Assembly (NCBI GenBank): GCA_013178015.1
Contig: JABLXR010000022.1
Location: forward strand, 1-61,975
DNA: 61,975 nucleotides
Direction of reading: 5' to 3'
DNA from: Anaerolineae bacterium
Lineage (GTDB): Bacteria; Chloroflexota; Anaerolineae; DRVO01
Shown here: positions 1 through 61,975 of the stretch, one piece after another
Layout of the letters: each line of letters opens with the position of its first letter
How positions within the stretch are numbered: the first letter of the stretch is position 1
Notes under the pieces: model-generated
What the model was told of the DNA's origin: nothing
Databases searched by the model: none
What the model saw: the letters and a program-made list of their open reading frames with translations, nothing else
Made by a program: the position numbers and the translations under genes

Positions 1-56
1 ACCACCGGACCCACCGCTGTCATCTGATCAGAGGAGAGTGTGCTATACTGCACCTT

Positions 57-110
57 GAGCCTCCTTGGTTAGTGCTTGCTTCTCAGCTTTACAATAACCA
101 AGTGAGGCTC
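57..110. terminator. Long inverted repeat downstream of the permease gene
   Basis: Bases 57-71 and 95-110 are complementary (GAGCCTC, then CTTGGTTA) apart from one bulged base, with a loop of about 23 nt. It lies past the stop codon of the minus-strand permease gene at 230, so it could end that transcript. No clear T-run follows. The rest of bases 1-229 shows nothing I recognise. Confidence 0.4.
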
Positions 111-229
111 GCTTCGCATCCCCTCCGGCTCACCCCTTGCTCCGCTCACCTCCCCGACTTTGAGAAAGCCCTACGTGGAAGAGGCCCTGTCCATCGGACG
201 GAGGCAAGGGGAAGAGAGGGCGCCGTCCC

Positions 230-1492
230 CTACAGGTAGCGCAGCCAGAGGTAAGCACTAGCAAGAAGGAGGGACATGACGGTGGTGCTGACCCCGTACC
301 GGAGGAAGCGCCCAAAGCTGATGGGATAGCCGCTCCGCTCCGCCAGGCTGGCTACCACCAGGTTCGCCGATGCTCCCACGAGAGTTGTGTTCCCGCCCAG
401 ACAGGCCCCCAGCGCCAACGACCACCAGAGCGGCCGGGCAGGCATGGACTGGGCCAGGCTACGGACTATGGGGATCATGGTGGCCGTGTAGGGGATGTTG
501 TCCACCATCCCAGAGACGAAGGCCGAGAGCCAGAGGAGGATCATGGAAGTGAGAGGAAGGCTACCGCCGGTAAGACGGACGGCGGCCCGGCCCACAGCCC
601 CTATGATCCCCACCCGAACTACCGCCTCCACTAGGATGAACAGGCCTACGAAGAAGGCTAGGGTCGTCCACTCGATGTCGCGCATGATGTCGTGAGGATT
701 GGCCCGGCCCCAGATCAGCAGCACCGTCGCCCCGGCAACAGCAATGGTGGCCGGTTCCAGCCCCACCGCACCGTGCACCAGGAAGCCTCCCAGGACACCG
801 ACCAGTACCACCACCGCCTTGGCCAACAGAGGCCGGTCGGTGATGAGGGCCGAAGTGTCTAGAGCCTCCACGTCGAGAGCCTGCGCCCGGCCGGCCCTCA
901 ATTCACGACGGAAGAGCAGACCCGCCAGGCCCACCAAGAGCAGCAGGATGGAGAACGATATGGGCGCCAGGTTGGCGGCGAAGGTGACGAAGTCTATATC
1001 GGCGGCGCTGGCTATGAGAATGTTGGGAGGATCGCCGATCATGGTAGCGGTGCCTCCGATGTTGGAAGCCAGGATTTCTACCATGAGAAAAGGCAGAGGG
1101 TTCATGCGCAGGTTGGCGGCCACCAGCAAGGTCACTGGAGCCACCAGTACCACTATGGTGACGTTGTCCAACACCGCCGACGCCAGGCCGGTGACCAGCG
1201 TGAGCACCGCCATGATGCGGAAGGGGTCGCCCTTGCCCAGCTTCACTGCCTGCACGCCCACCCATTGGAATACGCCGGTCTCTCTCAGTACGTTGGCGAT
1301 GGCCATCATGCCGGCCAGCAGGAAGATCACATTCCAGTCCACCGCGTCGAAGGCGTGTTCCTGGTCCACGATCCCGGCTAGGATCATGAGAACGGCACCC
1401 AGTACCGCCGAGAGAGCGCGCGGCACCCTCTCGTTCACGATGACGGCATAGGTGAGGAGGAATATGGCGCCGGCCAGGAGGGCCTGGTTCAT
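230..1492 (-). CDS. ArsB/NhaD-family anion permease
   Basis: A 420-residue, almost entirely hydrophobic protein with about ten to eleven predicted membrane segments in two similar halves, as in the ion transporter superfamily that holds ArsB, NhaD and citrate-type permeases. Visible family motifs are SNIGGTATMIGDPPNILIA near residue 145 and a second re-entrant loop around GGNTTLVGASANLV near residue 370. These asparagine- and glycine-rich hairpins line the ion path in the family. The start follows the hydrophobic MNQALLAGAIFLLTYAVIV. It stands alone with no arsenic regulator or ATPase beside it, so the substrate (arsenite, Na+/H+ or a carboxylate) cannot be fixed from sequence. Confidence 0.85.
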   Translation of the reverse strand: MNQALLAGAIFLLTYAVIVNERVPRALSAVLGAVLMILAGIVDQEHAFDAVDWNVIFLLAGMMAIANVLRETGVFQWVGVQAVKLGKGDPFRIMAVLTLVTGLASAVLDNVTIVVLVAPVTLLVAANLRMNPLPFLMVEILASNIGGTATMIGDPPNILIASAADIDFVTFAANLAPISFSILLLLVGLAGLLFRRELRAGRAQALDVEALDTSALITDRPLLAKAVVVLVGVLGGFLVHGAVGLEPATIAVAGATVLLIWGRANPHDIMRDIEWTTLAFFVGLFILVEAVVRVGIIGAVGRAAVRLTGGSLPLTSMILLWLSAFVSGMVDNIPYTATMIPIVRSLAQSMPARPLWWSLALGACLGGNTTLVGASANLVVASLAERSGYPISFGRFLRYGVSTTVMSLLLASAYLWLRYL

Positions 1493-2159
1493 AGGCAGGA
1501 CTCCGTCGGGCTAGCTGCTGCACGGGCCCCCTCCTCGCGGCCTCGTCCGTGGGGAGCACCAATCGGCCTTGCCGCCTGGGAAGCTGAAGCCCGGTTGGAG
1601 TCTGCAGACACACCAGGGACGCGTCCACGTTGGGGGACGCTCATTCATACCAGATGTGGCCCGAAAGGGAAAGGGTGACCGGAGCACAGGCCTACGGGCG
1701 CTGCCACCTACTCTGCTCGCCGATCGCGGGAGGGAGTCCGCCCGCCCACGCCTAGACTCCCACTTCCTGGGGACTCCATCTCCTGCCGACAAGTGCACCC
1801 TCTCCCTGTAGAACCGTGAGGCTACCGGCCAGAGCCCCTGTGCGGGTGTGCGGCGATGGGTGCACCTCCCGGGGGAGACAGAACTGGAGCTGTCGGCTCG
1901 GCTGGGTAGGCGCGTGGATCCGGTCATCCGCCGCGCCATCGAGCGTAGCGCGAACCCCTTCCGGCGCTAGGACATTCTAGGTTGCGCGAGGCCCCTCTAT
2001 GCCGGGTGATGCGGCGACACTGGTAGACGTGTTGCGAGCACTTCGGCCCGCCACTCGCTTGGATGAATTGTGGAGCACCATCCAGGGTGACACGCCGAAG
2101 CTAGAGGAGGTGCCGGAACCCTAGGTGTCTGGAGAGGACCTGCATGTCCTCGGGGGGCC
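1493..2159. other. Gap with two short plus-strand open frames, possibly one decayed gene
   Basis: Most of this 667-bp stretch shows nothing recognisable. Near its right end are two consecutive plus-strand frames with codon use like real genes. One runs 1848-1970 (GTG start, about 40 residues, containing LPGETELELSARLGRRVD). The other runs 1999-2124 (ATG start, 41 residues, MPGDAATLVDVLRALRP). They are in different frames and 28 bp apart, so they may be pieces of a broken gene or chance. No family is recognised. Confidence 0.25.
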
Positions 2160-3449
2160 CTACAGGTCCGGCGCGAAAGCGTACGTCCGCTCCTCCAGAT
2201 AGCTCGACCCCAGCGGTTGCACCCGAAGGAGCGCCGCCTTGCCCAACCGCTTCTGCAGCTCGGCCGCCACCTGAACCAGCCTCTGGCGGGCCTTGCGCTT
2301 CTGGAACAGCGTCAGTTGCTTGCCCATCTGGGGCGCCAGGGCCTCGGCCCGCAGCCCCAACTCCACCACCGGCCCACCGATGATTCCCTCCAGGCACCGC
2401 CGGGCCACGTCGGCCATTGCTGGCGCCAGCGCCGTCGGCTCTTTCAGCGTCACCTCCCGGCTCTCCTTTTCCCCTGACTCCACCTGCCACATCACCCGCA
2501 GGGACACGCAAGACCATCCTTCCCGGCGCAGTCGGCCCGCCACCTCCTCCGCCAGCCGGCCCAGCGCCGTCTCCAGGTCTGAACAAGACACGAGCGCGGG
2601 GTCGAACTGCCTCCCGGCTTCCACCTCCGGCAGCAGAAGGGAGGAGCGGTAAATCTCCACCCCTCCGAAGAGGCTCCAGCCGCGAGTCCGGCTCACGTCG
2701 TTCGTGGCCAGCCGCCAGGCCTCCAGCCCAGGCAGGCCGAACTGCGCCTGCATGGCCACCCGCCCCAGCCCGGCCACGTCGCCCAGGGTGTGTAGGCCCA
2801 GCAACCTCAACCGCCGCAGCATTTCCCGCCAATCCGAGTCCGGCGCCGGCAGTACGTCCAGAGGCAAGGGAGCAAGGAAGGCCATCTCTTTCCCCGGCAC
2901 CACGATGCATATACGCCTGCCGCCGTGCCGGGCCGCCATGGCGGCAGCGAATTGCCCCCCGGCGATTCCCACCCGTGCCGCCAGTCGATCGCATCCTCTC
3001 TCCTGGAGCAGAGCTTCACCGTCCCCCTCCGGCGAGGTGCCTGGGGCGGCCCTCCTCCACTCTTGCAGCACCAAACGCGCCAGCGTCCTCTCGTCGCCCA
3101 CGAGCCGATCCAGACCTCGCACTCCCATGAAAGCTAGGCCCAGGGAGGGCGAAGCCACCTCCGGCGTCAGGCGCAACAGGGGCGCCAGGCTCTCGCGGTG
3201 CCACTGCCGGTAGTGGTCCTCGTCCGCCGGCACCGGCACCGCCTGGGGGCAGAGCGACAGCGCCCGCGAGAGTAGCATGCCCTCCCGCACGCCCGCCTCG
3301 GCTGCCCGCCCGCAGCCCTCCACCACCACCGGCCGTCTGCCGCCGTCGTAGATCACCACCGGCACCGGGGTCAACTCCGGCCGCCGTACCCTCTCGACCA
3401 GAACGCGAAACTGAGGCACATATAGGCAAAGCACTCGATGTTGTCTCAT
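2160..3449 (-). CDS. Catalytically inactive Y-family DNA polymerase-like protein (ImuB-like)
   Basis: A 429-residue protein with the palm, fingers, thumb and little-finger layout of Y-family polymerases. The acidic catalytic residues are missing: where active enzymes carry DxxxFF this one reads LYVPQFRVLVE, and the SxDE motif is replaced by GLAFMGVRGLD. That pattern is typical of ImuB, a non-catalytic partner in SOS mutagenesis that recruits the replicase. I chose the ATG at 3449 because GAGGA lies just upstream. An in-frame extension to 3542 is encoded by the neighbouring repeat element and is probably not native. No ImuA or DnaE2 gene is in the window, but a DUF6504-like gene, a usual ImuB neighbour, lies at 17961. 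Confidence 0.8.
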   Translation of the reverse strand: MRQHRVLCLYVPQFRVLVERVRRPELTPVPVVIYDGGRRPVVVEGCGRAAEAGVREGMLLSRALSLCPQAVPVPADEDHYRQWHRESLAPLLRLTPEVASPSLGLAFMGVRGLDRLVGDERTLARLVLQEWRRAAPGTSPEGDGEALLQERGCDRLAARVGIAGGQFAAAMAARHGGRRICIVVPGKEMAFLAPLPLDVLPAPDSDWREMLRRLRLLGLHTLGDVAGLGRVAMQAQFGLPGLEAWRLATNDVSRTRGWSLFGGVEIYRSSLLLPEVEAGRQFDPALVSCSDLETALGRLAEEVAGRLRREGWSCVSLRVMWQVESGEKESREVTLKEPTALAPAMADVARRCLEGIIGGPVVELGLRAEALAPQMGKQLTLFQKRKARQRLVQVAAELQKRLGKAALLRVQPLGSSYLEERTYAFAPDL

Positions 3450-3463
3450 GTTTCCTCGCATAT

Positions 3464-3570
3464 GATCCGTGATACGTGATACATGACGCGTGATACGTGA
3501 CCCGTGACTCCCGAGGTCACACCGTTCCCAGTCACGTATCACGCATCACGCATCACGTATCACGTATCAC
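3464..3570. repeat. Snap-back element, ACGTGAT word family (copy 1)
   Basis: The left arm is a run of variants of GTGATACGTGAT and the right arm is the reverse complement (ATCACGTATCACGCATC), around a short unique loop (about 3513-3533). It fills the space between the tail gene, whose TGA stop (3567-3569) lies inside the arm, and the polymerase-like gene. The RNA would fold into a long hairpin. A second, one-armed copy is at 25054. Confidence 0.75.
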
Positions 3571-5588
3571 TTCCCTCCCACCAGCAACCTCTGTTCGTAC
3601 ACGCCCTTCCGACGATCGAAGTGGGTCTCTATCTCCAGCACTCGCCGGACCGATGCTCCCACGCTCACCACGTCCATGAGCTCCTGACCCACGTTGGGCC
3701 GGGCCAGCAGCCACTCGCCCTGCCATGCCCACCGCTGCCGGCGGAGGGCGAACTCCGCCGCCCCGGCCGCGGTGACGTCGGTGCCGGGATTGATCCTCGC
3801 GTCTACCACCTTGCGCACCGAGGCCAAGCCCGCCTCCGCAATGGCTTCCAGGTCCAGTGCTTCGCCGTAGGCTTCCTCGCCGAACACCTGCACCCAGGTG
3901 CCCTCCGGTTCCCTCTCGCTCAGGGCGCTCTCCAGCAGGGGATGGTCGTCCAGATAGGAGTAGCAGACCTGATCTTCCGGGGTGAACACCCACGCCCGTA
4001 CCGAGGGCCAAGTCTCCTCCTCTTCCGGGTCGGTCGAGAAGCGCAGCTCACAGCCGCAGTAGTCCAGCACCCGCTCCACCAGCCCGCCCCAGGGCTGCCC
4101 CACGCCCAGAGAGAAGCGCGGCGGTGTACCGGAGCAGTAGAGCGTGGAAGAGCCGTCGTCGCCGTAGACGAACCCGAACCGCTCCAGCGCCTCCGCCAGC
4201 ACGTTGGCAGGCGAAGTCTGCCACTCGTAGGCCCGGTCGGCCGGGCTGCGCCAGAGCTTGCCCCAGCCATCGTAGCAGCGCAGCACTACCTCCGGCCGCC
4301 TGCCCCACCGGCGCACCACCTCCTCTACCCAGTACGGAGCCCGGCACACCCACTCCGATCCCTCGGCGGTGACGTATCCCTCCCGCAGGCACACCTGTCC
4401 CCCAGGCCGGAGGACCGACGGCGAGCCGTCGCCGTCCAGCGTCAGCTCTAGCCGGCCCTCGCCTCGTCGTGCGCTATGGGCGCGATAGCGGGCCACATCC
4501 CCCGAGACGTCCACCCACTGATCCGGCCCGCCGCCGTACACCGCCGCCTTCCACACCCGCGAGGCGGAGCCGAAGTAGATCTCTTCCCCCCAGGAGGCCG
4601 CGCCCGGCCCGCCGGCCGTCTCCGCTTCCAGGGGCACGAAGTCTCCCGCTGACACCGGCCCCGTCAGCCCCAGGCGCAGCAGGAAGAGATGCCCCAGCCG
4701 GCTGCCCTGGCCGGTGTTCTGCACCAGGAACAATCGAGGACGGTCCCCCGGGGCCGCCACCAGGGCTGGCTGGGACCAGGTGAAGGCGGGGGCATCGCCC
4801 ACCAGCACCGCTCCCCGGTAGGTCCACAGCCGCAGGCCCTCCGCCGTCAACTGCAGGTGATAGAGGCGCACTGCCGGTCGGGTGGTGTCCTCGAAGGCGC
4901 CGCAGAGGACGAAGTGCACGCTGCTGTAGCTCTCGTCCCCGCCGACGCTCACCGCCGCCAGCCCGGCGGCGCCGTCTCCCGCATCCCGAGGCCAGGCCGC
5001 CCCTTGCCACTGCCCCTCCCGCAACCAGGCCACGTACACCAGGTCGTCGGGATCCTGCGTCTGGCCGTCGTCAGCGACGAGACAGATGCAGTCGTGCGCC
5101 GTGGGGCACACCGCCGCTACCGAGGTGAGGCGACAACCCGCGTCAGCCTGGTAGACGATCTCCGGCGCCGACCAGGTGAGCCCGCCGTCCTGGCTGCGGC
5201 GGCACAACAGCGTGCCTCCCGACCCGCCCACGTACAGGAGGTAGGCCCGGCCAGTGGCGGCCGCCAAGGCCACCTGCGCCTGTGGGTCCACCGCCGAGGC
5301 CATCAGCGTCCAGGCATCCCAGCCCGACGCCGCCCCGACCTGCGTCCGGCACAGGTAGAGGTTGCCGCTCTCCTCCACCCGGGCCCGCAGCACGTAGCCG
5401 TCGCCAGGCGCGCCGGTGCCCGTGCCGCAGGCTAGGGCACAGGGGCCGTCTTCCTCCGGGCCGGAGTACACGTCCTGCGGGCGCAGCCGGCCCACTCCCA
5501 CGTGTCGGTCGTCCACCGTCACCCGTACGTACGGCCGCGCCGACCGACTCTTCTGGGCCGAGAGCAACGTAGGCGATAGTGCGAGCAA
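3567..5588 (-). CDS. Phage tail/baseplate hub-like protein with sialidase-type repeats
   Basis: A protein of about 673 residues. The N-terminal half has Asp-box style segments (SQDGGLTWSAPEIV near residue 140) as in BNR beta-propellers. The C-terminal half resembles phage tail hub proteins: a block on rotated axes (PYWVEEVVRRWGRRPEVVLRC), then a terminal domain ending in a stretch like LARPNVGQELMDVVSV. I place the start at TTG 5588, six bases after GGGAGG; a longer GTG start exists at 5618. It is the most downstream of the minus-strand structural genes. The role as receptor-binding or baseplate protein is inferred from layout and neighbours. The stop codon lies inside the repeat element at 3464-3570. 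Confidence 0.55.
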   Translation of the reverse strand: MLALSPTLLSAQKSRSARPYVRVTVDDRHVGVGRLRPQDVYSGPEEDGPCALACGTGTGAPGDGYVLRARVEESGNLYLCRTQVGAASGWDAWTLMASAVDPQAQVALAAATGRAYLLYVGGSGGTLLCRRSQDGGLTWSAPEIVYQADAGCRLTSVAAVCPTAHDCICLVADDGQTQDPDDLVYVAWLREGQWQGAAWPRDAGDGAAGLAAVSVGGDESYSSVHFVLCGAFEDTTRPAVRLYHLQLTAEGLRLWTYRGAVLVGDAPAFTWSQPALVAAPGDRPRLFLVQNTGQGSRLGHLFLLRLGLTGPVSAGDFVPLEAETAGGPGAASWGEEIYFGSASRVWKAAVYGGGPDQWVDVSGDVARYRAHSARRGEGRLELTLDGDGSPSVLRPGGQVCLREGYVTAEGSEWVCRAPYWVEEVVRRWGRRPEVVLRCYDGWGKLWRSPADRAYEWQTSPANVLAEALERFGFVYGDDGSSTLYCSGTPPRFSLGVGQPWGGLVERVLDYCGCELRFSTDPEEEETWPSVRAWVFTPEDQVCYSYLDDHPLLESALSEREPEGTWVQVFGEEAYGEALDLEAIAEAGLASVRKVVDARINPGTDVTAAGAAEFALRRQRWAWQGEWLLARPNVGQELMDVVSVGASVRRVLEIETHFDRRKGVYEQRLLVGGK

Positions 5589-5661
5589 CTGATCCTCCCT
5601 GGAGCCACGAACAAGCACGGAAGTGCCGCTGACGCCATGCCGAGTGTCGCACGTGGCGGCA

Positions 5662-5699
5662 CCGCAGACACCCCGGCCACGTGGCCGGGGTGTCTGCGG
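5662..5699. terminator. 38-bp perfect palindrome
   Basis: Nineteen-base arms read CCGCAGACACCCCGGCCAC and its exact reverse complement with no spacer. It sits 31 bp beyond the stop of the minus-strand HEPN gene and 74 bp before the tail gene, so it can separate the two transcripts. There is a short TTTT on the plus-strand side at 5711-5714. Perfect symmetry without a loop could also mark a protein-binding or cruciform site. Confidence 0.55.
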
Positions 5700-5729
5700 C
5701 GGTCTCGGCGTTTTCTGCGGCTAGGATGC

Positions 5730-6149
5730 CTATATCACCCCCTGGCGGCGCAGGAATGTCTCCGCCAGGTCAATGATGCGTTCCACCGAGGCGGAGGCCA
5801 TCTCCGCCTGAGCAGCGGTGTACGTCTCACTTGGTACAGCCGGAGAGGGTAACCCGTGTGGATAGCGGGTGGGAATGTAGAATTGGTCCAACTGGGCCGC
5901 CTCTGCAGCCAGATCGGCGAAGGAGGGTTCATGGACACTGCACTGCTTCGCCAATTCGGCGACCGAGTGACCCCAGATCACTCGACTCCCCTGGCTGAAC
6001 AAGACTGCCTTGAGCGCCTTCTCCGCAGCCTGCTGGGCATGGAAACAGGCGGCGGCGTAATGTCCGGCGCCTACAAGAGTGTGCACGACGGCGAGGTCCG
6101 CGCGGGCCTGGCTGAACCAGCGTCGTGCTTCAGTCTGGCGGACGTTCAT
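5730..6149 (-). CDS. HEPN-domain protein of an MNT-HEPN pair
   Basis: A 139-residue all-helical protein with the HEPN signature of paired small nucleases and nucleotide-binding proteins: WFSQARADLAVVHTLVGAGHY, then ACFHAQQAAEKALKAVLF and a helix around GHSVAEL. In these modules HEPN is usually the RNase toxin or an AMPylated partner and the adjacent minimal nucleotidyltransferase is the antitoxin. The start chosen is the ATG at 6149, giving a 20-bp overlap with the upstream nucleotidyltransferase gene and so likely coupled translation. A longer start inside the partner gene exists. The palindrome at 5662 probably ends the transcript. Confidence 0.85.
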   Translation of the reverse strand: MNVRQTEARRWFSQARADLAVVHTLVGAGHYAAACFHAQQAAEKALKAVLFSQGSRVIWGHSVAELAKQCSVHEPSFADLAAEAAQLDQFYIPTRYPHGLPSPAVPSETYTAAQAEMASASVERIIDLAETFLRRQGVI

Positions 6150-6492
6150 ATAGAACCGCCCCTTCTCGCTGCACCACCCAACCCAGACCGACCTCACGCA
6201 TGCGTTCGAATTCCTCCGGCGTGTACACCAGTATCTCAGCCGGACGACCGAATTCCACCAGATAGGGCACCATCTCGCGCAGCCTCTCCAGGAAAGGAAT
6301 CTCGGTGCGCTTGATGACGATCACATCGTAGTCGCTATACTCGTCGGCCTCGCCCCGCGCCCGCGATCCGAAGAGAATGATCCGCTCCGGGTCGTAGCGC
6401 CGCAGCAGATCCACCAGCCTCTGAAGGTCGGGGTCGGAAAGCCGCCTTTCGCCTGTACGCGTCGCCGCCATCTTCCACTCCGATGCGCTCAT
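6130..6492 (-). CDS. Minimal nucleotidyltransferase (MNT) antitoxin-like
   Basis: A 120-residue nucleotidyltransferase of the MNT type. The motif LFGSRARGEADEYSDYDVIV carries the Gly-Ser and the two metal-binding aspartates. A third acidic position follows in RPAEILVY. In known pairs MNT adds AMP to a tyrosine of the HEPN partner and blocks its RNase activity. The gene precedes and overlaps the HEPN gene on the minus strand, the usual order. The C-terminal MREVGLGWVVQREGAVLYE is also typical of this family. No plasmid or integrase context is visible, but the pair sits among phage-derived genes. Confidence 0.88.
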   Translation of the reverse strand: MSASEWKMAATRTGERRLSDPDLQRLVDLLRRYDPERIILFGSRARGEADEYSDYDVIVIKRTEIPFLERLREMVPYLVEFGRPAEILVYTPEEFERMREVGLGWVVQREGAVLYERPPD

Positions 6493-6631
6493 TATAGACT
6501 CGCACTCAGAGAGGAGGGAAGCGCTCTCCTTGAGCAGAGTGAAGACGGGCCGAAGGTCAGGTCCCCTCCAGGCCTTCGGAGTACTACCATACGGTCACCC
6601 ACCAATCGCTTGCCGGACCCGAGCGACGAGC

Positions 6632-6958
6632 ATGAGCCCTGCATCCACTACAACTGCAGAACTTCCCTCCCACCTGCGAGAGCTCTTCTGGGACTATGAC
6701 TTCGAGGCTCTGAGTTGGGAGGAGGACCAAGACCTCATCATCGGCCGCAACCTGGCCGCCGGCAACTGGGACGCCATTACCTGGCTGCGCTCCCTCGCCG
6801 GCGACGGCGCCATCCGCCGCTGGCTGGAGGAGCATCGCGGCGGCGGTCTCAGTCCCCGCCAACTCCGCTTCTGGCAGCTCATCCTGAGGCTACCTCGTCA
6901 CCAGGTTGACGCCTGGGTCGAAGGGCGGCAGACCTGGGATCGGCGAATGGAACGATGA
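6632..6958 (+). CDS. DUF6922-type antitoxin-like protein
   Basis: A 108-residue protein matching the small DUF6922 family in its opening LPSHLRELFWDYDFEALSWE and its closing GLSPRQLRFWQLIL. Such proteins commonly precede an AbiEii-type nucleotidyltransferase toxin and are presumed to be its antitoxin. I chose the ATG at 6632 because conservation begins shortly after it; the longer frame from 6530 has no ribosome site. Its TGA overlaps an ATG (ATGA, 6955-6958) that would start the partner, but that partner stops after nine codons. Confidence 0.65.
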   Translation: MSPASTTTAELPSHLRELFWDYDFEALSWEEDQDLIIGRNLAAGNWDAITWLRSLAGDGAIRRWLEEHRGGGLSPRQLRFWQLILRLPRHQVDAWVEGRQTWDRRMER

Positions 6959-6984
6959 CCTTCCACCCCGAAGTCCTGTACTAA
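6955..6984 (+). pseudogene. Truncated start of the DUF6922 partner gene
   Basis: The ATG overlapping the DUF6922 stop codon opens MTFHPEVLY and then a TAA. Partner toxins of DUF6922 genes often begin with MTFHPEVL, so this looks like the stub of an AbiEii-like toxin whose body has been lost. The same frame continues after the stop with about 30 sense codons to about 7077, without a recognisable domain. The family assignment rests on nine residues and the gene order. Confidence 0.45.
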
Positions 6985-7141
6985 CTGTACCCAGCCCCCA
7001 CCGGCAACTTGGCCCTCCGCCGCATCCTTGACGGCTCCGCTCATCAACTCTATGCTCCAGCCACTGCTGCCTGAACAACCGAATAGACTTTGTGGCCGCA
7101 AGCGGGGCATGTCCCCATTCCTCTGGCCCAAGGAGGGTCAC

Positions 7142-8434
7142 ATGGCGCGCAAGAGTGCAGTTAAGCTCCTCGCCCTTCCCCTGTTGGTCGCCCTTCTCTG
7201 CGTCGGGCCGGCACTGGCCGAAGAACCCCCCGACCTCTCCGCTCAAGCTGCTCTCGGCAGCGCCTTCACCTACCAGGGCCGCCTCCTCGACGACAACGCT
7301 CCCGCCAACGGCAGCTACGACTTCGAGTTCAAGCTCTACGATGGCAGTGACCCGAGCACCGCTACCCAGGTCGGCAGCACCTTTGCGGTGAACGACCAGG
7401 CGGTGAGCGGCGGTCTCTTCACCACTGCCCTCGACTTCGGCAGCGCTCCCTTCAATGGCCGAGCCCTCTGGCTGCAGACAGGTGTGCGCCCGGGCAGTAG
7501 CAGCGGCAGTTACACTGCTCTCTCTCCGCTCACCGCCCTGACCGCTGCTCCTTATGCTCTTTTCGCCCTCAATACCGCCGGCAGCCCCTATGCAAACGTT
7601 GTTGTCGTGGCCAAGCGCGGCGGCGACTTTAGCACCATCCAGGCAGCCCTGGACAGCATCACCGGCGCCAGCGCCATGAACCATTATCTCGTCTGGGTGG
7701 CGCCCGGTGTCTACAACGAGAATGTTACCATGAAGCAGTACGTGGACATTGAGGGTGCGGGCGAACTGGCGACTAAGATCACCGCCGGCGGCAGCAGCTC
7801 CCTTGACTCCGGCACCGTCATCGGAGCGAGCAACGCCGAGCTGCGCCTGCTGACGGTGGAGAACACCGGTGGGGACACCTACGCCATCGCCCTCGTGAAC
7901 AAGACAGCTACCCTTGCCCTCACTCACGTGACCCTGCGCGCCTCAGGAGGAACCACTGGCAACACTGGTATAAGGAGCAGTGACAATTCGCTGCTTGGTC
8001 TCAGGGACGTCACCATATACGCCTCTGGCGGTAATGCTGCTATTGGCGTGCAGAATCGCAACTCTGTTGGGGGAGTTGTCATGGTCGATACGGTCATCTT
8101 CGCTGCCGATGGCTCAGTCGGCAATGCCGGCGTAACCAACGAGAGCGCCAGCTGCATCATCAGCCAAAGCGGCATCAGCGCCTCTGGCCCGGCGGCGGCA
8201 ATAGACGTTGGCATCTACAATCTGGGCAGCGTCGGCAGCTATGGGGTAACGGTGAACCACTCACAGGTGCTCGGCACTGACAACACCATCTACAACGATG
8301 CCGCTTTCCAATCGCGCGTGGGGGCTTCACAGCTTGCTGGCGGCCCAGTACACAATGTTGGCCCGGGCTCGGTGGTCTGCGCCATGGTCTACGACGAGGG
8401 CTATACACCCTTTGCCGTCGCCTGTCCGCCATAG
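7142..8434 (+). CDS. Secreted protein: FTYQGRL module plus beta-helix (pectinesterase-like)
   Basis: A 430-residue exported protein. A signal peptide (MARKSAVKLLALPLLVALLC, cleaved near LAEE) is followed by a module of about 110 residues beginning AFTYQGRLLDDNAPANGSYD and ending LTALTAAPYALF. The rest is a right-handed beta-helix of pectinesterase or carbohydrate-binding type (GGDFSTIQAALDSITGASA, then repeated turns). AAGGAGG five bases before the ATG at 7142 fixes the start. It heads a plus-strand set of five secreted proteins; the first module is nearly identical at DNA level in the gene at 9970. A cell-surface structural or sugar-binding role is likely. Confidence 0.7.
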   Translation: MARKSAVKLLALPLLVALLCVGPALAEEPPDLSAQAALGSAFTYQGRLLDDNAPANGSYDFEFKLYDGSDPSTATQVGSTFAVNDQAVSGGLFTTALDFGSAPFNGRALWLQTGVRPGSSSGSYTALSPLTALTAAPYALFALNTAGSPYANVVVVAKRGGDFSTIQAALDSITGASAMNHYLVWVAPGVYNENVTMKQYVDIEGAGELATKITAGGSSSLDSGTVIGASNAELRLLTVENTGGDTYAIALVNKTATLALTHVTLRASGGTTGNTGIRSSDNSLLGLRDVTIYASGGNAAIGVQNRNSVGGVVMVDTVIFAADGSVGNAGVTNESASCIISQSGISASGPAAAIDVGIYNLGSVGSYGVTVNHSQVLGTDNTIYNDAAFQSRVGASQLAGGPVHNVGPGSVVCAMVYDEGYTPFAVACPP

Positions 8435-8446
8435 GAGGTTGCTGCT

Positions 8447-8806
8447 ATGAGCAAGCGCTTCATCCTCGCAGCCCGTGTCATATCCCGTAGCATAGGGTCT
8501 CGTGCCCGTTTCCACGCCCACAAGGGGCTATGCTACATCGCCGTCTTCCTAGTGATCGTGATCCTGGCCATCGCCGGCGGCGCGGCCCTGGCCCAGACCG
8601 GCGGCCCCTACGACCTCACCTGGCACACCTTCGACGGAGGCGGCGGCACCACCTCCGGTGGTCCCTATGCCCTCTCCGGCACCATCGGCCAACCCGACGC
8701 CCAAGTCATGACCGGCGGCCCTTACACCCTCCAGGGAGGCTTCTGGGGCGGCTCCGCCTCCGGCATCGTCGTCTACACTCCCCTGGTGCTGCGGAACGCG
8801 GGGTAG
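8447..8806 (+). CDS. Small secreted GGPYDLTWHTFDGGG protein (copy 1)
   Basis: A 119-residue protein with a hydrophobic export segment (VFLVIVILAIAGGAALA). The conserved core GGPYDLTWHTFDGGGGTTSG is followed by GGPYALSGTIGQPDAQ, and the C-terminus reads YTPLVLRNAG. The core occurs in many exported proteins of Chloroflexota, but its function is unknown. GGAGG stands eight bases before the ATG. From residue 40 on it is nearly identical, also in DNA, to the protein at 11113. It lies 12 bp after the beta-helix gene and likely shares its transcript. Confidence 0.7.
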   Translation: MSKRFILAARVISRSIGSRARFHAHKGLCYIAVFLVIVILAIAGGAALAQTGGPYDLTWHTFDGGGGTTSGGPYALSGTIGQPDAQVMTGGPYTLQGGFWGGSASGIVVYTPLVLRNAG

Positions 8807-8841
8807 GTGAGACGCTCTCGCCCTTCCATCAGGAGGATCAA

Positions 8842-9897
8842 ATGACACACAAGAGTATCCTGAGATTCCTTGCCCTTGGACTGCTGGTCGCTTTTCTTTC
8901 CCTCACGCCAACCGCCGCAGCCGAAGAGCCGTCCCTAACCGCCCAAGCGCCGGTCCCTGTTGCCTTCACCTACCAGGGCCATCTGCTGGACGGCGGCAGC
9001 CCGGCCAATGGCGGCTACGACTTCGAGTTCAGGCTCTTCGATGCCTCTACCGGAGGAAGTGAATGGATGACCTCCGTCACGGTAGAGGACGTAGCCGTGA
9101 GCAACGGCGTCTTTACGAGCATACTCGACTTCGGATCTAACCCCTTTACGGGACCGCTTGTCTGGCTCCAGGTGGGCGTCCGCCCCGGGTCCAGCGACGG
9201 TTCCTACACCATCCTTACCCCTCGCACCCCTCTCACCGCCACTCCTTATGCCCTGGGCTTGCGCTTCGGCACCACCATGATCGGCACCGGCAGTGGGCTC
9301 ACCGTTGCCAGCAGCGACTCCGGCACGGCAATTCTGGGTCAGAGCAATGGCGGCTATGGCGTCTACGGGGCCAGCAGCGGCAGTGGCGCCGCCATCATGG
9401 CCGCCGGGAATGGGCGCATCAAGAGCAGCGCCAAGTCCTACGTCTTCGTGCCCGGCAACCTGGCCGTGCTCCACGCCGCCAGCGTCAATGCCACCTTGCA
9501 GTACTGGGGCCAGGGAGACGTCTCCCTGGTGTCCTCAGGCGCTGGTGACAAGCAGATCGTCTTCCCCGTGACCCTGCCCGCCATCCTCTATGCTCAGCCG
9601 GTGCGGGTGGAGGAAGTCTCCTTCACTTTCAAGCCCACGGGCGCGGGCAGCACTCCCACTCGAGTGGAAGTCTACCGGGCTAAGATGGATGGCACCTACC
9701 GCGTTATAGCCAGCGTGGAGGGAGCCTACATCTGCGAACCGGCCGGGTCGTGGTGCCCACCGGTTACCCTCGACATCACCAGCGACAACGTCCTGGCAGC
9801 CGACGACGGGCAACTGGCGGTGCGCATCTACTGCAACATCCCCTCCGGCGGCAGGATCGAGTTCACCGGTGTGCGGGTGCGGCTGGGACACAGCTAG
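8842..9897 (+). CDS. Secreted protein with FTYQGHL module (paralogue 2)
   Basis: A 351-residue exported protein with a signal peptide (LALGLLVAFLSLTPTAAAEE), then the shared module from AFTYQGHLLDGGSPANGGYD to TPLTATPYALGL. A glycine-rich stretch (GQSNGGYGVYGASSGSG) leads to a C-terminal beta-sandwich-like domain that resembles the one in the gene at 9970. AGGAGG precedes the ATG at 8842. Two cysteines (about residues 300 and 308) could form a disulfide. Less similar to paralogue 3 in DNA than paralogues 1 and 3 are to each other, so it is probably an older copy. Confidence 0.65.
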   Translation: MTHKSILRFLALGLLVAFLSLTPTAAAEEPSLTAQAPVPVAFTYQGHLLDGGSPANGGYDFEFRLFDASTGGSEWMTSVTVEDVAVSNGVFTSILDFGSNPFTGPLVWLQVGVRPGSSDGSYTILTPRTPLTATPYALGLRFGTTMIGTGSGLTVASSDSGTAILGQSNGGYGVYGASSGSGAAIMAAGNGRIKSSAKSYVFVPGNLAVLHAASVNATLQYWGQGDVSLVSSGAGDKQIVFPVTLPAILYAQPVRVEEVSFTFKPTGAGSTPTRVEVYRAKMDGTYRVIASVEGAYICEPAGSWCPPVTLDITSDNVLAADDGQLAVRIYCNIPSGGRIEFTGVRVRLGHS

Positions 9898-9969
9898 GAG
9901 AGAGATGAACATAGCCCAGGGAGACCGGCACGCTCCCTACCGGCCTTCATTCTCCACAGGAGGCGTAAC

Positions 9970-11100
9970 GTGAAGACTCGAACCATGATGCATCTGGCTC
10001 TCTGGCTGCTTCTTGCTGTCCTCCTCTGCGCCTCGCCGGCCGTAGCTGATGAGCCGGACCTTTCCGCCCAGGCCGCCCTCGGTACCGCCTTCACCTACCA
10101 GGGCCGCCTCCTCGACGACAACGCGCCCGCCAACGGCACCTACGACTTCGAGTTCAAGCTCTACGATGGCAGTGACCCGAGCACCGCCACCCAAAGGGGC
10201 AGCACGATCACCGTGGACGATCTGGCCGTGACCAACGGCAACTTCACTGTCTCCCTCGACTTTGGAGGAAGCCACTTCAATGGCCAGGCCCTCTGGCTGC
10301 AGGTAGGGGTGCGCCCCGGCGCCAGCAGCGACCCCTACACGGCACTGTCGCCGCTGACGGCCCTCAATGCCGCCCCCTACGCCCTCGGGTTGAGGCCCGG
10401 AGCCAGACTGACCGGCACAGTCAACGCGGAGCCCATGTTTGCTGCCACCAACACCGGCACTGGAATGGCCCCCGTTGGTGTGTGGGGCAATAGTGTCAAC
10501 GCTGCCGGCGTCTACGGTCAGAGCACCCATAGCATTGGCGTCAGCGGCGTCGGCCCCGTGGGTGTGCAAGGGTACAGTGCTACCGGAGGCGTGGCAATCA
10601 GAGCCTCTGGTACCGGCGTCATCCAGAGCACTGCCAAGTCCTACCTCTGGATCAGCGGCAACTCCCTGCAAAAGGCAGACACGAACGACACCACCCGTTT
10701 CCTCTACGACTATTACGGTGGCTATTACGTGTACGGAGGCACTGATTGGGTTCATAACAAGACCGTCGTGCTGCCGGTCACCATTCCCGGCCAGTTGTAC
10801 GGTCAGAACGTCACCATGACCGGGCTCCGCTTGTACTTCTCCACCTCAGATGACCTCACCGGCATTACCATAGTCGCCATGCGCAGGCAGAACGGGGTGG
10901 GAGCAGGCGATGAAATCTTTCGCGACGACACAGACCGGGTCTGCCCGGGGGCGCAGTGCGTGCAGCATTGGGACCTGACGACAAACAACGTCCTCAGCGA
11001 CCAGCGCGGCATCGTCTACCTCGCCATCCAGTGTGGCTTTGCTGGCAGTGGTTCCTGGGTGCAGATCGGCGGCGCCCGCCTGACCCTGGAACACGACTAG
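9970..11100 (+). CDS. Secreted protein with FTYQGRL module (paralogue 3)
   Basis: A 376-residue exported protein. The start is a GTG eight bases after AGGAGG, followed by a signal peptide ending near SPAVADE. The shared module (AFTYQGRLLDDNAPANGTYD to LTALNAAPYALGL) is almost base-for-base the same as in the gene at 7142. A linker of glycine-valine turns (VYGQSTHSIGVSGVGPVGVQ) leads to a C-terminal domain like that of paralogue 2. Its function is not known; the mosaic of shared N-terminus and exchangeable C-terminus suggests surface proteins that diversify by recombination. Confidence 0.65.
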   Translation: MKTRTMMHLALWLLLAVLLCASPAVADEPDLSAQAALGTAFTYQGRLLDDNAPANGTYDFEFKLYDGSDPSTATQRGSTITVDDLAVTNGNFTVSLDFGGSHFNGQALWLQVGVRPGASSDPYTALSPLTALNAAPYALGLRPGARLTGTVNAEPMFAATNTGTGMAPVGVWGNSVNAAGVYGQSTHSIGVSGVGPVGVQGYSATGGVAIRASGTGVIQSTAKSYLWISGNSLQKADTNDTTRFLYDYYGGYYVYGGTDWVHNKTVVLPVTIPGQLYGQNVTMTGLRLYFSTSDDLTGITIVAMRRQNGVGAGDEIFRDDTDRVCPGAQCVQHWDLTTNNVLSDQRGIVYLAIQCGFAGSGSWVQIGGARLTLEHD

Positions 11101-11112
11101 AGGAGGCGTGCC

Positions 11113-11421
11113 ATGCCACAGAGCCCAAGACCTCGCGCCCACAAGAGCCTCTACCTCGGAACGGTCGTCCTGCTCGCCCTGCTCCTGGTCGGCGGCGCGG
11201 CCCTGGCCCAGACCGGTGGCCCCTACGACCTCACCTGGCACACCTTCGACGGAGGCGGCGGCACCACCTCCGGTGGTCCCTATGCCCTCTCCGGCACCAT
11301 CGGCCAGCCCGACGCTCAAGTCATGACCGGCGACCCCTACACCCTCCAGGGAGGCTTCTGGGGCGGCTCTGCCTCCGGCATCGTCGTCTATACTCCCCTG
11401 GTGCTGCGGAACGCGGGGTAG
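11113..11421 (+). CDS. Small secreted GGPYDLTWHTFDGGG protein (copy 2)
   Basis: A 102-residue paralogue of the protein at 8447. It has a simple signal peptide (TVVLLALLLVGGAALAQ) and then the same core and the same YTPLVLRNAG end. The DNA of about 225 bp (8580-8806 against about 11195-11421) differs at only a handful of places, which points to recent duplication or gene conversion. AGGAGG precedes the ATG. Its TAG stop is also the first bases of the AGGTTATAGG-family element that follows. Confidence 0.7.
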   Translation: MPQSPRPRAHKSLYLGTVVLLALLLVGGAALAQTGGPYDLTWHTFDGGGGTTSGGPYALSGTIGQPDAQVMTGDPYTLQGGFWGGSASGIVVYTPLVLRNAG

Positions 11422-11490
11422 GTTGTAGGCTATAGGTTACAGGGGATAGGGAGGCAGCTCTTGCTTCTCGTTCCCTATCCCCTGTGATCT
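11421..11490. repeat. Snap-back element, AGGTTATAGGGGAT word family (copy 1)
   Basis: A left arm of GGTTGTAGG, CTATAGGTTACAGGGGATAG words, a loop of about 20 bases, and a right arm ending CCCTATCCCCTGTGATCT. It starts at the stop codon of the small secreted protein gene. It can act as a hairpin terminator for the plus-strand set. Confidence 0.7.
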
Positions 11491-11700
11491 GCTTCTGGCA
11501 AGAGCTCACAATCGGGGGAAGACTCGTAAGCCGCGATCCCGACCCCGAGAACCCCGGAACTGGAGGCTGCAAGGCCGGCCCCTCGACCGCCTGAGGGGGC
11601 GAGCCGACGGCAATCTGGCGGCCTCAGGTCTCCCTTGAGGAGTCCGCCCCCCTGAGGCGTAGCGCCACCCAGACAGGGACGCCTGCTGCCATAGATCTCC

Positions 11701-11817
11701 TCGCGCGTGGGCGCGCGAACTCCTCGAGGGTTGTTCGCTCCTTCCCCTGAGGACTCCGCGCCCCCACCCCACGTCTCCCACTGGAGCCCTTTCGCGCGTG
11801 GGCGCGCGAACTCCTCG
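11701..11817. repeat. 26-bp direct repeat, 91-bp period, in a gene-free stretch
   Basis: TCGCGCGTGGGCGCGCGAAC plus CTCCTCG occurs at 11701-11726 and again at 11792-11817. CCTGAGGAG-type words also recur around it. The whole stretch 11491-11940 contains no gene that I can support. It looks like decayed tandem units about 91 bp long. Confidence 0.6.
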
Positions 11818-11940
11818 GGAGCCGTCGGCCCTTTCCCTGAGGAGTGGGCCGGCGAAGCCAAGCTACTCGAGGGCCTGAGAGCGGAGCTACGAGAGCTTGA
11901 GGATGCCCGCTACCAGCTTCCCTGAGTACGCTCCGCCAGT

Positions 11941-12051
11941 ACAGGTTCCAGGGGATAGGACCGTGGGGAGTAGAGCTCTCGCTGGAGATATGCCCCCTAT
12001 CCCCTGTAACCTATCCCCTATCCCCTATAACCTATCCCCTGCCCTATCCCC
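11941..12051. repeat. Snap-back element, AGGTTATAGGGGAT family (copy 2)
   Basis: One left-arm unit at 11941-11960 and a longer right arm of CCCCTATCCCCTGTAACC words up to 12051. It covers the 3' end of the minus-strand connector gene and supplies its TAG stop at 12044-12046. Confidence 0.7.
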
Positions 12052-12649
12052 AACTCACCCACGCCGGCGCTGATGCCGGGCGCAACGCCTTCAGCCGCGC
12101 CCGGAACAGGGCCAACATGGACTGCCCCCAGTCGCTCATCATCCGAGCCGCGCCCGAGGGCCAGGAGTACTCCCGCGCCATGGAGGCCGCCTTGGCCAGA
12201 GCCGCGTACCCCGCCGCCCCCGTCACCAGCAGGCTGAGCCACTCCCGGGGCACCGTCGTCTCCGACGCCCCCTCCAGCCCAGAGATGGTATGCTCCCCGG
12301 CGTAGAGCACGTGCACCATGTCGCCCGGCGCCGGCTCCACCACCGTATACAGATGGGCCACCCCATCCCTAACCTCGAAAGGCACCACATTGGGCGGATA
12401 CGATCCTCCCTCGTAGGGCCACCACACCTCCTCTACCCACAACAGCCCCGCCAGAGAAGCCAGGGGCACCTCCCGCCCGCCCAGGTCAAGAGTGACGTCA
12501 CCGCTCAAGCTCAGCGGCAGCCGCTGCGATACGTCCGCCAGCGCTAGGCTCAGGGCCGCATCCAACTCCTCCTCCGTCCACGATGACCCAGCCCGGTCCT
12601 TCAGCAAATCCATCAACGCCGCCCGATAGCCACCTATGTCGTCAGCCAA
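12044..12649 (-). CDS. Phage head-tail connector-like protein
   Basis: A 201-residue protein of the type found between capsid and tail genes. It has an N-terminal helical part (ALMDLLKDRAGSSWTEEELD), a middle beta region with WVEEVWWPYEGGSYPP, and a C-terminal helical pack (LVTGAAGYAALAKAASMARE) ending with helices rich in R and A. The start is a TTG at 12649, five bases after GGGAGG. Assignment to connector or adaptor (gp6-like) rests on this layout and the phage context; confidence in the exact role is moderate. The stop codon is inside the repeat element. Confidence 0.5.
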   Translation of the reverse strand: MADDIGGYRAALMDLLKDRAGSSWTEEELDAALSLALADVSQRLPLSLSGDVTLDLGGREVPLASLAGLLWVEEVWWPYEGGSYPPNVVPFEVRDGVAHLYTVVEPAPGDMVHVLYAGEHTISGLEGASETTVPREWLSLLVTGAAGYAALAKAASMAREYSWPSGAARMMSDWGQSMLALFRARLKALRPASAPAWVSWG

Positions 12650-12666
12650 CGCAACCTCCCGTGTGA

Positions 12667-12768
12667 CCCCGAGGGGGGAGAGGGGGAGACGCGGAGATGG
12701 GGAGACAGGGAGACACGGAGACAGGTTGGCTCCCCCTCTCCCCCTCTCCCCCTCTCCGCGTCTCCTCA
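12667..12768. repeat. Snap-back element, GGAGACACGGAGA word family (copy 1)
   Basis: The left arm has GGGGGAGACGCGGAGATGGG-type words and the right arm the complementary CCCCCTCTCCGCGTCTCC words. The TGA stop of the minus-strand gene at 12766 is at its edge. It lies between two phage-type genes. Confidence 0.7.
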
Positions 12769-13038
12769 GTACCTACACACCACCACCGCATCCCCGGCGT
12801 TGTGTTCGTCCAGCATCATCACCAACACCCGGTCGCCCACCTCCAGCGCCGTCACCTCCAGGCTCACCGGCACTGCCTGGAGGTAGGTCGAGATCGAACC
12901 CACCGGCTGCACCGTGGCCGTGTGAGTCTGGCCGTCGAACCCGCGCACCACCGCCCGCACCATTCCCCACTTTGGCCCTTTGTCCGCCTCGACCACCTTC
13001 ACCTCCCCAAGGCGCCTTCCTCCACCCACCGGTACCAC
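12766..13038 (-). CDS. Small phage-type protein with an OB-like beta barrel
   Basis: A 90-residue protein of mostly alternating beta pattern: KWGMVRAVVRGFDGQTHTAT, VTALEVGDRVLVMML, then DAVVVCRY. This resembles the OB-fold of phage neck or baseplate spike proteins (the gp5/gpV N-domain type), but the match is by pattern only. The start is GTG 13038, directly after GGGGAGAG. It is followed 116 bp later by the connector-like gene on the same strand, with a repeat element between. Confidence 0.4.
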   Translation of the reverse strand: MVPVGGGRRLGEVKVVEADKGPKWGMVRAVVRGFDGQTHTATVQPVGSISTYLQAVPVSLEVTALEVGDRVLVMMLDEHNAGDAVVVCRY

Positions 13039-13198
13039 CTCTCCCCTTCGTATCGCCTAGTACCTCGGTACCATTTTCCTATAAAGAACCGTTCCTCCTG
13101 GGCCGAGTCTTTTCGGAGGGGGGCTGGGCCCGGACCGACGGCCCGGACAGCATCTGTTACTGCGCCGGTGCGCAGACCCGCACCAGACGGACAATGGC

Positions 13199-15827
13199 AT
13201 GGCTACACCAGGGGCAAAGAAGCCGTTCGCTCACCACCGCGTCATCCTGACCGGTGCCGCCTTCTTCGTCGCGGCGGCAGCAGCGGTGATCGCCTTCTAC
13301 CTCGCCACTACCAGCACTCTCAACTACATGACACGCATCTGGGCCCAGCAGAAAGATGCCGCCCTTGAAGCCGTCCTCGACGGCCACCTGCGTCAGAGCC
13401 TGGCTCACCAGGTGAAGCAGTACGCCGTCTGGGACGAGACCGTGACCTTCGTGCGCCACCCGGACCAGGACTGGGCAGTTCACAACCTGGATTGGCTGGT
13501 GAGGAACAGGGACGTGAGCGGAGTCGCCGTCCTGACCCGGGAGGGCCACCAGGTACACCGTACCGGTGTCCTGGAGACTTGGCCCGAGGAGATCGTCAAT
13601 TCCGCGCTCCAGCACTTGACCCGGAGTCTGCTCGAGCGACCCGCGGACGAAGTCATGCTCTACCGGCCGGAGGAGAACGCTCTCTACTGGCTGGCCGCCT
13701 CCCGCATAGTCTCCAGTGGGGACAAGGAACGCCTCGGCCACTACGCCGGCTTCCTGGTCTTCGCCCGCCAGATCAGTCCCGAGGACCTGGCCTACCTGGG
13801 TCGCGCCACCGGCGTCTACAACGTGGCCCTTCACTCGCCCCCCGCCAGCACCAACCTGGCCCTGCGGCTCAACTACGCTGAGGCGGGGGCCCAGAAGTCG
13901 GTCGAATCCAGCTTCCTTCCCCTCCACCGCTACATCGGACCTCCCGGAGCCGCCCTGAAGTATGACGTCTACATGCCCATGGCGGAGACCGAGCTCTCCC
14001 GCTGGCGCGTAGGCACCGTGCTCAGCGTGGCCTTCATCCTGCTGGCCGTGGCCGGCAGTCTCGCCACTACTTACAGGCTAGCCGTGCGCCCCTTCCTTAG
14101 CCTGTCTGACGCCGTTTCTCAGTTCATACACACCGGCCGCTGGGACCCACCCGCTCCCCGCTATCGCGAAGTCCAGCTTGTCACCGACACCTTCACCGAG
14201 GCGCTGGAGCAACGCCTGGCCGCCGAGCGCAACGAGAGACAGCGCGCCGACGAACTGCAGCTCATCCTCGATCACCTGCCTGCCTGCGTGTTCTTCAAAG
14301 ACGCCGAGGGACGCTACGTCACCGCCAACCGCCAGATGGCCAAGCTACTGGGCGTGTCCGAGTCGGCCCTGGTGGGCAAGACCTGTAGCGACTTCTTCTC
14401 CCCCGGTTTCGCCGAAGAGCTGAAGCGACAGGACGACCTGGTCCTCTCCGCCGGAGAATCGGTGGAAGTCGAGCAACAGACTGAGATCGGGGGGCGGCGT
14501 CTGCAGGTCCGCATGATCAAGGTGCCCCTGCACAACCCCACCGGCGACGTCATCGGGCTGGTCGGCCTCGGGTTCGACATGACCGAAAGGCGCCAACTGG
14601 AAGAAGCCTTACGGCAGGCCCAGAAGCTGGAAGCGGTTGGCCAGCTGGCCGGGGGCATAGCCCACGACTTCAATAACATTCTCACCTCCATATTGGCAGG
14701 GGTGGACCTGGCCCTGGCTCAGGTGCCGGCCGGAGAGCCGCTGCACGACGACCTGTCCGAAGTGCGGACGGCCGCCGAGAAGGCGTCCCTCATCACCCGC
14801 CAGTTGCTCTTCCTCAGCCGCAGCAGAGAGCCGGAGAAACACTACCTGGACTGCAACGAGCTCATCGCCACCTTCAACAGCCTGCTCCATCGCCTGGTCG
14901 GCGAGGACATAACCGTGAACCTGGACCTCAACGCCGAGACCGCCACAGTGCTGGCAGACCGAGTGCAGATCGAGCAGATCCTCCTGAACTTGGCCCTCAA
15001 CGCTCGCGATGCCATGCCCGGCGGAGGCACCCTGGCTATCAGGACAACCACGATCGGCGAGAGCGATCTGCTCCAGCACGTCCCCGACCTGAAGCCCTCT
15101 CCCGGCAACTTTCAGTCGGTCTCCGAATGGCGCGCATTGTGGCGCCCAGCACGTCCCCGACCTGAAGCCCTCTCCCGGCAACCCGCGTTACCTGCTCATC
15201 AGTGTCCACGACACCGGCAAAGGGATGCCACCCGAGGTTCAGGCGCGAGCCTTCGAGCCCTTCTTCACTACCAAACGAGATCACGGCACCGGGCTGGGCC
15301 TGGCCATAGTCCAACGCATCACCAGAGACCACCAGGGGCACATCTGGCTCGAGACCTTTCCCGACCAGGGCTCCGCTTTCTACGTAGCCCTGCCCCTAAC
15401 CGACGAACTTACAGCTGCATCCCCACCGCAGGATCAGCAGGAAGATGTGGCATCGGGAGACGAGATCATCCTGGTGGTGGAAGACGACGAGGTGGTACGG
15501 AGCTTGACCGAGCGATTGCTCCATAGGCAGGGCTACCGAACCGTCATCGCCAGCAGCCCCAAGGAGGCGCTGGCAATCCTGGAGACGCTCCCCCAACCCC
15601 CGGTGCTTCTCTTCAGCGACGTCGTAATGCCGGAGATGAACGGGCTGGAACTGGCTCAGATCATCAAGAAGCGCATCCCCTCACTGAAGGTGCTGCTCAC
15701 CTCCGGCTACCCCAACGAGACCATGGCCGCCCGCGGCATCGAGGACAACGGGTACAAGATCCTCCCCAAGCCCTACACTGCCGCCACCCTCACCCAGGCC
15801 ATCCGCGAAGTCCTGGACGGTGGATAG
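13199..15827 (+). pseudogene. Hybrid histidine kinase (CHASE4-PAS-HisKA-HATPase-REC) broken by a 73-bp duplication
   Basis: The N-terminus has a membrane helix (FFVAAAAAVIAFYLATTS), a CHASE4-like sensor domain (residues about 45-270) and a second membrane helix. A PAS domain (LQLILDHLPACVFFKDAEGR), HisKA with GGIAHDFNNILTS, and the first half of the ATPase domain follow. The reading frame then shifts. The missing part (TGKGMPPEV, FEPFFTTK, GTGLGLAIV) and a receiver domain (LLFSDVVMPEMNG) continue in another frame. A 37-bp sequence at 15073-15109 recurs at 15146-15182; taking out one 73-bp copy restores a single 851-residue protein. As it stands, translation gives a kinase without a complete ATPase lobe, and possibly a free receiver from the ATG at 15225. 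A sequencing or assembly error is the alternative. Confidence 0.8.
15073..15182. repeat. 37-bp direct repeat that breaks the kinase gene
   Basis: Bases 15073-15109 and 15146-15182 are identical (starting CCAGCACGTCCCCGACC), with 36 unrelated bases between. The 73-bp period is not a multiple of three, so it shifts the frame inside the ATPase domain. Confidence 0.9.
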
Positions 15828-15907
15828 TGCATGGAGGCTTGTGGCCAGCAGGGAATGAGCCTCCCACCAGCCGCCGCCATGCACTACCTACCCTCCACTA
15901 TCTACTC
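15824..15907. repeat. Snap-back element, GTGGATAGTGCA word family (copy 1)
   Basis: The left arm is GTGGATAGTGCATGG. The right arm is CCATGCACTACC, then CCTCCACTATCTACTCC. It sits between the converging kinase and capsid genes; the kinase TAG lies in the left arm and the capsid TAG borders the right arm. A two-way terminator role fits. Confidence 0.7.
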
Positions 15908-17821
15908 CTACGTCACGTTCGCCTTGTACAGCCCTCGATAGTCGGCCACACCGCAGCAGATGAAGAAGCGCACCTTCACCCGCAACTCATCGTTGGTGAA
16001 CATCGAACCCACCATGTCGTCCGCCGCGGCGAAGATCTCCGGCTCGCGGCGGCCCTGCAACCATCCCAGAACCACGTGCTCGGCCACGCTCGGGTCCGTG
16101 GCTAACGCCCAGTCGTTCGGGTCCGACCAGGCCGGCACCACGATCACCTCGAAATCATCGTACCAGGGGTTGACGTCGTTATCCCCCACTCCCGGCTTGT
16201 TGACGCTGTTGCGGATCACCATGCCCGTCGAGCGCAACTGCACCGGTACTAGCAGGTACCGCGCCGGGACTCCTAGCTTGCGCGAGCTGCCCGGTTCCGT
16301 CTGCGACATCACCGCTACCTGGCCAGCGTCGAAACTGGCGAAGTCTAGCGCCTCCGCTCCCAAGTTGGCGCGGGTGGCGTCGAACAGCGGCTCTCCATCT
16401 GCCATCAGCGGCCCCACACCCCCATTGGCGGTGAACACCGCCGCCACCGCGTCCGACACCGTGTTCCACGCAGCCGAACCCAGAAGCTGGGGGATGGCCC
16501 GTACGGCCTCCACGTCGTCCGCCATGATCATCTCCAGGGTGACGCCGACGTAGTTGCCCTTCTTGACGATCTCCGCCGTCTCCTGCAAGTCACCCCAGGT
16601 CTTCTCGGTGTAGGCATTGCCCTCCGCCACCGTGGAGAGCGAAGAGAACCCCTGCACCCGGATCATCTTCATGTCCTGAAAGCGCTCCAGGTCCCGGTTG
16701 GCCACGATGGGCTCCCACCAGCGCTCGCGCCGGTTGTAGGCCTGCAACATCACCTTGTTGAGTACATCCGCCGTGACCTCAGTCATGGTGCTGGTGCTGA
16801 CGTTGGCCAGTTGAGCCCGCTCGGGGTAAGCCCTCCCGTGGAATCCTTCGTCCCCCGTCAGCAACAGGTACAGCTCCCGTATGCCCGACAGCCGCGGTAT
16901 GGACGTGGCATCCTCCGGCACCGGTAACCCGAACAGCCTCTGCGCCGCCAGCCGCACCCGGTCCATCTCATCCCGCATGGAGAGACGACCGCCCACGCCG
17001 CGCACTACCTGCCCCTCCACCAGCCTGGCCCAGGTCTCCTGCTTGGCCTGCAAGCTGCGCTGCAGCTCCTCCGGCCGGAAGACCCGCCCGGCGAACTGAG
17101 CTCGCACCTCATCTTTCATCGGCTGCGGTAGGTCCGACCCTCGCAGCGCTGTCTCCAGCAGGTAGGAGCACTGGACCGCCAGCACTTCCCGCGACTTCTC
17201 CAACGCCAGGCCCACCTGTGTCCCTTCCTCTTCCAGGTCCTCTTCCGTCGTCACTTCCGCCACGACCTCTTCCATCAATCCTCCTCGCCCGGCATTCAGC
17301 GCGCGCAGGAAGGCCCCGCCTGCCGCCGGGTTGTACACTACGTCCAGGCTGTTCACCTTGACGATGCGAGCTACCTCTCGGGCCCCCGGGCGCCGCTCCA
17401 CGTACAGGTCGGCCGAGAGGCCGATGTTGGGCCCCATCTCGCCCTGCTCCTGAGCTGCCAGCACCTCCTCCGCCAGCCGGATCACCAGGTCCGCCTTGGG
17501 CCCGTGACAGGCCAGACGGCCAATGACCGCCTGCCCCGTCCAGCGCACGTCCGTCAACACTCCCACTACGTCCTCGATGGCCCGCCCTCCGGGACGACCG
17601 TGGTCCAGAGGGCCGGCGTGGTTGGCGAAGACGGTCACACCCTCCCACAACCCCTCCTCCACCGACCGGCGCAACACCGAGGCCGCGTACACCAGCCCGT
17701 TAGCCGCCCCCGCCCGTATGCATATCACCTCGAACGTGCGCGGCCGCACCTGGTCCGGCAGCACTGCTCCCAGAGACGTCCGCACCGCCACCGCCTGCTC
17801 CTGCAACTCCATTACCACCAT
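15908..17821 (-). CDS. Prohead protease-major capsid fusion (HK97-like)
   Basis: A protein of about 637 residues. The first 210 residues look like a phage prohead protease (GVTVFANHAGPLDHGRPGGR with a histidine, then a VARIVKVNSLDVVYNPAAGG strand). A helical, acidic scaffold-like linker (residues about 190-310) follows. The last 320 residues resemble a Mu gpT/HK97-type major capsid protein (LANVSTSTMTEVTADVLNK, then GVTLEMIMADDV and a C-terminal beta part). I chose the ATG at 17821, four bases after GGAGG. Fusions of protease, scaffold and capsid are known in some tailed phages. It follows the portal gene, in the normal packaging order. Confidence 0.75.
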   Translation of the reverse strand: MVVMELQEQAVAVRTSLGAVLPDQVRPRTFEVICIRAGAANGLVYAASVLRRSVEEGLWEGVTVFANHAGPLDHGRPGGRAIEDVVGVLTDVRWTGQAVIGRLACHGPKADLVIRLAEEVLAAQEQGEMGPNIGLSADLYVERRPGAREVARIVKVNSLDVVYNPAAGGAFLRALNAGRGGLMEEVVAEVTTEEDLEEEGTQVGLALEKSREVLAVQCSYLLETALRGSDLPQPMKDEVRAQFAGRVFRPEELQRSLQAKQETWARLVEGQVVRGVGGRLSMRDEMDRVRLAAQRLFGLPVPEDATSIPRLSGIRELYLLLTGDEGFHGRAYPERAQLANVSTSTMTEVTADVLNKVMLQAYNRRERWWEPIVANRDLERFQDMKMIRVQGFSSLSTVAEGNAYTEKTWGDLQETAEIVKKGNYVGVTLEMIMADDVEAVRAIPQLLGSAAWNTVSDAVAAVFTANGGVGPLMADGEPLFDATRANLGAEALDFASFDAGQVAVMSQTEPGSSRKLGVPARYLLVPVQLRSTGMVIRNSVNKPGVGDNDVNPWYDDFEVIVVPAWSDPNDWALATDPSVAEHVVLGWLQGRREPEIFAAADDMVGSMFTNDELRVKVRFFICCGVADYRGLYKANVT

Positions 17822-17840
17822 CTTTCCTCCAACCAGTAAG

Positions 17841-17960
17841 GCCACAGAGCCACGGAGACACAGAGAAGGGAATAGGTTACAGGTTATAGGGAATAGGGCA
17901 GGGTCGCTGGATGCACATCCCTATAACCTATCCCCTATTCCCTATGACCTGTCCCCTGCC
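17841..17960. repeat. Two adjoining elements: CACGGAGACACAGAG words, then AGGTTATAGGGAAT words
   Basis: Bases 17841-17867 carry GCCACAGAGCCACGGAGAC; its counterpart in reverse is at 18213-18243 on the other side of the small gene. Bases 17868-17960 are a full AGGTTATAGG-family hairpin with a loop around GTCGCTGGATGC. The TGA stop of the minus-strand gene at 17961 is adjacent. Confidence 0.7.
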
Positions 17961-18209
17961 TCAGTCGTACACCCGGTGCATGTACCACTCGCCGCTCAGC
18001 CGGTCGCGATACACCTCGCAGAGCAGACTCCCGCTCTCCCACAGGTAGTAGTCCCGCCAGACTTCCCGGTCCCACCACTCCGTGTGTACCCGCCAATGGT
18101 TGCGCCCCTCTCCCCGGTAGGTAGCCCCCCTCCAGCGCAAAGCCACCGGGTATCCTTCCCCATCGGTCTCCACCTCTATCGCCCTTGCCGGCTTATACAG
18201 CCTGCTCAT
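17961..18209 (-). CDS. DUF6504-like small protein
   Basis: An 82-residue tryptophan- and tyrosine-rich protein: ALRWRGATYRGEGRNHWRVH, TEWWDREVWRDYYLWE and a closing WYMHRVYD. This pattern matches DUF6504, a small domain usually encoded beside ImuB-type polymerases or fused to them. Here it lies between capsid and portal genes, 14.5 kb from the ImuB-like gene of this window. I chose the ATG at 18209, five bases after GAGGG. Its biochemical role is unknown; DNA-damage linkage is inferred from the family's usual neighbours. Confidence 0.6.
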   Translation of the reverse strand: MSRLYKPARAIEVETDGEGYPVALRWRGATYRGEGRNHWRVHTEWWDREVWRDYYLWESGSLLCEVYRDRLSGEWYMHRVYD

Positions 18210-18240
18210 CTGCACCCTCTGCGTCTCCGTGCCTCTGTGG

Positions 18241-19536
18241 CTAATCCCTCTCCCCTGCGAACCGGTATGCCCACCGCCGGGCCGACTCCTCGTCCACCCA
18301 GCCGTGCTCCGCCATCACCGCCAGTGCCTGGGAGATCTCCCGCGCCGCCTGGGCCAGCCGCAGGTTATCCTCCCGAGTGATATCTCCCGCCTCCGCCACG
18401 ATCCGCACTGGCGGGCCGTCCGGCCCTCTGCCTGCCAGCGGCCCCTTGCCCACCAGCGCCGCCCGCTCCAGCACCGTCCGTCCCAGGTCCTCCAGCATCT
18501 GGCAGAAGAACTGCTGCCGCTGACGGTAATGCCGGAAGGTGGGGTCGCCCATCTCCGCCGCCGTGGCCCGGGTAGCGCTCTCTCCCTCAGAGAGGAAGTG
18601 CAGCGGCACCCCTGCCCCCGCGGCCACGATGAGGCGGAGAGCCTTGCCGTCGCTCTCCGCCTCCTGCGCCTGCACCTGCGGGTTCACCGTCTCCCACCGC
18701 TCCCCCTCGTTGGTGACGATCACCGACCCCGGGGGAGGCGGCCGCATCAACTCCGACCTCCGCCGCCGCAGCTCGCTCTGGCTCGCCCCCTGCAGCGTCA
18801 CCTTCCACAAGAAAGCATTGCGGAACCGGTTCACCCGCACCCGGTCCTCCAGCCAGTCCCGATATCGCCGCAGCCAGGGCAGAATGGGCACCAGGTCCCC
18901 CTCACCCCGGGTGCAGCCCACCGGCCGGTTCACCGCGTAGTGCACCATCACCTGGTCCGCCTCCGGCGCTCCCGCCGGCGACGGCCACAACCTCCCCTGA
19001 CCCACCCTCACCCCGTAGGGGCGAACCTTGTGTTCGCCCGCCAAGGAAAGCCCATCCTGCCGATACCACAGCTCCCGCTCCCCGTCCTCCTCGTCCGTCA
19101 CCACCTGGGTGACGTGCACCGCCGGGATCGAGCGCACGTAGCTCATCCCGTCCGCCGGGTTGCGGGAGAGCAGGAGGAATAGCTCCCCCGACCGAGTCAG
19201 CTCATCGCACAGGGAGCCCAGCCGCATGGCCATCCGGTTCTGCGGATGGGCCCAGAACCGGTCCAGAAACTCCTGCGCTCCCTCGTCATCACACCTCAAT
19301 CTGATTCCCTCGCCCACCACGTAATCCGTGGTCAGCGACACGATCCGCCGCGCCAGCGGGTTGGTGCGCCAGGCCTCCAGCGCCTCCGCCAGGTCGCCCC
19401 GCGTTTGGTACCAGGGGCGGTCCTCCGGCCGCAGGCCCACCTGCTGCCACCAGCGCTCGTCCACCTCCTTCACCGCCTGGCTCACCCGCTGCTCGATGTA
19501 CGCGCCGAACAACCTCTCCGCCAACCACTGCCGCAT
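18241..19536 (-). CDS. Phage portal protein
   Basis: A 431-residue portal-type protein. It has an N-terminal helix (QAVKEVDERWWQQVGLRPED), NPLARRIVSLTTDYVVGEGI typical of the portal wing, then a clip and stem region (WLEDRVRVNRFRNAFLWKVT) and GVPLHFLSEGESATRATAAE followed by the crown helices. I chose the ATG at 19536; a longer frame to 19665 reads through a repeat element. Residues LAGEHKVRPYGVRVGQG are encoded by a small palindromic repeat (19009-19042) that appears to be an in-frame insertion. It lies between the holin-like gene and the capsid gene. Confidence 0.82.
   Translation of the reverse strand: MRQWLAERLFGAYIEQRVSQAVKEVDERWWQQVGLRPEDRPWYQTRGDLAEALEAWRTNPLARRIVSLTTDYVVGEGIRLRCDDEGAQEFLDRFWAHPQNRMAMRLGSLCDELTRSGELFLLLSRNPADGMSYVRSIPAVHVTQVVTDEEDGERELWYRQDGLSLAGEHKVRPYGVRVGQGRLWPSPAGAPEADQVMVHYAVNRPVGCTRGEGDLVPILPWLRRYRDWLEDRVRVNRFRNAFLWKVTLQGASQSELRRRRSELMRPPPPGSVIVTNEGERWETVNPQVQAQEAESDGKALRLIVAAGAGVPLHFLSEGESATRATAAEMGDPTFRHYRQRQQFFCQMLEDLGRTVLERAALVGKGPLAGRGPDGPPVRIVAEAGDITREDNLRLAQAAREISQALAVMAEHGWVDEESARRWAYRFAGERD
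19009..19042. repeat. GGGCGAAC palindromic unit inside the portal gene
   Basis: GGGCGAAC (19019-19026) and GTTCGCCC (19032-19039) form a hairpin with a five-base loop, preceded by ACCCCGTA. From memory, near-identical palindromes are dispersed in several bacterial phyla. It is in frame with the portal gene. Confidence 0.65.
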
Positions 19537-19547
19537 CGTTGCTTCTC

Positions 19548-19741
19548 CGGAATTCACCGCCGAGACCGCCGAGATCGCAGAGAAAAACAGGAAAATAAGA
19601 AAGGAACAAGGAAGAAAGATACAGGCCGTGAGCCAATGGACACCTCTGTTCCGGCCTGCCCCCACAACTCAATACCTTTCCTCTCTCTAGTCTCTTCCTT
19701 TCTCTGCGTCTTCTCAGCGGTCTCTGCCATCTCTGCGGTTA
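19548..19741. repeat. Snap-back element, ACCGCCGAGACCGCCGAGA word family
   Basis: The left arm (19555-19585) and the right arm (19690-19741, TTCTCAGCGGTCTCTGCC and TCTCTGCGGTTAG) are complementary over a loop of about 110 bases. It fills the gap between the holin-like and portal genes and supplies the holin gene's TAA stop. Confidence 0.65.
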
Positions 19742-20074
19742 GATGTCCCCATATCCCAGTGCCCGAGCGTGCTCCAGGATGTCCGCCGCCAGGTTGGCCA
19801 CCAGCGCCAGCCAGGCCGCCCAGGCGAACCCGCTTCCCAGCGCCTCGGCGAAGGGGCCCAGGTAGCGCTCGTCCAGGAAGTAGGCCGCCCCATACACCCC
19901 CATGTAGCCAATCAGGTAGGGCACCACCATGGTGCGGAAGAAGTCCGCCAGCCTCCGGGCCTCGAACTCCCCCCGCCGCACCGCCACCGCTACCGCCAAC
20001 GCCACGTCCAGCAGAATCAACCCCAAAATCGTGCTCACCCGCCCATCGGCGAAGAACCCCTCCAACCACTCCAC
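19739..20074 (-). CDS. Holin-like membrane protein
   Basis: A 111-residue protein with three hydrophobic segments (STILGLILLDVALAVAVAV, MVVPYLIGYMGVYGAAYFL, and AWAAWLALVANLAADILE). This size and pattern fit a phage holin, which opens the inner membrane at lysis. I chose GTG 20074, five bases after TGGAGG; the longer ATG frame is encoded by the GGAGACACGG-family element upstream. No endolysin is adjacent; the nearest wall-active gene is the SpoIID-like one at 23188. The assignment is by topology and neighbours. Confidence 0.55.
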   Translation of the reverse strand: MEWLEGFFADGRVSTILGLILLDVALAVAVAVRRGEFEARRLADFFRTMVVPYLIGYMGVYGAAYFLDERYLGPFAEALGSGFAWAAWLALVANLAADILEHARALGYGDI

Positions 20075-20087
20075 GTGAACCTCCAGA

Positions 20088-20220
20088 TAGACACGGAGAC
20101 GCGGAGAGGGGGAGAGGGGGAGAGGGGGAGACAAGAGGAAGCCAATGAGCCCCGTGTCTCCGTGTCTCCGTGTCTCCCCGTCACCCCGTCTCCCCCTCTC
20201 CGCGTCTCCCCGTCACCCCC
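20088..20220. repeat. Snap-back element, GGAGACACGGAGA family (copy 2)
   Basis: The left arm has AGACACGGAGACGCGGAG and three GGGGGAGA units; the right arm has CCCGTGTCTCCGTGTCTCC words. It lies between the terminase and the holin-like gene and borders the terminase TGA stop. Confidence 0.7.
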
Positions 20221-21758
20221 ACTCCTCGTCCAACACGTCCCCCGCCGCCAGGACCGTCCCCGCCGGGGCCACGCTCGTCTCTCCCGCCGCCCGCAGGCAC
20301 AGCGCCAGCGACATCACGAAGTCGTCGTGGCCCTCCGCCTCGGGCACGTAGAAGTTTAGCGTCCGGTTGGCCCGCAGGTCGGCCCGGGCTGCTCCCATCT
20401 GTCGCCAGAACTCGGCGTGCTCCGGCGAGCCGTCGGCCCGGTAGACCTTCAGCCCACCCCGGTTGATAGCCGCCAGCAAGTCATAGCCCAGCCGGCTCTT
20501 GCTCCCCTGGGTGAAGACCACCTTCTCCACCCGCTCCCCCAGGGCCGTCTCCAGAAAGTCTGACATGCCGGCGCCCATCCCCGTGGCGTCCACCGCCACC
20601 CGGCGCACGTCCCAGGTGCGCAGCAGGTCCAGCAGTTGAGCGTAGACCTCCACCTGCGGCCGCCCCGTCCACCAGTAGTGCTGCACTACCTCGAGGCAGG
20701 TTATAGGGAATGGGTTACAGGGTATAGGGAGTAGGTCAGAGGGGAACCCCTGTTCTCTGTCCCCTGTAACCTGTAACCTCGCAATAGTCACCACCGTGCT
20801 GTCCCGCCCCGGCTCCTGCCGCCGCCTCCCCGCATCACGTAGGGGTGCGGTCTCCGCGCTCGAAACCAACGCTGCCCCGGCCAAATCCACCCCGGCCACG
20901 TACCGCTCGCCCAGCACCGGCCTCACCTGCCGTTCGTGCTTCCCCTGCAACTGGACCCGCTGCTCCGCCGAGAGCAGCTTCCCCTCGTCGTGCAGCACCT
21001 CCAGCTCGTACTGGGTGCGAAACAGCGGGTGCTGCGCCCCCAGGCGCTCCCTCTCCCCCTTCACGTAGGCCCCGTACTCCTGGGAGATGGCCGCCAGCTC
21101 CCGCCAGTCGTACTGGAAGTGACGGCGGATGCCGTCCTGTCGCTCCAGTTCCAGGTTGCGTCGCTTCTCCCGCTCCAGCAGTCCGTCTTGGGTCCAGGCC
21201 GTGCCGTAGAGGACCGTGGTCACGTTGGCCGTAGCGCCCATGGGGCGGAAGTCCCGGTCGTACTTTTCCGGGGAGAAGTCCTGGGCTTCGTCTATCTCCA
21301 GCAGCACGTTGGCCGTGGCCCCCACTACATTGGCCTCCGGCGCCCCCGAGAGCAGCATCAGCCGCGCTCGACCCAGCTCGAAGGTGTAGCCACCCCGCAG
21401 CCGGTAGGCCCGCCGGTTCCAGGAGTTATCCAGCACCTCCCGCAGCCGCAGGCGCGAGAGCCACCGCCTGCGGCCGAAAGGTGGGCGCCGCCTTGATCAG
21501 CGTCCCACCCCGGCGGCAGAACAGATTCAGCAGGTAGCACTCCAGGTGCGCCGAGAGCTCGTTCTTGCCCATCTGGCGGGCCAGCATCACCGTGAAGGTC
21601 AGCCCCCGCTTCTCCCAGACCGACCGCAATACCGCCCGCACAACCTCCAACTGATAGGGCCGCAACTCCCGCCCGATCACGTAGCGGGAGAACAGCGCCG
21701 GGTCCCCCAACAGCTGCCGTACCCCCCGCTCCAACCGCCTCTCCAACCCTGCCCCCAC
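20213..21758 (-). pseudogene. Terminase large subunit, split by a frameshift
   Basis: The N-terminal piece (21426-21758, GTG start) has the ATPase Walker A segment TVMLARQMGKNELSAH. The C-terminal piece (20213-21436) has Walker B VLLEIDEAQDF and the nuclease aspartates in YVAGVDLAG, VAVDATGMGAG and GHDDFVMSLALC. A one-base shift around 21450-21475 separates them: frame one reads FRPQAVALAPA, the other frame continues WLSRLRLREVLDNSW. The C-terminal part also contains about 27 residues encoded by a repeat element (20698-20779). Large terminase pumps DNA into the prohead. As written it cannot be made as one chain unless the ribosome slips or the base call is wrong. Confidence 0.82.
20698..20779. 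repeat. AGGTTATAGGGAAT-family element inside the terminase frame
   Basis: The left arm is AGGTTATAGGGAATGGG plus similar words; the right arm is CCCCTGTAACCTGTAACCT, around a short loop. Reading the terminase strand it stays open and adds a proline-rich stretch (FPSDLLPIPCNPFPITC) between IARLQV and EVVQHYWW. Confidence 0.75.
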
Positions 21759-21759
21759 G

Positions 21760-21792
21760 ATGGAACGCTGATCAGCGTTATCAGCGTTCCAT
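21760..21792. repeat. ATGGAACGCTGAT inverted repeat
   Basis: Thirteen-base arms ATGGAACGCTGAT and ATCAGCGTTCCAT flank a seven-base core. It lies directly upstream of the terminase start. A longer relative is at 22041-22144. Confidence 0.65.
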
Positions 21793-21861
21793 TCCTATCA
21801 GGCTTGCCAGCACCTCCGACTCCCGTATCATCTACAGGGCAGTGGGTTAAGGAGCGAGCCA

Positions 21862-22113
21862 GTGACTACCACCAAGCACATCAGTGAAAGTGCCTACGCT
21901 GTACTGGCCCAAACCAACGCTGCCTACGCCGCCCTGAGGGAGAACCGGCAAGCCTACGAGGCTCTGCTAAAGGAACGTCGAGCCTGGGAAGTTACCCTGT
22001 CAGACGGCCTAGATGAATACCTTCTTGAAGACATAGCTGAATGGAACGCTGATGCCGCTGATGAGACGCAGATTCCCGCTAATCGAAAGAGAACAAGTAA
22101 AGGATCAGCGTAA
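21862..22113 (+). CDS. Small helical protein of unknown function
   Basis: An 83-residue plus-strand frame among minus-strand phage genes. AAGGAGCG lies before the GTG start. The N-terminal part is helical (AYAVLAQTNAAYAALRENRQ, then AYEALLKERRAWEV) and has the feel of a small antitoxin-like protein, but I cannot name a family. Its last 25 or so residues (from WNADAADE) are encoded by the AACGCTGAT-family repeat, so the original C-terminus may have been replaced. It could be real or a chance frame. Confidence 0.4.
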   Translation: MTTTKHISESAYAVLAQTNAAYAALRENRQAYEALLKERRAWEVTLSDGLDEYLLEDIAEWNADAADETQIPANRKRTSKGSA

Positions 22114-22144
22114 ATCAGCGCAGCATCAGCGCTGATCAGCGTTC
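22041..22144. repeat. AACGCTGAT word element (long copy)
   Basis: It begins ATGGAACGCTGATGCCGCTG and ends with the complementary GCATCAGCGCTGATCAGCG and TTCC. The arms flank about 45 bases. It overlaps the 3' end of the small plus-strand frame. Confidence 0.65.
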
Positions 22145-22147
22145 CCT

Positions 22148-22363
22148 CTACCACAACCCCTGCACGATCACGCTCACGAAGGTCGAGAACACCAGGAAGA
22201 ACAGCCAGCGGGTCATGGTGCGCAGCTCCGCCAACTCGTTCCTGATTGCGTCCAGCCGCTCGTCCACCACGTAGCCGAAGGCGCAGGCCGGCCGGTCGTT
22301 GGCCACTGAGGCCGCCGCCGGCCGGGCCGAAATCAGCCGCGCTACCTTCCTCTCCAGGCCCAT
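22148..22363 (-). CDS. Small membrane-anchored coiled-coil protein, phage lysis-type
   Basis: A 71-residue protein. A helical heptad stretch (VVDERLDAIRNELAELRTMT) is followed by one C-terminal membrane helix (WLFFLVFSTFVSVIVQGLW). This shape recalls phage XhlA-type proteins that help holins, but no motif proves it. The ATG at 22363 follows GAGGGG by six bases. It starts 10 bp after the stop of the upstream zinc-finger gene on the same strand. Confidence 0.5.
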   Translation of the reverse strand: MGLERKVARLISARPAAASVANDRPACAFGYVVDERLDAIRNELAELRTMTRWLFFLVFSTFVSVIVQGLW

Positions 22364-22373
22364 GCCCACCCCC

Positions 22374-22763
22374 TCACAACTCTATCCCCAACTCCACCGC
22401 TATCGCGTCCAGCGCCGCCTCGATGGCCTGCTCCAGCGATTCCGCCGCCTGGCCCGAGATCTTGTGCCGGGCCATCAGCGCCTTGACGTAGGAGTCGCAC
22501 GCCCGTATCACCTCCTTGGCGTCCGCTCCCTCCGCCACTGCCTGGCGCAGGGCGTAGGCTAACACCATCATGGCGTCGTCTACCCTCGGGTCGGTCATCA
22601 ACCCTTCCAGGCGCTCTATCTCCTCCTCCGGCAGCACCCCATCCAGAATGGTCGGCCGCCGAGCTCCCTGGGCGTGAACGGCACAATAGGGGGAGCCGGG
22701 CAGAGCCGGATTGCGACACCGCCTACCTTCCCGGGTCTTTGCCCGGCAAGCCCGCCTCTCCAT
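22374..22763 (-). CDS. Zinc-finger protein, probable small terminase-like
   Basis: A 129-residue protein. Residues 6-30 hold a metal-binding pattern C-x9-C-x10-C-x2-H (CRAKTREGRRCRNP, then YCAVHAQG), common in small phage and mobile-element proteins. The remainder is helical (IERLEGLMTDPRVDDAMMVL, EVIRACDSYVKALMARHK). As the first gene of the minus-strand packaging set, directly followed by a small membrane protein and the large terminase, it may be the DNA-recognising small terminase. GGAGGAGCG precedes the ATG. An SOS-type operator overlaps its promoter region. Confidence 0.5.
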   Translation of the reverse strand: MERRACRAKTREGRRCRNPALPGSPYCAVHAQGARRPTILDGVLPEEEIERLEGLMTDPRVDDAMMVLAYALRQAVAEGADAKEVIRACDSYVKALMARHKISGQAAESLEQAIEAALDAIAVELGIEL

Positions 22764-22778
22764 CGCTCCTCCGCCGTC

Positions 22779-22798
22779 ATTAGAACATTTGTTCTAAT
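22779..22798 (-). promoter_or_regulatory. SOS-box-like operator (GAAC-N4-GTTC)
   Basis: ATTAGAACATTTGTTCTAAT is a palindrome with arms ATTAGAAC and GTTCTAAT around ATTT. GAAC-N4-GTTC is the established core of the Bacillus-type LexA (DinR) box. It lies 16-35 bp upstream of the first packaging gene, where a bound repressor would block transcription. That the local LexA uses this box is inferred. Confidence 0.6.
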
Positions 22799-22862
22799 CC
22801 TAGCACCCAATCCGCCCCCTCCCGCCGCCCCGCCAAAACGGATTCACCTGTCCGCTTTCTCA

Positions 22863-23083
22863 CAAAGACGGGGAGACACGGAGATGGGGAGAGGGGGAGA
22901 TGGGGAGACGTGGGGCTCATCAGCTTCTTCCTGTCTCCTTGTCTCTCCCTCACCCCCTCTCTCCCTCACCCTGTCTCGCCCTCTCCGTGTCTCCCCGTCT
23001 CCCCCTCTCCCCCTCTCCGCGTCTCCCCGTCTCCCCCTCTCCTCCTCTCCGCGTCTCCCCGTCTCCGCGTCTCCCCCTCCACA
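22863..23083. repeat. Snap-back element, GGAGACACGGAGA family (copy 3, longest)
   Basis: A short left arm (GACGGGGAGACACGGAGATG and GGGGAGA units) and a long right arm of many CTCCCCGTCTCCCCCTCTCC units. It fills the gap before the SpoIID-like gene. Frames reading through it are serine-proline repeats and are not counted as coding. Confidence 0.7.
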
Positions 23084-23187
23084 ACCTCCAAACCCGACAC
23101 CGGCTTCCGCTTTGCCGCCGCATGACCCGCCGCCACTCCTGCCTTTACACTCGGAAGAGACATCGCGAACTGACACAGGGGGTTGCC

Positions 23188-23934
23188 ATGCTGCATCATC
23201 GCTCTACCGCCGACCCCGTCCTCATCCTCGAAGGCGCCGCCGTGCGCGAACTCGAGCTGGAGGAGTACCTCTGCGGCGTAGTGCCCGCCGAGATGCCGGC
23301 CTCCTGGCCCCTCGAGGCCCTCATGGCCCAGGCCATCGCCGCCCGCACCTACGCCCTCCACAGCGTCCTGCACCCGCGCCATCCCGAAGCCCACCTCTGT
23401 AGTGGACCGCACTGCCAGGTCTGGAACCCCGCCCGGCGCCACCCCCGCTCCGACGAAGCCGTCCGAGCCACCACCGGTCTGGTCCTGCTCTGGGAAGGGG
23501 AGCCCATGTGTACCATGTACAGCGCCAATTGCGGCGGCCACACCGACGATGGCCCCCTCCCCTACCTCCGTGGCGTCCCCTGTCCGGCCCCAGGCCCGCG
23601 ACAGGGGCACGGGCTGGGCCTCTGCCAGCACGGGGCTCGAGCCCTGGCCGAGAGGGGCCTTAAGGCGAGCGACATTCTGGCCCACTATTACTCCCCCCTC
23701 CCCTCGGACCCGGAGGCTGGGTGGCGCGCTCTGGCCTGGGCCGCCCTCGGGCAGCCCGGCGTCATGCATGGAGACCTGGCCCGGTACGCGCGCGCTCACC
23801 ACCTGGGAGCGCCCCTCGGTCCTGAGCAGATCGTCAGCCTGGGCGGCCAGTCTTGCCGCCTCCAGCCTTACGCCGGCGGCATCGTCTGCCGCACCGACAG
23901 CCCCACGTCCTCCATTCGGCACCTGGACTGGTGA
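23188..23934 (+). CDS. SpoIID/LytB-domain protein
   Basis: A 248-residue protein with SpoIID family blocks: YLCGVVPAEMPASWPLEALM with the catalytic-type glutamate, AQAIAARTYAL, the cysteine-serine pocket YSANCGGHTDD, and GHGLGLCQHGARALAERG. SpoIID is a lytic transglycosylase acting on peptidoglycan stripped of side peptides. The ATG at 23188 is preceded by AGGGGG; longer frames run through a repeat element. There is no obvious signal peptide from this start, so it may be cytoplasmic or exported by another route such as a holin. It could serve phage lysis or wall remodelling. Confidence 0.8.
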   Translation: MLHHRSTADPVLILEGAAVRELELEEYLCGVVPAEMPASWPLEALMAQAIAARTYALHSVLHPRHPEAHLCSGPHCQVWNPARRHPRSDEAVRATTGLVLLWEGEPMCTMYSANCGGHTDDGPLPYLRGVPCPAPGPRQGHGLGLCQHGARALAERGLKASDILAHYYSPLPSDPEAGWRALAWAALGQPGVMHGDLARYARAHHLGAPLGPEQIVSLGGQSCRLQPYAGGIVCRTDSPTSSIRHLDW

Positions 23935-24406
23935 GCGCCGGGCGGGCGGGAGTCCCTCGGCTCACAGGGTCTCCGGTAGTTCTGGCACCGAACTCGCATC
24001 TGGTACGAGTGCGGACCTCGGTGGACTCTGCACCCCCGTCGCTCTCCGATTCGGTCCATCGCCGAAGTCGCATTCGCCAGTACCGAACGTCCACCGAGGC
24101 CCCGCAAGACGGACCGGACCAACAGAATCGCGTCACGAATCGGAGCGTAGGGGGCGGGGAGGGAGCCGCTCGCTGTCAGGCCCCGCCCGTCGGGCACCAA
24201 GCGGTGGTTGACGGGCGGTCGTCACCTTCCCTAGCATCCGCCTGCGACGGCGTCTCCCTACCAGGCCCATCCAGGTGCGTCCTGCTCGCGTCGCTCCTCC
24301 GTCACCGACCACATCGCTGCACATCGTCGGTCCGTCTGCCCGCCCCGCGAGGGCCGCCGTGCGGGGCTCTGCGGGGCGGGCGCCGGCGCTAGAGCGGCGA
24401 CCGACC
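23935..24406. other. 472-bp gap with hairpin-forming sequence
   Basis: No gene is supported here. Complementary pairs include CCTCGGTGGAC (24015-24025) with GTCCACCGAGG (24090-24100), and CCGCCCGTC with GACGGGCGG near 24184-24226. This may be a structured leader of the TasA-like gene. I do not recognise a known riboswitch class. Confidence 0.3.
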
Positions 24407-25054
24407 ATGGGCGCGGGCTTACATCGTGTTAGGGAGCGTGGGGTGGCAGGCAGCAGGTTCCTTCCCGCAGGCATACTAGGCCTGGTAATCGTGGTCGCCC
24501 TGGCCTTGATGGGCGTGGCCTACGCGCTGTGGACAGACACCCTCGAGGTCAGCGGGACCGTCAACACGGGCGAGGTCGAGGCAGTGGTCATCCTGGGCGA
24601 GGTAGATGAGGGCCGGTACGTCAACAACGGCGTCAATGACGACCTGGAGGCGGAGAGCCGTGACGTGGCTCTCTGTCGCGCCACCCTGGGGGCCGGCCCC
24701 CTGCGCGGTAACCCGGGCGACAACGGGCCAGACCGTCTTCACATGGAGATCATCAACGCCTATCCCGGCTACCGGTGCTACGTAGAACTGGGCGTGGCCA
24801 ATGCCGGTTCCATTCCCATCAAGGTGCAGCCTCCCGCCACCGCCAACGTCCAGCACCCCGGCGAGGATGTGTCCGTGAGCCTGGTGGACTGCTGGACCGA
24901 GGACCTCCTCCTCCGGCCGGGCCAGCGATCCACCGGCGAGGACGCCTACCCCACTTGCCGCGTCTACATTGCCGTCGGCTCCTCCGCCACCGAAAGCACC
25001 GCCTACTCCTTCGAAGGACGGTTCACCGCCTACCAGTGGAACAAGACGTACTAA
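24407..25054 (+). CDS. TasA/camelysin-like exported protein (SipW substrate)
   Basis: A 215-residue protein. Its N-terminal segment (GILGLVIVVALALMGVAYAL followed by WTDTLEVSGTVNTGEVEAVV) is the signal and first strand typical of TasA, CalY and related SipW-processed proteins. The mature part has a beta-sandwich pattern with cysteines in SRDVALCRATLG, YRCYVELG and VDCWTED. TasA forms extracellular fibres and CalY is camelysin. A signal peptidase of matching type follows 106 bp downstream. The ATG at 24407 has no strong ribosome site, so a start slightly downstream is possible. Confidence 0.65.
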   Translation: MGAGLHRVRERGVAGSRFLPAGILGLVIVVALALMGVAYALWTDTLEVSGTVNTGEVEAVVILGEVDEGRYVNNGVNDDLEAESRDVALCRATLGAGPLRGNPGDNGPDRLHMEIINAYPGYRCYVELGVANAGSIPIKVQPPATANVQHPGEDVSVSLVDCWTEDLLLRPGQRSTGEDAYPTCRVYIAVGSSATESTAYSFEGRFTAYQWNKTY

Positions 25055-25102
25055 ATGATACGTGACAAGTGACACGTGATAGGTGCTGAGTGACCCATGA
25101 TG
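25054..25102. repeat. ACGTGAT word element (copy 2, single arm)
   Basis: ATGATACGTGACAAGTGACA and following related words begin at the stop codon of the TasA-like gene. Only one arm is visible. Confidence 0.55.
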
Positions 25103-25160
25103 AACGGCCGGGGCTGAACCCCATGCCCCCGGCGTGTTACCCGCTATCTAGGCCGCTGAT

Positions 25161-26387
25161 GTGACCGCCGCCCCGCTCCCTCAACCAGGATCTGCCCGCG
25201 GCACGACCTCCTCACTGGCCACGGACCGACTCATACTGGTTTCCGGCCTTGGGATCGTGTTCGCCCTCATTCAGTGGCGGGCGCTCACCCTGCTTCCACC
25301 TGAGTTCAGCCTGTACGTGTTCCAGCCCGTGCTCTGGCTAGGGCTGGCGGCCGCCGCCGCCCTGGCCGGTCCACCCCTCCCTCGAACCGATCCCCGGCAT
25401 CTCCTTCTCGCCCTTCTCGGGGGAGCCTTCCAAGTCTCGCTCTTGCTGCTCTCGGGCCTCCTCTTCGGCTTTGGCCCTTCTCCCTATGCCCAAAGCCTGC
25501 CCGCCCTGGCGCTCAACTTCACCTACCTAGGCTCGCACCTTCTGGCCCTGGAACTGACCCGGTGGCGCTTACTGGCAAGCCCTGCTGCCGGGCCACGCAC
25601 GCCGCGCGACGCGCGTCTACTCTGCCTCGCTTCCGTCTGGCTGGTCCTCTGGTTGGCCTCCCTGCCGCCGGGATTCCGGGCCGGCCTGATCGAACCCGGC
25701 TCCGCCTTTCGCCTGACCGGTCGCGTGCTCCTGCCCGCCGCCTCGGAGAGCCTGTTGGCAACCTATCTGGCCTGCTCGGCAGGCCCGGTGCCCGCCCTGG
25801 CCTACCGCGCCATTCTGGCCGCCTTCGAGTGGGCTTCCCCCCTCCTCCCCAATCCCGCCTGGCCGGTAACCGCGTTCGTCGGCACCATCGCTCCTCTCCT
25901 GGCGCTGCTCGCCGCGGCGGGGGCCCATTCGCCCCGCCGCCAGCGGTCCAGCCCCCTCGCCCCTCGGGCACTCTCCCTGTCCGGCGGCTGGCTCACCATC
26001 GCCCTGGTGGCTCTCTTCCTCCTGTGGTTCAACACCGGTCTCCTGGGCTTCCGCCCCTCCCTCATCAGTGGATCGAGCATGAGCCCCACTATCCATCCCG
26101 GAGACATAGCCATCACCCAGGCCATCCGCCCAGAGCAGGTACAGGTGGGCGACGTCATCCGCTTCCGCCTGGGCTCTTCGTGGGTGCTGCACCGGGTGGT
26201 GGAAGTCCGGGCCTCCTCCGGCCATCCCGTCTTTCTCACCCGGGGAGACAACAACGAAGCACTCGATCCGCCTGTGGAGGCCTCCCAGCTTGAGGGCCGG
26301 CTGATTCTGGTGGTGCCCCGCCTGGGCCGCCCGGCCATAGAGCTCAGCCGGCTTCTGCATCCTCAGGCCCACGACCCTTCAGCTTAA
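25161..26387 (+). CDS. Signal peptidase I, S26B (SipW/ER type) with a long membrane N-terminus
   Basis: A 408-residue protein. About 270 N-terminal residues form several membrane helices. The peptidase domain follows: GSSMSPTIHPGD carries the nucleophile serine, and the general base position has histidine (SWVLHRVVEV) rather than lysine. Histidine is the mark of the archaeal/eukaryotic and SipW class. The closing motif is FLTRGDNNEALDP. SipW processes TasA-type proteins, and such a protein is encoded just upstream. The start is a GTG at 25161; the extra membrane region makes it about twice the size of a typical SipW. Confidence 0.85.
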   Translation: MTAAPLPQPGSARGTTSSLATDRLILVSGLGIVFALIQWRALTLLPPEFSLYVFQPVLWLGLAAAAALAGPPLPRTDPRHLLLALLGGAFQVSLLLLSGLLFGFGPSPYAQSLPALALNFTYLGSHLLALELTRWRLLASPAAGPRTPRDARLLCLASVWLVLWLASLPPGFRAGLIEPGSAFRLTGRVLLPAASESLLATYLACSAGPVPALAYRAILAAFEWASPLLPNPAWPVTAFVGTIAPLLALLAAAGAHSPRRQRSSPLAPRALSLSGGWLTIALVALFLLWFNTGLLGFRPSLISGSSMSPTIHPGDIAITQAIRPEQVQVGDVIRFRLGSSWVLHRVVEVRASSGHPVFLTRGDNNEALDPPVEASQLEGRLILVVPRLGRPAIELSRLLHPQAHDPSA

Positions 26388-26929
26388 GCCCGGACCCACG
26401 GCCGAAGACAGAGCCCGGCCGGGGCCCGCAACCACTGGACGCCGCCCTGCGCGTCGGCCAGATGACGTGGACCGTCGGTGCCCTCCCGCCCGTCCCATCC
26501 GTGCGGTGCCCCCCTCCACCGACCCGCCGCCAACAGCCTCCTTGGTTGTCACCCGTGGCGGCCCCCGAGATGCAATGCTGCCTCGCTCCCGAATTGGCCT
26601 CAGGCTCCCTTGCTGTCGCCCCGAGCGTCCGCAAGGCGAGCCAGCCCCGACTGCACCGCAGGAACACCTTCCTTCGAGGACTGCCAGCTCCCACGCGCGC
26701 CGTTCCCCCTAGGTCCCTGCCGCGCCTGGGGCACCTTCCTCAGGAGGAGGCTGGAACCCCCCAGGATGGTGGCGCTTTGCCCTGGTAGCCGGCCGAAGAG
26801 CCTGCCGCGAAAGCCGGTGAGGAGACCCCTGCGTGCGACTGCCGGATGATCACACTCGTCCGCCCGATCCTTAGTCTTACTTTGGTGGCCCCACCCCACC
26901 TCTGGTACAATCACCCGGTTGGGGGGTCA
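26388..26929. other. 542-bp gap ahead of the phosphate operon, with a candidate promoter at its end
   Basis: I see no gene in 26388-26880. A candidate sigma-70 promoter is at 26882-26911, TTGGTG then TACAAT with an 18-bp spacer and an upstream TGG extension. It is placed 19 bp before the GTG of the first pstB. No clear Pho-box pattern was found by eye. Confidence 0.4.
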
Positions 26930-27691
26930 GTGGAACGCCGAGACAAGATCCGTATCGAGCACCTGCACTTCTACTACGGCTCCCAGATGGTGCTGAGAGA
27001 CATCACCATGCCCGTGCGCGAGCACGAGATCACCGCCCTCATCGGGCCCTCCGGGTGTGGCAAATCCACCCTGCTCCGCTGCCTTAACCGCATGAACGAC
27101 ACCATCCCGGGTGCTCGGGTCGAAGGCCATGTCCTGCTGGATGGCGAGGACATCTATGCTCCCGGCGTGGACGTAGTTCAGCTACGCAAACGCGTGGGTA
27201 TGGTCTTTCAGCGGCCCAATCCGTTCCCCCAATCGGTATACGACAACGTCGCCTTTGGCCCTCGTGTCCTCGGGCTGGACCTCGAGGCTGACCTGGATGA
27301 GATCGTGCAGAGCTGTCTGGAGGATGCCTTCCTCTGGGACGAACTGAAGGACAACCTCCATGGCTCCGCCCTTGCCCTCTCCCCAGGGCAGCAGCAGCGT
27401 CTTTGTCTGGCCCGGGTGCTCGCCACTCATCCGGAAGTCATCCTGATGGACGAGCCCGCCTCTGCCCTCGATCCTATCGCCACCTTGAAGCTAGAGGAGG
27501 TCATGGGGCGGCTCAAGAGCGAGTACACCATCGTCATCGTGACCCACAACATGCAGCAGGCCGCCCGTGTCTCCGATTGGACCGCCCTCATATGGCTGGG
27601 AGAGATGGTGGAGTACGGCCCCACCTCGCGCGTCTTCACTAATCCCCAGTCCCAGCGCACCAACGACTACGTCACCGGCCGGCTGGGCTGA
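26930..27691 (+). CDS. pstB: Phosphate ABC transporter ATPase, copy 1 (signature motif altered)
   Basis: A 253-residue PstB. Walker [20 protein letters not shown] is canonical, the Q-loop glutamine is present ([12 protein letters not shown]94), and Walker [14 protein letters not shown] and switch histidine IVTHNMQQA are intact. The ABC signature reads [10 protein letters not shown] (residues 150-159) instead of [10 protein letters not shown]. The start is GTG 26930 after GGGGGG. It lies upstream of pstS and separate from pstSCA, while a second pstB ends the operon. The pair may work as a heterodimer with one good and one poor ATP site (see findings). The protein energises phosphate import at the inner membrane. 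Confidence 0.92.
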
Positions 27692-27727
27692 TCGCCGGAA
27701 CCGTCCTGATCTTAGCTTCACTAAGGA

Positions 27728-27755
27728 TTGCTTGCCGGTGCAGGTCGGCTATAAT
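27728..27755 (+). promoter_or_regulatory. Candidate sigma-70 promoter for pstS
   Basis: TTGCTT (27728-27733) and a perfect TATAAT (27750-27755) with a 16-bp spacer stand 51 bp before the pstS start. It would allow pstSCA-pstB2 to be transcribed separately from the first pstB. Confidence 0.55.
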
Positions 27756-27805
27756 GAACGGCGGCTTCACCCCACCGGCGACGCAGTCTACGGAGGCAGA
27801 CAGGT

Positions 27806-28639
27806 TTGCATCTACGGCCTGCCAGGAGGCTAGTCATCCTGGCCTTCCTGTGGTGTGCACTGGCAACGTCGCTGGGCGCCTGCGTGCCCTCCTCTGGGGG
27901 CACCGCCGGCGGTATCGTCCTGGCCGGCTCCACCTCAGTGCAGCCGTTCGCCGAGCTACTGGCCGAGGAGTACGCCCGCGAGCATCCCAGCGAGCCCGTC
28001 ATCAACATCCAAGGAGGCGGTTCCACCGCCGGCATCGAAGCCGCTCTCTCCGGCACCGCTGAAATCGGCATGTCCTCACGGGCCCTTAGAGAGGCCGAGT
28101 TGGCAGAGGGCCTCTCTTACCAGCCTATCGCCTACGACGCTATCGCTGTGGTGGTGCATCAGGACAACCCCATCTCCTCCCTAACCTCGGAGCAGGTACG
28201 GCAGATATTCAGCGGTGAGATCACCACCTGGAGCCAATTGGGCGGCCCGGAGCGGCCCATCACCCTCATCACCCGCGAGGAAGGTTCTGGGACCCGTGGT
28301 GCCTTCGAGGAGCTCCTCATGCAGGACTCTCGCATCAGCGACCGAGCCCTTCGGCAAGACTCGAACGGAGCAGTCCGCGTCATCGTGAACAGTGACCCAG
28401 CCGCCATCGGATACATGTCCCTGGGAATCGTGGGCACTTTCGTCAAGCCCGTCGCTCTCGATGGCGTTCAGCCGACCACGCGTGCCGCCATCGAGGGCGA
28501 GTACGCGCTTGTGCGGCCCTTTCTGTTCGTTTGGCGAGGCGAGCTGAGCCCACCGGCCCGCAAGTTCGTTGACTACTGCCTGTCCCCTCCCGCCCAGGGC
28601 ATCCTGAGCGGAGAGGGGCTCATACCGGTGGAGGAGTAG
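27806..28639 (+). CDS. pstS: Phosphate-binding lipoprotein
   Basis: A 277-residue lipoprotein with signal and lipobox ATSLGAC near residue 26. Phosphate-binding family blocks are IVLAGSTSVQPFAELLAEEY, GGGSTAGIEAALSGTAEIGM and REEGSGTRGAFEELL. The start appears to be TTG 27806, since GGAGG lies about ten bases upstream. It captures phosphate outside the membrane and delivers it to PstC-PstA. Together with the next three genes it forms a tight plus-strand operon (gaps of 3 bp or overlaps). No phoU gene follows. Confidence 0.9.
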   Translation: MHLRPARRLVILAFLWCALATSLGACVPSSGGTAGGIVLAGSTSVQPFAELLAEEYAREHPSEPVINIQGGGSTAGIEAALSGTAEIGMSSRALREAELAEGLSYQPIAYDAIAVVVHQDNPISSLTSEQVRQIFSGEITTWSQLGGPERPITLITREEGSGTRGAFEELLMQDSRISDRALRQDSNGAVRVIVNSDPAAIGYMSLGIVGTFVKPVALDGVQPTTRAAIEGEYALVRPFLFVWRGELSPPARKFVDYCLSPPAQGILSGEGLIPVEE

Positions 28640-28642
28640 GCT

Positions 28643-29491
28643 TTGCTGAAAGAGAAGCTGGTGCAGTACCTCCTCCTCGCCTTCGCTCTCACGGCCGTGC
28701 TGTCGCTCACGGTCATCACCGTCTTCATTCTTCGCGAGGGCCTGCCCGTGCTGGTCGAGTTCGGCCTGGTTCGCTTCCTTACCGATCGGGTGTGGGCCCC
28801 AACCCGCGGTCAGTTCGGCATTTTGGCCATGATCCTGGGCTCCCTCTGGGTCACAGGGGGGGCGCTCCTGGTGGGAGTCCCTCTTGGCCTTGCTGTGGCT
28901 ATCTTCACCACCGACTACGCCCCTCCCATCCTGGCCGAGCTCCTGCGTCCCGCCATTCAGCTTCTGGCAGGTATACCATCAGTCATCTACGGCTTCATCG
29001 GGCTGAAGATCCTGGTCCCCCTAATACGGGAGAACCTGGGCGGCCCAGGCCTGAGCGTGCTCGCCGGGGCTCTGGTGCTGGGGGTGATGATCCTGCCCAA
29101 CATCATCGCCATCTCCGAGGACGCCATCCGCGCCGTCCCTCAGCTCTACCGCGATGGAGCGCTGGCGCTGGGCGCGACTCACTGGCAATCCCTGTGGAGG
29201 GTGGTGTTGCCTGCCGCCCGCTCAGGGATCGTCGCCAGCGTGGTGCTGGGCATGGGTCGCGCCGTAGGCGAGACCATGGCGGTCATCATGGTGGTGGGCA
29301 ACTCGCTCCAGCTGCCCACCTCTCCCCTGGACGCCGCCACCACCCTGACCAGCAACATTGGCCTGGAGATGGCCTACGCCAGCGGTGCCCACCGCCAGGC
29401 GCTCTTCGCCACCGGCATCGTGCTCTTCTTCCTTATCATGCTGCTCAATCTGGTGGCGACCACCTTCCGCCGGAGAACCATCCGTGCTTAG
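28643..29491 (+). CDS. pstC: Phosphate ABC transporter permease
   Basis: A 282-residue membrane protein with six hydrophobic segments. The PstC-type ATPase-contact loop is DAIRAVPQLYRDGALALGAT followed by HWQSLWRVVLPAARSG, and GRAVGETMAVIMVVGNS is characteristic of Pst permeases. The start is TTG 28643, three bases after the pstS stop, with GGAGG in the end of pstS. Its last codons overlap the pstA start by 8 bp, so translation is probably coupled. Confidence 0.92.
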   Translation: MLKEKLVQYLLLAFALTAVLSLTVITVFILREGLPVLVEFGLVRFLTDRVWAPTRGQFGILAMILGSLWVTGGALLVGVPLGLAVAIFTTDYAPPILAELLRPAIQLLAGIPSVIYGFIGLKILVPLIRENLGGPGLSVLAGALVLGVMILPNIIAISEDAIRAVPQLYRDGALALGATHWQSLWRVVLPAARSGIVASVVLGMGRAVGETMAVIMVVGNSLQLPTSPLDAATTLTSNIGLEMAYASGAHRQALFATGIVLFFLIMLLNLVATTFRRRTIRA

Positions 29492-30395
29492 GCAGTGGCG
29501 GGCACACGGCTCCGCCCAGCCTTACGCCCAGGTTTTGAGGGCGCGCGCTCGCCGAGCCCTGGGCCCGCGCCGGAGTGGCGCACTGGCTGCCGGCGTGGTG
29601 TGGCTTTCAGCCCTGGCGACCTTGGCGGTGCTCATCTTCATCATCGCCTACGTCCTCTGGCAGGGCCTGCCCCAGGTATCCTGGGACTTCCTCACCGGGA
29701 CCCCCACCAGCATGGGCCGGACCGGCGGAATCGGCCCCATGATCGTCAGCACCGTGGCCCTCTCCTTCCTCTCCGTGTTGATTGCCATGCCCGTCGGCGT
29801 GGCCACCGCCATATACCTGACCGAATACACGCGCGAGGGCACTCTCACCCGCGTCATCCGTTTCGGCACTGAAGCTCTGGCCGGCGTACCCTCCATCATC
29901 TTCGGCCTCTTCGGCTTCGTCTTCTTCGTTATCTACCTGGGCTTCGGCTGGTCCGTGCTGTCGGGCGCCCTGACCTTGGCCATCATGATCCTACCCACCA
30001 TCGTGCGCACTTCGGAGGAGGCCATCCTCACCGTGCCCCGCGCCTACCGCGAGGTGAGCCTCTCTCTGGGCGCCACCCGCTGGCAGATGGTCACCACCGT
30101 GGTCCTCCCCAGCGCCCTGCCCGGCATCGTCACCGGCGTGGTCCTTGGCCTGGGCCGCACCGTGGGGGAGACGGCGGCCGTGATCCTCACCGCTGGGGCA
30201 GCCCTCCATCTCCCCACCAGCATCTTCTCCCCCGCCCGTAGCATGGCCGTCCACTTCTACATCTTGGCCCGCGAGGGCATCTCGGACGCTACTGCCTGGG
30301 GAACCGGCGCCGTCCTGCTCCTGTCCATCCTCTTCATCAACGTCGTCATCAACCGCTCTCTGATGTACCTCATGCACCGCCGCGCCCGTCGCTGA
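29484..30395 (+). CDS. pstA: Phosphate ABC transporter permease
   Basis: A 303-residue permease starting with GTG 29484 inside the end of pstC. It has six membrane segments, the contact loop [20 protein letters not shown] (then [12 protein letters not shown]) and the family motif [20 protein letters not shown]. An arginine-rich N-terminal tail of about 35 residues precedes the first helix. The stop codon overlaps the ATG of the next pstB (TGATG). Confidence 0.92.
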
Positions 30396-31153
30396 TGGCT
30401 ATTGCGCCCAAGTTCCACATACGCGACCTCACCTATCGCTACGGCGACAAGGTTGCTCTGAACAACGTGAGCCTGGACATTGCCCCCAATGCCGTGACCA
30501 CGCTGTTTGGCCCCGCCGGCGGAGGCAAGACGACGCTGCTGCGGCTGCTCAACCGGCTTAACGACATGGTAGAAGACACCCACATGCGGGGCGAGATCCT
30601 GCTGGATGGGCAGAACATCTACGCTCCCGGCACCGACGTGACCGCCCTGCGTCGCCGGGTGGGGATGGTCTTCGCCGTGCCTCTGCCCCTGCCTATGAGC
30701 ATCCTGGATAACGTCACCTACGGCCCCCGCCTCAGCGGAGTTCGGGGCTCGCGCCTGATGGAGATCGCCGAGAGGGCCCTCAGGCAGGCCGCCCTCTGGG
30801 ATGAGGTCGGGGATCGCCTCCACGACCCCGCTCTAGCCCTGTCGGGCGGCCAGCAACAGCGCCTCTCCCTGGCCCGAGTGCTGGCCCTGGAACCAGAGGT
30901 CATCCTCCTGGACGAGCCCACCTCCGGTCTGGACCCCATCAGCACCGCCAAAGTGGAGGAATCGCTGCACACCCTGAAGCAGGACTACACCATCGTCATA
31001 GTCCCCCACAGCGTACAGCAGGCGGCCCGCATCGCCGATCATGCTGCCTTCCTCCTCATGGGCGAGCTGGTCGAGACCGGGCCGGGCGCCCGCCTCTTCA
31101 CCCGCCCCACCGACAAGCGCACCGAGGACTACGTCACCGGAAGGTTTGGGTAG
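30395..31153 (+). CDS. pstB: Phosphate ABC transporter ATPase, copy 2 (Q-loop altered)
   Basis: A 252-residue PstB paralogue. Walker A is [19 protein letters not shown], the signature [10 protein letters not shown] is canonical, and Walker B is [13 protein letters not shown]. The Q-loop reads [11 protein letters not shown], so the glutamine that couples ATP binding to the permease is alanine (A94). The switch region is VPHSVQQA rather than VTHNMQQA. The defects are complementary to those of copy 1, whose signature is altered but whose Q-loop is normal. The gene overlaps pstA and ends the operon; its stop is followed at once by a GTGAGTGGGG element. Confidence 0.92.
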
Positions 31154-31236
31154 TGGTGAGTGGGGAGTGGATAGTGCACAGCGGAGATGGATTGCACGCC
31201 ACTCACCCCTAACCGATGTCCACTCACTTCCCGTTG
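31151..31236. repeat. Snap-back element, GTGGGGAGTGG/ATAGTGCA family (copy 2)
   Basis: GTAGTGGTGAGTGGGGAGTG and GATAGTGCAC form one arm; GCCACTCACCCC and CCACTCACTTCCC form the other. It lies between the converging pstB and M55 peptidase genes, overlaps the peptidase stop region and includes the pstB stop. Confidence 0.65.
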
Positions 31237-32060
31237 GGAGCGGACATCGGCTGTAGATCGTAGGGCATGCTCATGACCTCAGCCACGCTCGACGGGTGCT
31301 GATTCCGAGCGATCGCGGGCGGCTCATCTCCTCTGGCCCGCAGCCGCACCACCAACTCGAAGGGCGCAGCGAGAGCGATGATCCCGAACCGTTCGCCCGA
31401 GGCCAAGCGCCGGGCGGCCCGCTCAGCACCGGCCCGGATGGCTGCTCTAGCTCGCTCCGGATGCAGGTGGATGGCGCTGGTGTTGCGCTTGGAGTAGTTT
31501 TCCGCGTCCAGCTCGTCCCCGCGGCCAGGAGTGGTTCCCCGTTTCACCTCCACTGTCTCCACTCCCGGCAGCAGCGCCGCCGCTTCCGCGCACAGGGCCC
31601 GGTCGCCCGAGGCGAAGATGACCGGTACTCCCAGCTCGCTGGCGCACATGGAGAACTGGCCCAGCTCTCCAATGGAGACGCCGTTGATGCTCAGGTCCAC
31701 ATACCTCATATTCTGAGTGTGCGCGAGATGAGCGTACTCCGTGCCCGCCTTGGCGTGCTGCCCCACGAAGGCTACCGCATCGTACGTCTCGTCCAGCAGC
31801 AGAGGCCACTCGGTGGGCCAGCCGCGCATCAACTCGGCGCGCGGGTCCAGCAGCACCGGGTTGATCCCCCCGGACCCGTGGCCGTCCGCAACCATGATCT
31901 CCGTCGCACCTCCAGACAGAAGCCCTTCGATGGCGGCGTTGACCTCGCGCGTGAGCAGCTCCTTAGCCAGATCGTTGTAGCGGGAGGAGGGAGAGCACCA
32001 GTCGCCATGGTTGAGCACTCCGGCGACGCCTTCCAGGTCGGTCATGATGTAGACGCGCAT
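31224..32060 (-). CDS. M55 family D-aminopeptidase (DppA-like)
   Basis: A 278-residue peptidase. The N-terminal MRVYIMTDLEGVAGVLN carries the metal-binding Asp-x-Glu of M55. EIMVADGHGSGGINP and VAFVGQHAKAG hold further zinc ligands, and GELGQFSMCASELGVPVIF lies at the active site. DppA removes D-amino acids from short peptides, typically of wall origin. It is the last gene of a minus-strand group with a deacetylase-like enzyme and an ABC importer, 38 bp behind the former. Confidence 0.88.
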   Translation of the reverse strand: MRVYIMTDLEGVAGVLNHGDWCSPSSRYNDLAKELLTREVNAAIEGLLSGGATEIMVADGHGSGGINPVLLDPRAELMRGWPTEWPLLLDETYDAVAFVGQHAKAGTEYAHLAHTQNMRYVDLSINGVSIGELGQFSMCASELGVPVIFASGDRALCAEAAALLPGVETVEVKRGTTPGRGDELDAENYSKRNTSAIHLHPERARAAIRAGAERAARRLASGERFGIIALAAPFELVVRLRARGDEPPAIARNQHPSSVAEVMSMPYDLQPMSAPNGK

Positions 32061-32098
32061 GATTGTGCCTCCAGTGGAACAGACTCTACAGTGCCGTG

Positions 32099-32989
32099 CT
32101 AGCCGGCATCGGCCACGATCTCGCTAGGCCGACGCCAGCGGATCCGGTCTGAGTAGACGGAGTTCAGCCGCTCGATCACCTGTTGGAAGGGGCGCCACCC
32201 CACCCCATGTTGCGGGTTGACCCCCTGCCAGTGCATGTGCATCACCGCGGTGGGCGACCCAGAGCGGATCAGGTCCGCCAGTCGGCCCTCGCCCTCCGGC
32301 GTCAGGTAGTAGTCCACTTCGATCAACTCGGGGGAGTTCACCCAGCGGGCCAGGAAGTCCTGGGTTGCGGAGGGAAGGTCGAACACGCGGTACCGGCCAC
32401 GACTGGCCATCAAACGAGCCGCACTCTGAGGGAGCTCTGGCTCTACCACGGCGAACACCGCGACGGCCTCCCGCCCGAACCCACCTTCTTCCACCACATC
32501 CAGCAGGGCCTGCCACACGTTTGGGTTCATGTTCGGGTGCGTACCGGGCGTGGTCATGCCTGCGTAGGTTACTCCCAGGTCACGTCTGGCGGCGATGGTC
32601 CCGCGGAAGTAGTCGCGGTACTCGTCCACGCTGATGGAGTGGTCGTCCAGCCACTCCATCTCGGTGGGGCCATCCTCTCGCACAGTCCCTAGACCGAAGT
32701 CGAAGAGCCGGTCGTGAGTCATGATCTCCATGTGAGGATCCACTGGGTAGCGCACCAATTCGGGTAGCACCGCGGCGAAACCCCGTTCGTGTGGGTCGGT
32801 CGAGCGCGATAGGAGCCCGAACATCCCGGGGATGACGGAGACTGCGCCCGCGATCTTGGTCTCCCTGACGTAATCCAGGAAGTTCCTCAGAGCCTCACCG
32901 TCCACGGGCAAAGGACGTCCGGAACCATCCTTCAGGCCAGCTGCATAGGGGGCGACATCGTCCAGAAAGAAGCTCACGTCGGTGGGCAT
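32099..32989 (-). CDS. Polysaccharide deacetylase-like (NodB-fold) protein
   Basis: A 296-residue protein. FFLDDVAPYA resembles the first NodB motif with paired aspartates, DPHMEIMTHDRLFDFG could give the metal histidines, TTPGTHPNMNPNVW sits where the third motif lies, and AVMHMHWQGVNPQHGVGW near the C-terminus resembles the last one. This would make it a metal-dependent de-N- or de-O-acetylase of sugars. The match is by motif order only. It lies between the permease and the M55 peptidase, so it may process the imported or nearby wall-derived glycan. GAGG precedes the ATG by eight bases. Confidence 0.5.
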   Translation of the reverse strand: MPTDVSFFLDDVAPYAAGLKDGSGRPLPVDGEALRNFLDYVRETKIAGAVSVIPGMFGLLSRSTDPHERGFAAVLPELVRYPVDPHMEIMTHDRLFDFGLGTVREDGPTEMEWLDDHSISVDEYRDYFRGTIAARRDLGVTYAGMTTPGTHPNMNPNVWQALLDVVEEGGFGREAVAVFAVVEPELPQSAARLMASRGRYRVFDLPSATQDFLARWVNSPELIEVDYYLTPEGEGRLADLIRSGSPTAVMHMHWQGVNPQHGVGWRPFQQVIERLNSVYSDRIRWRRPSEIVADAG

Positions 32990-33086
32990 GCCGGAATCCT
33001 CATTGTGACCTAGGGATCGCGGTCTGCGCTGCGAAGCGGTGGCACCTGCGGCGCCATCTTGGTCCGCACTGCCTGACGCGCAAGCA

Positions 33087-33983
33087 TCATCCCTTGAGAC
33101 CAGAGAGAGTTATGCCCTGGATGAAGTAGCGCTGGGAGAAGAAGAAGACGATCAGGCAGGGTGCCATGACCAGCAAGGAATAGGCCATGATCTCTTCCCA
33201 CAAGGTAGTGTGTATGCGCCGGAAGGCAATCAGACCTAGAGCCAGCGGCCACTTGTTGGCGCTCTTAAGGTAGATGAGAGGCTCCATGAAGGCATTCCAG
33301 CCATCTATGAAGGAGAAGACGGAGATGGCGGCGAGCACTGGCCCAGACAGAGGCATGATGACGCGCCACCAGATGACCGGTGGATTCGCGCCGTCCATGA
33401 TCGCTGCCTCGTCCATCTCCCTGGGGATGCCCATGAAGAACTGCCGCAGCAGGAAGATGTAGAAGGCGCTGCCAAAGAAGGCCGGCACAATGAGGGGCTT
33501 GAAAGTATTGACCCATCCCAACTTGTGGAAGGCGACGAAGAGGGGAATCATGGTGACGTGCCCGGGCAGCATCATGGTAGAGAGAAGTACGCCGAACGCC
33601 ACGGTCCGGCCGCGCCAGTCCAACCGTGAGAAGGCAAAGGCCACCACCGACGAGGAGAGCACTGTGGCCGCCATAGGAATGATGGTGATGATGAGCGTGT
33701 TTACGAAGTAGCGGGCCGTCGGCACCGCGGTGACGGCCTCAACGTAGTTGTCGAAATCGATCGGATTGGGGATCCAGATCGGCGGCTGGGCAAACACTTG
33801 CTCGGGCACCTTGAGCGATGTAGACACCATCCAGAGGAACGGGAAGAGGAAGGTGATGCCCACCACCGCCATGATGAGATACAGCAATATTACGCGACCC
33901 ACGATGAGCGCCCGTCGCATCCTGTCCATGCGACGCCAAGCCGCGGTGCTTCTGCTAGTGATCCGAGTACCTACCGCTGACAT
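33087..33983 (-). CDS. Carbohydrate ABC transporter permease (MalG type)
   Basis: A 298-residue inner-membrane protein with six hydrophobic segments. The MalG-type contact loop is EMDEAAIMDGANPPVIWWRV, and PFLWMVSTSLK is typical near the N-terminus. I chose the ATG at 33983, five bases after GGGAG; a much longer open frame upstream is antisense-like and rejected. It follows the MalF-type permease by 71 bp. No ATPase gene is present, so a shared multitask ATPase elsewhere is likely. Confidence 0.9.
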   Translation of the reverse strand: MSAVGTRITSRSTAAWRRMDRMRRALIVGRVILLYLIMAVVGITFLFPFLWMVSTSLKVPEQVFAQPPIWIPNPIDFDNYVEAVTAVPTARYFVNTLIITIIPMAATVLSSSVVAFAFSRLDWRGRTVAFGVLLSTMMLPGHVTMIPLFVAFHKLGWVNTFKPLIVPAFFGSAFYIFLLRQFFMGIPREMDEAAIMDGANPPVIWWRVIMPLSGPVLAAISVFSFIDGWNAFMEPLIYLKSANKWPLALGLIAFRRIHTTLWEEIMAYSLLVMAPCLIVFFFSQRYFIQGITLSGLKG

Positions 33984-34054
33984 GGCTGCTCCCATCGTTG
34001 CATGTATGATTGCCGAGTCCTGTGTGCCTCCGGGGCGGACACCATTGGCAACAC

Positions 34055-34948
34055 TCAGGCCTTCCCTGCCACAGGGGTCGGGGTCTCGTAGTACACCCAC
34101 CGACGAGCAGCCCAGAACTGAAGCCCTGTAAGCACCAGTATGATCACGAACAACACCCACGCCATCGCGGAGGCATAGCCCATGCGGAGGAAGCTGAAGG
34201 CGTTCCAGTAGAGATACAGGACGTAGAACAGGGTCGAGTTGACGGGCCCCCCTTCTGTCATGATGTAGGAGTTGGTGAAGACCTGGAAGGAACCGATGAT
34301 GCCCATGATCAGGGTGAAGAATATCGTGGGGGTGATGAGAGGCAGGGTGACATGACGGATCTTGTGCCACCAAGTGGCGCCATCCGCCATAGCGGCGTCG
34401 TACAGCTCCTGCGGCACGCCCTGCAGGCCAGCCAGGAAGATCACCATGGAACCACCAATGCGCCACATGCTCATCAGGATCAGGCCGGGCTTGGACCACT
34501 GCGGGCTCTGCAGCCAGAGTGGCCCCTTGATACCCATCCACTCTAGGACCACGTTCACCATCCCTACGTTCGGGTCCAGCAACCACAGCCAGAGCATGGC
34601 CATTGCTACGCCAGAGACTACTGAGGGAAGGTAGTAAATAGTGCGGAAGATGTTCTCGCCAGGCAGGCCTTGATTGAGCAGTATGGCCACTGACAGGGCA
34701 AGCAGAAGGGACAGAGGTACCTGGAAGGCGGTGTAGTAGACGGTGTTGTAGAGGGCTGTCCCGTGTCGGGCGTCCTCCAGAAACAGCTCCCGGTAGTTGT
34801 CCAGTCCCACGAAGGAGGGTGGCTTGAGCACGCTATAGTTAGTTACACTGAAGTACAATGAGGCTATCATCGGCCCCAACGTGAACAGCAGGAATCCGAT
34901 CGCCCACGGGGAGACCATGACATATCCCCACATACGTCGCTGCCGCAT
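34055..34948 (-). CDS. Carbohydrate ABC transporter permease (MalF type)
   Basis: A 297-residue permease. SPWAIGFLLFTLGPMIASLY opens the first membrane segment. The contact loop ELYDAAMADGATWWHKIRHV is canonical, and GGPVNSTLFYVLYLYWNAF is a MalF/UgpA-family stretch. It is the second gene of the minus-strand transport operon after the binding protein, with a stem-loop between them. Confidence 0.92.
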   Translation of the reverse strand: MRQRRMWGYVMVSPWAIGFLLFTLGPMIASLYFSVTNYSVLKPPSFVGLDNYRELFLEDARHGTALYNTVYYTAFQVPLSLLLALSVAILLNQGLPGENIFRTIYYLPSVVSGVAMAMLWLWLLDPNVGMVNVVLEWMGIKGPLWLQSPQWSKPGLILMSMWRIGGSMVIFLAGLQGVPQELYDAAMADGATWWHKIRHVTLPLITPTIFFTLIMGIIGSFQVFTNSYIMTEGGPVNSTLFYVLYLYWNAFSFLRMGYASAMAWVLFVIILVLTGLQFWAARRWVYYETPTPVAGKA

Positions 34949-34978
34949 GTCCCTCCTCTACGGCCTGGTCAGTTGAGC

Positions 34979-35015
34979 CCCTCCGCGGGCATCACCGCCG
35001 ACTGCCCGCGGAGGG
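34979..35015 (-). terminator. Stem-loop between binding-protein and permease genes
   Basis: CCCTCCGCGGGCA (34979-34991) pairs with TGCCCGCGGAGGG (35003-35015) across an 11-base loop. It lies in the 99-bp gap after the binding protein stop. Such hairpins protect the upstream message or attenuate the downstream one, giving more binding protein than permease. Confidence 0.65.
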
Positions 35016-35047
35016 CTATCTCTACGAGCCAACTTACTGCAGAGCGC

Positions 35048-36406
35048 CTACGGCTCTGTGTCGGGCCACTCCGGATACTCCTCGAGAAGCCTGTTGATCT
35101 CCACCTCAGCCTCAGCCGCGGCTTCTTCCGCCGTCTTTATGTGCAGCGAGACCGCTTCGATCATCGGCGTGAGGACAGGTTTGATGAACCGCTCTGAGGA
35201 GGGCATCTTGACAGAGTCGTGCCCATAGGTGTCCATCTCGTCCGCCACCTGCTTCACGATCGGCATGTTCATGTACTCCGACTGACCTACCGCCGACTTC
35301 CTGGGCGGCAAGTCCCCCGAGCTCCCAACATACACCAGCAGTGACTCAACCGAGCAATGCAGCTTCAGGAACTCCCAGGCAGCATCGGGAACCTTGGAGG
35401 TGATGGAGATGGCCAGCCAGTCTGTCAGAGAGCACACGATCCGCTTTTCCTTCAGCGGCGGCAGAGGGAGGGTGAGGTACTCCAGCTTGTCTGGAGCATA
35501 CTTCTTCAGTTGCGCCGCCGACCAGCTGGCCTGGTAGTAGTTGATCACTACCTGGCCGGTGGCCACGTACGGTATGGGAGACTCGGACAGAGGCGCAGTG
35601 CCCTCGGGAGCGACAGCGTTGTTGCGGTCCCTCATCCAGTTGAGGGCCCAGATGCCGGCATCGCTGTTGAAAGCGGCCTTCCCATTGCTGAACAGGCGGC
35701 CGCCACCACTCCACAGCACACCAAGCCATTCGAAGAAGCTGGTGCCGGTGGTCGCCCCCATGCGCACCATCTTGCCGTCTTCGCGAATGGTCAGCTTCGC
35801 GGCGGCGTCGATGTAGTCGTCCCAGGTCCAGTCATCCGGAATCACGACGCCGGACTCGTCGCTAAGATCCTTGCGGTAGGAGTTGTCGCGGGGAGCGGTG
35901 ATGTCAGGCATTCCCCAGACCTTTCCCCGCCAGGTTACCGACTGGATACAGGATGGGAAGAAGTCCGATGTATCGGGCCAATCGGCGAGCCTATCGTCTA
36001 GAGGCAGTGCTAGCTCGTTGTCAGCCACAACGGGCACCCACTGGGCACCCATGCGGAACAGGTCAGGCATGGCCCCTGCCGCCTTGGAGGTGAGCAACTG
36101 CTCTTCCAGGGTGTTCCAGTCGACAGGAATGTACTCCACGCTGCCGCCGGGGAAACTCTCCCGCCATTGCGGCTCAAGATTGTCTGCCGCCCAGTCGAGA
36201 TACTCAGGGAAGAACTTCTCCATTACCTGAAGGGTGAACTTCTGCTCCACCTTCGCCGGCGCCGTGGCCTCCGCGGCCGGCGCCTGGGTGGCCCCGGGAG
36301 CGGGCGTGGCAGCGCATGATGAGAGGAACGAACCCGTCACCAGCCCTGCTGATCCAGTAGCGAACGCTTTGAGCAGCCGACGTCTGCTCAGCTTTCTGCG
36401 GCTCAT
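35048..36406 (-). CDS. Sugar ABC transporter substrate-binding lipoprotein
   Basis: A 452-residue binding protein of the family 1 type. The N-terminus has a twin-arginine-like region (SRRKLSRRRLLKAF) and lipobox SFLSSC, then an alanine-proline linker. Domain blocks include EEQLLTSKAAGAMPDLFRMG, TWRGKVWGMPDITAPRDNSY and AAWEFLKLHCSVESLL. It captures an unknown sugar outside the membrane. It is the first gene of a minus-strand operon ending with an M55 peptidase, so wall-derived amino sugars or peptides are possible substrates. Confidence 0.9.
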   Translation of the reverse strand: MSRRKLSRRRLLKAFATGSAGLVTGSFLSSCAATPAPGATQAPAAEATAPAKVEQKFTLQVMEKFFPEYLDWAADNLEPQWRESFPGGSVEYIPVDWNTLEEQLLTSKAAGAMPDLFRMGAQWVPVVADNELALPLDDRLADWPDTSDFFPSCIQSVTWRGKVWGMPDITAPRDNSYRKDLSDESGVVIPDDWTWDDYIDAAAKLTIREDGKMVRMGATTGTSFFEWLGVLWSGGGRLFSNGKAAFNSDAGIWALNWMRDRNNAVAPEGTAPLSESPIPYVATGQVVINYYQASWSAAQLKKYAPDKLEYLTLPLPPLKEKRIVCSLTDWLAISITSKVPDAAWEFLKLHCSVESLLVYVGSSGDLPPRKSAVGQSEYMNMPIVKQVADEMDTYGHDSVKMPSSERFIKPVLTPMIEAVSLHIKTAEEAAAEAEVEINRLLEEYPEWPDTEP

Positions 36407-36574
36407 GTCTGCCTCCTCCCCTTAGGGTGACGACGGCGCACTACGACGGTCACGGATGGATGTCCCTGGCGTCCACACGATATCCTATGCTACTGTGGCA
36501 GTGACGTCCGCTTCAACGGTCCGCGCGGACATGGAATGGACAGAACTCGGACAAGCCGCCAGAATGGCCCCGTC

Positions 36575-37852
36575 ATGAGTATCTCCGATCCTTACAGCCC
36601 GATCCAACCGCCTGCGTGGTTCACCGAGCTCATCCGCGATGCCCTCAACCACCTTAACGATCCTGCCTACCTCCTGGGGCACCGGCTCAACCTGGTCTTG
36701 GCTGACCTCATGCCCGAGGGAGCCGAGCCGGGCCAGGGACTGCGGGAGATTCTCCTGGACGCCATTGACAGCATGGAGCCGCCCCGCGGCTCCACCGACA
36801 CCGGGCTGGACCGGCGTCCCTACCTGGCCCTCACCTACCGCTACGTGGACGGCTTCCCGATGCCGGACGTCGCCCGGCGCCTCCACATCGGCCCCCGCCA
36901 GTGCCGCCGCGACATCCGCAGATCCGTTCAGGCCCTGGCCATCCTCCTCTGGGACCGCAGGGGCAAAGCCAGTCCCACGGAGCCACCACCCGGCGACCAG
37001 GCCGGGCAGCAGAGCGCCGTCCTGGCCGAGGTGGCCGCCCTAGGGGTCGAGCTCGAGCGCGTGCCCCTGGCGGAGCTCCTGCGAGCCCTTCAGGCGCCTG
37101 CGATGGCCCTTGCCGAGCGCTACCAGGTGGAGCTGCGGCTCTATCCGGACGAGCACGCTTACGCGGCCCTCTGCGATCGCACCCTGACCAGAGAAGCTGT
37201 CATATCCTGCCTTGGTGCGCTGCTCCAATGCTGCCCCGAGAGCGCTCCCCGGGCCCTGAGCCTCAAGCCCGCCGAACGGGCCGGCATCCTCGGGCTTGAG
37301 ATACGCTGCCGACCCCCAATCGCGCGGTCGGAGGTGGATTCGCTCGATAGCGGCCTCGCCGAGTGTCGAGCGCTGCTGTCGGCGCAGGGAGGGAATGCCG
37401 CCCTTCTGCCAGGTGACCAGGCCGGCTGTCCTGGCGTCTGGATCGAGCTGGGCGCGGAGAGAGACGCCCGCATCCTGGTGGTGGACGACAACGAGGGCAT
37501 GCGCCAGCTCTACGAACGCTACCTCTCGCCCGGGCGCTTCCTCCTGCACATGGCCGCCTCGGCGGACGAAGCCGAGGCGGCCCTGCAGCAGTTCGTGCCC
37601 GACGTCATCGTCCTGGACGTCATGATGCGGGGGACCGATGGCTGGGAGTTTCTGCAGGCGCTGCGCTCTCGGCCTACTCTGAGGCAGACGCCGGTGATAG
37701 TGTGCTCGGTGTTGAGGGAGCCGGGGCTGGCCGCCGGCCTGGGGGCCCAGACCTACCTGAAGAAGCCCATCACGGGCGAGCAGTTGCTGGAAGCGCTGGC
37801 GCAGGCGCTGGGATGGAGTAGTCCGGGGGAACGGCCGCCAGGACGGCAGTAA
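36575..37852 (+). CDS. Response regulator with N-terminal HTH and ATPase-like middle region
   Basis: A 425-residue protein. Residues about 75-130 look like a sigma-type helix-turn-helix (YLALTYRYVDGFPMPDVARR, then LHIGPRQCRRDIRRSV). The middle (about 165-300) has the spacing of a degenerate histidine-kinase ATPase lobe (REAVISCLGALLQCCPESAP). The C-terminus is a receiver domain (RILVVDDNEGMRQLYERYL, phospho-acceptor in VIVLDVMMRGTDG, KKPI at the end). This order, output first and receiver last, is unusual. An ATG at 36536 is an alternative start. It converges on and overlaps the hybrid kinase gene by 83 bp, suggesting that they are partners. Confidence 0.75.
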   Translation: MSISDPYSPIQPPAWFTELIRDALNHLNDPAYLLGHRLNLVLADLMPEGAEPGQGLREILLDAIDSMEPPRGSTDTGLDRRPYLALTYRYVDGFPMPDVARRLHIGPRQCRRDIRRSVQALAILLWDRRGKASPTEPPPGDQAGQQSAVLAEVAALGVELERVPLAELLRALQAPAMALAERYQVELRLYPDEHAYAALCDRTLTREAVISCLGALLQCCPESAPRALSLKPAERAGILGLEIRCRPPIARSEVDSLDSGLAECRALLSAQGGNAALLPGDQAGCPGVWIELGAERDARILVVDDNEGMRQLYERYLSPGRFLLHMAASADEAEAALQQFVPDVIVLDVMMRGTDGWEFLQALRSRPTLRQTPVIVCSVLREPGLAAGLGAQTYLKKPITGEQLLEALAQALGWSSPGERPPGRQ

Positions 37853-40004
37853 TGCACCCAAGCCACCGGTCGCTCCGCGGCGGCGCCTTGCGGGCAAAGT
37901 ACATCCTGGTGGGGTACGCCGCTGCCAGCTCTTCCACGTAGGGCGCCCCGGTAGTGACGATGAAGCCCGCGTCTGCGAGCAGCCTCTCCTCCCTAACCTT
38001 CTGCAAGAACGCCACTCCCCCTAGCTGCGGCATGGCCAGATCCAGGATCACCAGGTCGAACTCTTGCTCGCGGGCCAACCGGAGCGCATCGCTCCCGTCC
38101 TCGCATGTCCGGACGTCAGCCTCAGGCAGGGTCAGCTTGAGCATCCTCTCCAGCAGAGCCAGGAAGCTGGCATCGTCGTCTACCACCAGCAGCCTGGCGG
38201 CGCCCGGTCTCACCCGCCTGATGGCCTCTGCCACCTCCTCCGGCTGTACTGGCTTGGTCAGATAGACATCTACCCCCAGGGAGCGTCGAGCGGCCTCCTC
38301 CAGTGGCACCTCACACTCGACCACACCCAGATCGGGGCGGCCGGTGACCGCCCAGATGTCCTCAGCTGAGGGACCCTCCCCGCCCGCCAGCGGATCTCTC
38401 AGGATCACCACCCCCAGGGGGTGCTCAGCCTCCACCAGCGCCGGCAGCGCCCTCAGATCCGAGAGAGGCAACACCCGGCAATCCGCCACTCCTCGGGCTA
38501 CCACCCTGCCCGCGGACTCGTGGGAGCTGAGGACGACGACACAGTCCCCCGCGGAGTCCTCCGGCAGCGGCGGCGACCACCCCTCGGGGGCGTAGTAAGC
38601 CAGGCGGGCCCGTCCGCCCCGTGCCTGCGCCCGCGGTAGGCTGAACTCGAACCTGCTGCCTCGGCCCGGCTGGCTCTCTGCCCTGATCCTCCCTCCGTGT
38701 AGCTGCACGAACTGCTTGCACACGGCCAGCCCCAGCCCAGCGCCGCCCCGCCCGGCGGTGACATCGCTGCCGGCCTGGGAGAACTCGTCGAAAACGGTCG
38801 CCAGGTCCCCGGGGGCGATGCCCACGCCAGTATCGGCGACAGCCACGTGCACCTGGCTGTCATCCACCCGAACCGAAACCACGATCTGCCCGGAATCGGT
38901 GAAGCGAATGGCGTTGCTCAGTAGGTTCAGGAGCACCTGCCGGATCCTGGTGCCGTCTAGCATCATCTCCGGGACTTCCGGAGGCACGTCCACCACCAGG
39001 GCGACTTCTGAGTCGCGCAGCAGGCCCCTGGCCGTGTCGGCGGCCTCGTGGATCAGCTGGGCCAGGTCCACTCGCTCCAGCTTCAGGGGCAGCCGCTGGG
39101 CTTCGATCCGCGCCAGGTCGAGGATGTCGTCAATCATGTCCAGGAGGTGCCGGCTGGCGTTGTAGATCTGGCGCACGTCCGCCCGCAGTTCCGGAGTCCA
39201 GTTCACGTCCCCGTACACGCGGGGCGAGCGGTACATGATCCGGCTGAAGCCCAGTATCACATTGAGAGGCGTGCGCAGTTCGTGGCTGATGCTGGCGGCG
39301 AAACGCGCCTTAATCTCCCTGGCCTCCTCCGCCTCCCGCCGGGCGATCTCCAGCTCCCGGTTGGTGCGCTCCAGGAGGGCGTACATGTCACGAAGGGCCT
39401 TGGACGTCCGCTGCAGGTCGCCCCGACGGCGCATCGCCTCTTCCGCATGCCGCCAGGCCCGCATTTCACCTCTTTCGGCCCGGCGCAGAGCCTCGAACAG
39501 GCTCCCTCCCACCGCCCAGACCAGGACTACCCCCGTGAACGCCGATCGGAGGAGAGGCCATGACCCGGGCCAGGGCACCAGCACCGCGGCCAGGATCGCC
39601 ACGGCAGTCCCTAGCACCAGAGTCATCACCGGCCCCGCCAGTACGCCGGCCGCGAGTATGGTGGTTAGCGCCAGCCAGTGTCCCACCAGCCCGCCCCCCA
39701 CCACGGCGTCCACCAGAGCCGCCGCGCTGAGCCCGCCGACGACGATGCCGACGGCGATCCGGTACTGCCGGGCCAGTACCAGCGCCAACGCCGACGACAG
39801 CCCCGCCATTACACTGGGCGCCGCCATCCACCAGTTGGCATCCTTGTCGCCCGCCACCAGACCCCACAAGAACCAACCGTACGATGCCGCTATGGAGAGG
39901 CCGGAGACGCGGACCAACGCGGGCCTGAGCAGCTCCTGGACCTCGCCCGGGCTCGTGGGCAGCTCTACTTCCGCCTTCACCGTTTCCCCCCAGGTCGTGG
40001 TCAC
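37770..40004 (-). CDS. Membrane hybrid histidine kinase with C-terminal receiver
   Basis: A 744-residue protein. About six membrane segments (residues 30-185) form the sensor; then a coiled coil (LLERTNRELEIARREAEEAR) and HisKA with SISHELRTPLNVIL. The HATPase has NAIRFTDSG, VADTGVGIAPGD and GGAGLGLAVC. A degenerate receiver-like stretch (about 510-620) is followed by a true receiver (RLLVVDDDASFLALLERML, DLVILDLAMPQLGG). The GTG start at 40004 overlaps the stop of the M14 peptidase gene (GTGA), with GGAGGAG upstream, so the two are co-translated. Its 3' end runs antisense into the response regulator gene. Confidence 0.9.
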   Translation of the reverse strand: MTTTWGETVKAEVELPTSPGEVQELLRPALVRVSGLSIAASYGWFLWGLVAGDKDANWWMAAPSVMAGLSSALALVLARQYRIAVGIVVGGLSAAALVDAVVGGGLVGHWLALTTILAAGVLAGPVMTLVLGTAVAILAAVLVPWPGSWPLLRSAFTGVVLVWAVGGSLFEALRRAERGEMRAWRHAEEAMRRRGDLQRTSKALRDMYALLERTNRELEIARREAEEAREIKARFAASISHELRTPLNVILGFSRIMYRSPRVYGDVNWTPELRADVRQIYNASRHLLDMIDDILDLARIEAQRLPLKLERVDLAQLIHEAADTARGLLRDSEVALVVDVPPEVPEMMLDGTRIRQVLLNLLSNAIRFTDSGQIVVSVRVDDSQVHVAVADTGVGIAPGDLATVFDEFSQAGSDVTAGRGGAGLGLAVCKQFVQLHGGRIRAESQPGRGSRFEFSLPRAQARGGRARLAYYAPEGWSPPLPEDSAGDCVVVLSSHESAGRVVARGVADCRVLPLSDLRALPALVEAEHPLGVVILRDPLAGGEGPSAEDIWAVTGRPDLGVVECEVPLEEAARRSLGVDVYLTKPVQPEEVAEAIRRVRPGAARLLVVDDDASFLALLERMLKLTLPEADVRTCEDGSDALRLAREQEFDLVILDLAMPQLGGVAFLQKVREERLLADAGFIVTTGAPYVEELAAAYPTRMYFARKAPPRSDRWLGCITAVLAAVPPDYSIPAPAPALPATARP

Positions 40005-40990
40005 CGCTCCTCCGCCCCCACCACCAACCACCCCACCGCCGCCCGGATGCCCGCCGAGCAGAGAGCCATCTGCTGCACGGGCGCCGTGTTGCGGTTGTTG
40101 TTCTGCACCTCCACCAGCACGTCCGGCATCCTCCGCTGCACCTCGCCCCAGCAGCGCACGAACCAGCCCCGGGCCGGCTCCCCGTACCCGAACGGGCGCG
40201 GCTCCGGCAACGGGTGCCCTCCTACCTCCCGCCAAGCCTCGATCATCCGCCCCGCCAGGGCCAGGTTCTGCCGCTGCAGCCCTTCGGGCAACTCGTCCTG
40301 CAGCGCGGGGAGGATGGCCATGCAATTGGTCGGGTCCTTCCCCTGCCAGTCGAACTCGGTCTGGTGCAGGTGCACCTGGCAGTGGTAGCGGTGTCTGGCC
40401 TGCATGGCCCGGCTCAGGCGCACCAGCGACGAGCCCTCGTCCCGGTTGGGCTCCACGTATTCGTGCTCGCTCACCTGCTCGTACACGATCCCCAGCCGGG
40501 CCGGCACGTCCTCCAGCATACTCCAGCGGGCCACTCGCTTGAACCTCCCCTCGGTGCGAGCGTCTATCCCGAAGGCCACATCCAGGAAGTCGTTGTTGGA
40601 TAGGCTGCGGCCATCCCAGTAGGGCTGCGGCGAGCGGGCCCTGCCCCCCGGATTGGCGTCCGGTATGAAGGTCAGCAGACAGCGCCGCAGGATGCGCTCC
40701 CGGTCCAGCTCGCTCGGGCGGCGGTCCAGGTGTTGGCCGGTCAGGAGCTCGTTCACAAAGTCCAGTATGCCCACGGTCGCGGCGGGCTCGTGGGCGTGGG
40801 GCACGGCGCAGATCAGCCCCCGCTTGTCCTGCTGGTCATCCGGCCCGTCGCTCACCGTGAGGGCGTAGACCCGGTGCCGGGTGTACTGAGGCAGGGCCTC
40901 CACCGAGATGAGCCCCGGGTGCGCTTCCCTCCAACGCCGAACCAACGCGTCCACCTGATGCGGATAGGCCGGCCAGTCGCTCAGCTTCAT
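40001..40990 (-). CDS. M14-family zinc carboxypeptidase-like protein
   Basis: A 329-residue protein. ICAVPHAHEPAATVGILDFV supplies the H-x-x-E zinc ligands, LTFIPDANPGGRARSPQPYW is the typical substrate-binding segment, and YHCQVHLHQTE provides the third ligand region. The catalytic glutamate may be in DVLVEVQNNNRNT. No signal peptide is visible, so it acts in the cytoplasm. M14 enzymes of this kind cleave C-terminal or amide-linked amino acids. It is translationally coupled to the hybrid kinase. Confidence 0.7.
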   Translation of the reverse strand: MKLSDWPAYPHQVDALVRRWREAHPGLISVEALPQYTRHRVYALTVSDGPDDQQDKRGLICAVPHAHEPAATVGILDFVNELLTGQHLDRRPSELDRERILRRCLLTFIPDANPGGRARSPQPYWDGRSLSNNDFLDVAFGIDARTEGRFKRVARWSMLEDVPARLGIVYEQVSEHEYVEPNRDEGSSLVRLSRAMQARHRYHCQVHLHQTEFDWQGKDPTNCMAILPALQDELPEGLQRQNLALAGRMIEAWREVGGHPLPEPRPFGYGEPARGWFVRCWGEVQRRMPDVLVEVQNNNRNTAPVQQMALCSAGIRAAVGWLVVGAEER

Positions 40991-41281
40991 GCTCTGTCCC
41001 CCTTTGTCGTCACGTCACCACCCAGTCGCGTCCCCATCATGCCCCATCGGCCCCAGCCTGCAACCGCAGGCGTGGGGGCAAGCGACCCTGCCTGCCCAGG
41101 CCGGACGCGGTCTGCCGAGTGCGGACGGAGTGATCGGCCCGTATTCCCATACCGGCTTGAGCCCTGCCGTCGTCGCCCCTATCATACAGCGGGCACCGGT
41201 GGTTTTCCCCCGCGTCCGCCATGGGGCACGTTCGCCGCACCACTAACGAGATATCGCGCTCGCGCCCGCTCTGGAGGAACC

Positions 41282-42070
41282 ATGGACCGTCAGCAGATCC
41301 GTCAGGTCGCCAACGTCGTCACTACCCTCGTCGTCATCGTCGTCAACGCCCTCGCCAACGCTCTACCTATCAACAACCAGACCACCGGCGAGATCTCCGA
41401 CCGCTATCCCGTCCTGTTCACTCCCGCCGGCTACATCTTCTCCATCTGGGGCCTCATCTACCTGGGACTGATCGCCTTCAGCGTCTACCAGGCCATGCCC
41501 GGCCGCCGGGAGGCAGAGGACTCGCTCCTCGACCGCATCGGTTGGTTCTACGTCGTCTCGGGGCTGGCTAACGCCATCTGGATCTTCCTCTGGCATTACG
41601 AGGTGCTCCCGCTCAGCCTCCTGGTCATGCTGGTGCTGCTGGGCTCGCTCATCGCCATCTACCTGCGCCTGAACGTCGGCCGCCGCGTCGTCAACCGCCG
41701 TGAGTTCTGGGCCGTCCACGTGCCCTTCAGCCTCTACCTCGGCTGGATCACCGTGGCCACCGTCGCTAACGTAGCCGTGGTCCTGTACGACCTCGGTTGG
41801 GGTGGATTCGGTATCAGCCAGCAGGCGTGGACCATCATCATGCTCGCCGTGGCCGCCGCCCTGGCGGCCGCTAACAGCGTCACCCGTCGCGACATCGCCT
41901 ACAACCTGGTCATCGTGTGGGCCTTCTCCGGCATCGCCGTCAGGCAGGCAGCCACCCGGTCAATAACCGTCACTGTCTCTCTGCTTCTGGTGGTGGTCGT
42001 CCTGGCCCTGGCCGCTAGCCTGACGGGCGGCAAGCAGCCCGCGGAGGTGGCCCCTGCGCTGACCCGCTAG
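41282..42070 (+). CDS. TspO/MBR-family membrane protein
   Basis: A 262-residue membrane protein with TspO features: LFTPAGYIFSIWGLIYLGLI near the N-terminus, WFYVVSGLANAIWIFLWHYE and FWAVHVPFSLYLGWITVATV. TspO proteins have five helices and bind porphyrins or other ligands; this one is longer and seems to have seven or eight segments, as in the bacterial long form. GGAGGAACC precedes the ATG. An SDR gene follows 31 bp downstream and may be co-transcribed. Confidence 0.85.
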   Translation: MDRQQIRQVANVVTTLVVIVVNALANALPINNQTTGEISDRYPVLFTPAGYIFSIWGLIYLGLIAFSVYQAMPGRREAEDSLLDRIGWFYVVSGLANAIWIFLWHYEVLPLSLLVMLVLLGSLIAIYLRLNVGRRVVNRREFWAVHVPFSLYLGWITVATVANVAVVLYDLGWGGFGISQQAWTIIMLAVAAALAAANSVTRRDIAYNLVIVWAFSGIAVRQAATRSITVTVSLLLVVVVLALAASLTGGKQPAEVAPALTR

Positions 42071-42101
42071 GGCTCGCCCATCCACCCTCAAGAGGATCGA
42101 G

Positions 42102-42896
42102 ATGGACCTGCATCTGCACGGCAAGATCGCCCTCGTCACCGGCGCCAGCCGCGGCATCGGCCTGAGCACCGCCCGCGCCCTGGCCGATGAGGGCTGTCAC
42201 CTGGGCATCTGTGCCCGCGGCCAGGAAGACCTGCGCCAGGCGGAACGGGACCTGCTCGAAAGGGGCGCTCGGGTCGTCGCCGTTCAGGCCGACGTGCTGC
42301 GCCGGGAACAGGCGGAGGCATTCGTGGAGGAGTGCGCTTCCCGCCTGGGAGGCGTGGACATCCTGGTGAACAACGTCGGCTTCAACCGGGGGGGCGACCT
42401 GATGCACTCCACCGACGAGGAGTGGCGTCTCGTCTTCGAGGCCAACACCTTCCAGGTCGTGCGCCTGATCCGGCTGGTGGTGCCTCACCTGCGGGCCCGA
42501 GGGGGCGGCGCCATCGTCAACGTGGCCTCCATTTCGGGCTGGGAGCCACAACTGGCCGGTACGGGCCAGTACGGCGCCTCCAAGGCTGCCACCATCTTCC
42601 TCACCGAGCGCCTCGCGCTCGAGCTGGTCCACGACAACATCCGCGTCAACACCGTCTCCCCGGGCTCCATCCTCTTCGAGGGAGGCGGCTGGGACCGGGT
42701 GCGCCGGGAGAAGCCGGACCAGTTCGCCGCCTACATCCGGGATGGGTTCCCCATGGGCCGGCTGGGGAGGCCCGAGGAGGTGGCCGATGTGATCGCCTTC
42801 CTCGCCTCCCCCCGGGCCCACTGGATCAACGGCCGCCACATCCCCGTGGACGGCCTGGAACAGCCCGTCCCTATGCCCGACCGCCGGCCCTGGTAG
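42102..42896 (+). CDS. Short-chain dehydrogenase/reductase
   Basis: A 264-residue classical SDR. The dinucleotide motif is ALVTGASRGIGLSTARALAD and the NNVG segment is VDILVNNVGFNRGG. The catalytic Ser-Tyr-Lys is represented by VASISGWEPQLAGTGQYGAS and KAA. The C-terminal SPGSILFEGG and NGRHIPVDGLEQ are usual. The basic residues after the first strand suggest NADP(H), but the substrate is unknown. The ATG follows AAGAGGATCG. Confidence 0.9.
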   Translation: MDLHLHGKIALVTGASRGIGLSTARALADEGCHLGICARGQEDLRQAERDLLERGARVVAVQADVLRREQAEAFVEECASRLGGVDILVNNVGFNRGGDLMHSTDEEWRLVFEANTFQVVRLIRLVVPHLRARGGGAIVNVASISGWEPQLAGTGQYGASKAATIFLTERLALELVHDNIRVNTVSPGSILFEGGGWDRVRREKPDQFAAYIRDGFPMGRLGRPEEVADVIAFLASPRAHWINGRHIPVDGLEQPVPMPDRRPW

Positions 42897-43060
42897 GCCC
42901 TACCCGCCCGACCCCAACAGCCTCGCCATGCCCCACCCCACACCACTCCCGAACCCAAGAGGGCGCCGGGCCGGCCTCGGCGCTCGTAACCCTGGCCTAG
43001 GCAGCCGGGCCCCGCCCCGACTTAGAATCCCGGATGCCTATCGAACGCCCGGAATAACGC

Positions 43061-43074
43061 GACCCACATGGGTC
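43061..43074. promoter_or_regulatory. GACCCA-N2-TGGGTC palindrome upstream of the WYL regulator
   Basis: Six-base arms, 39 bp before the ATG of the WYL-domain gene. A small symmetrical site here would suit autoregulation by that HTH protein; this is inferred from position only. Confidence 0.35.
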
Positions 43075-43112
43075 CCGTTACCGTGCTAAGCTAATGGCAG
43101 GGGGGTGAAGCC

Positions 43113-44099
43113 ATGTCGAGCGAACGCTTGCCCGGCAAGGGAAGAGTGCCGGAGACCAGGCGCATGGCGCGAGTGCTGGACATGCTGCAACACATCAGCG
43201 CCGCACCGGAGCACTGGACTCGCCGGGCCCTGGCGGAGAAGTACGAGGTGGGGGAGCGGCAGATCCAGCGCGACCTGGACGTGATCCGCTACCGGCTGAA
43301 CCTGGACCTGAGGCGCCGGCGGCAGGGCTATTACCTGAAGGAAGTGCCCCGGCTTCCCGTAGTCCACTACAGCCTTTCCGAGGCCCTATCGCTGCTGCTG
43401 GCCGCCCAAGCCGGGCGCGAGTTCGGGGTGGACTCGGCCGAGCTGGGTTCCGCCATCGGCCGGCTGGAGTCGGTGTTCCCGCCCGAGTTCCGCCCCCTGC
43501 TCCGGGAGCTATCGGCCCCGCCCGATGGGTGCACCGACAACGCCCTGGAGGCCTGGCTGCTGGCGCTGCACCGGGCCCTGGCCGCTCGGCGCAAGGTGCG
43601 CCTGGCCTACGCCAGCGCCAGCCGGGAGGGCGAAGTACAGGACCGGGTGGTTCGGCCCTACTGCCTCTTCCCCAAGAACCGGTCCTGGTACCTGCTGGCC
43701 TACTGCGAGCTCCGGAATGAGGTACGGACCTTCAAGGCGGACCGGATCGTAGAGGCCGAGCTCCTGCCGGACCGGTATCGGGTACCGGACGATTTCAGCG
43801 TGCAGGGGATGGCGGGAGCCGCTTGGGGGCTAATGTGGGGGGCGGCGGGGGAGCCGGAGAGGGTGCGGCTGGAGTTCTCACCGGAGGCGGGGAGGTGGGT
43901 GGCCGAGGACGAGTGGCACCCCTCTCAGCAGGTGGAGGTGCGGGACGACGGCCGGTACGAAGTCCGGTTCGAGGTGGGGGTGACGCCGGAGTTCGTGCGT
44001 TGGCTGCTGTGGTACGGGCGGGACGTGCAGGTGCTGGAGCCGGCCTGGCTGCGGGAGCGGGTGGCAGAGGAACACCGGGCCGCGTCGCAGATGCGGTAA
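43113..44099 (+). CDS. HTH-WYL transcription regulator next to the CRISPR locus
   Basis: A 328-residue protein. The N-terminal winged helix-turn-helix is ARVLDMLQHISAAPEHWTRR followed by ALAEKYEVGERQIQRDLDVI. The WYL domain contains KVRLAYASASREGE, RPYCLFPKNRSWYLLAYCE and EVRTFKADRIVEAEL. A C-terminal WCX-like part (PERVRLEFSPEAGRWVAED, then WLLWYGRDVQVLEP) completes the family. WYL proteins sense nucleic acids or nucleotides and often regulate CRISPR or other defence genes. It reads towards the cas genes and is the first gene of the defence region. Confidence 0.88.
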   Translation: MSSERLPGKGRVPETRRMARVLDMLQHISAAPEHWTRRALAEKYEVGERQIQRDLDVIRYRLNLDLRRRRQGYYLKEVPRLPVVHYSLSEALSLLLAAQAGREFGVDSAELGSAIGRLESVFPPEFRPLLRELSAPPDGCTDNALEAWLLALHRALAARRKVRLAYASASREGEVQDRVVRPYCLFPKNRSWYLLAYCELRNEVRTFKADRIVEAELLPDRYRVPDDFSVQGMAGAAWGLMWGAAGEPERVRLEFSPEAGRWVAEDEWHPSQQVEVRDDGRYEVRFEVGVTPEFVRWLLWYGRDVQVLEPAWLRERVAEEHRAASQMR

Positions 44100-44225
44100 G
44101 CATGTGCAATCAGTACCCGGGTAATACCTTAGGGGGATTGAAAATCCGCGGGAGGTGGCCTATAGTTGCGGCGTCCTTTCACGCTCATCTGAATAGGCAC
44201 GCGCCGGGCAAGGAGGTGGATCGAG

Positions 44226-44254
44226 GTGCTGAGGTACACTGGCCATCCTTCGTA
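44226..44254 (+). repeat. Duplicated start of cas8b1 (29 bp, one mismatch)
   Basis: GTGCTGAGGTACACTGGCCA followed by TCCTT and GTA is repeated at 44862-44890, where it is the true cas8b1 start. Both copies are preceded by GGAGG. The copies are 636 bp apart and bracket the mini-CRISPR, the promoter and a small gene. This looks like a partial duplication or an insertion with repeated ends. Confidence 0.85.
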
Positions 44255-44374
44255 CACGATGCAGTCTGCGCAGGCGCTCCCCAGAGGCATGCGCTTGCCC
44301 TGGAACCGGGGGCGTCGAAGCAGATGGCTCGCGTACGCGCTAGGAGTAGCGGGAGTGGTCGAGATTGGCGGCGA

Positions 44375-44455
44375 CAGCATCCTCGAAGCGGATCGATTCC
44401 CGGTCCTGTATCCGACCACTAGACTAGGCGTTTTTCAGTATCCTGGCGCGGATCG
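44375..44455 (-). CRISPR. Degenerate mini-CRISPR: two pseudo-repeats and one 36-nt pseudo-spacer
   Basis: On the minus strand, pseudo-repeat 1 (44455-44432) matches the 3' 24 bases of the array repeat at 19 positions: CGATCCG, a changed four-base loop, AGGATACTGAAA. Pseudo-repeat 2 (44395-44375) reads CGATCCG, five loop bases, AGGATGCTG. In both the stem ATCC/GGAT is kept and the changes fall mainly in the loop. Between them is a 36-nt pseudo-spacer (44431-44396), the same length as real spacers here. Its first 20 nt match the cas promoter start region at 44518-44499 with one mismatch. The Cas6 encoded downstream could process it. Confidence 0.75.
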
Positions 44456-44465
44456 AAATGCTCTC

Positions 44466-44494
44466 TTGACGGACAGCGGAGAGTGTGCTATGAT
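44466..44494 (+). promoter_or_regulatory. Strong sigma-70-type promoter ahead of the cas operon
   Basis: TTGACG (44466-44471) and TATGAT (44489-44494) are 17 bp apart. Transcription would start near 44501 and run into the small gene at 44543 and then cas8b1. This is the best promoter match I see in the defence region. Confidence 0.7.
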
Positions 44495-44498
44495 TGGC

Positions 44499-44518
44499 CC
44501 GACCACGAGACTAGGCGT
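44499..44518 (-). promoter_or_regulatory. Putative target site of the pseudo-spacer
   Basis: Minus-strand ACGCCTAGTCTCGTGGTCGG matches the first 20 nt of the pseudo-spacer except position 12. Its 5' flank on that strand is CCC, unlike the repeat end (AAAC), so it can serve as a PAM. The site covers the expected transcription start, so a bound Cascade would block the promoter. Confidence 0.65.
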
Positions 44519-44542
44519 GGGCACTCCCTACCGGAGGTCAAG

Positions 44543-44815
44543 ATGGGCTACGGTCGTGTCCTTCTCAGTACAACCTCCCTCGCCATCCGCTTCGAGAGAA
44601 TCGGCGAGTGGCATAAATTCGACTTCATTCTGGATCGCTTTCGACAGGGCTTCCCGGAAGCCATCTGGGACCCCACGAGGAGAGCTTGGCTGCTGCCCCA
44701 TTCATGCCTGCCCAGGGTACAGGGCTTCTGTGAGGACCTCTTCGGACCCCATGGCTTCCAACTGCAACTCGATTCTAGCACAGCACCGCCATTCCACCAA
44801 TTGGTGCTGAACTGA
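44543..44815 (+). CDS. Small protein of unknown function between promoter and cas8b1
   Basis: A 90-residue protein with a very good ribosome site (GGAGG six bases before ATG 44543). The middle, FRQGFPEAIWDPTRRAWLLP, resembles the short HARP-like motif seen in front of some SNF2 helicases (a hydrophobic turn, WDP, basic, W, LP), and a helix LPRVQGFCEDLFG follows. No catalytic motif is visible. It is the first gene after the guide-controlled promoter and 46 bp ahead of cas8b1. It might be an unrecognised Cas accessory, a regulator or a toxin. Confidence 0.55.
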   Translation: MGYGRVLLSTTSLAIRFERIGEWHKFDFILDRFRQGFPEAIWDPTRRAWLLPHSCLPRVQGFCEDLFGPHGFQLQLDSSTAPPFHQLVLN

Positions 44816-44861
44816 TGCTCGGTCGCTGAGGACATGCTGCATCGCTACTTGGAGGCAAGCC

Positions 44862-46319
44862 GTGCTGAGGTACACTGGCCATCCTTTGTATGACGTAGGG
44901 GTCGCCACGATCACCGCGTTCGCGGGCAAGAGGGATCCCGCCGACCTGGTAGAGTCGGACCTGGAGGCGATCGCGACCTACATGGCTCGCGAGTATGTGC
45001 GTCAGCCGCTCAAGTCGTTCCTGACCGTGGCCTTCCCCAACTCCGGCTTCACCCAGCCGGCATTCGAGAAGACGCCGGAGCGTCGCCACGCATACGCCCA
45101 GAGCGTTCTCGGGGCCTATGGCGCACTTCCTCTGGACGACGAGACCTGCATCTTCACTGGGGAACCGGCAGCAGCAGTCATCTTCAAGGACAGGGACGAC
45201 GTCCCGCCCGGTCGTGCCTTCCGCCAGCACATCCCCCTGCTGACCGGCGAAGGCGTAATCAACTTCCATCCCTACGGCGACGCCGGCGTCCCGGTCTCGG
45301 GAACAGCCATGCTGGCGCTGCAAGCGCTTCCTCTCGGTTCCGCCAAGGTGGGCGGCCGTCTGCTCGCCGTGCACTCGGACAATGAGGAGATCATCTACCA
45401 CTTCGCCGCCTCTTTCCTAGAGGAGAACCGTCGGCTCATTCAGCTGGCCCAGGCCGAGGGCAGTACCAAGATGCCGGAGCCGCGGCTCTCCTATCGCACG
45501 CTGCTCATCGCCACCCTGCTCAACGCGCAGCGGATGCAGCGCGAGGCCGTCGCCTCGGAGGAGCCTTTCTCCATCACCGCCTACCATCTGACCAACTCCG
45601 GTCAGGGCGCGGACCTGAGTATGTACCATCTGCCCTCGCAGGTCGTCAGCTTTCTAGCGGAGATGTTCACCGCTAAGTACCGAGGCAAGTGGCAGACGAT
45701 CGTGAACCGAGCGTGGGAGAGGCCCGGGCGCGGTGCCGGTGAGGACTTCGAGCCGGGCCGAAACTACCTGTACGAGGACCTCTTCGGACTTCCGGATAAC
45801 GCCCGGTTCTTCGTACGCACCTACCTCCTGCGCGAGGCAGCGCAGTATGCGCGAGGGCGCGCGCAGGACCCGCGGGGGGAGTATTCGCTGGCAGAAGAGG
45901 CCGGCATGGTCTCCTGGGACATCACTGAGCGCTTCTTGAGGAGGATAATGAACGTGGACAAGGAGAGGATCGAGCAGATTCGCGCTCTTGGCGACAGACT
46001 GGCGGAGTACATCAGTTCCGAGAACGACAGAGGTTTCTTCCGCGGCTTCTTCACCGAGCAGAGATATCCTTACTTCAGGAACCTGTTGGTGAAAGCCAAC
46101 CTGCAGAGTGTTAGGCGGGGTCACCCGCCCTTGGTCACTCTAGAGCCGTACATCCAGGTCTTCGAAGAGGGGGACGAGCTCGCCCAGGCCGACTGGCGAC
46201 TGGCTCGGGACCTGGTTCTGATCCGCATGGTCGAGCGCCTATATGAGGCCGGCTGGCTGGGACAGAACCGCGAGACACTCACCGAACTCACGACTGAGGC
46301 TGAGGCCACCGAGCGGTAG
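44862..46319 (+). CDS. cas8b1: Type I-B Cascade large subunit Cas8b1 (Cst1-like)
   Basis: A 485-residue protein with the Cst1/Cas8b1 start LRYTGHPLYDVGVATITAFA. It continues helical, with SITAYHLTNSGQGADLSMYH, a WDITERFLRRIMNVD segment, and a C-terminal helical bundle. The protein recognises PAM and completes the type I-B surveillance complex. Many relatives have paired CxxC motifs; here only a single cysteine remains in DDETCIFTGEPAA, so zinc binding is probably lost. The start is a GTG seven bases after GGAGG. It heads cas8b1-cas7-cas5-cas3-cas6. Confidence 0.85.
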   Translation: MLRYTGHPLYDVGVATITAFAGKRDPADLVESDLEAIATYMAREYVRQPLKSFLTVAFPNSGFTQPAFEKTPERRHAYAQSVLGAYGALPLDDETCIFTGEPAAAVIFKDRDDVPPGRAFRQHIPLLTGEGVINFHPYGDAGVPVSGTAMLALQALPLGSAKVGGRLLAVHSDNEEIIYHFAASFLEENRRLIQLAQAEGSTKMPEPRLSYRTLLIATLLNAQRMQREAVASEEPFSITAYHLTNSGQGADLSMYHLPSQVVSFLAEMFTAKYRGKWQTIVNRAWERPGRGAGEDFEPGRNYLYEDLFGLPDNARFFVRTYLLREAAQYARGRAQDPRGEYSLAEEAGMVSWDITERFLRRIMNVDKERIEQIRALGDRLAEYISSENDRGFFRGFFTEQRYPYFRNLLVKANLQSVRRGHPPLVTLEPYIQVFEEGDELAQADWRLARDLVLIRMVERLYEAGWLGQNRETLTELTTEAEATER

Positions 46320-46352
46320 AGGACAGCACACAGAACAGAGAGGAGGCTCACG

Positions 46353-47420
46353 ATGGCGTTCGTTACCGGATTGATGCTGATAGACGCTCCCGCTTCCGCC
46401 CTCAACAACTTGGGCAGCATTCCGGGAGCCCGTACCGACAACACGGTCGGTGTGAAGATGATCCGCGCTGGCGATGGCGCCTATCCCTACGTGTCAGCCC
46501 AGGCGTTCCGCTACTGGCTGAGGCGGACCCTGGAGAGCGCACACCTGGGCTGGCAGGCAGCACCTGTCTACCGCGAGGAGAAAGTCGCCTACACCGACGC
46601 CAACCCCATCAAGTGGTGGGATGATGACCTCTTCGGCTACATGCGGGCTCCTTCGAAGCGCGCTTCGGCCCGCGAGAAGCGGGAAGCCGACACTTCCCGG
46701 GCGGATGAAACGCCCACCACCGAAACCGTGACTCGCGTGTCGCCCTTCCGGGTGAGCACCCTCGTCTCCATCGCGCCGGTGAGTATCACAGAAGACTTTG
46801 GCACTATGTCTCGGCAGGAGGGTGACCCGGTACCTCACGAGCACCAGTTCTATCGCACCACTCTGAAGGGGCTCTACTCCCTGGATCTGCGCGCCTGTGG
46901 GACCTTCTCCTATGCTGACCGAACCGGGTACCTGAACCTCGACGAGGAACGACTCCGCCAGGCACAGGAAGCGGGGCTCGAGCGGCTCGACTCTGTGAAA
47001 TGCTACCGCCTCCCCCGCAAGGAACGCCTGCGACGGGTCGTGGCCCTCTTCGAGGGTCTGGCGCATCTGGAAGGGGGGGCCAAGCAGACTCTTCACTACA
47101 CGGACGTAGCCCCAGCTCTGGTAGTCATGGCCGTCACCAAGGGCGGCAACCACGTCTTCGGACACGTCATCGGCGCCAACTCCCGCCGGCTGCCCGAACT
47201 GAAGCTCGATGCTCTCAGGGAAGCCCTGACCGTGTTCGCCGACGACATCCTGTCGGACGTGTACGTAGGCTGGGTCAAGGGGTACCTGGATGACGAGCGA
47301 GCCAAGCTGGAGGCCTTCGCCCAGACCCCCGAGGGCAGCAGAATCCAGATAAGCCACCCGCGGGAGGCCTACCAGGCACTCATCTCGGACCTGAAGGGCA
47401 ATCCTCACTGGCTCGACTGA
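46353..47420 (+). CDS. cas7: Type I-B backbone protein Cas7 (Cst2/DevR)
   Basis: A 355-residue RAMP protein of the DevR/Cst2 type: FVTGLMLIDAPASALNNLGS, DNTVGVKMIRAGDGAYPYVS and AQAFRYWLRRTLE. The glycine-rich tail of the fold is GHVIGANSRRLPELKLDALR. It coats the crRNA in the Cascade backbone. AGGAGG stands six bases before the ATG. The stretch around residues 95-130 is charged and probably a flexible thumb. It lies 33 bp after cas8b1. Confidence 0.9.
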   Translation: MAFVTGLMLIDAPASALNNLGSIPGARTDNTVGVKMIRAGDGAYPYVSAQAFRYWLRRTLESAHLGWQAAPVYREEKVAYTDANPIKWWDDDLFGYMRAPSKRASAREKREADTSRADETPTTETVTRVSPFRVSTLVSIAPVSITEDFGTMSRQEGDPVPHEHQFYRTTLKGLYSLDLRACGTFSYADRTGYLNLDEERLRQAQEAGLERLDSVKCYRLPRKERLRRVVALFEGLAHLEGGAKQTLHYTDVAPALVVMAVTKGGNHVFGHVIGANSRRLPELKLDALREALTVFADDILSDVYVGWVKGYLDDERAKLEAFAQTPEGSRIQISHPREAYQALISDLKGNPHWLD

Positions 47421-47453
47421 GCCGGGCGCCCAGTGCCTCCTGGGAGGTGGAAC

Positions 47454-48191
47454 ATGCGGGTACTCAAGGTAGTGGCGGAAGGGCTCACCACCTCCTTCCG
47501 CTACCCCCTCTTTATGCTGCAGGTCCATCCCACGTTCCTGATGCCGCCGCCGGCCACAATCTACGGCCACATCAGTAGCGCTCTGGGGGAGTGGTTCGAC
47601 CCAGAAGGGGTACGCTTCGCCTACCACTTCCACCACGACGGCACGGTCAGGGACATCGAGCACGTCATCGTGCTCAGTGCGTCAACCGGCAAGCTGAAAG
47701 GAACCGACTACCCGAAGGTGCTGGAAGGCAACGTCAATCCTTTCGAGCGGGACATGTTCTTCCGGCCCCGGCTCACCCTGTACGTGAACCGACCGGAGTG
47801 GGAGAGCGCCTTCCGCAGCCCCCGCTATGCCGTGGCCCTGGGGCGTTCGCAAGACCTCTTCACTTACACCAGCATCGAGGTGGTCGAGCTCGAGCAGGCA
47901 GAGTGCGCCTACTTCGAGAACACCATCCTTCCCCACGAAATGGCCATCGAGGTCCAGCGCGGGCTGGCTGTTCTGATGCCCCGCTTCCTCGACTACGCCC
48001 ACAACCGACGTCCTCACTTCCAGCAGTACCTGGTAGTCACGGATAGGGTGAGGCTTCCCAATGAGGAAGGACGGCGCTTCGCTCAGGAACAGCAACGGCT
48101 GTATTGGGTAGACCCCGCGTCGGAAGAGGACGACGGTGCCCACCTGGGCCTGGCCTTCCACGGCTTCCTGGAGGAAGCCCATGCCACCTGA
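47454..48191 (+). CDS. cas5: Type I-B Cas5
   Basis: A 245-residue protein with the Cas5t pattern: MRVLKVVAEGLTTSFRYPLF, then LMPPPATIYGHISSALGEWF. Cas5 caps the 5' handle of the crRNA and anchors Cas8. I chose the ATG at 47454 because GGGAGG lies seven bases before it and the protein begins with the family's first strand. Its last 11 bp overlap the cas3 start, which implies coupled translation. Confidence 0.88.
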   Translation: MRVLKVVAEGLTTSFRYPLFMLQVHPTFLMPPPATIYGHISSALGEWFDPEGVRFAYHFHHDGTVRDIEHVIVLSASTGKLKGTDYPKVLEGNVNPFERDMFFRPRLTLYVNRPEWESAFRSPRYAVALGRSQDLFTYTSIEVVELEQAECAYFENTILPHEMAIEVQRGLAVLMPRFLDYAHNRRPHFQQYLVVTDRVRLPNEEGRRFAQEQQRLYWVDPASEEDDGAHLGLAFHGFLEEAHAT

Positions 48192-50571
48192 GGCGTGGCC
48201 CAGTTGGCTCGACCACGTCTGGGCCAAGAGCCCGCCCAGAGGCGGCACCCAGGGCGAGACGCTGGCCCAGCACACCTGGGAGACCCTGGAGCGGCTGGCC
48301 GACTTTGCTCGGCTCAGGCCGGGTCTGCCCGGATCCTTGGGCCTCGAATGCCTCTGGCGTGTCCTGTTTTGGGGGGCCTTCCTGCACGACTTCGGCAAGG
48401 TCGCCGCCAAGTTCCAGGAGGTGCTGCGCAACCAGGGACGGTGGGAACACCGTCACGAAGTGCTATCGCTGGCATTCCTCGATTGGGTCGTGCTGGGGTT
48501 CAGCCAGTCAGAGCAACCCTGGCTAGTGGCCGCGGTCGCTTCCCACCACAAGGATGCCAGCGAACTGGCTGAGCTCTACGACCCACCCGAGGACCCGGAA
48601 GAAGATCAGCTGCTGGCTGCGGTGGCTGACCTGCCGGACGAGGACGTCCGCGGCCTATGGCGTTGGCTGCAATCCTGCAGCCAACGCTGGGTCAACGATC
48701 TGGGCTTCGATCGTCTAGGTGTGTCCTGTCCCCCAATGTACGGCGACGCCAGCCAGGCGTTAGCACTGGTGCGACAAAGCGGAGTGCAGCGGGTTCATCA
48801 CTGGCTCCGGGTGTATCAGCGCTTCGTCAGGCAACTGCGCCAGGGCGCCGCCGCGAGAGAGGTCACTGCGGCCCTGGCGCTCCGAGGACACATCATCAAC
48901 GCCGACCACAGCGCCTCCGCCCATGCCGGGCCCCTGCCTCGACCCCGGTTCGACGCCGATCGAGTGCTGGCAAGTCGAGGTCTGACGTGGGCCAACCTCG
49001 ATGCACACCAGGTAGCCAGCAGCGAGACCCCAGGCTCGGCCGTGCTGATCGCGCCTACCGGCAGCGGCAAGACGGAGGCGGGCCTACTGTGGGCCGCCGC
49101 CCAGGGTAAGTCGGACGGCAGCCCCAGCCGCCTGTTCTACACTCTGCCCTATCAGGCGAGCATGAATGCCATGAAGCTGCGCCTGGATAGCACGTTCGGC
49201 CCAGCCGACGTCGGGTTGCAGCACGGGCGCAGTCTGCTCTCCCTGTATCGCATGCTCCTTGAGGAAGGCGATGACCCCCGAGAGACGGCAAGGAACGCCC
49301 GACGCGCCCGCGACTTGGCCCGGCTCAACTACCCCCCGGTGCGAGTGCTCAGCCCGTACCAGATACTCAAGGCCATGTACCGCCTAAAGGGCTACGAGGC
49401 CCAGCTGAGCGACTACCACGGTGCTGTGTTCATCTTTGATGAGATACACGCCTACGAGCCCGCCCGGTTGGCCATGATTCTCGAGACGGTGGCCTACCTG
49501 CGGGAGAACTACGGCGCCAGCTTCTTCGTCATGAGCGCCACTCTGCCCACCCTCGTCCGGGAGCGGCTGAAGAAGGCACTGGACGCCCCCACCGAGATCG
49601 TTGCCGACGCGGCCGCATACGAGCGCTTCCGGCGTCACCGCCTTCACCTGCTGGATGGGGAGGTGCTTACAGCTGGCAACCTGCAGCGGATCGCGGCCGA
49701 CGCCCGGGCCGGCAAGTCGGTACTGGTGGTCTGCAACGTGGTCCGCCGGGCCCAGGAGGTCTACGGCCTCTTGCGCAGGCTCCTCACGCACGAGGGGTCG
49801 CACGTGGAGCTGCTGCACGGGCGGTTTCACCTCAAGGACCGACTGGCCAAGGAGGCGTTGGTTCGGGAGAGCGCCGGCCTGGCTAGCACCAGCAGGCGGC
49901 CAGTAGTGCTGGTGGCCACCCAGGTAGTCGAGGTCAGCCTCGATGTTGATTTCGATACCGTCTACTCGGACCCCGCGCCTCTGGAAGCTCTGGTTCAGCG
50001 CCTCGGCCGGGTGAACCGCAGGGGAAGGCACGGCGACCTGGCGCCGGTGCACATCTTCCGCGAGCCTGCCGACGGTCAAGGCATCTACTCCGAAGAGCTG
50101 GTGGGCAGCGGCCTGCGGGTTCTGGAGAAGGTCAACGGCCGGGAGGTGGATGAAAGTGCGGTCGGCGACTGGCTTGATGAAGCATACGCTGGCGCGGCGG
50201 CAGTCGCCTGGGAGGAGGAGTACGAGCACTCGGCCGGCGAGTTCTCCGCTACCTGCGTGACCGCCATGCGCCCCTTCGATGCCGACCCGGCTCTGGAGGA
50301 TCTCTTCTACCGGGCCTTCGACAGCATCGAGGTGCTTCCTGCCGACCTGCACGACGACTTCTTCTCCCTTCAGGACTCGGAGCCTATCAGGGCCAACGAG
50401 CTGCTGGTGCCCATCTCCTGGCGGCGCTATTGCGCCTTGCGCGGGTTATCCCTGGCAACCCCTCGCGATGGCGACACTCCACCTGTGGTGCACGTTCCCT
50501 ACAACTCTGAGCTCGGCCTGCTATTCGAGGGATCGGGTAGCTCGAGTGAGGACGATCCGGGCGATTGCTGA
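48181..50571 (+). CDS. cas3: Cas3 helicase-nuclease (HD domain fused to helicase)
   Basis: A 796-residue protein. The HD nuclease has H31, the pair H69-D70 (AFLHDFGKVAAKF) and VASHHKDASE. The helicase has Walker A IAPTGSGKTEAGLL, the DExH box FIFDEIHAYEP, SATLPTLV, and QRLGRVNRRGR. It degrades the DNA strand displaced by Cascade. The start ATG 48181 is within the end of cas5. All catalytic motifs look intact, so the type I-B branch should be able to interfere. Confidence 0.93.
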   Translation: MPPEAWPSWLDHVWAKSPPRGGTQGETLAQHTWETLERLADFARLRPGLPGSLGLECLWRVLFWGAFLHDFGKVAAKFQEVLRNQGRWEHRHEVLSLAFLDWVVLGFSQSEQPWLVAAVASHHKDASELAELYDPPEDPEEDQLLAAVADLPDEDVRGLWRWLQSCSQRWVNDLGFDRLGVSCPPMYGDASQALALVRQSGVQRVHHWLRVYQRFVRQLRQGAAAREVTAALALRGHIINADHSASAHAGPLPRPRFDADRVLASRGLTWANLDAHQVASSETPGSAVLIAPTGSGKTEAGLLWAAAQGKSDGSPSRLFYTLPYQASMNAMKLRLDSTFGPADVGLQHGRSLLSLYRMLLEEGDDPRETARNARRARDLARLNYPPVRVLSPYQILKAMYRLKGYEAQLSDYHGAVFIFDEIHAYEPARLAMILETVAYLRENYGASFFVMSATLPTLVRERLKKALDAPTEIVADAAAYERFRRHRLHLLDGEVLTAGNLQRIAADARAGKSVLVVCNVVRRAQEVYGLLRRLLTHEGSHVELLHGRFHLKDRLAKEALVRESAGLASTSRRPVVLVATQVVEVSLDVDFDTVYSDPAPLEALVQRLGRVNRRGRHGDLAPVHIFREPADGQGIYSEELVGSGLRVLEKVNGREVDESAVGDWLDEAYAGAAAVAWEEEYEHSAGEFSATCVTAMRPFDADPALEDLFYRAFDSIEVLPADLHDDFFSLQDSEPIRANELLVPISWRRYCALRGLSLATPRDGDTPPVVHVPYNSELGLLFEGSGSSSEDDPGDC

Positions 50572-50608
50572 CCTGAGTAGGCTACTTGCTGTACGTGAGG
50601 CATGCCCC

Positions 50609-51610
50609 ATGCTCACCACCCACCAACTCCACATCACCTGCCGAGCCCTCACCCCCATCCACTTCAACCAGCACAAGGGCTCCGCCATCCGCGGGGCCCT
50701 CTTCGCCGCCATCCGCGGCTACGACCACCCCCACGCCCAGTGGTCCGGCTTCTGCGCCAACAAGGCCGCCCCCCACTGCTCCCAGTGCCCCGTCAGCACC
50801 GTCTGCCCCGTCATGCGCCTCGTCTCCACCCTCGACGAGCGCGGCACCTTCGGCCGAGACGCCCCCCGACCCTACGTCATCAACCCACCCCTCGGGCCCA
50901 AGGCCGACTACCTCCCCGACGAGGAACTCGCCTTCGACCTCCTCCTCGTGGGCGAGGCGGGCCAGCTCTTCCCCTACGTCGTCCTGGCCCTGGACCGGCT
51001 CGCCCACGAGGGTCTGGGCCAAAGGCGCGAGGATAGCGACGGACACTGGCGCCGCGGCACCGCCCAGGTGATCCGCATAGACGCCGTCCACCCCCTCCGA
51101 GGCCACACCGCCCCCGTCCTGCGCGAGGGGGACAAGGTGGTGCAGGTGCCCTCCCTCCCCGTCACCCACGAGGACGTCGAGCAGGCGGCGGCGCATCTGC
51201 CCACCATGGGGCCCCTCACCCTCCAGCTCCTCACCCCCCTCCGGCTGGTGGACCGGGGCCGGCTGGTGAAAGAGCCCCAGTTCCGGCCCCTCATCCAGCG
51301 GCTGCTGGAGCGGTTCAAGAGCCTGGCCGAGAACTTCGGCGGCGGCCCGGTCCCCTACGACATCGGCGACCTGCGCGATCGGGCCCGGGCAGTGCGCCTG
51401 GTCGAGGACAGGACCCGTTGGGTGGACCTGCGGGGGTACAGCGGTCGGCTGGGCCGGGGCCAGGAGATCGGCGGGCTGGTGGGCCGGGTAACCTACGAGG
51501 CCGACGACTGGGAGCCCTTCACCCCCTGGCTAGTGTGGGGGACGCTGCTGCACGCGGGGAAGAACGCGGTCAAGGGGGATGGGTGGTTTGCGGTGCGGAG
51601 GGCGTGGTGA
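50609..51610 (+). CDS. cas6: Cas6 crRNA endoribonuclease
   Basis: A 333-residue RAMP nuclease. It has ITCRALTPIHFNQHKGSAIR near the start, and a cysteine cluster (WSGFCANKAAPHC, SQCPVSTVCP) that in this Cas6 branch probably binds metal. The RAMP glycine loop near the C-terminus is GGLVGRVTYEADDWEPF and the end is LLHAGKNAVKGDGWFAVRRA. Histidine 18 or a nearby residue may be catalytic. It is the only Cas6 in the window, so it likely processes the array for both effector complexes and the mini-CRISPR. The ATG at 50609 follows GAGG by eight bases. Confidence 0.82.
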   Translation: MLTTHQLHITCRALTPIHFNQHKGSAIRGALFAAIRGYDHPHAQWSGFCANKAAPHCSQCPVSTVCPVMRLVSTLDERGTFGRDAPRPYVINPPLGPKADYLPDEELAFDLLLVGEAGQLFPYVVLALDRLAHEGLGQRREDSDGHWRRGTAQVIRIDAVHPLRGHTAPVLREGDKVVQVPSLPVTHEDVEQAAAHLPTMGPLTLQLLTPLRLVDRGRLVKEPQFRPLIQRLLERFKSLAENFGGGPVPYDIGDLRDRARAVRLVEDRTRWVDLRGYSGRLGRGQEIGGLVGRVTYEADDWEPFTPWLVWGTLLHAGKNAVKGDGWFAVRRAW

Positions 51611-51640
51611 GTGGGGAGTGGGGAGTGGGGAGTGGTTAGC
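51608..51640. repeat. GTGGGGAGTGG word run (copy 3)
   Basis: GTGAGTGGGGAGTGGGGAGT and GGGGAGTGG follow directly on the cas6 stop codon, which is the first bases of the run. It marks the boundary between the type I-B and type III-B operons. Confidence 0.6.
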
Positions 51641-51872
51641 TGGAGTGCTCCCTCGGGCGTCCAAGTTTCGGGTCTCTGTAGCTCGGTGCCCGGGCCAGTT
51701 CGCGGCGCCGAGCTAGGATGAGAAGGATACATGACAGGGAAGCGACAGAGCGCCGGGCGAGAAGCTCTAGAAGCGGCCACCTGTAACCCACACCCCGGCC
51801 GCAGGCCCTCAGCGGGCGCCTTTGGCCATCCGCGGCCCGGAGCCCGACTCGCCCCCCAGCGCCTCTGGCGCA

Positions 51873-52805
51873 ATGGAGGTGAACGTGCCCGAACTGAAGC
51901 TCACCCTAGAGACGGTAACCCCGCTATTCCTCGGCGGAGCTGATCCACAGGAGCCGCCCGAGTTGCGTCCGCCCGCCTTCCGCGGCGCCATGCGGTACTG
52001 GCTGCGAGCGGCGCTCGGAGGTGTCCTGGGCGATGGCGACCTAGATGCCCTGCGCCTGCTAGAAAGCCGCGTGTTCGGGAGCACTGTAGCTGCCTCCCCC
52101 ATCTCCGTCCGCTTGACTGGCAACCTTGAGGCCGACCGGTATCCCATCCTGCCCCACAAGCAGAACGGCCATTCCCGGGAGGGCGGGCAGCGCCGCGCCT
52201 TCGGCCCAGATCAGACGTTTGACCTCGTGCTGGAGCAGCCGCCCGAGCTAGGCTCAGGTGCGACCTGGAAAGCCGGCTGCGCCGCTCTCAACCTAATGCT
52301 CACGTGCGGTGGCGTTGGTCTTCGCTCCCGGCGAGGGTACGGCACCCTGCGCGCTGTGCGCTCCACTGCCCCGGAGCTGGTTCCACCATCGCCGGACTCC
52401 ATCTCCGGCTGGCGTCGGCGAGTCAAGGAGGCCATCGAGGGTGCGGTGGCCGCCGCCCGATTCCTGGCCCGAGACCAGAGCATGGCCGTCGTCCGTTCTC
52501 CCGCCGGGCCGGCTCAGTTTCCCTGCTTGGGCGGGGCGACGACCGTGCGCGTCTACGACGTACGCGCCCATTCGGCCATGGATGCCGTGCGCCAGTTCAT
52601 GTCTAAGGTGCCCAGGAACCCGGCCTTCGGGGGGATCAGTCCGCGCCAGGCTTCACCTCTCTGGGTGCGGCCGATAGCGACGGGCCGGACCTATGGGCTC
52701 CTCTTCATCATACTGCCGTCCCGGTTCTCCAGGGCGGACTATGATCGCGTGGAGGGCTTTCTCAAGGCCAACTTCTCCATCCGCCACGCAGGGCAAGAGG
52801 AGTGA
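51873..52805 (+). CDS. cmr1: Type III-B Cmr1
   Basis: A 310-residue RAMP protein with the Cmr1 signature TPLFLGGADPQEPPELRPPA followed by FRGAMRYWLRAALGG. The second part contains GGVGLRSRRGYGTLR, the glycine-rich loop. Cmr1 binds the 3' end of the crRNA-target region in the Cmr complex. The chosen ATG 51873 stands directly before the first beta strand; a longer start at 51822 is possible. The gene opens a tightly overlapping plus-strand operon through cmr6. Confidence 0.88.
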   Translation: MEVNVPELKLTLETVTPLFLGGADPQEPPELRPPAFRGAMRYWLRAALGGVLGDGDLDALRLLESRVFGSTVAASPISVRLTGNLEADRYPILPHKQNGHSREGGQRRAFGPDQTFDLVLEQPPELGSGATWKAGCAALNLMLTCGGVGLRSRRGYGTLRAVRSTAPELVPPSPDSISGWRRRVKEAIEGAVAAARFLARDQSMAVVRSPAGPAQFPCLGGATTVRVYDVRAHSAMDAVRQFMSKVPRNPAFGGISPRQASPLWVRPIATGRTYGLLFIILPSRFSRADYDRVEGFLKANFSIRHAGQEE

Positions 52806-52810
52806 CCAAC

Positions 52811-54547
52811 ATGAGCCATGCAGTCCTCATCTTCACCTTCAGCCCCATCCAGAGCTTCATCTCCCAGGCCCGGCGCACCGCGGACCTGTACGCCGGAAGC
52901 CGCATACTGGCCGAACTGGCGCGGGCTGCCCTTGAGGCCATCGCCTGTGCCGGCAGTACCATCGTCTACCCGGCCCGCGCTGGTGGCGGCGAGCAGTCGG
53001 ACACACCCAACAAGCTCGTCGCCGTCGTCCCGAGAGAACGGGCTGCAGACCTTGGACGGGCCGCCGAGGACGCCCTCCACCGGCGCTGGAGCCAGATCGT
53101 CGCCGCTGCCGGCGGCAACGCGCTGGCCCATGGTCTCCCAGGCCACGACGACCCAGGCTGGCAATCCATATGGCGGCGGCAAACCGCGCCCCGCTACCTT
53201 TGGCAGTGCTTCTGGGCCGCCGCCAGGATAGGGCCGGATGGCTACAAGGGGGCCTACCAGCAGGCCAGCCGCGCCCTGGACGCCGCCAAGCGAAGCCGGC
53301 TCTTCCTCCCCGCGGAGGAGTGGGGCACCAAAGACAGCCTTAGCGGCCAGCGCGAGGCCCTACACCGTCAGGGGGAGAGAGCCAGCGACTACTGGCGCCA
53401 GGTAAGCAACCTGCCCCGAGTGACCGGCGCCCTGCTGCGGCCGTTCGGCCGCGAGCGGCTGGACGCCATCGGCACCGTCAAGCGCTTCTGGCCCCACCGG
53501 GATTCCTTCCTCTCTACCAGCAGCATCGCCTCCCAACCCTTCCTCGACGCCGCCCGCGAGCAGGCACCAGCCCAGCTGCAGGCATACCGACAGGATCTAG
53601 GCACCTTTCTCGGCCGCTGGCTGCACGAACCCAGGACCGACCCAGACTGGCCCTATGATGGCGACCTCCTCTTCCAGGAGACCCTCACCCCCGAGCGCCT
53701 GCAGGCCAGCTATCGCTCCGGCATCGAGACGGCCGCCCTGGGGCCGCCGCTCCAGGCACTGAAGAAGCTACACCGGACGGTCGGCTTTCCCCCCTCGCCC
53801 TACTACGCCGTTGTCGCCCTCGACGGCGATTCCGTGGGAGAGCACATATCCAAGCTGCTCGAAGAGGGCAATCCTCAGGAGGCCCATTGTCAGTTCGGCC
53901 AGAAGCTCTCGGACTTCGCCGACGTGGTGCAGAAGGTCGCGGCGTTGCACTCCGTTAGCCTGGTCTACAACGGCGGTGACGACGTCCTCGCCCTAGCACC
54001 GGCTTCCTCCGCCCTCCCATTCGCCCATGAACTGGCGCAGGAGTTCCATCGGGTCACCGCAGCCACTGCCTCCGCCGGCATCGCCATCGCCCACCACCTA
54101 TCGCCGCTGGACGCCGCGCTGGAACAGGCACACCAAGCCCAGAACCTGGCTAAGGACATTCCGGGGAAAGACGCCGTATGCGTCACCCTTATGCGCCGCG
54201 GGGGCGAAGCCATCACCGCCCGCGGTCCGTGGTGCTCGGTGATCGCCAACCTGGACCAAGTCACCCAGTACCTCGCCGCTAGGAAGCTCTCCGCTCGGCT
54301 CCCCTACGACATCTGGCAACTTGCCTACGCCATACCTGACGCTAACGACATGCTGCGGGCCGAGCTCAGGCGCCTGGTAGGGCGCCGCGCCGAGGCGCTC
54401 TCAGGCCAGCAGGCCAACGCACTGACCGAAGCACTCGGCCGGTGGGCTGAGGCGTTGACCGAGACGGTCGAGGGGTTGGCACAGTGGCTCATCATCGCGC
54501 GCTTCCTCGCCGGAGCAGAAGGGGGCTCAGATGCATTTGTTTCTTGA
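52811..54547 (+). CDS. cas10: Type III-B Cas10/Cmr2 without HD domain
   Basis: A 578-residue Cas10. It starts directly with the palm region (FTFSPIQSFISQARRTADLY), has VVALDGDSVGEHISKLLEEG, and the cyclase motif LVYNGGDDVLAL (G388-D391). The N-terminal HD nuclease and the zinc finger found in many Cmr2 are absent, which explains the short length. GGDD makes cyclic oligoadenylate when target RNA is bound, and a CARF effector gene follows the operon. The ATG at 52811 is nine bases after AGAGGAG; GTG 52802 overlapping cmr1 is an alternative. Confidence 0.9.
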   Translation: MSHAVLIFTFSPIQSFISQARRTADLYAGSRILAELARAALEAIACAGSTIVYPARAGGGEQSDTPNKLVAVVPRERAADLGRAAEDALHRRWSQIVAAAGGNALAHGLPGHDDPGWQSIWRRQTAPRYLWQCFWAAARIGPDGYKGAYQQASRALDAAKRSRLFLPAEEWGTKDSLSGQREALHRQGERASDYWRQVSNLPRVTGALLRPFGRERLDAIGTVKRFWPHRDSFLSTSSIASQPFLDAAREQAPAQLQAYRQDLGTFLGRWLHEPRTDPDWPYDGDLLFQETLTPERLQASYRSGIETAALGPPLQALKKLHRTVGFPPSPYYAVVALDGDSVGEHISKLLEEGNPQEAHCQFGQKLSDFADVVQKVAALHSVSLVYNGGDDVLALAPASSALPFAHELAQEFHRVTAATASAGIAIAHHLSPLDAALEQAHQAQNLAKDIPGKDAVCVTLMRRGGEAITARGPWCSVIANLDQVTQYLAARKLSARLPYDIWQLAYAIPDANDMLRAELRRLVGRRAEALSGQQANALTEALGRWAEALTETVEGLAQWLIIARFLAGAEGGSDAFVS

Positions 54548-55595
54548 ACCCACCGACATATGGCTCTTCCGAGATGGGAAGCCCTTCAATGCGGGCTCCG
54601 ACCATCGAGCTCAGAGTCTCTTCCCGCCTCACCCCACCGTCATCCAGGGCGCCATCCGCTCGCATGAGCTGGTGCTCAAAAGAATAGACCTGCAGGACCC
54701 AGCCGCCATCGCCGCCGCCGTAGGCACCTCCGAGGACTACGGTCCTCTCCGGCTGCGCGGGCCGATTGTGGCCCGGCGAGATGGCGACCGCGTCGAGCGC
54801 TACTACCCCGTACCCGCCGACGTGCAAGTGCAGAAGGACGGCAATGCCACCCAGCCGGTGGACCCAGCCCCACCGCCCGACGACGTGGTAACCAGCATCG
54901 GCGACGAGCTGCCCCTCCTTCTCTTCCCCCGAGAGGAGGCAGAGAAGGAGGGCTGGGGCCGGTGGCTGGCAGAGAAGGACCTGATGAGCGTCCTCCGCGG
55001 CGGTAGCGCCGTGGCGCTGGAGGACGGATGTCTCTTCCAGCGTGAGTCCCGCCTGGGCATCGAGCGTGACCAGGGCACCGGGGGTACCGTGCCCGAGAGG
55101 CTTTATCAGGCCGAGTTCGTCCGCCCGCGGAAAGACGTGGGGCTGTGGGTGGAAGTGCAGGGCTATCGGGACTGGCCCGCTGCGGGGCACATGCGCATCG
55201 GAGGCGAGGGCAGGGCGGCCCAGTTCTGGCAGGTGAGCGCTCCCCAATGGCCGGGCCTGGACCTCTCCCGCCCCTTGCCTCAGCGGTTCCGGCTCTACTT
55301 CGCCACCCCCTCGTACTTCAGCCGGGGGTGGCGACCGAAGGACTGGGCCACCTTCTTCGATGGCCCCGTGACGCTGGAGGCAGTAGCCCTAAAGGGCTAC
55401 CAGACCATCGGCGGCTTCGACTGGGTCGCCGGCAGGCAGAAGGCCAGTCGGCGCTTCGTGCCGGCCGGCAGCGTGTACTACTTCACCACTGCGGGATCAG
55501 CACAGCTCCGATCGGAGCTAATCAACCAGGCCGTCACGGAGTGGGGCGGCGAGATCGGGTTCGGTCAGGTCATCGTCGTGGAATGGAGGGACTAG
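54531..55595 (+). CDS. cmr3: Type III-B Cmr3
   Basis: A 354-residue Cas5-like RAMP protein. LFLEPTDIWLFRDGKPFNAG and SLFPPHPTVIQGAIRSHEL are the usual Cmr3 opening, and YQTIGGFDWVAGRQKASRRF the C-terminal glycine loop. Cmr3 holds the 5' handle of crRNA with Cas10. It overlaps cas10 by 17 bp and ends two bases before the cmr4 start. Confidence 0.9.
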   Translation: MHLFLEPTDIWLFRDGKPFNAGSDHRAQSLFPPHPTVIQGAIRSHELVLKRIDLQDPAAIAAAVGTSEDYGPLRLRGPIVARRDGDRVERYYPVPADVQVQKDGNATQPVDPAPPPDDVVTSIGDELPLLLFPREEAEKEGWGRWLAEKDLMSVLRGGSAVALEDGCLFQRESRLGIERDQGTGGTVPERLYQAEFVRPRKDVGLWVEVQGYRDWPAAGHMRIGGEGRAAQFWQVSAPQWPGLDLSRPLPQRFRLYFATPSYFSRGWRPKDWATFFDGPVTLEAVALKGYQTIGGFDWVAGRQKASRRFVPAGSVYYFTTAGSAQLRSELINQAVTEWGGEIGFGQVIVVEWRD

Positions 55596-55597
55596 CC

Positions 55598-56530
55598 ATG
55601 TACGAAGGCAAGCGCATGCTGTTCATCTACGTCGAGACGCCCCTGCACGCGGGCACCGGCAGCGGGCTGGGCGGGGTAGACCTTCCCATCCAGCGCGAGC
55701 GAGTCACCGGGTACCCCATGGTCCAGGCCAGTAGCCTCAAGGGGCGCCTCCGGGCCCTGGTGCGAGAGCACTATGCAGACGGAAGCGAAGACCCCGATCA
55801 ACACCCTGTGGTGCTCGCCCTGTTCGGGCGTGCCGGCAGCGCTGGGGAGAACTACGCCGGCGCCCTATCCCCAGGAGACGCCCGCTTGCTGCTCTTCCCG
55901 GTCCGCTCTCTGAGTGGAGTGTTCGCCTGGACTACCTGCGCCGACGTCCTGGCGCGATTCGCCCGCCAGGCGGAACTGGCCGGGCTCGGCCTGCCGGACT
56001 CGCTGCCCGAGGAAGGCCCGCAAGCCGATGAGGTCTGGGTCGGCGGCAACGCCCTGCTCGCCGGCAAGAGGGTGGTGCTGGAGGACTACTCCTTCACCCC
56101 TCGCAACCGCCCCGAGGTCGCAGCCCTCGGCGGCTGGCTGGCGAAGACTGCCCTGCCCGACGAGGGTTACGATTACTGGAAGAGAGAGCTGCCCAGGAAG
56201 CTCGCCATTCTCTCCGACGATGCTTTCCGCGACTTTGCCCAGCACGCCACCGAGGTGCAGACCCACATCAGGCTCAGTCCCGAAACGAAGACCGTCGCAG
56301 GCGAGAGAGGAGCCGGCGCCTTGTGGACGGTGGAGAGCCTGCCGCCAGACACCCTGCTCTACGCTCCCATACTGGCTACGGCCTCCCGGCAGCCGGAGAG
56401 CAAGCTCAGCGCCGAGGAGGTTCTGGGCAAGCTGGAGGAGTGCGAGTTGACGCACACGCAGCTGGGGGGAGATGAGACGACCGGTCAGGGCTGGGTGGCC
56501 CTACGCCTGACTGTCGGAGGTGGACGATGA
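55598..56530 (+). CDS. cmr4: Type III-B Cmr4 target-RNA nuclease
   Basis: A 310-residue Cas7-type subunit. LHAGTGSGLGGVDLPIQRE includes D28, the position of the catalytic aspartate that cuts target RNA at 6-nt steps. YPMVQASSLKGRLRALVREH and QLGGDETTGQGWVALRL are further Cmr4 marks. The ATG at 55598 follows GGAGGGACTAG. Several copies form the backbone of the Cmr complex. The overlap with cmr5 is ATGA. Confidence 0.92.
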   Translation: MYEGKRMLFIYVETPLHAGTGSGLGGVDLPIQRERVTGYPMVQASSLKGRLRALVREHYADGSEDPDQHPVVLALFGRAGSAGENYAGALSPGDARLLLFPVRSLSGVFAWTTCADVLARFARQAELAGLGLPDSLPEEGPQADEVWVGGNALLAGKRVVLEDYSFTPRNRPEVAALGGWLAKTALPDEGYDYWKRELPRKLAILSDDAFRDFAQHATEVQTHIRLSPETKTVAGERGAGALWTVESLPPDTLLYAPILATASRQPESKLSAEEVLGKLEECELTHTQLGGDETTGQGWVALRLTVGGGR

Positions 56531-56940
56531 AGAGCCGCCAGCGCAGCCTGGAACAAGAGCGAGCCAAGCGGGCCTGGGACTGCGTCAAGAAAGCCAAGGA
56601 GCAGCAGGACAGGGTCGCCAAGGACTACGGCAATCTGGCGCGCGACCTGCCTGCGAGGCTGCAGACCAACGGCCTGGGTCAGACTCTGGCTTTCCTGCGA
56701 GCCAAGGGATATGAGAACGGCCAGCCGAAGAGCGCCGGGCACGTCCAACTCCTGCAGGATATCTCGGCCTGGGTGATGGAGCAGCTCGAAGCCGAAGATC
56801 AGAACCTACTCCAGTGGGTGGTGAACACGGCCAGCAGTGAGGACTACCGCCGAGCCACGGCCGAGGCCATGGCCCTGGCGGAGTGGCTCAAGCGCTTTGC
56901 CGAGTCCGAGCTCCCCACGGGAGGCGGGGATGAGCACTAG
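56527..56940 (+). CDS. cmr5: Type III-B small subunit Cmr5
   Basis: A 137-residue all-helical protein. Family hallmarks are an N-terminal basic helix (QRSLEQERAKRAWDCVKKAK), YGNLARDLPARLQTNGLGQT followed by LAFLRAKG, and a C-terminal helix ending AEWLKRFAESEL. Cmr5 forms the second filament of the Cmr complex and stabilises the target duplex. The start overlaps the cmr4 stop and the end overlaps cmr6 by 11 bp. Confidence 0.92.
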   Translation: MKSRQRSLEQERAKRAWDCVKKAKEQQDRVAKDYGNLARDLPARLQTNGLGQTLAFLRAKGYENGQPKSAGHVQLLQDISAWVMEQLEAEDQNLLQWVVNTASSEDYRRATAEAMALAEWLKRFAESELPTGGGDEH

Positions 56941-57898
56941 GAGAGCAGAGCAGCGTGGCGGATCCCGCCACCCCGAGCGCCAGCAGCCGGCGCCGCGCCC
57001 GCCCAGCTATCCCCTGCCGAAAGACACGGTCGCCGCGTGGCGAGCGGTCAAGGGCCGAGGGCCATTGAACGCGGGCCTGGTGTTCGACCGCTTCGTGGCC
57101 AACTGGGGTGATCCTTTCGATCCGCAATCGCGTCGTGACCGCCGCGAAGGTCCCAAGGGTGAAACTTGGCGAGAGCTGGTTGAGGCAGGCAAGGGAGTGG
57201 ACGCGGACCTGCTGACCGCGTGTCTCCAGCGGTGGCAGGCGGTGGTCGAGCGCGCCCGCGGGCGCCCGTTCGCTCTGCGCACCGATTGGCGGCTAGTAAC
57301 CGGCCTGGGTCGGGGGGGCCCGCTGGAGGCCGGTTTCGCCTTCAGCCGCCACGGGTCCCCCATCCTGCCTGGCAGCGGCCTCAAGGGAGTGGCCCGGGCC
57401 TGGGGGCTAAGGCAGGTGGCGCGGGCGGTCGGCGTGAAGGAGCTCGGCAAGCTGGAGCAGGTTCTTAGCGCTGCAGGCGACTGGGAGAAGGACTGGCGCG
57501 AGCAGCTGGGTGAGATGGACATCACCAGCAGCGCCTTCGACTTCCGCCTCATCTTCGGCACCACCGCCGAAGCGGGCAGGGCAATCTTCTTCGACGGGAT
57601 GCCGAAGCCAGGAGTGAAGCTCGACCTGGACATCATGAACCCCCACTACCCCGAGTACTACGCCGGTCGTGACGCTCCTACGGACTCTCAGAACCCCAGG
57701 CCGGTGACCTTCCTCACCGTGGCCCCGGGGTCCGAGTTCGTCTTCGCCGTCGGCTGGCGAGGTCGGTGGGACGACCAGGCAAGGGAGCTGCTCGAGGTGG
57801 CTGGCCGCTGGCTACGTCAGGGCCTCCTCCACCTGGGCGCCGGCGCCAAGACCAGCGCCGGCTATGGGTACTTCGTCGCTGCCGCGGAGGGAAGCTAG
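56930..57898 (+). CDS. cmr6: Type III-B Cmr6
   Basis: A 322-residue RAMP protein. RPFALRTDWRLVTGLGRGGP followed by LEAGFAFSRHGSPILPGSGL and KGVAR is the Cmr6 signature; the C-terminal loop is LLHLGAGAKTSAGYGYF. An arginine- and proline-rich leader of about 30 residues precedes the fold. Cmr6 sits at the 3' end of the crRNA with Cmr1. The ATG at 56930 lies within the end of cmr5. Confidence 0.92.
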   Translation: MSTRRAEQRGGSRHPERQQPAPRPPSYPLPKDTVAAWRAVKGRGPLNAGLVFDRFVANWGDPFDPQSRRDRREGPKGETWRELVEAGKGVDADLLTACLQRWQAVVERARGRPFALRTDWRLVTGLGRGGPLEAGFAFSRHGSPILPGSGLKGVARAWGLRQVARAVGVKELGKLEQVLSAAGDWEKDWREQLGEMDITSSAFDFRLIFGTTAEAGRAIFFDGMPKPGVKLDLDIMNPHYPEYYAGRDAPTDSQNPRPVTFLTVAPGSEFVFAVGWRGRWDDQARELLEVAGRWLRQGLLHLGAGAKTSAGYGYFVAAAEGS

Positions 57899-57900
57899 CC

Positions 57901-58797
57901 GTGCACAAGAAGGTCATGTTGGCGCTGGTCGGAGAGCAGCCGATACCGAACGTGCTGCCGGTGGCTCACTTCGGCCCCGACCGAGTGGCCCTGATTTGCA
58001 CCCGGCAGACCCAATGGATGGCCGATCGCATCGGCGAGTACCTGGGAGAGTTAGCGGCGAGACCTTTCTGTGTGACCGATCCGTACTTGGTTGACGTGAT
58101 AATGGCGGACCTGGACCGGTACATCGACACCCGGGGTTGGTCAGAGGCCGAGTTGCTCATCAATCTGACTGGTGGCACCAAGGCCATGGCCTTGGCCGCC
58201 CTTGAGACAGCCCGCTACTCCGGCTCCCGTGCATCTGCCTTCTATTGCCAGACAGGCGCACGCGACCATTTGCTGCATAGGTTCCGCTTTGTGGACGGCA
58301 GACTCACCTCCGAGCCCCCGATGCGCATAGCGCCAAGCCTCACCATCAACGACTTCCTTCGGCTGCACGCGGGCCGCTGGCATCTCGAGGAGTTCAAGAA
58401 CGACTTCGAACGGAATGTGGCGACCGTATTGGGCAGCCTCGGCTCTGAGTACGAGTTCTGGCCCAACGTGAGGCTCTCTGGTATCGGCCATGGTGTCGAG
58501 GTGGACGGAATCTTGAGGTTCGGCAGCACCTTTGGCGTCTTCGAGATCAAGCTGCGCGCGAAGAAGAGCGACGGGCTCGATCAGCTTCGCAGCGTCACTG
58601 AACAGCGGACGCTCGGAACCTATACTAAGAGGTTCCTGGTCACCTCCGATCCTATGCACCACAATGACATGGACCTCGCCGATGCGTATCGAGTGACAGT
58701 GGCTACCCTGCCAAGTGGGCGTCAAGCCCGGTTGTCTGCCGAGGATGTCTGTAGCCTCACTGAGGTGGTTACGCGCGAGATGACTCGGGGCAATTGA
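57901..58797 (+). CDS. CARF-nuclease effector (Can2/Card1, DUF1887 type)
   Basis: A 298-residue protein. The N-terminal CARF domain has the ligand motif AELLINLTGGTKAMALAALE. The C-terminal PD-(D/E)xK nuclease has VEVDGILRFGSTFGVFEIKL, that is D and E-x-K, preceded by the helix EEFKNDFERNVATVLGSLGS. Can2/Card1 enzymes are switched on by cyclic tetra-adenylate from Cas10 and cut nucleic acids. The gene begins with a GTG two bases after cmr6 (GCGGAGG upstream) and precedes csx15. It is somewhat shorter than described members. Confidence 0.82.
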   Translation: MHKKVMLALVGEQPIPNVLPVAHFGPDRVALICTRQTQWMADRIGEYLGELAARPFCVTDPYLVDVIMADLDRYIDTRGWSEAELLINLTGGTKAMALAALETARYSGSRASAFYCQTGARDHLLHRFRFVDGRLTSEPPMRIAPSLTINDFLRLHAGRWHLEEFKNDFERNVATVLGSLGSEYEFWPNVRLSGIGHGVEVDGILRFGSTFGVFEIKLRAKKSDGLDQLRSVTEQRTLGTYTKRFLVTSDPMHHNDMDLADAYRVTVATLPSGRQARLSAEDVCSLTEVVTREMTRGN

Positions 58798-58801
58798 GAC
58801 A

Positions 58802-59227
58802 ATGATCATTCTCAACTTCGCCCATCCCCTCACCGACGAACAGCTGTGGCAGATAGAGCGCCTCACCGGCTGTGCCGTGGAACGCGTCATCACCGTCGCC
58901 ACCTGTCTCGACCTGGCTCAGCCCCTCGGTCCCCAAGTCGCTGCATTGGCGGACGCGTGCGGGCTCTCGCCCACCGAGTGGCAGACGCTGCCCCTTCTGG
59001 TCAACCCGCCGTCACTCAACTCCATCGCCGTGGCCCTGCTAGCCGAACTGCACGGCCGTTGCGGCTACTTCCCCGCCCACCTGTGCCTGCGCCCAGTGCC
59101 GGATAGCGTGCCACGGCGATTCGAGGTGGCCCAGACGCTGGACCTTCAGGGCCAACGGGATGCAGCTCGCCAGGCCCGCTCCAGCAACGCACCCCCTCCC
59201 CCCGCCGGAGGTACCCCATGCCCATAG
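58802..59227 (+). CDS. csx15: Csx15-family type III accessory protein
   Basis: A 141-residue protein opening IILNFAHPLTDEQLWQIERL followed by TGCAVERVI. The conserved second block is LPLLVNPPSLNSIAVALLAE then LHGRCGYFPAHL. Csx15 is a small type III-linked protein with a CARF-like fold. As I recall, recent work ties this group to binding or breaking cyclic tetra-adenylate, which would damp the Can2-type effector encoded upstream. The last 40 residues are proline- and alanine-rich and overlap the cas1 start by 10 bp. Confidence 0.85.
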   Translation: MIILNFAHPLTDEQLWQIERLTGCAVERVITVATCLDLAQPLGPQVAALADACGLSPTEWQTLPLLVNPPSLNSIAVALLAELHGRCGYFPAHLCLRPVPDSVPRRFEVAQTLDLQGQRDAARQARSSNAPPPPAGGTPCP

Positions 59228-60282
59228 TCCGTGAGCTCATCGTGGACCAGTTCGGCGTCCACCTCACCAAATACAGCGAGCGACTCGTCGTCAGCCGTAA
59301 GGGCCAGAAGCTGCAGCAGGTACCCCTGCTGCACCTCGAGTCCGTCCTCATCGCCTCCCCCGGCGTCAGCCTATCCTCCTCCGCCATCTCCGCCTGCTGC
59401 GAGCGGGGCATCCCCATCCACTTCCTCTCTCCCATCGGGGAGCCCGTCGCCGCCCTCTACTCCGCCGGCCTCAGCGGCACCGTCCTCACCCGCCGGGGAC
59501 AGGTGGCCGCCTACGACGACGGCCGCGGCATCCTCCTGGCTATCGCCATGGCCCAGGGCAAAATCCGCAACCAGGCCGGCCTGCTGCGCTACGCCGCTCG
59601 CAACCGCAAAGACAAGGAGCCCGACACCGCCGCTCGGCTCACCGACCTGGCCGGCCAAGTCGAAGATCACTCCCTCGAGCTCGCGCGCCTGGCCGATAAG
59701 GCGACGCCGCAACCCGAGGACGACGCCGACGATGATAGCCCCCTGGACGCCCTCCGCTCCCAGATCCTGTCCGCCGAGGGGCGGGCGGCCAAGTACTACT
59801 GGGAGGGAATCGGCCTCCTCCTGGACCAGAAGCACGGGTGGCCCGGACGCAGAGGCAGAGGGGCGCAGGACCCGGTCAACGCCTGTCTCAACTACGGCTA
59901 TGGCGTCCTCTACGGCCAGGTCGAGCGCGCCCTCGTCCTCGCCGGGCTGGACCCCTATGCCGGCTTCCTCCACGCCGATCGGCCGGGAAAGCCTTCCATG
60001 GTCCTCGACCTGATCGAGGAGTTCCGCCCTCTGGCTGTGGACCGCACCGTGGTGGCCGTGTTCAACCGGAACATGCCCATCGCGCAGGGCCAGGACGGGC
60101 TGCTAGACGACGACAGCCGACGCACCGTGGCCGAGGCCGTCCTCCGGCGCTTGGGGGCCGACGCCCCATACGAGGACAAGCGCATCAGCCTCGGGGCCGT
60201 GATCCAGAGCCAGGCTCGACGGGTAGCTGCCTACCTGAGAAGGGAGCGAGAGACCTACGAGCCTTACGTCATGAAGCTGTAG
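59218..60282 (+). CDS. cas1: Cas1 integrase
   Basis: A 354-residue Cas1. The N-terminal beta domain (LIVDQFGVHLTKYSERLVVS) is followed by the helical catalytic part: AEGRAAKYYWEGIG with the metal-binding glutamate, NACLNYGYGVLYGQVERALV, and YAGFLHADRPGKPSMVLDLI with the histidine and aspartate, then EEFRPLAVDR. It contains an acidic insert (PEDDADDDSP, about residues 165-175). It inserts new spacers with Cas2. The stop codon is followed at once by a repeat element that separates it from cas2. Confidence 0.95.
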   Translation: MPIVRELIVDQFGVHLTKYSERLVVSRKGQKLQQVPLLHLESVLIASPGVSLSSSAISACCERGIPIHFLSPIGEPVAALYSAGLSGTVLTRRGQVAAYDDGRGILLAIAMAQGKIRNQAGLLRYAARNRKDKEPDTAARLTDLAGQVEDHSLELARLADKATPQPEDDADDDSPLDALRSQILSAEGRAAKYYWEGIGLLLDQKHGWPGRRGRGAQDPVNACLNYGYGVLYGQVERALVLAGLDPYAGFLHADRPGKPSMVLDLIEEFRPLAVDRTVVAVFNRNMPIAQGQDGLLDDDSRRTVAEAVLRRLGADAPYEDKRISLGAVIQSQARRVAAYLRRERETYEPYVMKL

Positions 60283-60287
60283 GAGGA

Positions 60288-60397
60288 AGGGGATAGGTTA
60301 TAGGTTATAGGTTATAGGTTATAGGGATTAGGGAGGAGCGCCGGGTGCGCGCCTTCGCCCCTGTAACCTGTTCCCTATAACCTGTAACCTACCCCTG
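60288..60397. repeat. Snap-back element, AGGTTATAGG family, between cas1 and cas2
   Basis: The left arm has GGATAGGTTATAGGTTATAG with the heptamer TATAGGT repeated four times; the right arm has CCCCTGTAACCTG and CCCTATAACCTGTAACC. The loop is about 30 bases. It stretches a junction that is usually only a few bases long. Confidence 0.75.
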
Positions 60398-60402
60398 TAG
60401 TG

Positions 60403-60645
60403 ATGCGGTGCCTGGTGGTGTACGACATAAGCGACGACAAGCTGCGCGCGAAGGTGGCCGACATCCTCATAGATTATGGGCTCGATCGCGTGCAGTACAG
60501 CGCCTTCGTCGGGCAGTTGGCGCGCACCCACATCGAGGAGATGAGCCTCAAAGTGAAGCGCCGGGTGGGCAGGGCCAAGGGCGCGAAGGTGCTGGTCTTC
60601 ACTATCTGCCAGAAGGATTGGGATGAACGAATTGACATACCTTGA
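60403..60645 (+). CDS. cas2: Cas2
   Basis: An 80-residue protein: RCLVVYDISDDKLRAKVADI with the conserved aspartate after the first strand, LIDYGLDRVQYSAFVGQLAR, and a short final strand KVLVFTICQKDW. Cas2 dimers bridge two Cas1 dimers. A GTG at 60400 precedes the ATG at 60403. It overlaps cas4 by 23 bp. Confidence 0.93.
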   Translation: MRCLVVYDISDDKLRAKVADILIDYGLDRVQYSAFVGQLARTHIEEMSLKVKRRVGRAKGAKVLVFTICQKDWDERIDIP

Positions 60646-61318
60646 GAGGCCCGAGATCGTCGCTAGGGAAGCGGCGGAACGCCTTCATAGCATAGCCCTT
60701 GACGAGACCACGGTGGAGCCATTTCACCTGCGGGTCAGCGAGATCAGGCAGTACTGGTACTGCCCTCGGCTGCTTTACTACTTCTACTGTCTGCCGGATG
60801 TGCGCCCCATCACCTACAAGATGGAAGAGGGGCTAGAGCAGCATCGGGAGGAAGTCCTGCGAGAACGCAGGCGCGGCCTGGCCTTCTACGGCCTGCAAGA
60901 GGTTGAGGGGAAAGCCCGCAAGCGGTTCGACGTCATCACCGAGAGCGAGCGCCTGCGCCTTCGCGGCAGGCTGGACGCGCTGATAGAAGTGGAGGAGGAG
61001 GGGGGAGTCCGAGCCTACCCGGTGGAGTACAAGGCTACACGGCGAGAGCCCGGGCCCCAGTACCGCCTGCAGTTGGCCGCCTACGCCCTCATGCTCGAGG
61101 AGCAGGAAGGTTGCCGCATCAACCAGGGCTTCTTCGTTCTCCTACCCCTGAGGAAAGCCATCCCGGTACGGCTGGACCGGGCTGCCAAACTGAGGGCGGA
61201 GCGAGCGGTGCTGGACATGCATCGAATCGTGCGCGGCGAGGTTCTGCCTCCGCCGCCGCGGTCCGCAGCCAGGTGCAGCACCTGCGAGTTCCGCCGGTTC
61301 TGCAACGATCTGTGGTAG
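60623..61318 (+). CDS. cas4: Cas4 exonuclease
   Basis: A 231-residue Cas4. The first cluster cysteine is in IRQYWYCPRLLYYFYC, the nuclease core has RGRLDALIEVE and AYPVEYKATRREPGPQYRLQ with the E-x-K and QL motifs, and three cysteines close the iron-sulfur site (ARCSTCEFRRFCNDLW). Cas4 trims prespacers and selects PAM ends. The N-terminal 45 residues are an extension. It is the last cas gene before the array leader. Confidence 0.93.
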   Translation: MNELTYLERPEIVAREAAERLHSIALDETTVEPFHLRVSEIRQYWYCPRLLYYFYCLPDVRPITYKMEEGLEQHREEVLRERRRGLAFYGLQEVEGKARKRFDVITESERLRLRGRLDALIEVEEEGGVRAYPVEYKATRREPGPQYRLQLAAYALMLEEQEGCRINQGFFVLLPLRKAIPVRLDRAAKLRAERAVLDMHRIVRGEVLPPPPRSAARCSTCEFRRFCNDLW

Positions 61319-61545
61319 CGTCATGTCCGGACCCCTGCCCCAGAAAGCCCTCCAGCGGCCCTCTGGTGAGAACCTCGGCGCGCGGGGCCTCGGGCGAGTG
61401 CCGCCGTTCCCTCGGGGGGCCAGCGTTAGTATGCGCTGCTCGCCCAACACCTACCGGTTGTGTCATGCTGCCGCGAGAAAGGGTAGGGATCCAGTGGCAT
61501 TGAGACCTTCTCGCGCGCAATGCCGTACTACGCCCCGAACGGCAC

Positions 61546-61574
61546 TTGAGAGCAGTGGCGGAGGGCCGTAGAAT
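61546..61574 (+). promoter_or_regulatory. CRISPR leader promoter
   Basis: TTGAGA (61546-61551) and TAGAAT (61569-61574) with a 17-bp spacer lie 69 bp ahead of the first repeat and point into the array. The leader region 61319-61642 holds no gene. Confidence 0.6.
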
Positions 61575-61642
61575 GGCAGCAGGAGAGCCTTTCCGCACCT
61601 TAACAGCCGAATACGCCTTGAACAGGGGTACGAACTGCCTCG

Positions 61643-61975
61643 GTTCCAACCCCAACGATCCGACTGAGGATACTGAAACGCCAGTACTCCCGTTCCAGTC
61701 GGCCCGTTTCTGTCGGTTCCAACCCCAACGATCCGACTGAGGATACTGAAACACTACCTGGACCAAACAGGTCAGGTAGTGGAGGAGTTCCAACCCCAAC
61801 GATCCGACTGAGGATACTGAAACCTGTAGCTTGTTCACGATAGCCTCCTGTGGCATACTGTTCCAAACCCAACGATCCGACTGAGGATACTGAAACGCTG
61901 GGCGCTGGACCAGGGTGCGCCCATGCCGCCGGGTTCCAACCCCAACGATCCGACTGAGGATACTGAAACAGTATC
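61643..61975 (+). CRISPR. CRISPR array, five repeats visible, runs off the window
   Basis: The 37-bp repeat begins GTTCCAACCCCAACGATCCG and ends GACTGAGGATACTGAAAC. Copies are at 61643-61679, 61716-61752, 61787-61823, 61860-61896 and 61933-61969. The fourth has one change (A for C at position 8). Spacers are 36, 34, 36 and 36 bp, with six bases of a fifth. The ACTGAAAC end gives the usual 8-nt handle, so the array is read left to right and the leader lies on the cas4 side. The stem ATCC/GGAT is the likely Cas6 site. By eye I found no match of the spacers to the rest of the window. Confidence 0.97.

Follow-up and report, generated by a model that had tools for sequence, protein, structure and literature searches.

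A hairpin within a phage terminase gene of an uncultured Anaerolineae bacterium is probably one copy of a lineage-specific heptad-repeat family associated with gene 3′ ends

Introduction

A hairpin-forming repeat lies within the open frame for a large terminase subunit of an uncultured Anaerolineae (Chloroflexota) bacterium, which raises the question of what this repeat is, what it does elsewhere and how it came to be translated as part of a protein. The sequence-only reading of this DNA held that a complete element had entered the frame as a clean insertion, that its family can move, and that it resembles the palindromic elements of Rickettsia (RPEs). We analyzed one contig of 61,975 nucleotides, called the window throughout, together with the genome to which it belongs (G000; 4.57 Mb in 97 contigs), a genome of the same genus (G001, 93% complete) and one of the same family (G002).

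Results

The presence of a hairpin in the terminase that is read through in frame was confirmed. Two arms, scored at 56 bits (20697-20745) and 42 bits (20748-20779), contain 81 of its 83 nt, and the minus-strand frame at 20213-21436 crosses it without a stop, as TIA-RLQVTGDREQGFPSDLLPIPCNPFPITC-LEVVQHYWW, with about 27 residues coded by the element (Table 1). With at most one mismatch allowed, the window has 21 occurrences of AGGTTATAGG, where 1.15 would be expected. As RNA the hairpin is predicted to be stable (-40.1 kcal/mol; z -3.6, 60 shuffles), and a wider fold as single-stranded DNA was marginally better than shuffles (z -1.65; 10/200). This copy is degenerate, its two arms agreeing less well than those of most copies.

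Table 1. Positions in the window of the terminase parts and of family-A hairpins and single arms
Feature	Position	Strand	Remarks
Family-A heptad hairpin within terminase frame	20697-20779	.	5′ arm 20697-20745, loop 2 nt, 3′ arm 20748-20779
Terminase large subunit, Walker B and nuclease part	20213-21436	-	Open frame of 407 aa, passes through the hairpin
N-terminal (Walker A) part of same terminase, other frame	21426-21758	-	
Family-A hairpin	17867-17958	.	Phage block; 2 nt after stop of ORF 17961-18173 (-); loop motif TGTGCATCCAGC common to two other copies
Family-A hairpin	60288-60391	.	Lies 5 nt past the cas1 stop and 11 nt ahead of the cas2 start
Single family-A arm	11419-11452	+	Starts at TAG stop of ORF 11113-11421
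Single family-A arm	11995-12041	-	2 nt from TAG stop of ORF 12044-12613 (-); convergent with arm at 11419

The PHROGs terminase families match this frame weakly (1.3e-05), viral relatives that are 40-54% identical align along it with invariant residues that we take to be the Walker B and nuclease motifs, and portal and capsid genes adjoin it. In all four homologs tested (4/4), the N-terminal match lies in one frame (window ~21468-21731), and from ~21436 down the remainder matches in a second frame. The frame thus changes at 21437-21468, after the Walker A part and before the Walker B part, upstream of the hairpin; either the gene is broken there or a base is wrong in the assembly. Because of this upstream shift, the copy need not lie in a working gene. 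In one viral relative of the terminase (L384), GTACAGG heptads and CTGACCGTCCAGGACAGTG repeats flank the terminase region (L384:198-240 and 3060-3190).

The hairpin belongs to a family, here called A, of about 45 copies made of heptad arrays of the form AGG(TT/GR)A(T/C), with a G-rich arm first and the reverse complement second. Among 357 units, positions 1-3 are nearly fixed as AGG, and most units are AGGTTAC, AGGTTAT, AGGGGAT, AGGGAAT, AGGGAAC or AGGGGAC; the unit sequence is degenerate, and the arrays differ in length, with no length common to all. Wherever strong adjacent arms lay within 500 nt of each other, the G-rich arm came first (30/30), so that the arms form convergent pairs. The arms of a single hairpin showed no correlation in length or composition. 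Unit order within hairpins was slightly mirrored relative to arms of different hairpins (p 0.047), which is weak as a sign of fold-back copying. Most loops are unrelated, three share TGTGCATCYAGC, and two tandem paralogous genes at L090 each end in a family-A hairpin (9606-9723 and 10560-10688) with near-identical loops, as a local duplicate. These shared and near-identical loops show that some of the copies derive from entire hairpins. The idea of a conserved loop that served as the family's mobile core was rejected, since only these loops agree notably. As RNA, the stems fold far better than shuffles (29/29 below z -2), and a search of Rfam gave no match within the window. At L049:10260-10380 we observed a nested hairpin in which CCACGCAGACACGGAG-type outer arms surround family-A arms.

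Where an outer edge of a family-A element faced a gene 3′ end, it lay within 6 nt or overlapped the gene in 34 of 38 cases, compared with 3 of 25 control hairpins without family arms, two of these three being of a further repeat family (CGCTGAT); edges facing a gene start (n = 27) lay at a median distance of 19 nt. Genes ending at or inside a family-A element had TAG as the stop codon in 26 of 27 cases, and stops over all gene calls were TAG 305, TGA 316 and TAA 56. Of the arms of the GTGA(T/C)(A/G)C type, 19 of 21 stand directly against a gene 3′ end, and the stop is TGA in 15 of 19 cases. Both preferences are explained by the arrays themselves, because a frame that enters one soon meets the unit's own stop as the 7-nt period rotates through the three frames. 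The hairpin at 60288-60391 fills the cas1-cas2 gap of a CRISPR operon, with a Card1-like CARF gene upstream and a repeat array from 61642.

Further families of short hairpin units were found in the window and genome, namely GGAGACxx, GTGA(T/C)(A/G)C, TAGTGGx, CGCAGAGAx and, with varied spacing, CGCTGAT. Across the five families scanned, A included, neighbouring arms were G-rich or purine-rich first in all 59 of 59 cases. Abutment on 3′ ends was seen in 5/5 cases for TAGTGGx, 5/7 for GGAGACxx and 2/7 for CGCAGAGAx. Unit scans for GGAGACxx and TAGTGGx (families B and E) did not exceed the reversed-sequence null (14 vs 14 and 8 vs 38), so these two families rest on the observed hairpins. Hairpins of the GTGATAC and GGAGACxx types stand at window 3463-3569, 12658-12765, 20090-20214 and 22866-23087, several of them at gene ends, and the 7-kb phage block with its edge holds hairpins of two families. 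Separately, neighbouring genes at window 7229-11423 contain repeated stretches of 80-300 nt that are 80-98% identical.

We then considered how widely family A occurs. A strict pattern for it matched 246 times in G000, and the stretches examined cover 218 of these matches, so our sample is near complete; 540 kb of G000 picked regardless of matches held one strong arm. The family was absent from both G001 and G002. A class-wide search gave at least one match in 58 of 298 genomes, none near the G000 count; in some other genomes backwards-pattern controls exceed the pattern because those genomes carry other heptads, and only the G000 count was used. Since G001 is without the family and has 7 residues at a site where G000 has 47 (see below), the copies are recent, having arisen since the two genomes split. 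The claim that the family can move is therefore upheld in the sense that new copies do arise, which need not mean that a unit transposes.

Of the 45 family-A elements within the first 827 kb of G000 sequence, window included, 42 lay outside genes and three inside, yet 86% of this DNA was called coding by our home-made gene caller. The three genic copies are in the terminase, in a UvrD-like helicase (P0002), whose named relatives are mostly from Anaerolineae and other Chloroflexota, and in P0003, a protein whose family is unknown. A fourth in-frame copy, in a GNAT acetyltransferase (L263), came from stretches beyond these 827 kb. Further in-frame copies, which the sequence-only reading had suggested looking for, thus exist. 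To compare the sites with their counterparts elsewhere, we examined 89 terminase loci, which gave 83 distinct homologs after duplicate proteins were dropped. The stretch from TIA to the next strand is 11-27 residues long (median 16) in these homologs, of unrelated sequence, and 30 in the window protein; about three residues would be left without the element. The view that the flanks join naturally once the hairpin is removed is thus not borne out. Homologs do carry unrelated sequence of variable length at exactly this site, once of 27 residues (L392), the longest found, so that the observation which the sequence-only reading named as refuting was made by half. In an AlphaFold model of the terminase (mean pLDDT 83), the element lies at the tip of a beta hairpin formed by strands 213-224 and 245-257, with residues 226-241 at pLDDT under 50. 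The element thus occupies the place of a variable turn, a natural flexible loop.

The other genes gave a similar result. The helicase copy sits just before the motif LLYVGITRAR, in a linker of 55 residues compared with 8-34 (median 11) in 106 homologs. In the acetyltransferase a turn has 47 element-coded residues, compared with 7 in nine of ten homologs, that of G001 among them, and 13 in the remaining one. For P0003, the single usable relative, from G002, aligns badly across the element site. In the terminase, helicase and acetyltransferase, then, the element fills a short variable linker whose native residues are gone, and the clean insertion that alignment of related terminases had been expected to reveal was seen in none of these three testable genes.

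We also assessed whether native DNA had been lost at gene ends. Of 22 C-terminal fragments at family-A elements that were searched, 20 had orthologs in G001 or G002 (at least 58% identity), and these end 0-9 residues from the aligned end, with one exception at 18. At 12 syntenic junctions, where the next gene is conserved, the spacing left after discounting the element was compared with the G001 ortholog, or with that of G002 if no other had been identified. It was smaller in G000 at 10 of the 12 by this count; more residual spacer than in the ortholog was found at L045_5964 and L093, and L045_7775 equals its G002 ortholog. These data hint that native DNA may have been replaced at intergenic junctions as well, a weaker case than that of the three proteins because intergenic DNA turns over anyway between G000 and G001.

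Discussion

Based on these results, we think it probable that the terminase hairpin is one copy of a lineage-specific heptad-hairpin family that has a role at gene 3′ ends and has spread by growth of arrays that replace sequence. A 3′-end role is the most likely function because the stems fold better than shuffles as RNA and stand where transcripts end; the hairpin behind a gene would normally mark a transcript end or act in a terminator-like manner. In spreading, unit arrays would grow at the expense of unconstrained sequence, and selection would tolerate their edges nowhere but at gene ends and the borders of dispensable loops. The terminase copy would then be a stray, sited in the remnant of a prophage with a presumably already broken terminase frame, where it lengthens two antiparallel strands in the nuclease domain and forms their disordered tip. 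The spread may well have been by sequence-replacing growth, perhaps after breaks, which fits the data better than cut-and-paste does; a transposed fixed unit is disfavoured because lengths vary, arms are independent, target duplications are lacking and native sequence is lost.

REPs have an associated transposase (RAYT, a Y1 enzyme), and family A could likewise be a non-autonomous mobile element such as a REP, REPIN or MITE, of which a tyrosine (Y1) transposase acting in trans makes entire copies. We regard this as unlikely. It would account for the loop motif common to three copies, G000 does encode one Y1_Tnp protein, and REPs, in the excerpted account used here, adjoin gene 3′ ends, give a TAG stop and occur inside genes, those of UvrD/REP helicases included (PMC3733652). 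However, the elements share neither length nor loop, their sites have lost native sequence, their 74 outer edges show no fixed tetranucleotide, and target duplications were at or below the null (6-mers 0/29, 5-mers 1/29). Furthermore, no family-A unit pair was found in 3,333 bases around the Y1 gene; as the only such gene of G000 has no units beside it, a Y1 transposase was rejected as a neighbour of the family.

A second possibility, and a more doubtful one, is the healing of double-strand breaks, in which a hypothetical activity would add heptads to both 3′ ends, the ends would be joined, and the palindromes would break again, eroding the flanks to the gene edges. Such a process would put the G-rich arm first in every case, make the arms independent and the loops unique, and lose native DNA. 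The polarity (59/59), the uncorrelated arms and mostly unrelated loops, the replaced linkers, the existence of single arms and the lack of target duplications are all consistent with it. The activity itself is hypothetical, though; three copies share loops, the two convergent single arms in the window, ~540 nt apart, fit badly, and no reverse transcriptase domain, hence no telomerase-like enzyme, was found in G000. One could speculate further, with slightly less assurance again, that breaks are tailed with 7-9 nt units of several families before joining, and that re-breakage erodes the flanks until a stop codon, ribosome-binding site or structured protein region is reached, so that the terminase, helicase and acetyltransferase copies would be scars. 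Spread driven by a reverse transcriptase (group II intron, DGR, retron or telomerase-like) was rejected, as RVT_1 was found in none of G000, G001 and G002, while 3 of 14 control genomes were positive.

Still less probable is replication slippage, by which chance heptads near stop codons would expand in place, each independently, in the manner of simple-sequence repeats. The degenerate units and variable array lengths agree with this, and slippage is cited as a cause of heptamer excess in bacteria in the part of the paper drawn on here (PMC4692102). However, a single unit family occupies dozens of unrelated loci in G000 and not one in G001, slippage alone provides no means of making the opposite arm, and for the copies with shared loops it is refuted. 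That nothing entered the terminase, and a linker ranging over 11-27 residues in homologs only resembles the repeat, is barely credible given 81 of 83 nt in two scored arms, a core found 21 times against 1.15 expected, and the same picture in other genes.

Family A is a clear case, beyond Rickettsia and the species that bear REPs, in which a hairpin repeat gives stop codons to dozens of genes. The same repeat gives new peptide segments to a few genes, and relatives show the element-free state. This sharpens an old question, that of how heptad repeats spread and why they stand in convergent pairs; any mechanism must account for why the polarity is fixed, the arms are independent and native sequence is lost.

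Among the open-access papers searched, none described this family in Anaerolineae, and the comparisons that follow rest on excerpts of the papers named. The proposed kinship with RPEs did not hold up. RPEs are about 150 bp long, encode a conserved peptide and lie within genes in nearly half of cases (PMC10969869). Family A shares with them palindromic DNA translated in frame within unrelated proteins, of four genes here, but only 3 of 45 copies are in genes, 42 being outside; there is no shared sequence of fixed length and no conserved open frame, 13 of 156 frames being open in 26 intergenic copies. REPs, palindromes of 20-40 nt with a tetranucleotide foot, GTAG or CGTC (PMC3733652), resemble family A in adjoining gene 3′ ends, supplying TAG and having in-frame genic copies; family A differs in its tandem heptads, variable length, and lack of a foot and of an adjacent Y1 gene. 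The TAACTGA heptamers of Beggiatoaceae likewise form lineage-specific intergenic heptad arrays, but as direct repeats just upstream of start codons (MacGregor 2015, PMC4679880), whereas family A forms hairpins at stop codons.

The closest likeness is to the G-rich heptameric repeats GGGAATC of Xanthomonas and GGGGA(C/T)T of Nostoc, which stand in convergent pairs close to stop codons (Rehm et al. 2015, PMC4692102). As far as the excerpted account goes, the two have in common degenerate heptads, convergent inverted-repeat pairs, an intergenic bias with few intragenic copies, and a place on the sense strand just past the stop, overlap with the stop included. Family A differs in its unit (AGG..A.), in that pairs are the rule and abutment on the stop is near exact, and in having in-frame copies with loss of the native linker, seen through homologs. 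G000 also carries several families of 7-9 nt units in one genome, and family A is absent from the two nearest relatives compared. Family A is therefore a known kind of repeat, and what is new is its sharper anatomy and the comparison with relatives that are without it.

What the first reader, a model, noticed from the sequence alone, without database searches (positions are those of the whole stretch)
44375..44518. A crRNA-like guide beside the cas operon that appears aimed at the operon's own promoter
Seen: on the minus strand, two degenerate copies of the array repeat (44455-44432 and 44395-44375) flank a 36-nt pseudo-spacer, the usual spacer length here. Relative to the array repeat the stem ATCC/GGAT is kept, with most changes in the loop. 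The pseudo-spacer starts exactly after the repeat-like ACTGAAAA, and its first 20 nt match minus-strand 44518-44499 at 19 of 20 positions; similarity ends at position 21. The only mismatch is position 12, one of the every-sixth positions left unpaired in known Cascade R-loops. The flank of the target is CCC, a plausible type I PAM. The target covers the predicted start site of the TTGACG-N17-TATGAT promoter. Known: CreA/CreR RNAs in type I systems guide Cascade by partial matches to repress a toxin or the cas genes. Inference: this is an independent instance, coupled to a new small gene.
Basis: partly seen in the sequence, partly recalled or inferred. Interest (0 to 1): 0.95.

Follow-up and report, generated by a model that had tools for sequence, protein, structure and literature searches.

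The report
CRISPR-guide-repressed small protein gene family
Next to this bacterium's CRISPR genes sits a tiny guide RNA gene that appears to steer the CRISPR complex onto the promoter of a small, previously undescribed protein gene, and the same pair recurs in at least ten other Chloroflexota loci, probably as a guard that switches the small protein on when CRISPR fails.

Summary
On the minus strand, two degenerate array repeats flank a 36-nt pseudo-spacer. Its first 20 nt match the promoter/start site of a small gene (44543-44815) at 19 of 20 positions; the mismatch is position 12 and the flank is CCC.

It is not a lone case. The 90-aa protein belongs to a family absent from Pfam, NCBIfam, PADLOC, PHROGs and PDB. 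I found ten further loci in Chloroflexota, beside type I-B or I-A cas operons. All 11 carry the same hairpin-plus-handle pseudo-repeat upstream on the opposite strand. Nine have a 9-10/10 seed match (positions 1-5, 7-11) to their own promoter/leader, all with C-Y-N PAMs and mismatches concentrated at positions 6 and 12. Spacers and targets differ between loci but match within each. The element is absent from 49 related cas8 loci that lack the small gene, so it belongs to the small gene rather than to the cas operon.

Best reading: a new CreTA/CrePA-type module. Cascade guided by a crRNA-like RNA represses a strongly promoted small protein gene, probably a toxin. A C-terminal QLxL(F) motif (7/11) suggests sliding-clamp binding. 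Repression and toxicity are inferred, not shown. New variant of a known kind.

The parts
44432..44455 (-). pseudo-repeat 1 (stem ATCC/GGAT + 5' handle ACTGAAAA)
   Evidence: only non-array match in the genome
44396..44431 (-). pseudo-spacer, 36 nt
44375..44395 (-). pseudo-repeat 2, degenerate, stem kept
44499..44518 (-). target (protospacer) of the pseudo-spacer, 19/20, mismatch at position 12
44519..44521 (-). PAM CCC (minus strand, 5' of protospacer)
   Evidence: CYN PAM at all accepted targets
44466..44494 (+). sigma-70 promoter TTGACG-N17-TATGAT of the small gene; predicted start about 44501, inside the target
44543..44815 (+). small gene, 90 aa, strong SD (CGGAGGTCAAG-ATG), C-terminal QLVLN; putative guarded toxin
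44226..44254 (+). 29-bp duplicate of the cas8 start (28/29), probably relic of the original cas8 5' end split by the insertion
44138..44166 (+). second sigma-70-like promoter TTGAAA-N17-TATAGT, probable ancestral cas promoter
44862..46319 (+). cas8b (type I-B large subunit)
46353..51610 (+). rest of the type I-B operon: cas7, cas5, cas3, cas6 (Cas6 would process the guide)
61642..61975 (+). CRISPR array with the cognate repeat (continues on contig C23)

Best explanation
This is a two-part guard module. A crRNA-like RNA (creA-type) is transcribed from the minus strand, cut at the pseudo-repeats by Cas6 and loaded into Cascade. Cascade then pairs through the seed (positions 1-5, 7-11, 13 onward) with the start-site region of a strong promoter, next to a CCC PAM. 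Pairing over about 20 of 36 nt is expected to allow binding, and hence repression, but not Cas3 cutting. This keeps the small gene at 44543-44815 (and perhaps cas8 behind it) silent. When Cascade is lost, saturated or blocked by an anti-CRISPR, the small protein is made; it most likely stops growth, possibly by binding the DNA polymerase sliding clamp through its C-terminal QLxL(F) tail. Shown by sequence: anatomy, match, PAM, recurrence, co-variation and protein-level selection. Inferred: transcription, processing, repression, toxicity, clamp target.
For: Exact half-repeat found only here outside arrays. Family of 11 loci with the same architecture: pseudo-repeat on the opposite strand, strong promoter (exact TTGACA in 9 of 11), strong SD, small protein. 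Seed match 10/10 in 6 loci and 9/10 in 3, CYN PAM in all although PAM was not used for choice. With all positions counted equally, 9 of 10 mismatches within positions 1-12 fall on 6 or 12, the positions shown to be free in CreA (PMC8501985). Hairpin arms pair 48/48 against a shuffle mean of 38.9, 0 of 10000 shuffles reach it, and follow the cognate array in G071 and G332 and G289a. Guide present in 11/11 small-gene loci and 0/49 relatives without it. Protein under purifying selection, dN 0.37 / dS 1.96 in the closest pair. QLxL in last 14 aa in 7/11, shuffled rate 0.75%.
Against: No expression data. No clear minus-strand promoter for the guide in the window (best 7 of 12). Toxicity untested and no known toxin family matched. 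Two of 11 loci fit poorly: G289a 7/10; G708 only if the target lacks nt 6. Four homologues lack a strict QLxL tail. In several loci the small gene abuts cas8, so cas expression may be affected too.
Confidence: 0.7

Rival explanations
1. CreR-type autorepression: the guide's real target is the cas operon; the small gene is a harmless or accessory leader cistron, and Cascade limits its own synthesis.
For: Small gene lies directly before cas8 in most loci, with gaps from 0 to tens of nt, so the promoter probably also drives cas8. CreR is described for type I systems (review PMC12737573).
Against: 0 of 49 related cas8 loci without the small gene have the element. In G134 the module precedes a WYL-like regulator gene rather than cas8. 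An upstream promoter could serve cas in the window. The protein family is kept by selection with near-consensus promoter and SD.
Confidence: 0.2
2. The small protein is a regulator or Cascade accessory (for example a DNA-binding helper or anti-anti-CRISPR factor) induced when Cascade is blocked, not a toxin.
For: Always beside cas genes; no toxin family matched; single-sequence model is a small alpha/beta fold without a confident structural relative.
Against: Strong promoter plus strong SD under guide repression, sporadic distribution and fast divergence resemble CreT/CreP toxins (PMC12055562).
Confidence: 0.2
3. The ORF product is irrelevant and the mRNA is toxic (CreT-like tRNA sequestration).
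For: Haloarchaeal CreT act as RNA (PMC8501985).
Against: Protein homology across genera and dN/dS of about 0.2.
Confidence: 0.05
4. Chance or relic: a decayed mini-array that happens to match a nearby sequence.
For: Pseudo-repeats are degenerate; G289a match is poor.
Against: Shuffles, swaps, CYN PAM at all accepted targets, position-6/12 pattern, recurrence in 11 loci.
Confidence: 0.02

Closest known systems
CreTA of Citrobacter rodentium (type I-E; PMC12055562)
   Same: Small ORF with strong promoter and RBS in a cas3/cas8-side gap; crRNA-like gene upstream on the opposite strand; target at the promoter with a PAM; translation needed for toxicity
   Different: Type I-E; 96-bp ORF with no homologues reported; here an ~80-95-aa protein family in type I-A and I-B, toxicity untested
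CreTA of Haloarcula (type I-B; PMC8501985, PMC9458426)
   Same: psiR1-psiS-psiR2 layout, degenerate repeats, seed 1-5 and 7-11 with 6 and 12 free, module in or beside the cas operon
   Different: Toxin there is an RNA and the repeats have no conserved hairpin; here a conserved protein and a conserved compensatory hairpin
CrePA (KilA-N protein toxin; review PMC12737573)
   Same: Cascade-guided repression of a protein-coding gene
   Different: Different protein; no KilA-N domain; no sequence relation found
CreR (review PMC12737573)
   Same: crRNA-like guide near the cas operon, promoter target
   Different: CreR is generally not coupled to a toxin gene; here guide and small gene always occur together and the guide is absent from relatives without it
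SocB and RipA, sliding-clamp toxins (PMC9690074, PMC12795458)
   Same: Proposed target (sliding clamp); SocB uses a clamp-binding motif
   Different: No sequence relation known (not tested by alignment); their antitoxins are proteins, not guide RNAs

Membership tests
CreTA/CrePA (Cascade-repressed toxin with crRNA-like antitoxin) | crRNA-like gene with degenerate repeat(s) matching the cognate array | tested here: met
CreTA/CrePA (Cascade-repressed toxin with crRNA-like antitoxin) | partial seed match (1-5, 7-11) with PAM at the promoter of the partner gene | tested here: met
   9 of 11 loci, CYN PAM
CreTA/CrePA (Cascade-repressed toxin with crRNA-like antitoxin) | location in or beside a type I cas locus | tested here: met
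CreTA/CrePA (Cascade-repressed toxin with crRNA-like antitoxin) | partner gene is toxic when derepressed | not testable with these tools
   needs expression assay
CreTA/CrePA (Cascade-repressed toxin with crRNA-like antitoxin) | repression depends on Cascade/Cas6 | not testable with these tools
   needs reporter assay
CrePA | KilA-N domain toxin | tested here: not met
   no Pfam match in any of the 9 members scanned
CreR | guide targets the cas promoter and is generally not coupled to a toxin gene | tested here: inconclusive
   promoter lies just before cas8, but the guide always accompanies the small gene and is absent in 49 relatives without it
Sliding-clamp-binding proteins | C-terminal QL(S/D)LF-like motif | tested here: inconclusive
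   QLxL in 7 of 11, incl. QLSLF and QLRLF; window has QLVLN

The most novel reading that the evidence does not exclude
A CRISPR-guarded toxin family, shared by type I-A and I-B systems, that arrests the cell by binding the DNA polymerase sliding clamp, held off by a crRNA-like guide; loss or inhibition of Cascade would trigger replication arrest.
Probability: 0.35. Interest if true: 0.88.

Novelty: new variant of a known kind. Interest (0 to 1): 0.8.

Why it matters
It shows natural crRNA-like guides in one more part of the bacterial tree (Chloroflexota), controlling a protein family not previously linked to CRISPR in the sources I could search, across two Cascade subtypes. The eleven loci act as a natural experiment on guide-target rules: C-Y-N PAMs, free positions 6 and 12, pairing that usually stops after about 16-20 nt. 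If the protein is toxic, this adds a conserved protein toxin to CRISPR addiction or anti-anti-CRISPR guards, with a testable target (the sliding clamp).

Tried and rejected
Plasmid and phage collections hold no relative of the small protein; PHROGs no match. Array spacers gave no usable phage protospacer (best E 0.5), so the PAM could not be checked against immunity targets. Rfam: nothing. PDB and viral fold searches: no confident match; a HARP-like fold was considered from a few weak hits and not adopted. Weak protein hits in G210, G278, G538, G162 and G898 (E about 1e-4 to 1e-3, short or with stops) were set aside as chance. The gapped pairing model (target lacking nt 6) fits G708 but also raises chance matches, so it is not counted. 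The papers that first described CreR and CrePA are not in the held library; I relied on a review for them.

Full report
OBSERVATION. The window is contig C22 of a 4.57-Mb draft genome; the related loci I used come from the same class or phylum, and the named cas8 relatives are mostly Chloroflexota. A WYL-domain regulator (43113-44099) is followed by about 760 nt and then a type I-B operon: cas8b, cas7, cas5, cas3, cas6, with type III-B genes further on and an array at 61642 with repeat GTTCCAACCCCAACGATCCGACTGAGGATACTGAAAC. Within the gap, the minus strand reads CGATCCGCGCCAGGATACTGAAAA (44455-44432), a 36-nt pseudo-spacer, then CGATCCGCTTCGAGGATGCTG (44395-44375). A genome-wide search of the half-repeat with up to three mismatches finds 29 array copies and this one.

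TARGET. The first 20 nt of the pseudo-spacer match minus 44518-44499 at 19/20, mismatch at 12, flank CCC. The target covers the predicted start of TTGACG-N17-TATGAT (44466-44494). Its gene, 44543-44815, has a strong SD and encodes 90 aa.

A FAMILY. Searching whole genomes with the protein, then with alignments, gave ten further loci: G071, G289 (two), G134, G335, G426, G708, G332, G750, G757. Hits were rare: 4-7 genomes per 400 sampled at E <= 0.001, some of them spurious. Three of these (G289b, G426, G750) sit between what looks like a WYL gene and a type I-B-like cas8; G071, G289a, G335, G708 and G332 sit between cas3 and a second cas8 kind, Cas8a (type I-A) by PADLOC in the four that were scanned, while G332 was not scanned and is placed by its similar layout; G757 is cut by its contig end and is followed by a similar cas8; G134 lies before a regulator-cas3-cas8a run. 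No member matches Pfam, PADLOC, PHROGs or PDB, and the window protein matches no NCBIfam model. The closest pair (55% identical) has dN 0.37 and dS 1.96, so the protein is under purifying selection.

THE GUIDE RECURS. All 11 have, 100-200 nt upstream on the opposite strand, a 4-bp hairpin plus an ACTG[A/T]AAN handle. Arms differ (ATCC/GGAT, TTCC/GGAA, ACCC/GGGT, ACTC/GAGT, ACGC/GCGT, ATCT/AGAT) but pair at 48 of 48 positions; dealing out the arms at random gives a mean of 38.9 and never 48 in 10000 trials. The arm length was fixed at four but the loop was chosen to maximise pairing, which favours high counts somewhat. In G071 and G332 the pseudo-repeat follows the array on the same contig, and in G289a an array elsewhere in the genome. 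In G426 the pseudo-repeat stem departs from the array's GATCC/GGAT with compensatory changes.

THE MATCH RECURS. Seed match at positions 1-5 and 7-11 is 10/10 in six loci (window, G071, G289b, G134, G426, G332) and 9/10 in three (G335, G757, G750); G708 reaches 10/10 only if the target lacks nt 6; G289a fails. PAMs are CCC six times, CTC, CCT, CCG, and CCA for the gapped G708; PAM was not used to choose targets, and only 375 of 3300 best matches of shuffled spacers have CYN. Shuffled spacers reach 10/10 in 2 of 3300 and >=9 in 104 of 3300, so the 9/10 loci are individually weaker. For G750 an alternative 10/10 match with a missing nt 6 and no CYN PAM also exists. Choosing targets with all of positions 1-16 counted equally, 9 of the 10 mismatches within positions 1-12 of seven loci fall at 6 or 12, a binomial probability of roughly 1e-6 by my own arithmetic; the count is not used for this because its scoring ignores 6 and 12. 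These positions were shown experimentally to be free in CreA (PMC8501985). CCC/CCN PAMs are known for type I-B systems (table in PMC13199841). In G708 and G757, with homologous pseudo-repeats, seeds and targets have both changed and still agree except for one seed position in G757 and the missing nt 6 in G708.

THE GUIDE BELONGS TO THE SMALL GENE. None of 49 upstream regions of related cas8b genes that lack the small protein has the hairpin-handle or a seed match, nor do 980 shuffled regions. This favours a guard pair over cas autorepression. The test covers type I-B-like relatives only.

MECHANISM. Known CreTA and CrePA modules use Cascade with a crRNA-like RNA to repress a toxin (PMC8501985, PMC12055562, PMC12737573). 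The C. rodentium module has the same layout: a gap beside cas8, the guide upstream on the opposite strand, strong promoter and RBS, and translation needed for toxicity (PMC12055562). Here promoters are near consensus (exact TTGACA in 9 of 11) with strong SDs, consistent with a gene that must be held down. The targets mostly lie at the start site or leader, one over the start codon (G335), one just upstream of the -35 (G289b). I therefore infer Cascade-CreA repression of a probable toxin.

WHAT THE PROTEIN MIGHT DO. Seven of 11 have QLxL within the last 14 residues (shuffled rate 0.75%), including QLSLF and QLRLF, close to the C-terminal clamp motif QL(S/D)LF (PMC9690074). The 11 are homologous, so this is conservation, not 11 independent events. 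Sliding-clamp toxins exist (SocB, PMC9690074; RipA, PMC12795458). The single-sequence model (mean pLDDT 72, pTM 0.64) has no confident relative.

HISTORY. In the window a 29-bp copy of the cas8 start (28/29) precedes the module, and the closest relative with this cas8 (G002) has WYL and cas8 nearly abutting, without the module. This suggests insertion at the cas8 start.

LIMITS. No transcription, processing, repression or toxicity was shown. The guide's own promoter is not evident in the window. The related loci come mostly from draft, often metagenome-assembled, genomes.

Noticed in passing
44226-44254 and 44862-44890: 29-bp direct repeat of the cas8 start flanking the module; looks like an insertion scar. 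In G750 (L151) a stretch after the small gene resembles the upstream WYL gene's end (about 42 nt, moderate identity), perhaps a similar scar.
   Followed up: partly
L124 (G332), upstream of the small gene: Two repeat-like units, each followed by a spacer-like stretch; only the first spacer matches the small gene's leader, the second has no target found nearby.
   Followed up: partly
L123 (G708) and L107 (G289a): Guide-target alignments that fit better if the target lacks the unpaired sixth nucleotide; may be decay or an unusual pairing.
   Followed up: partly
L011 (G059) and L014 (G033), upstream of cas8: A different small gene of about 130 aa (resembles Csx15 from memory, untested) occupies the place before cas8.
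   Followed up: no
51822-54547: Type III-B (Cmr-like) genes follow the type I-B operon and presumably share the array.
   Followed up: no
L109 (G134), upstream of the module: A HerA-like ATPase gene (615 aa) precedes the module.
   Followed up: no
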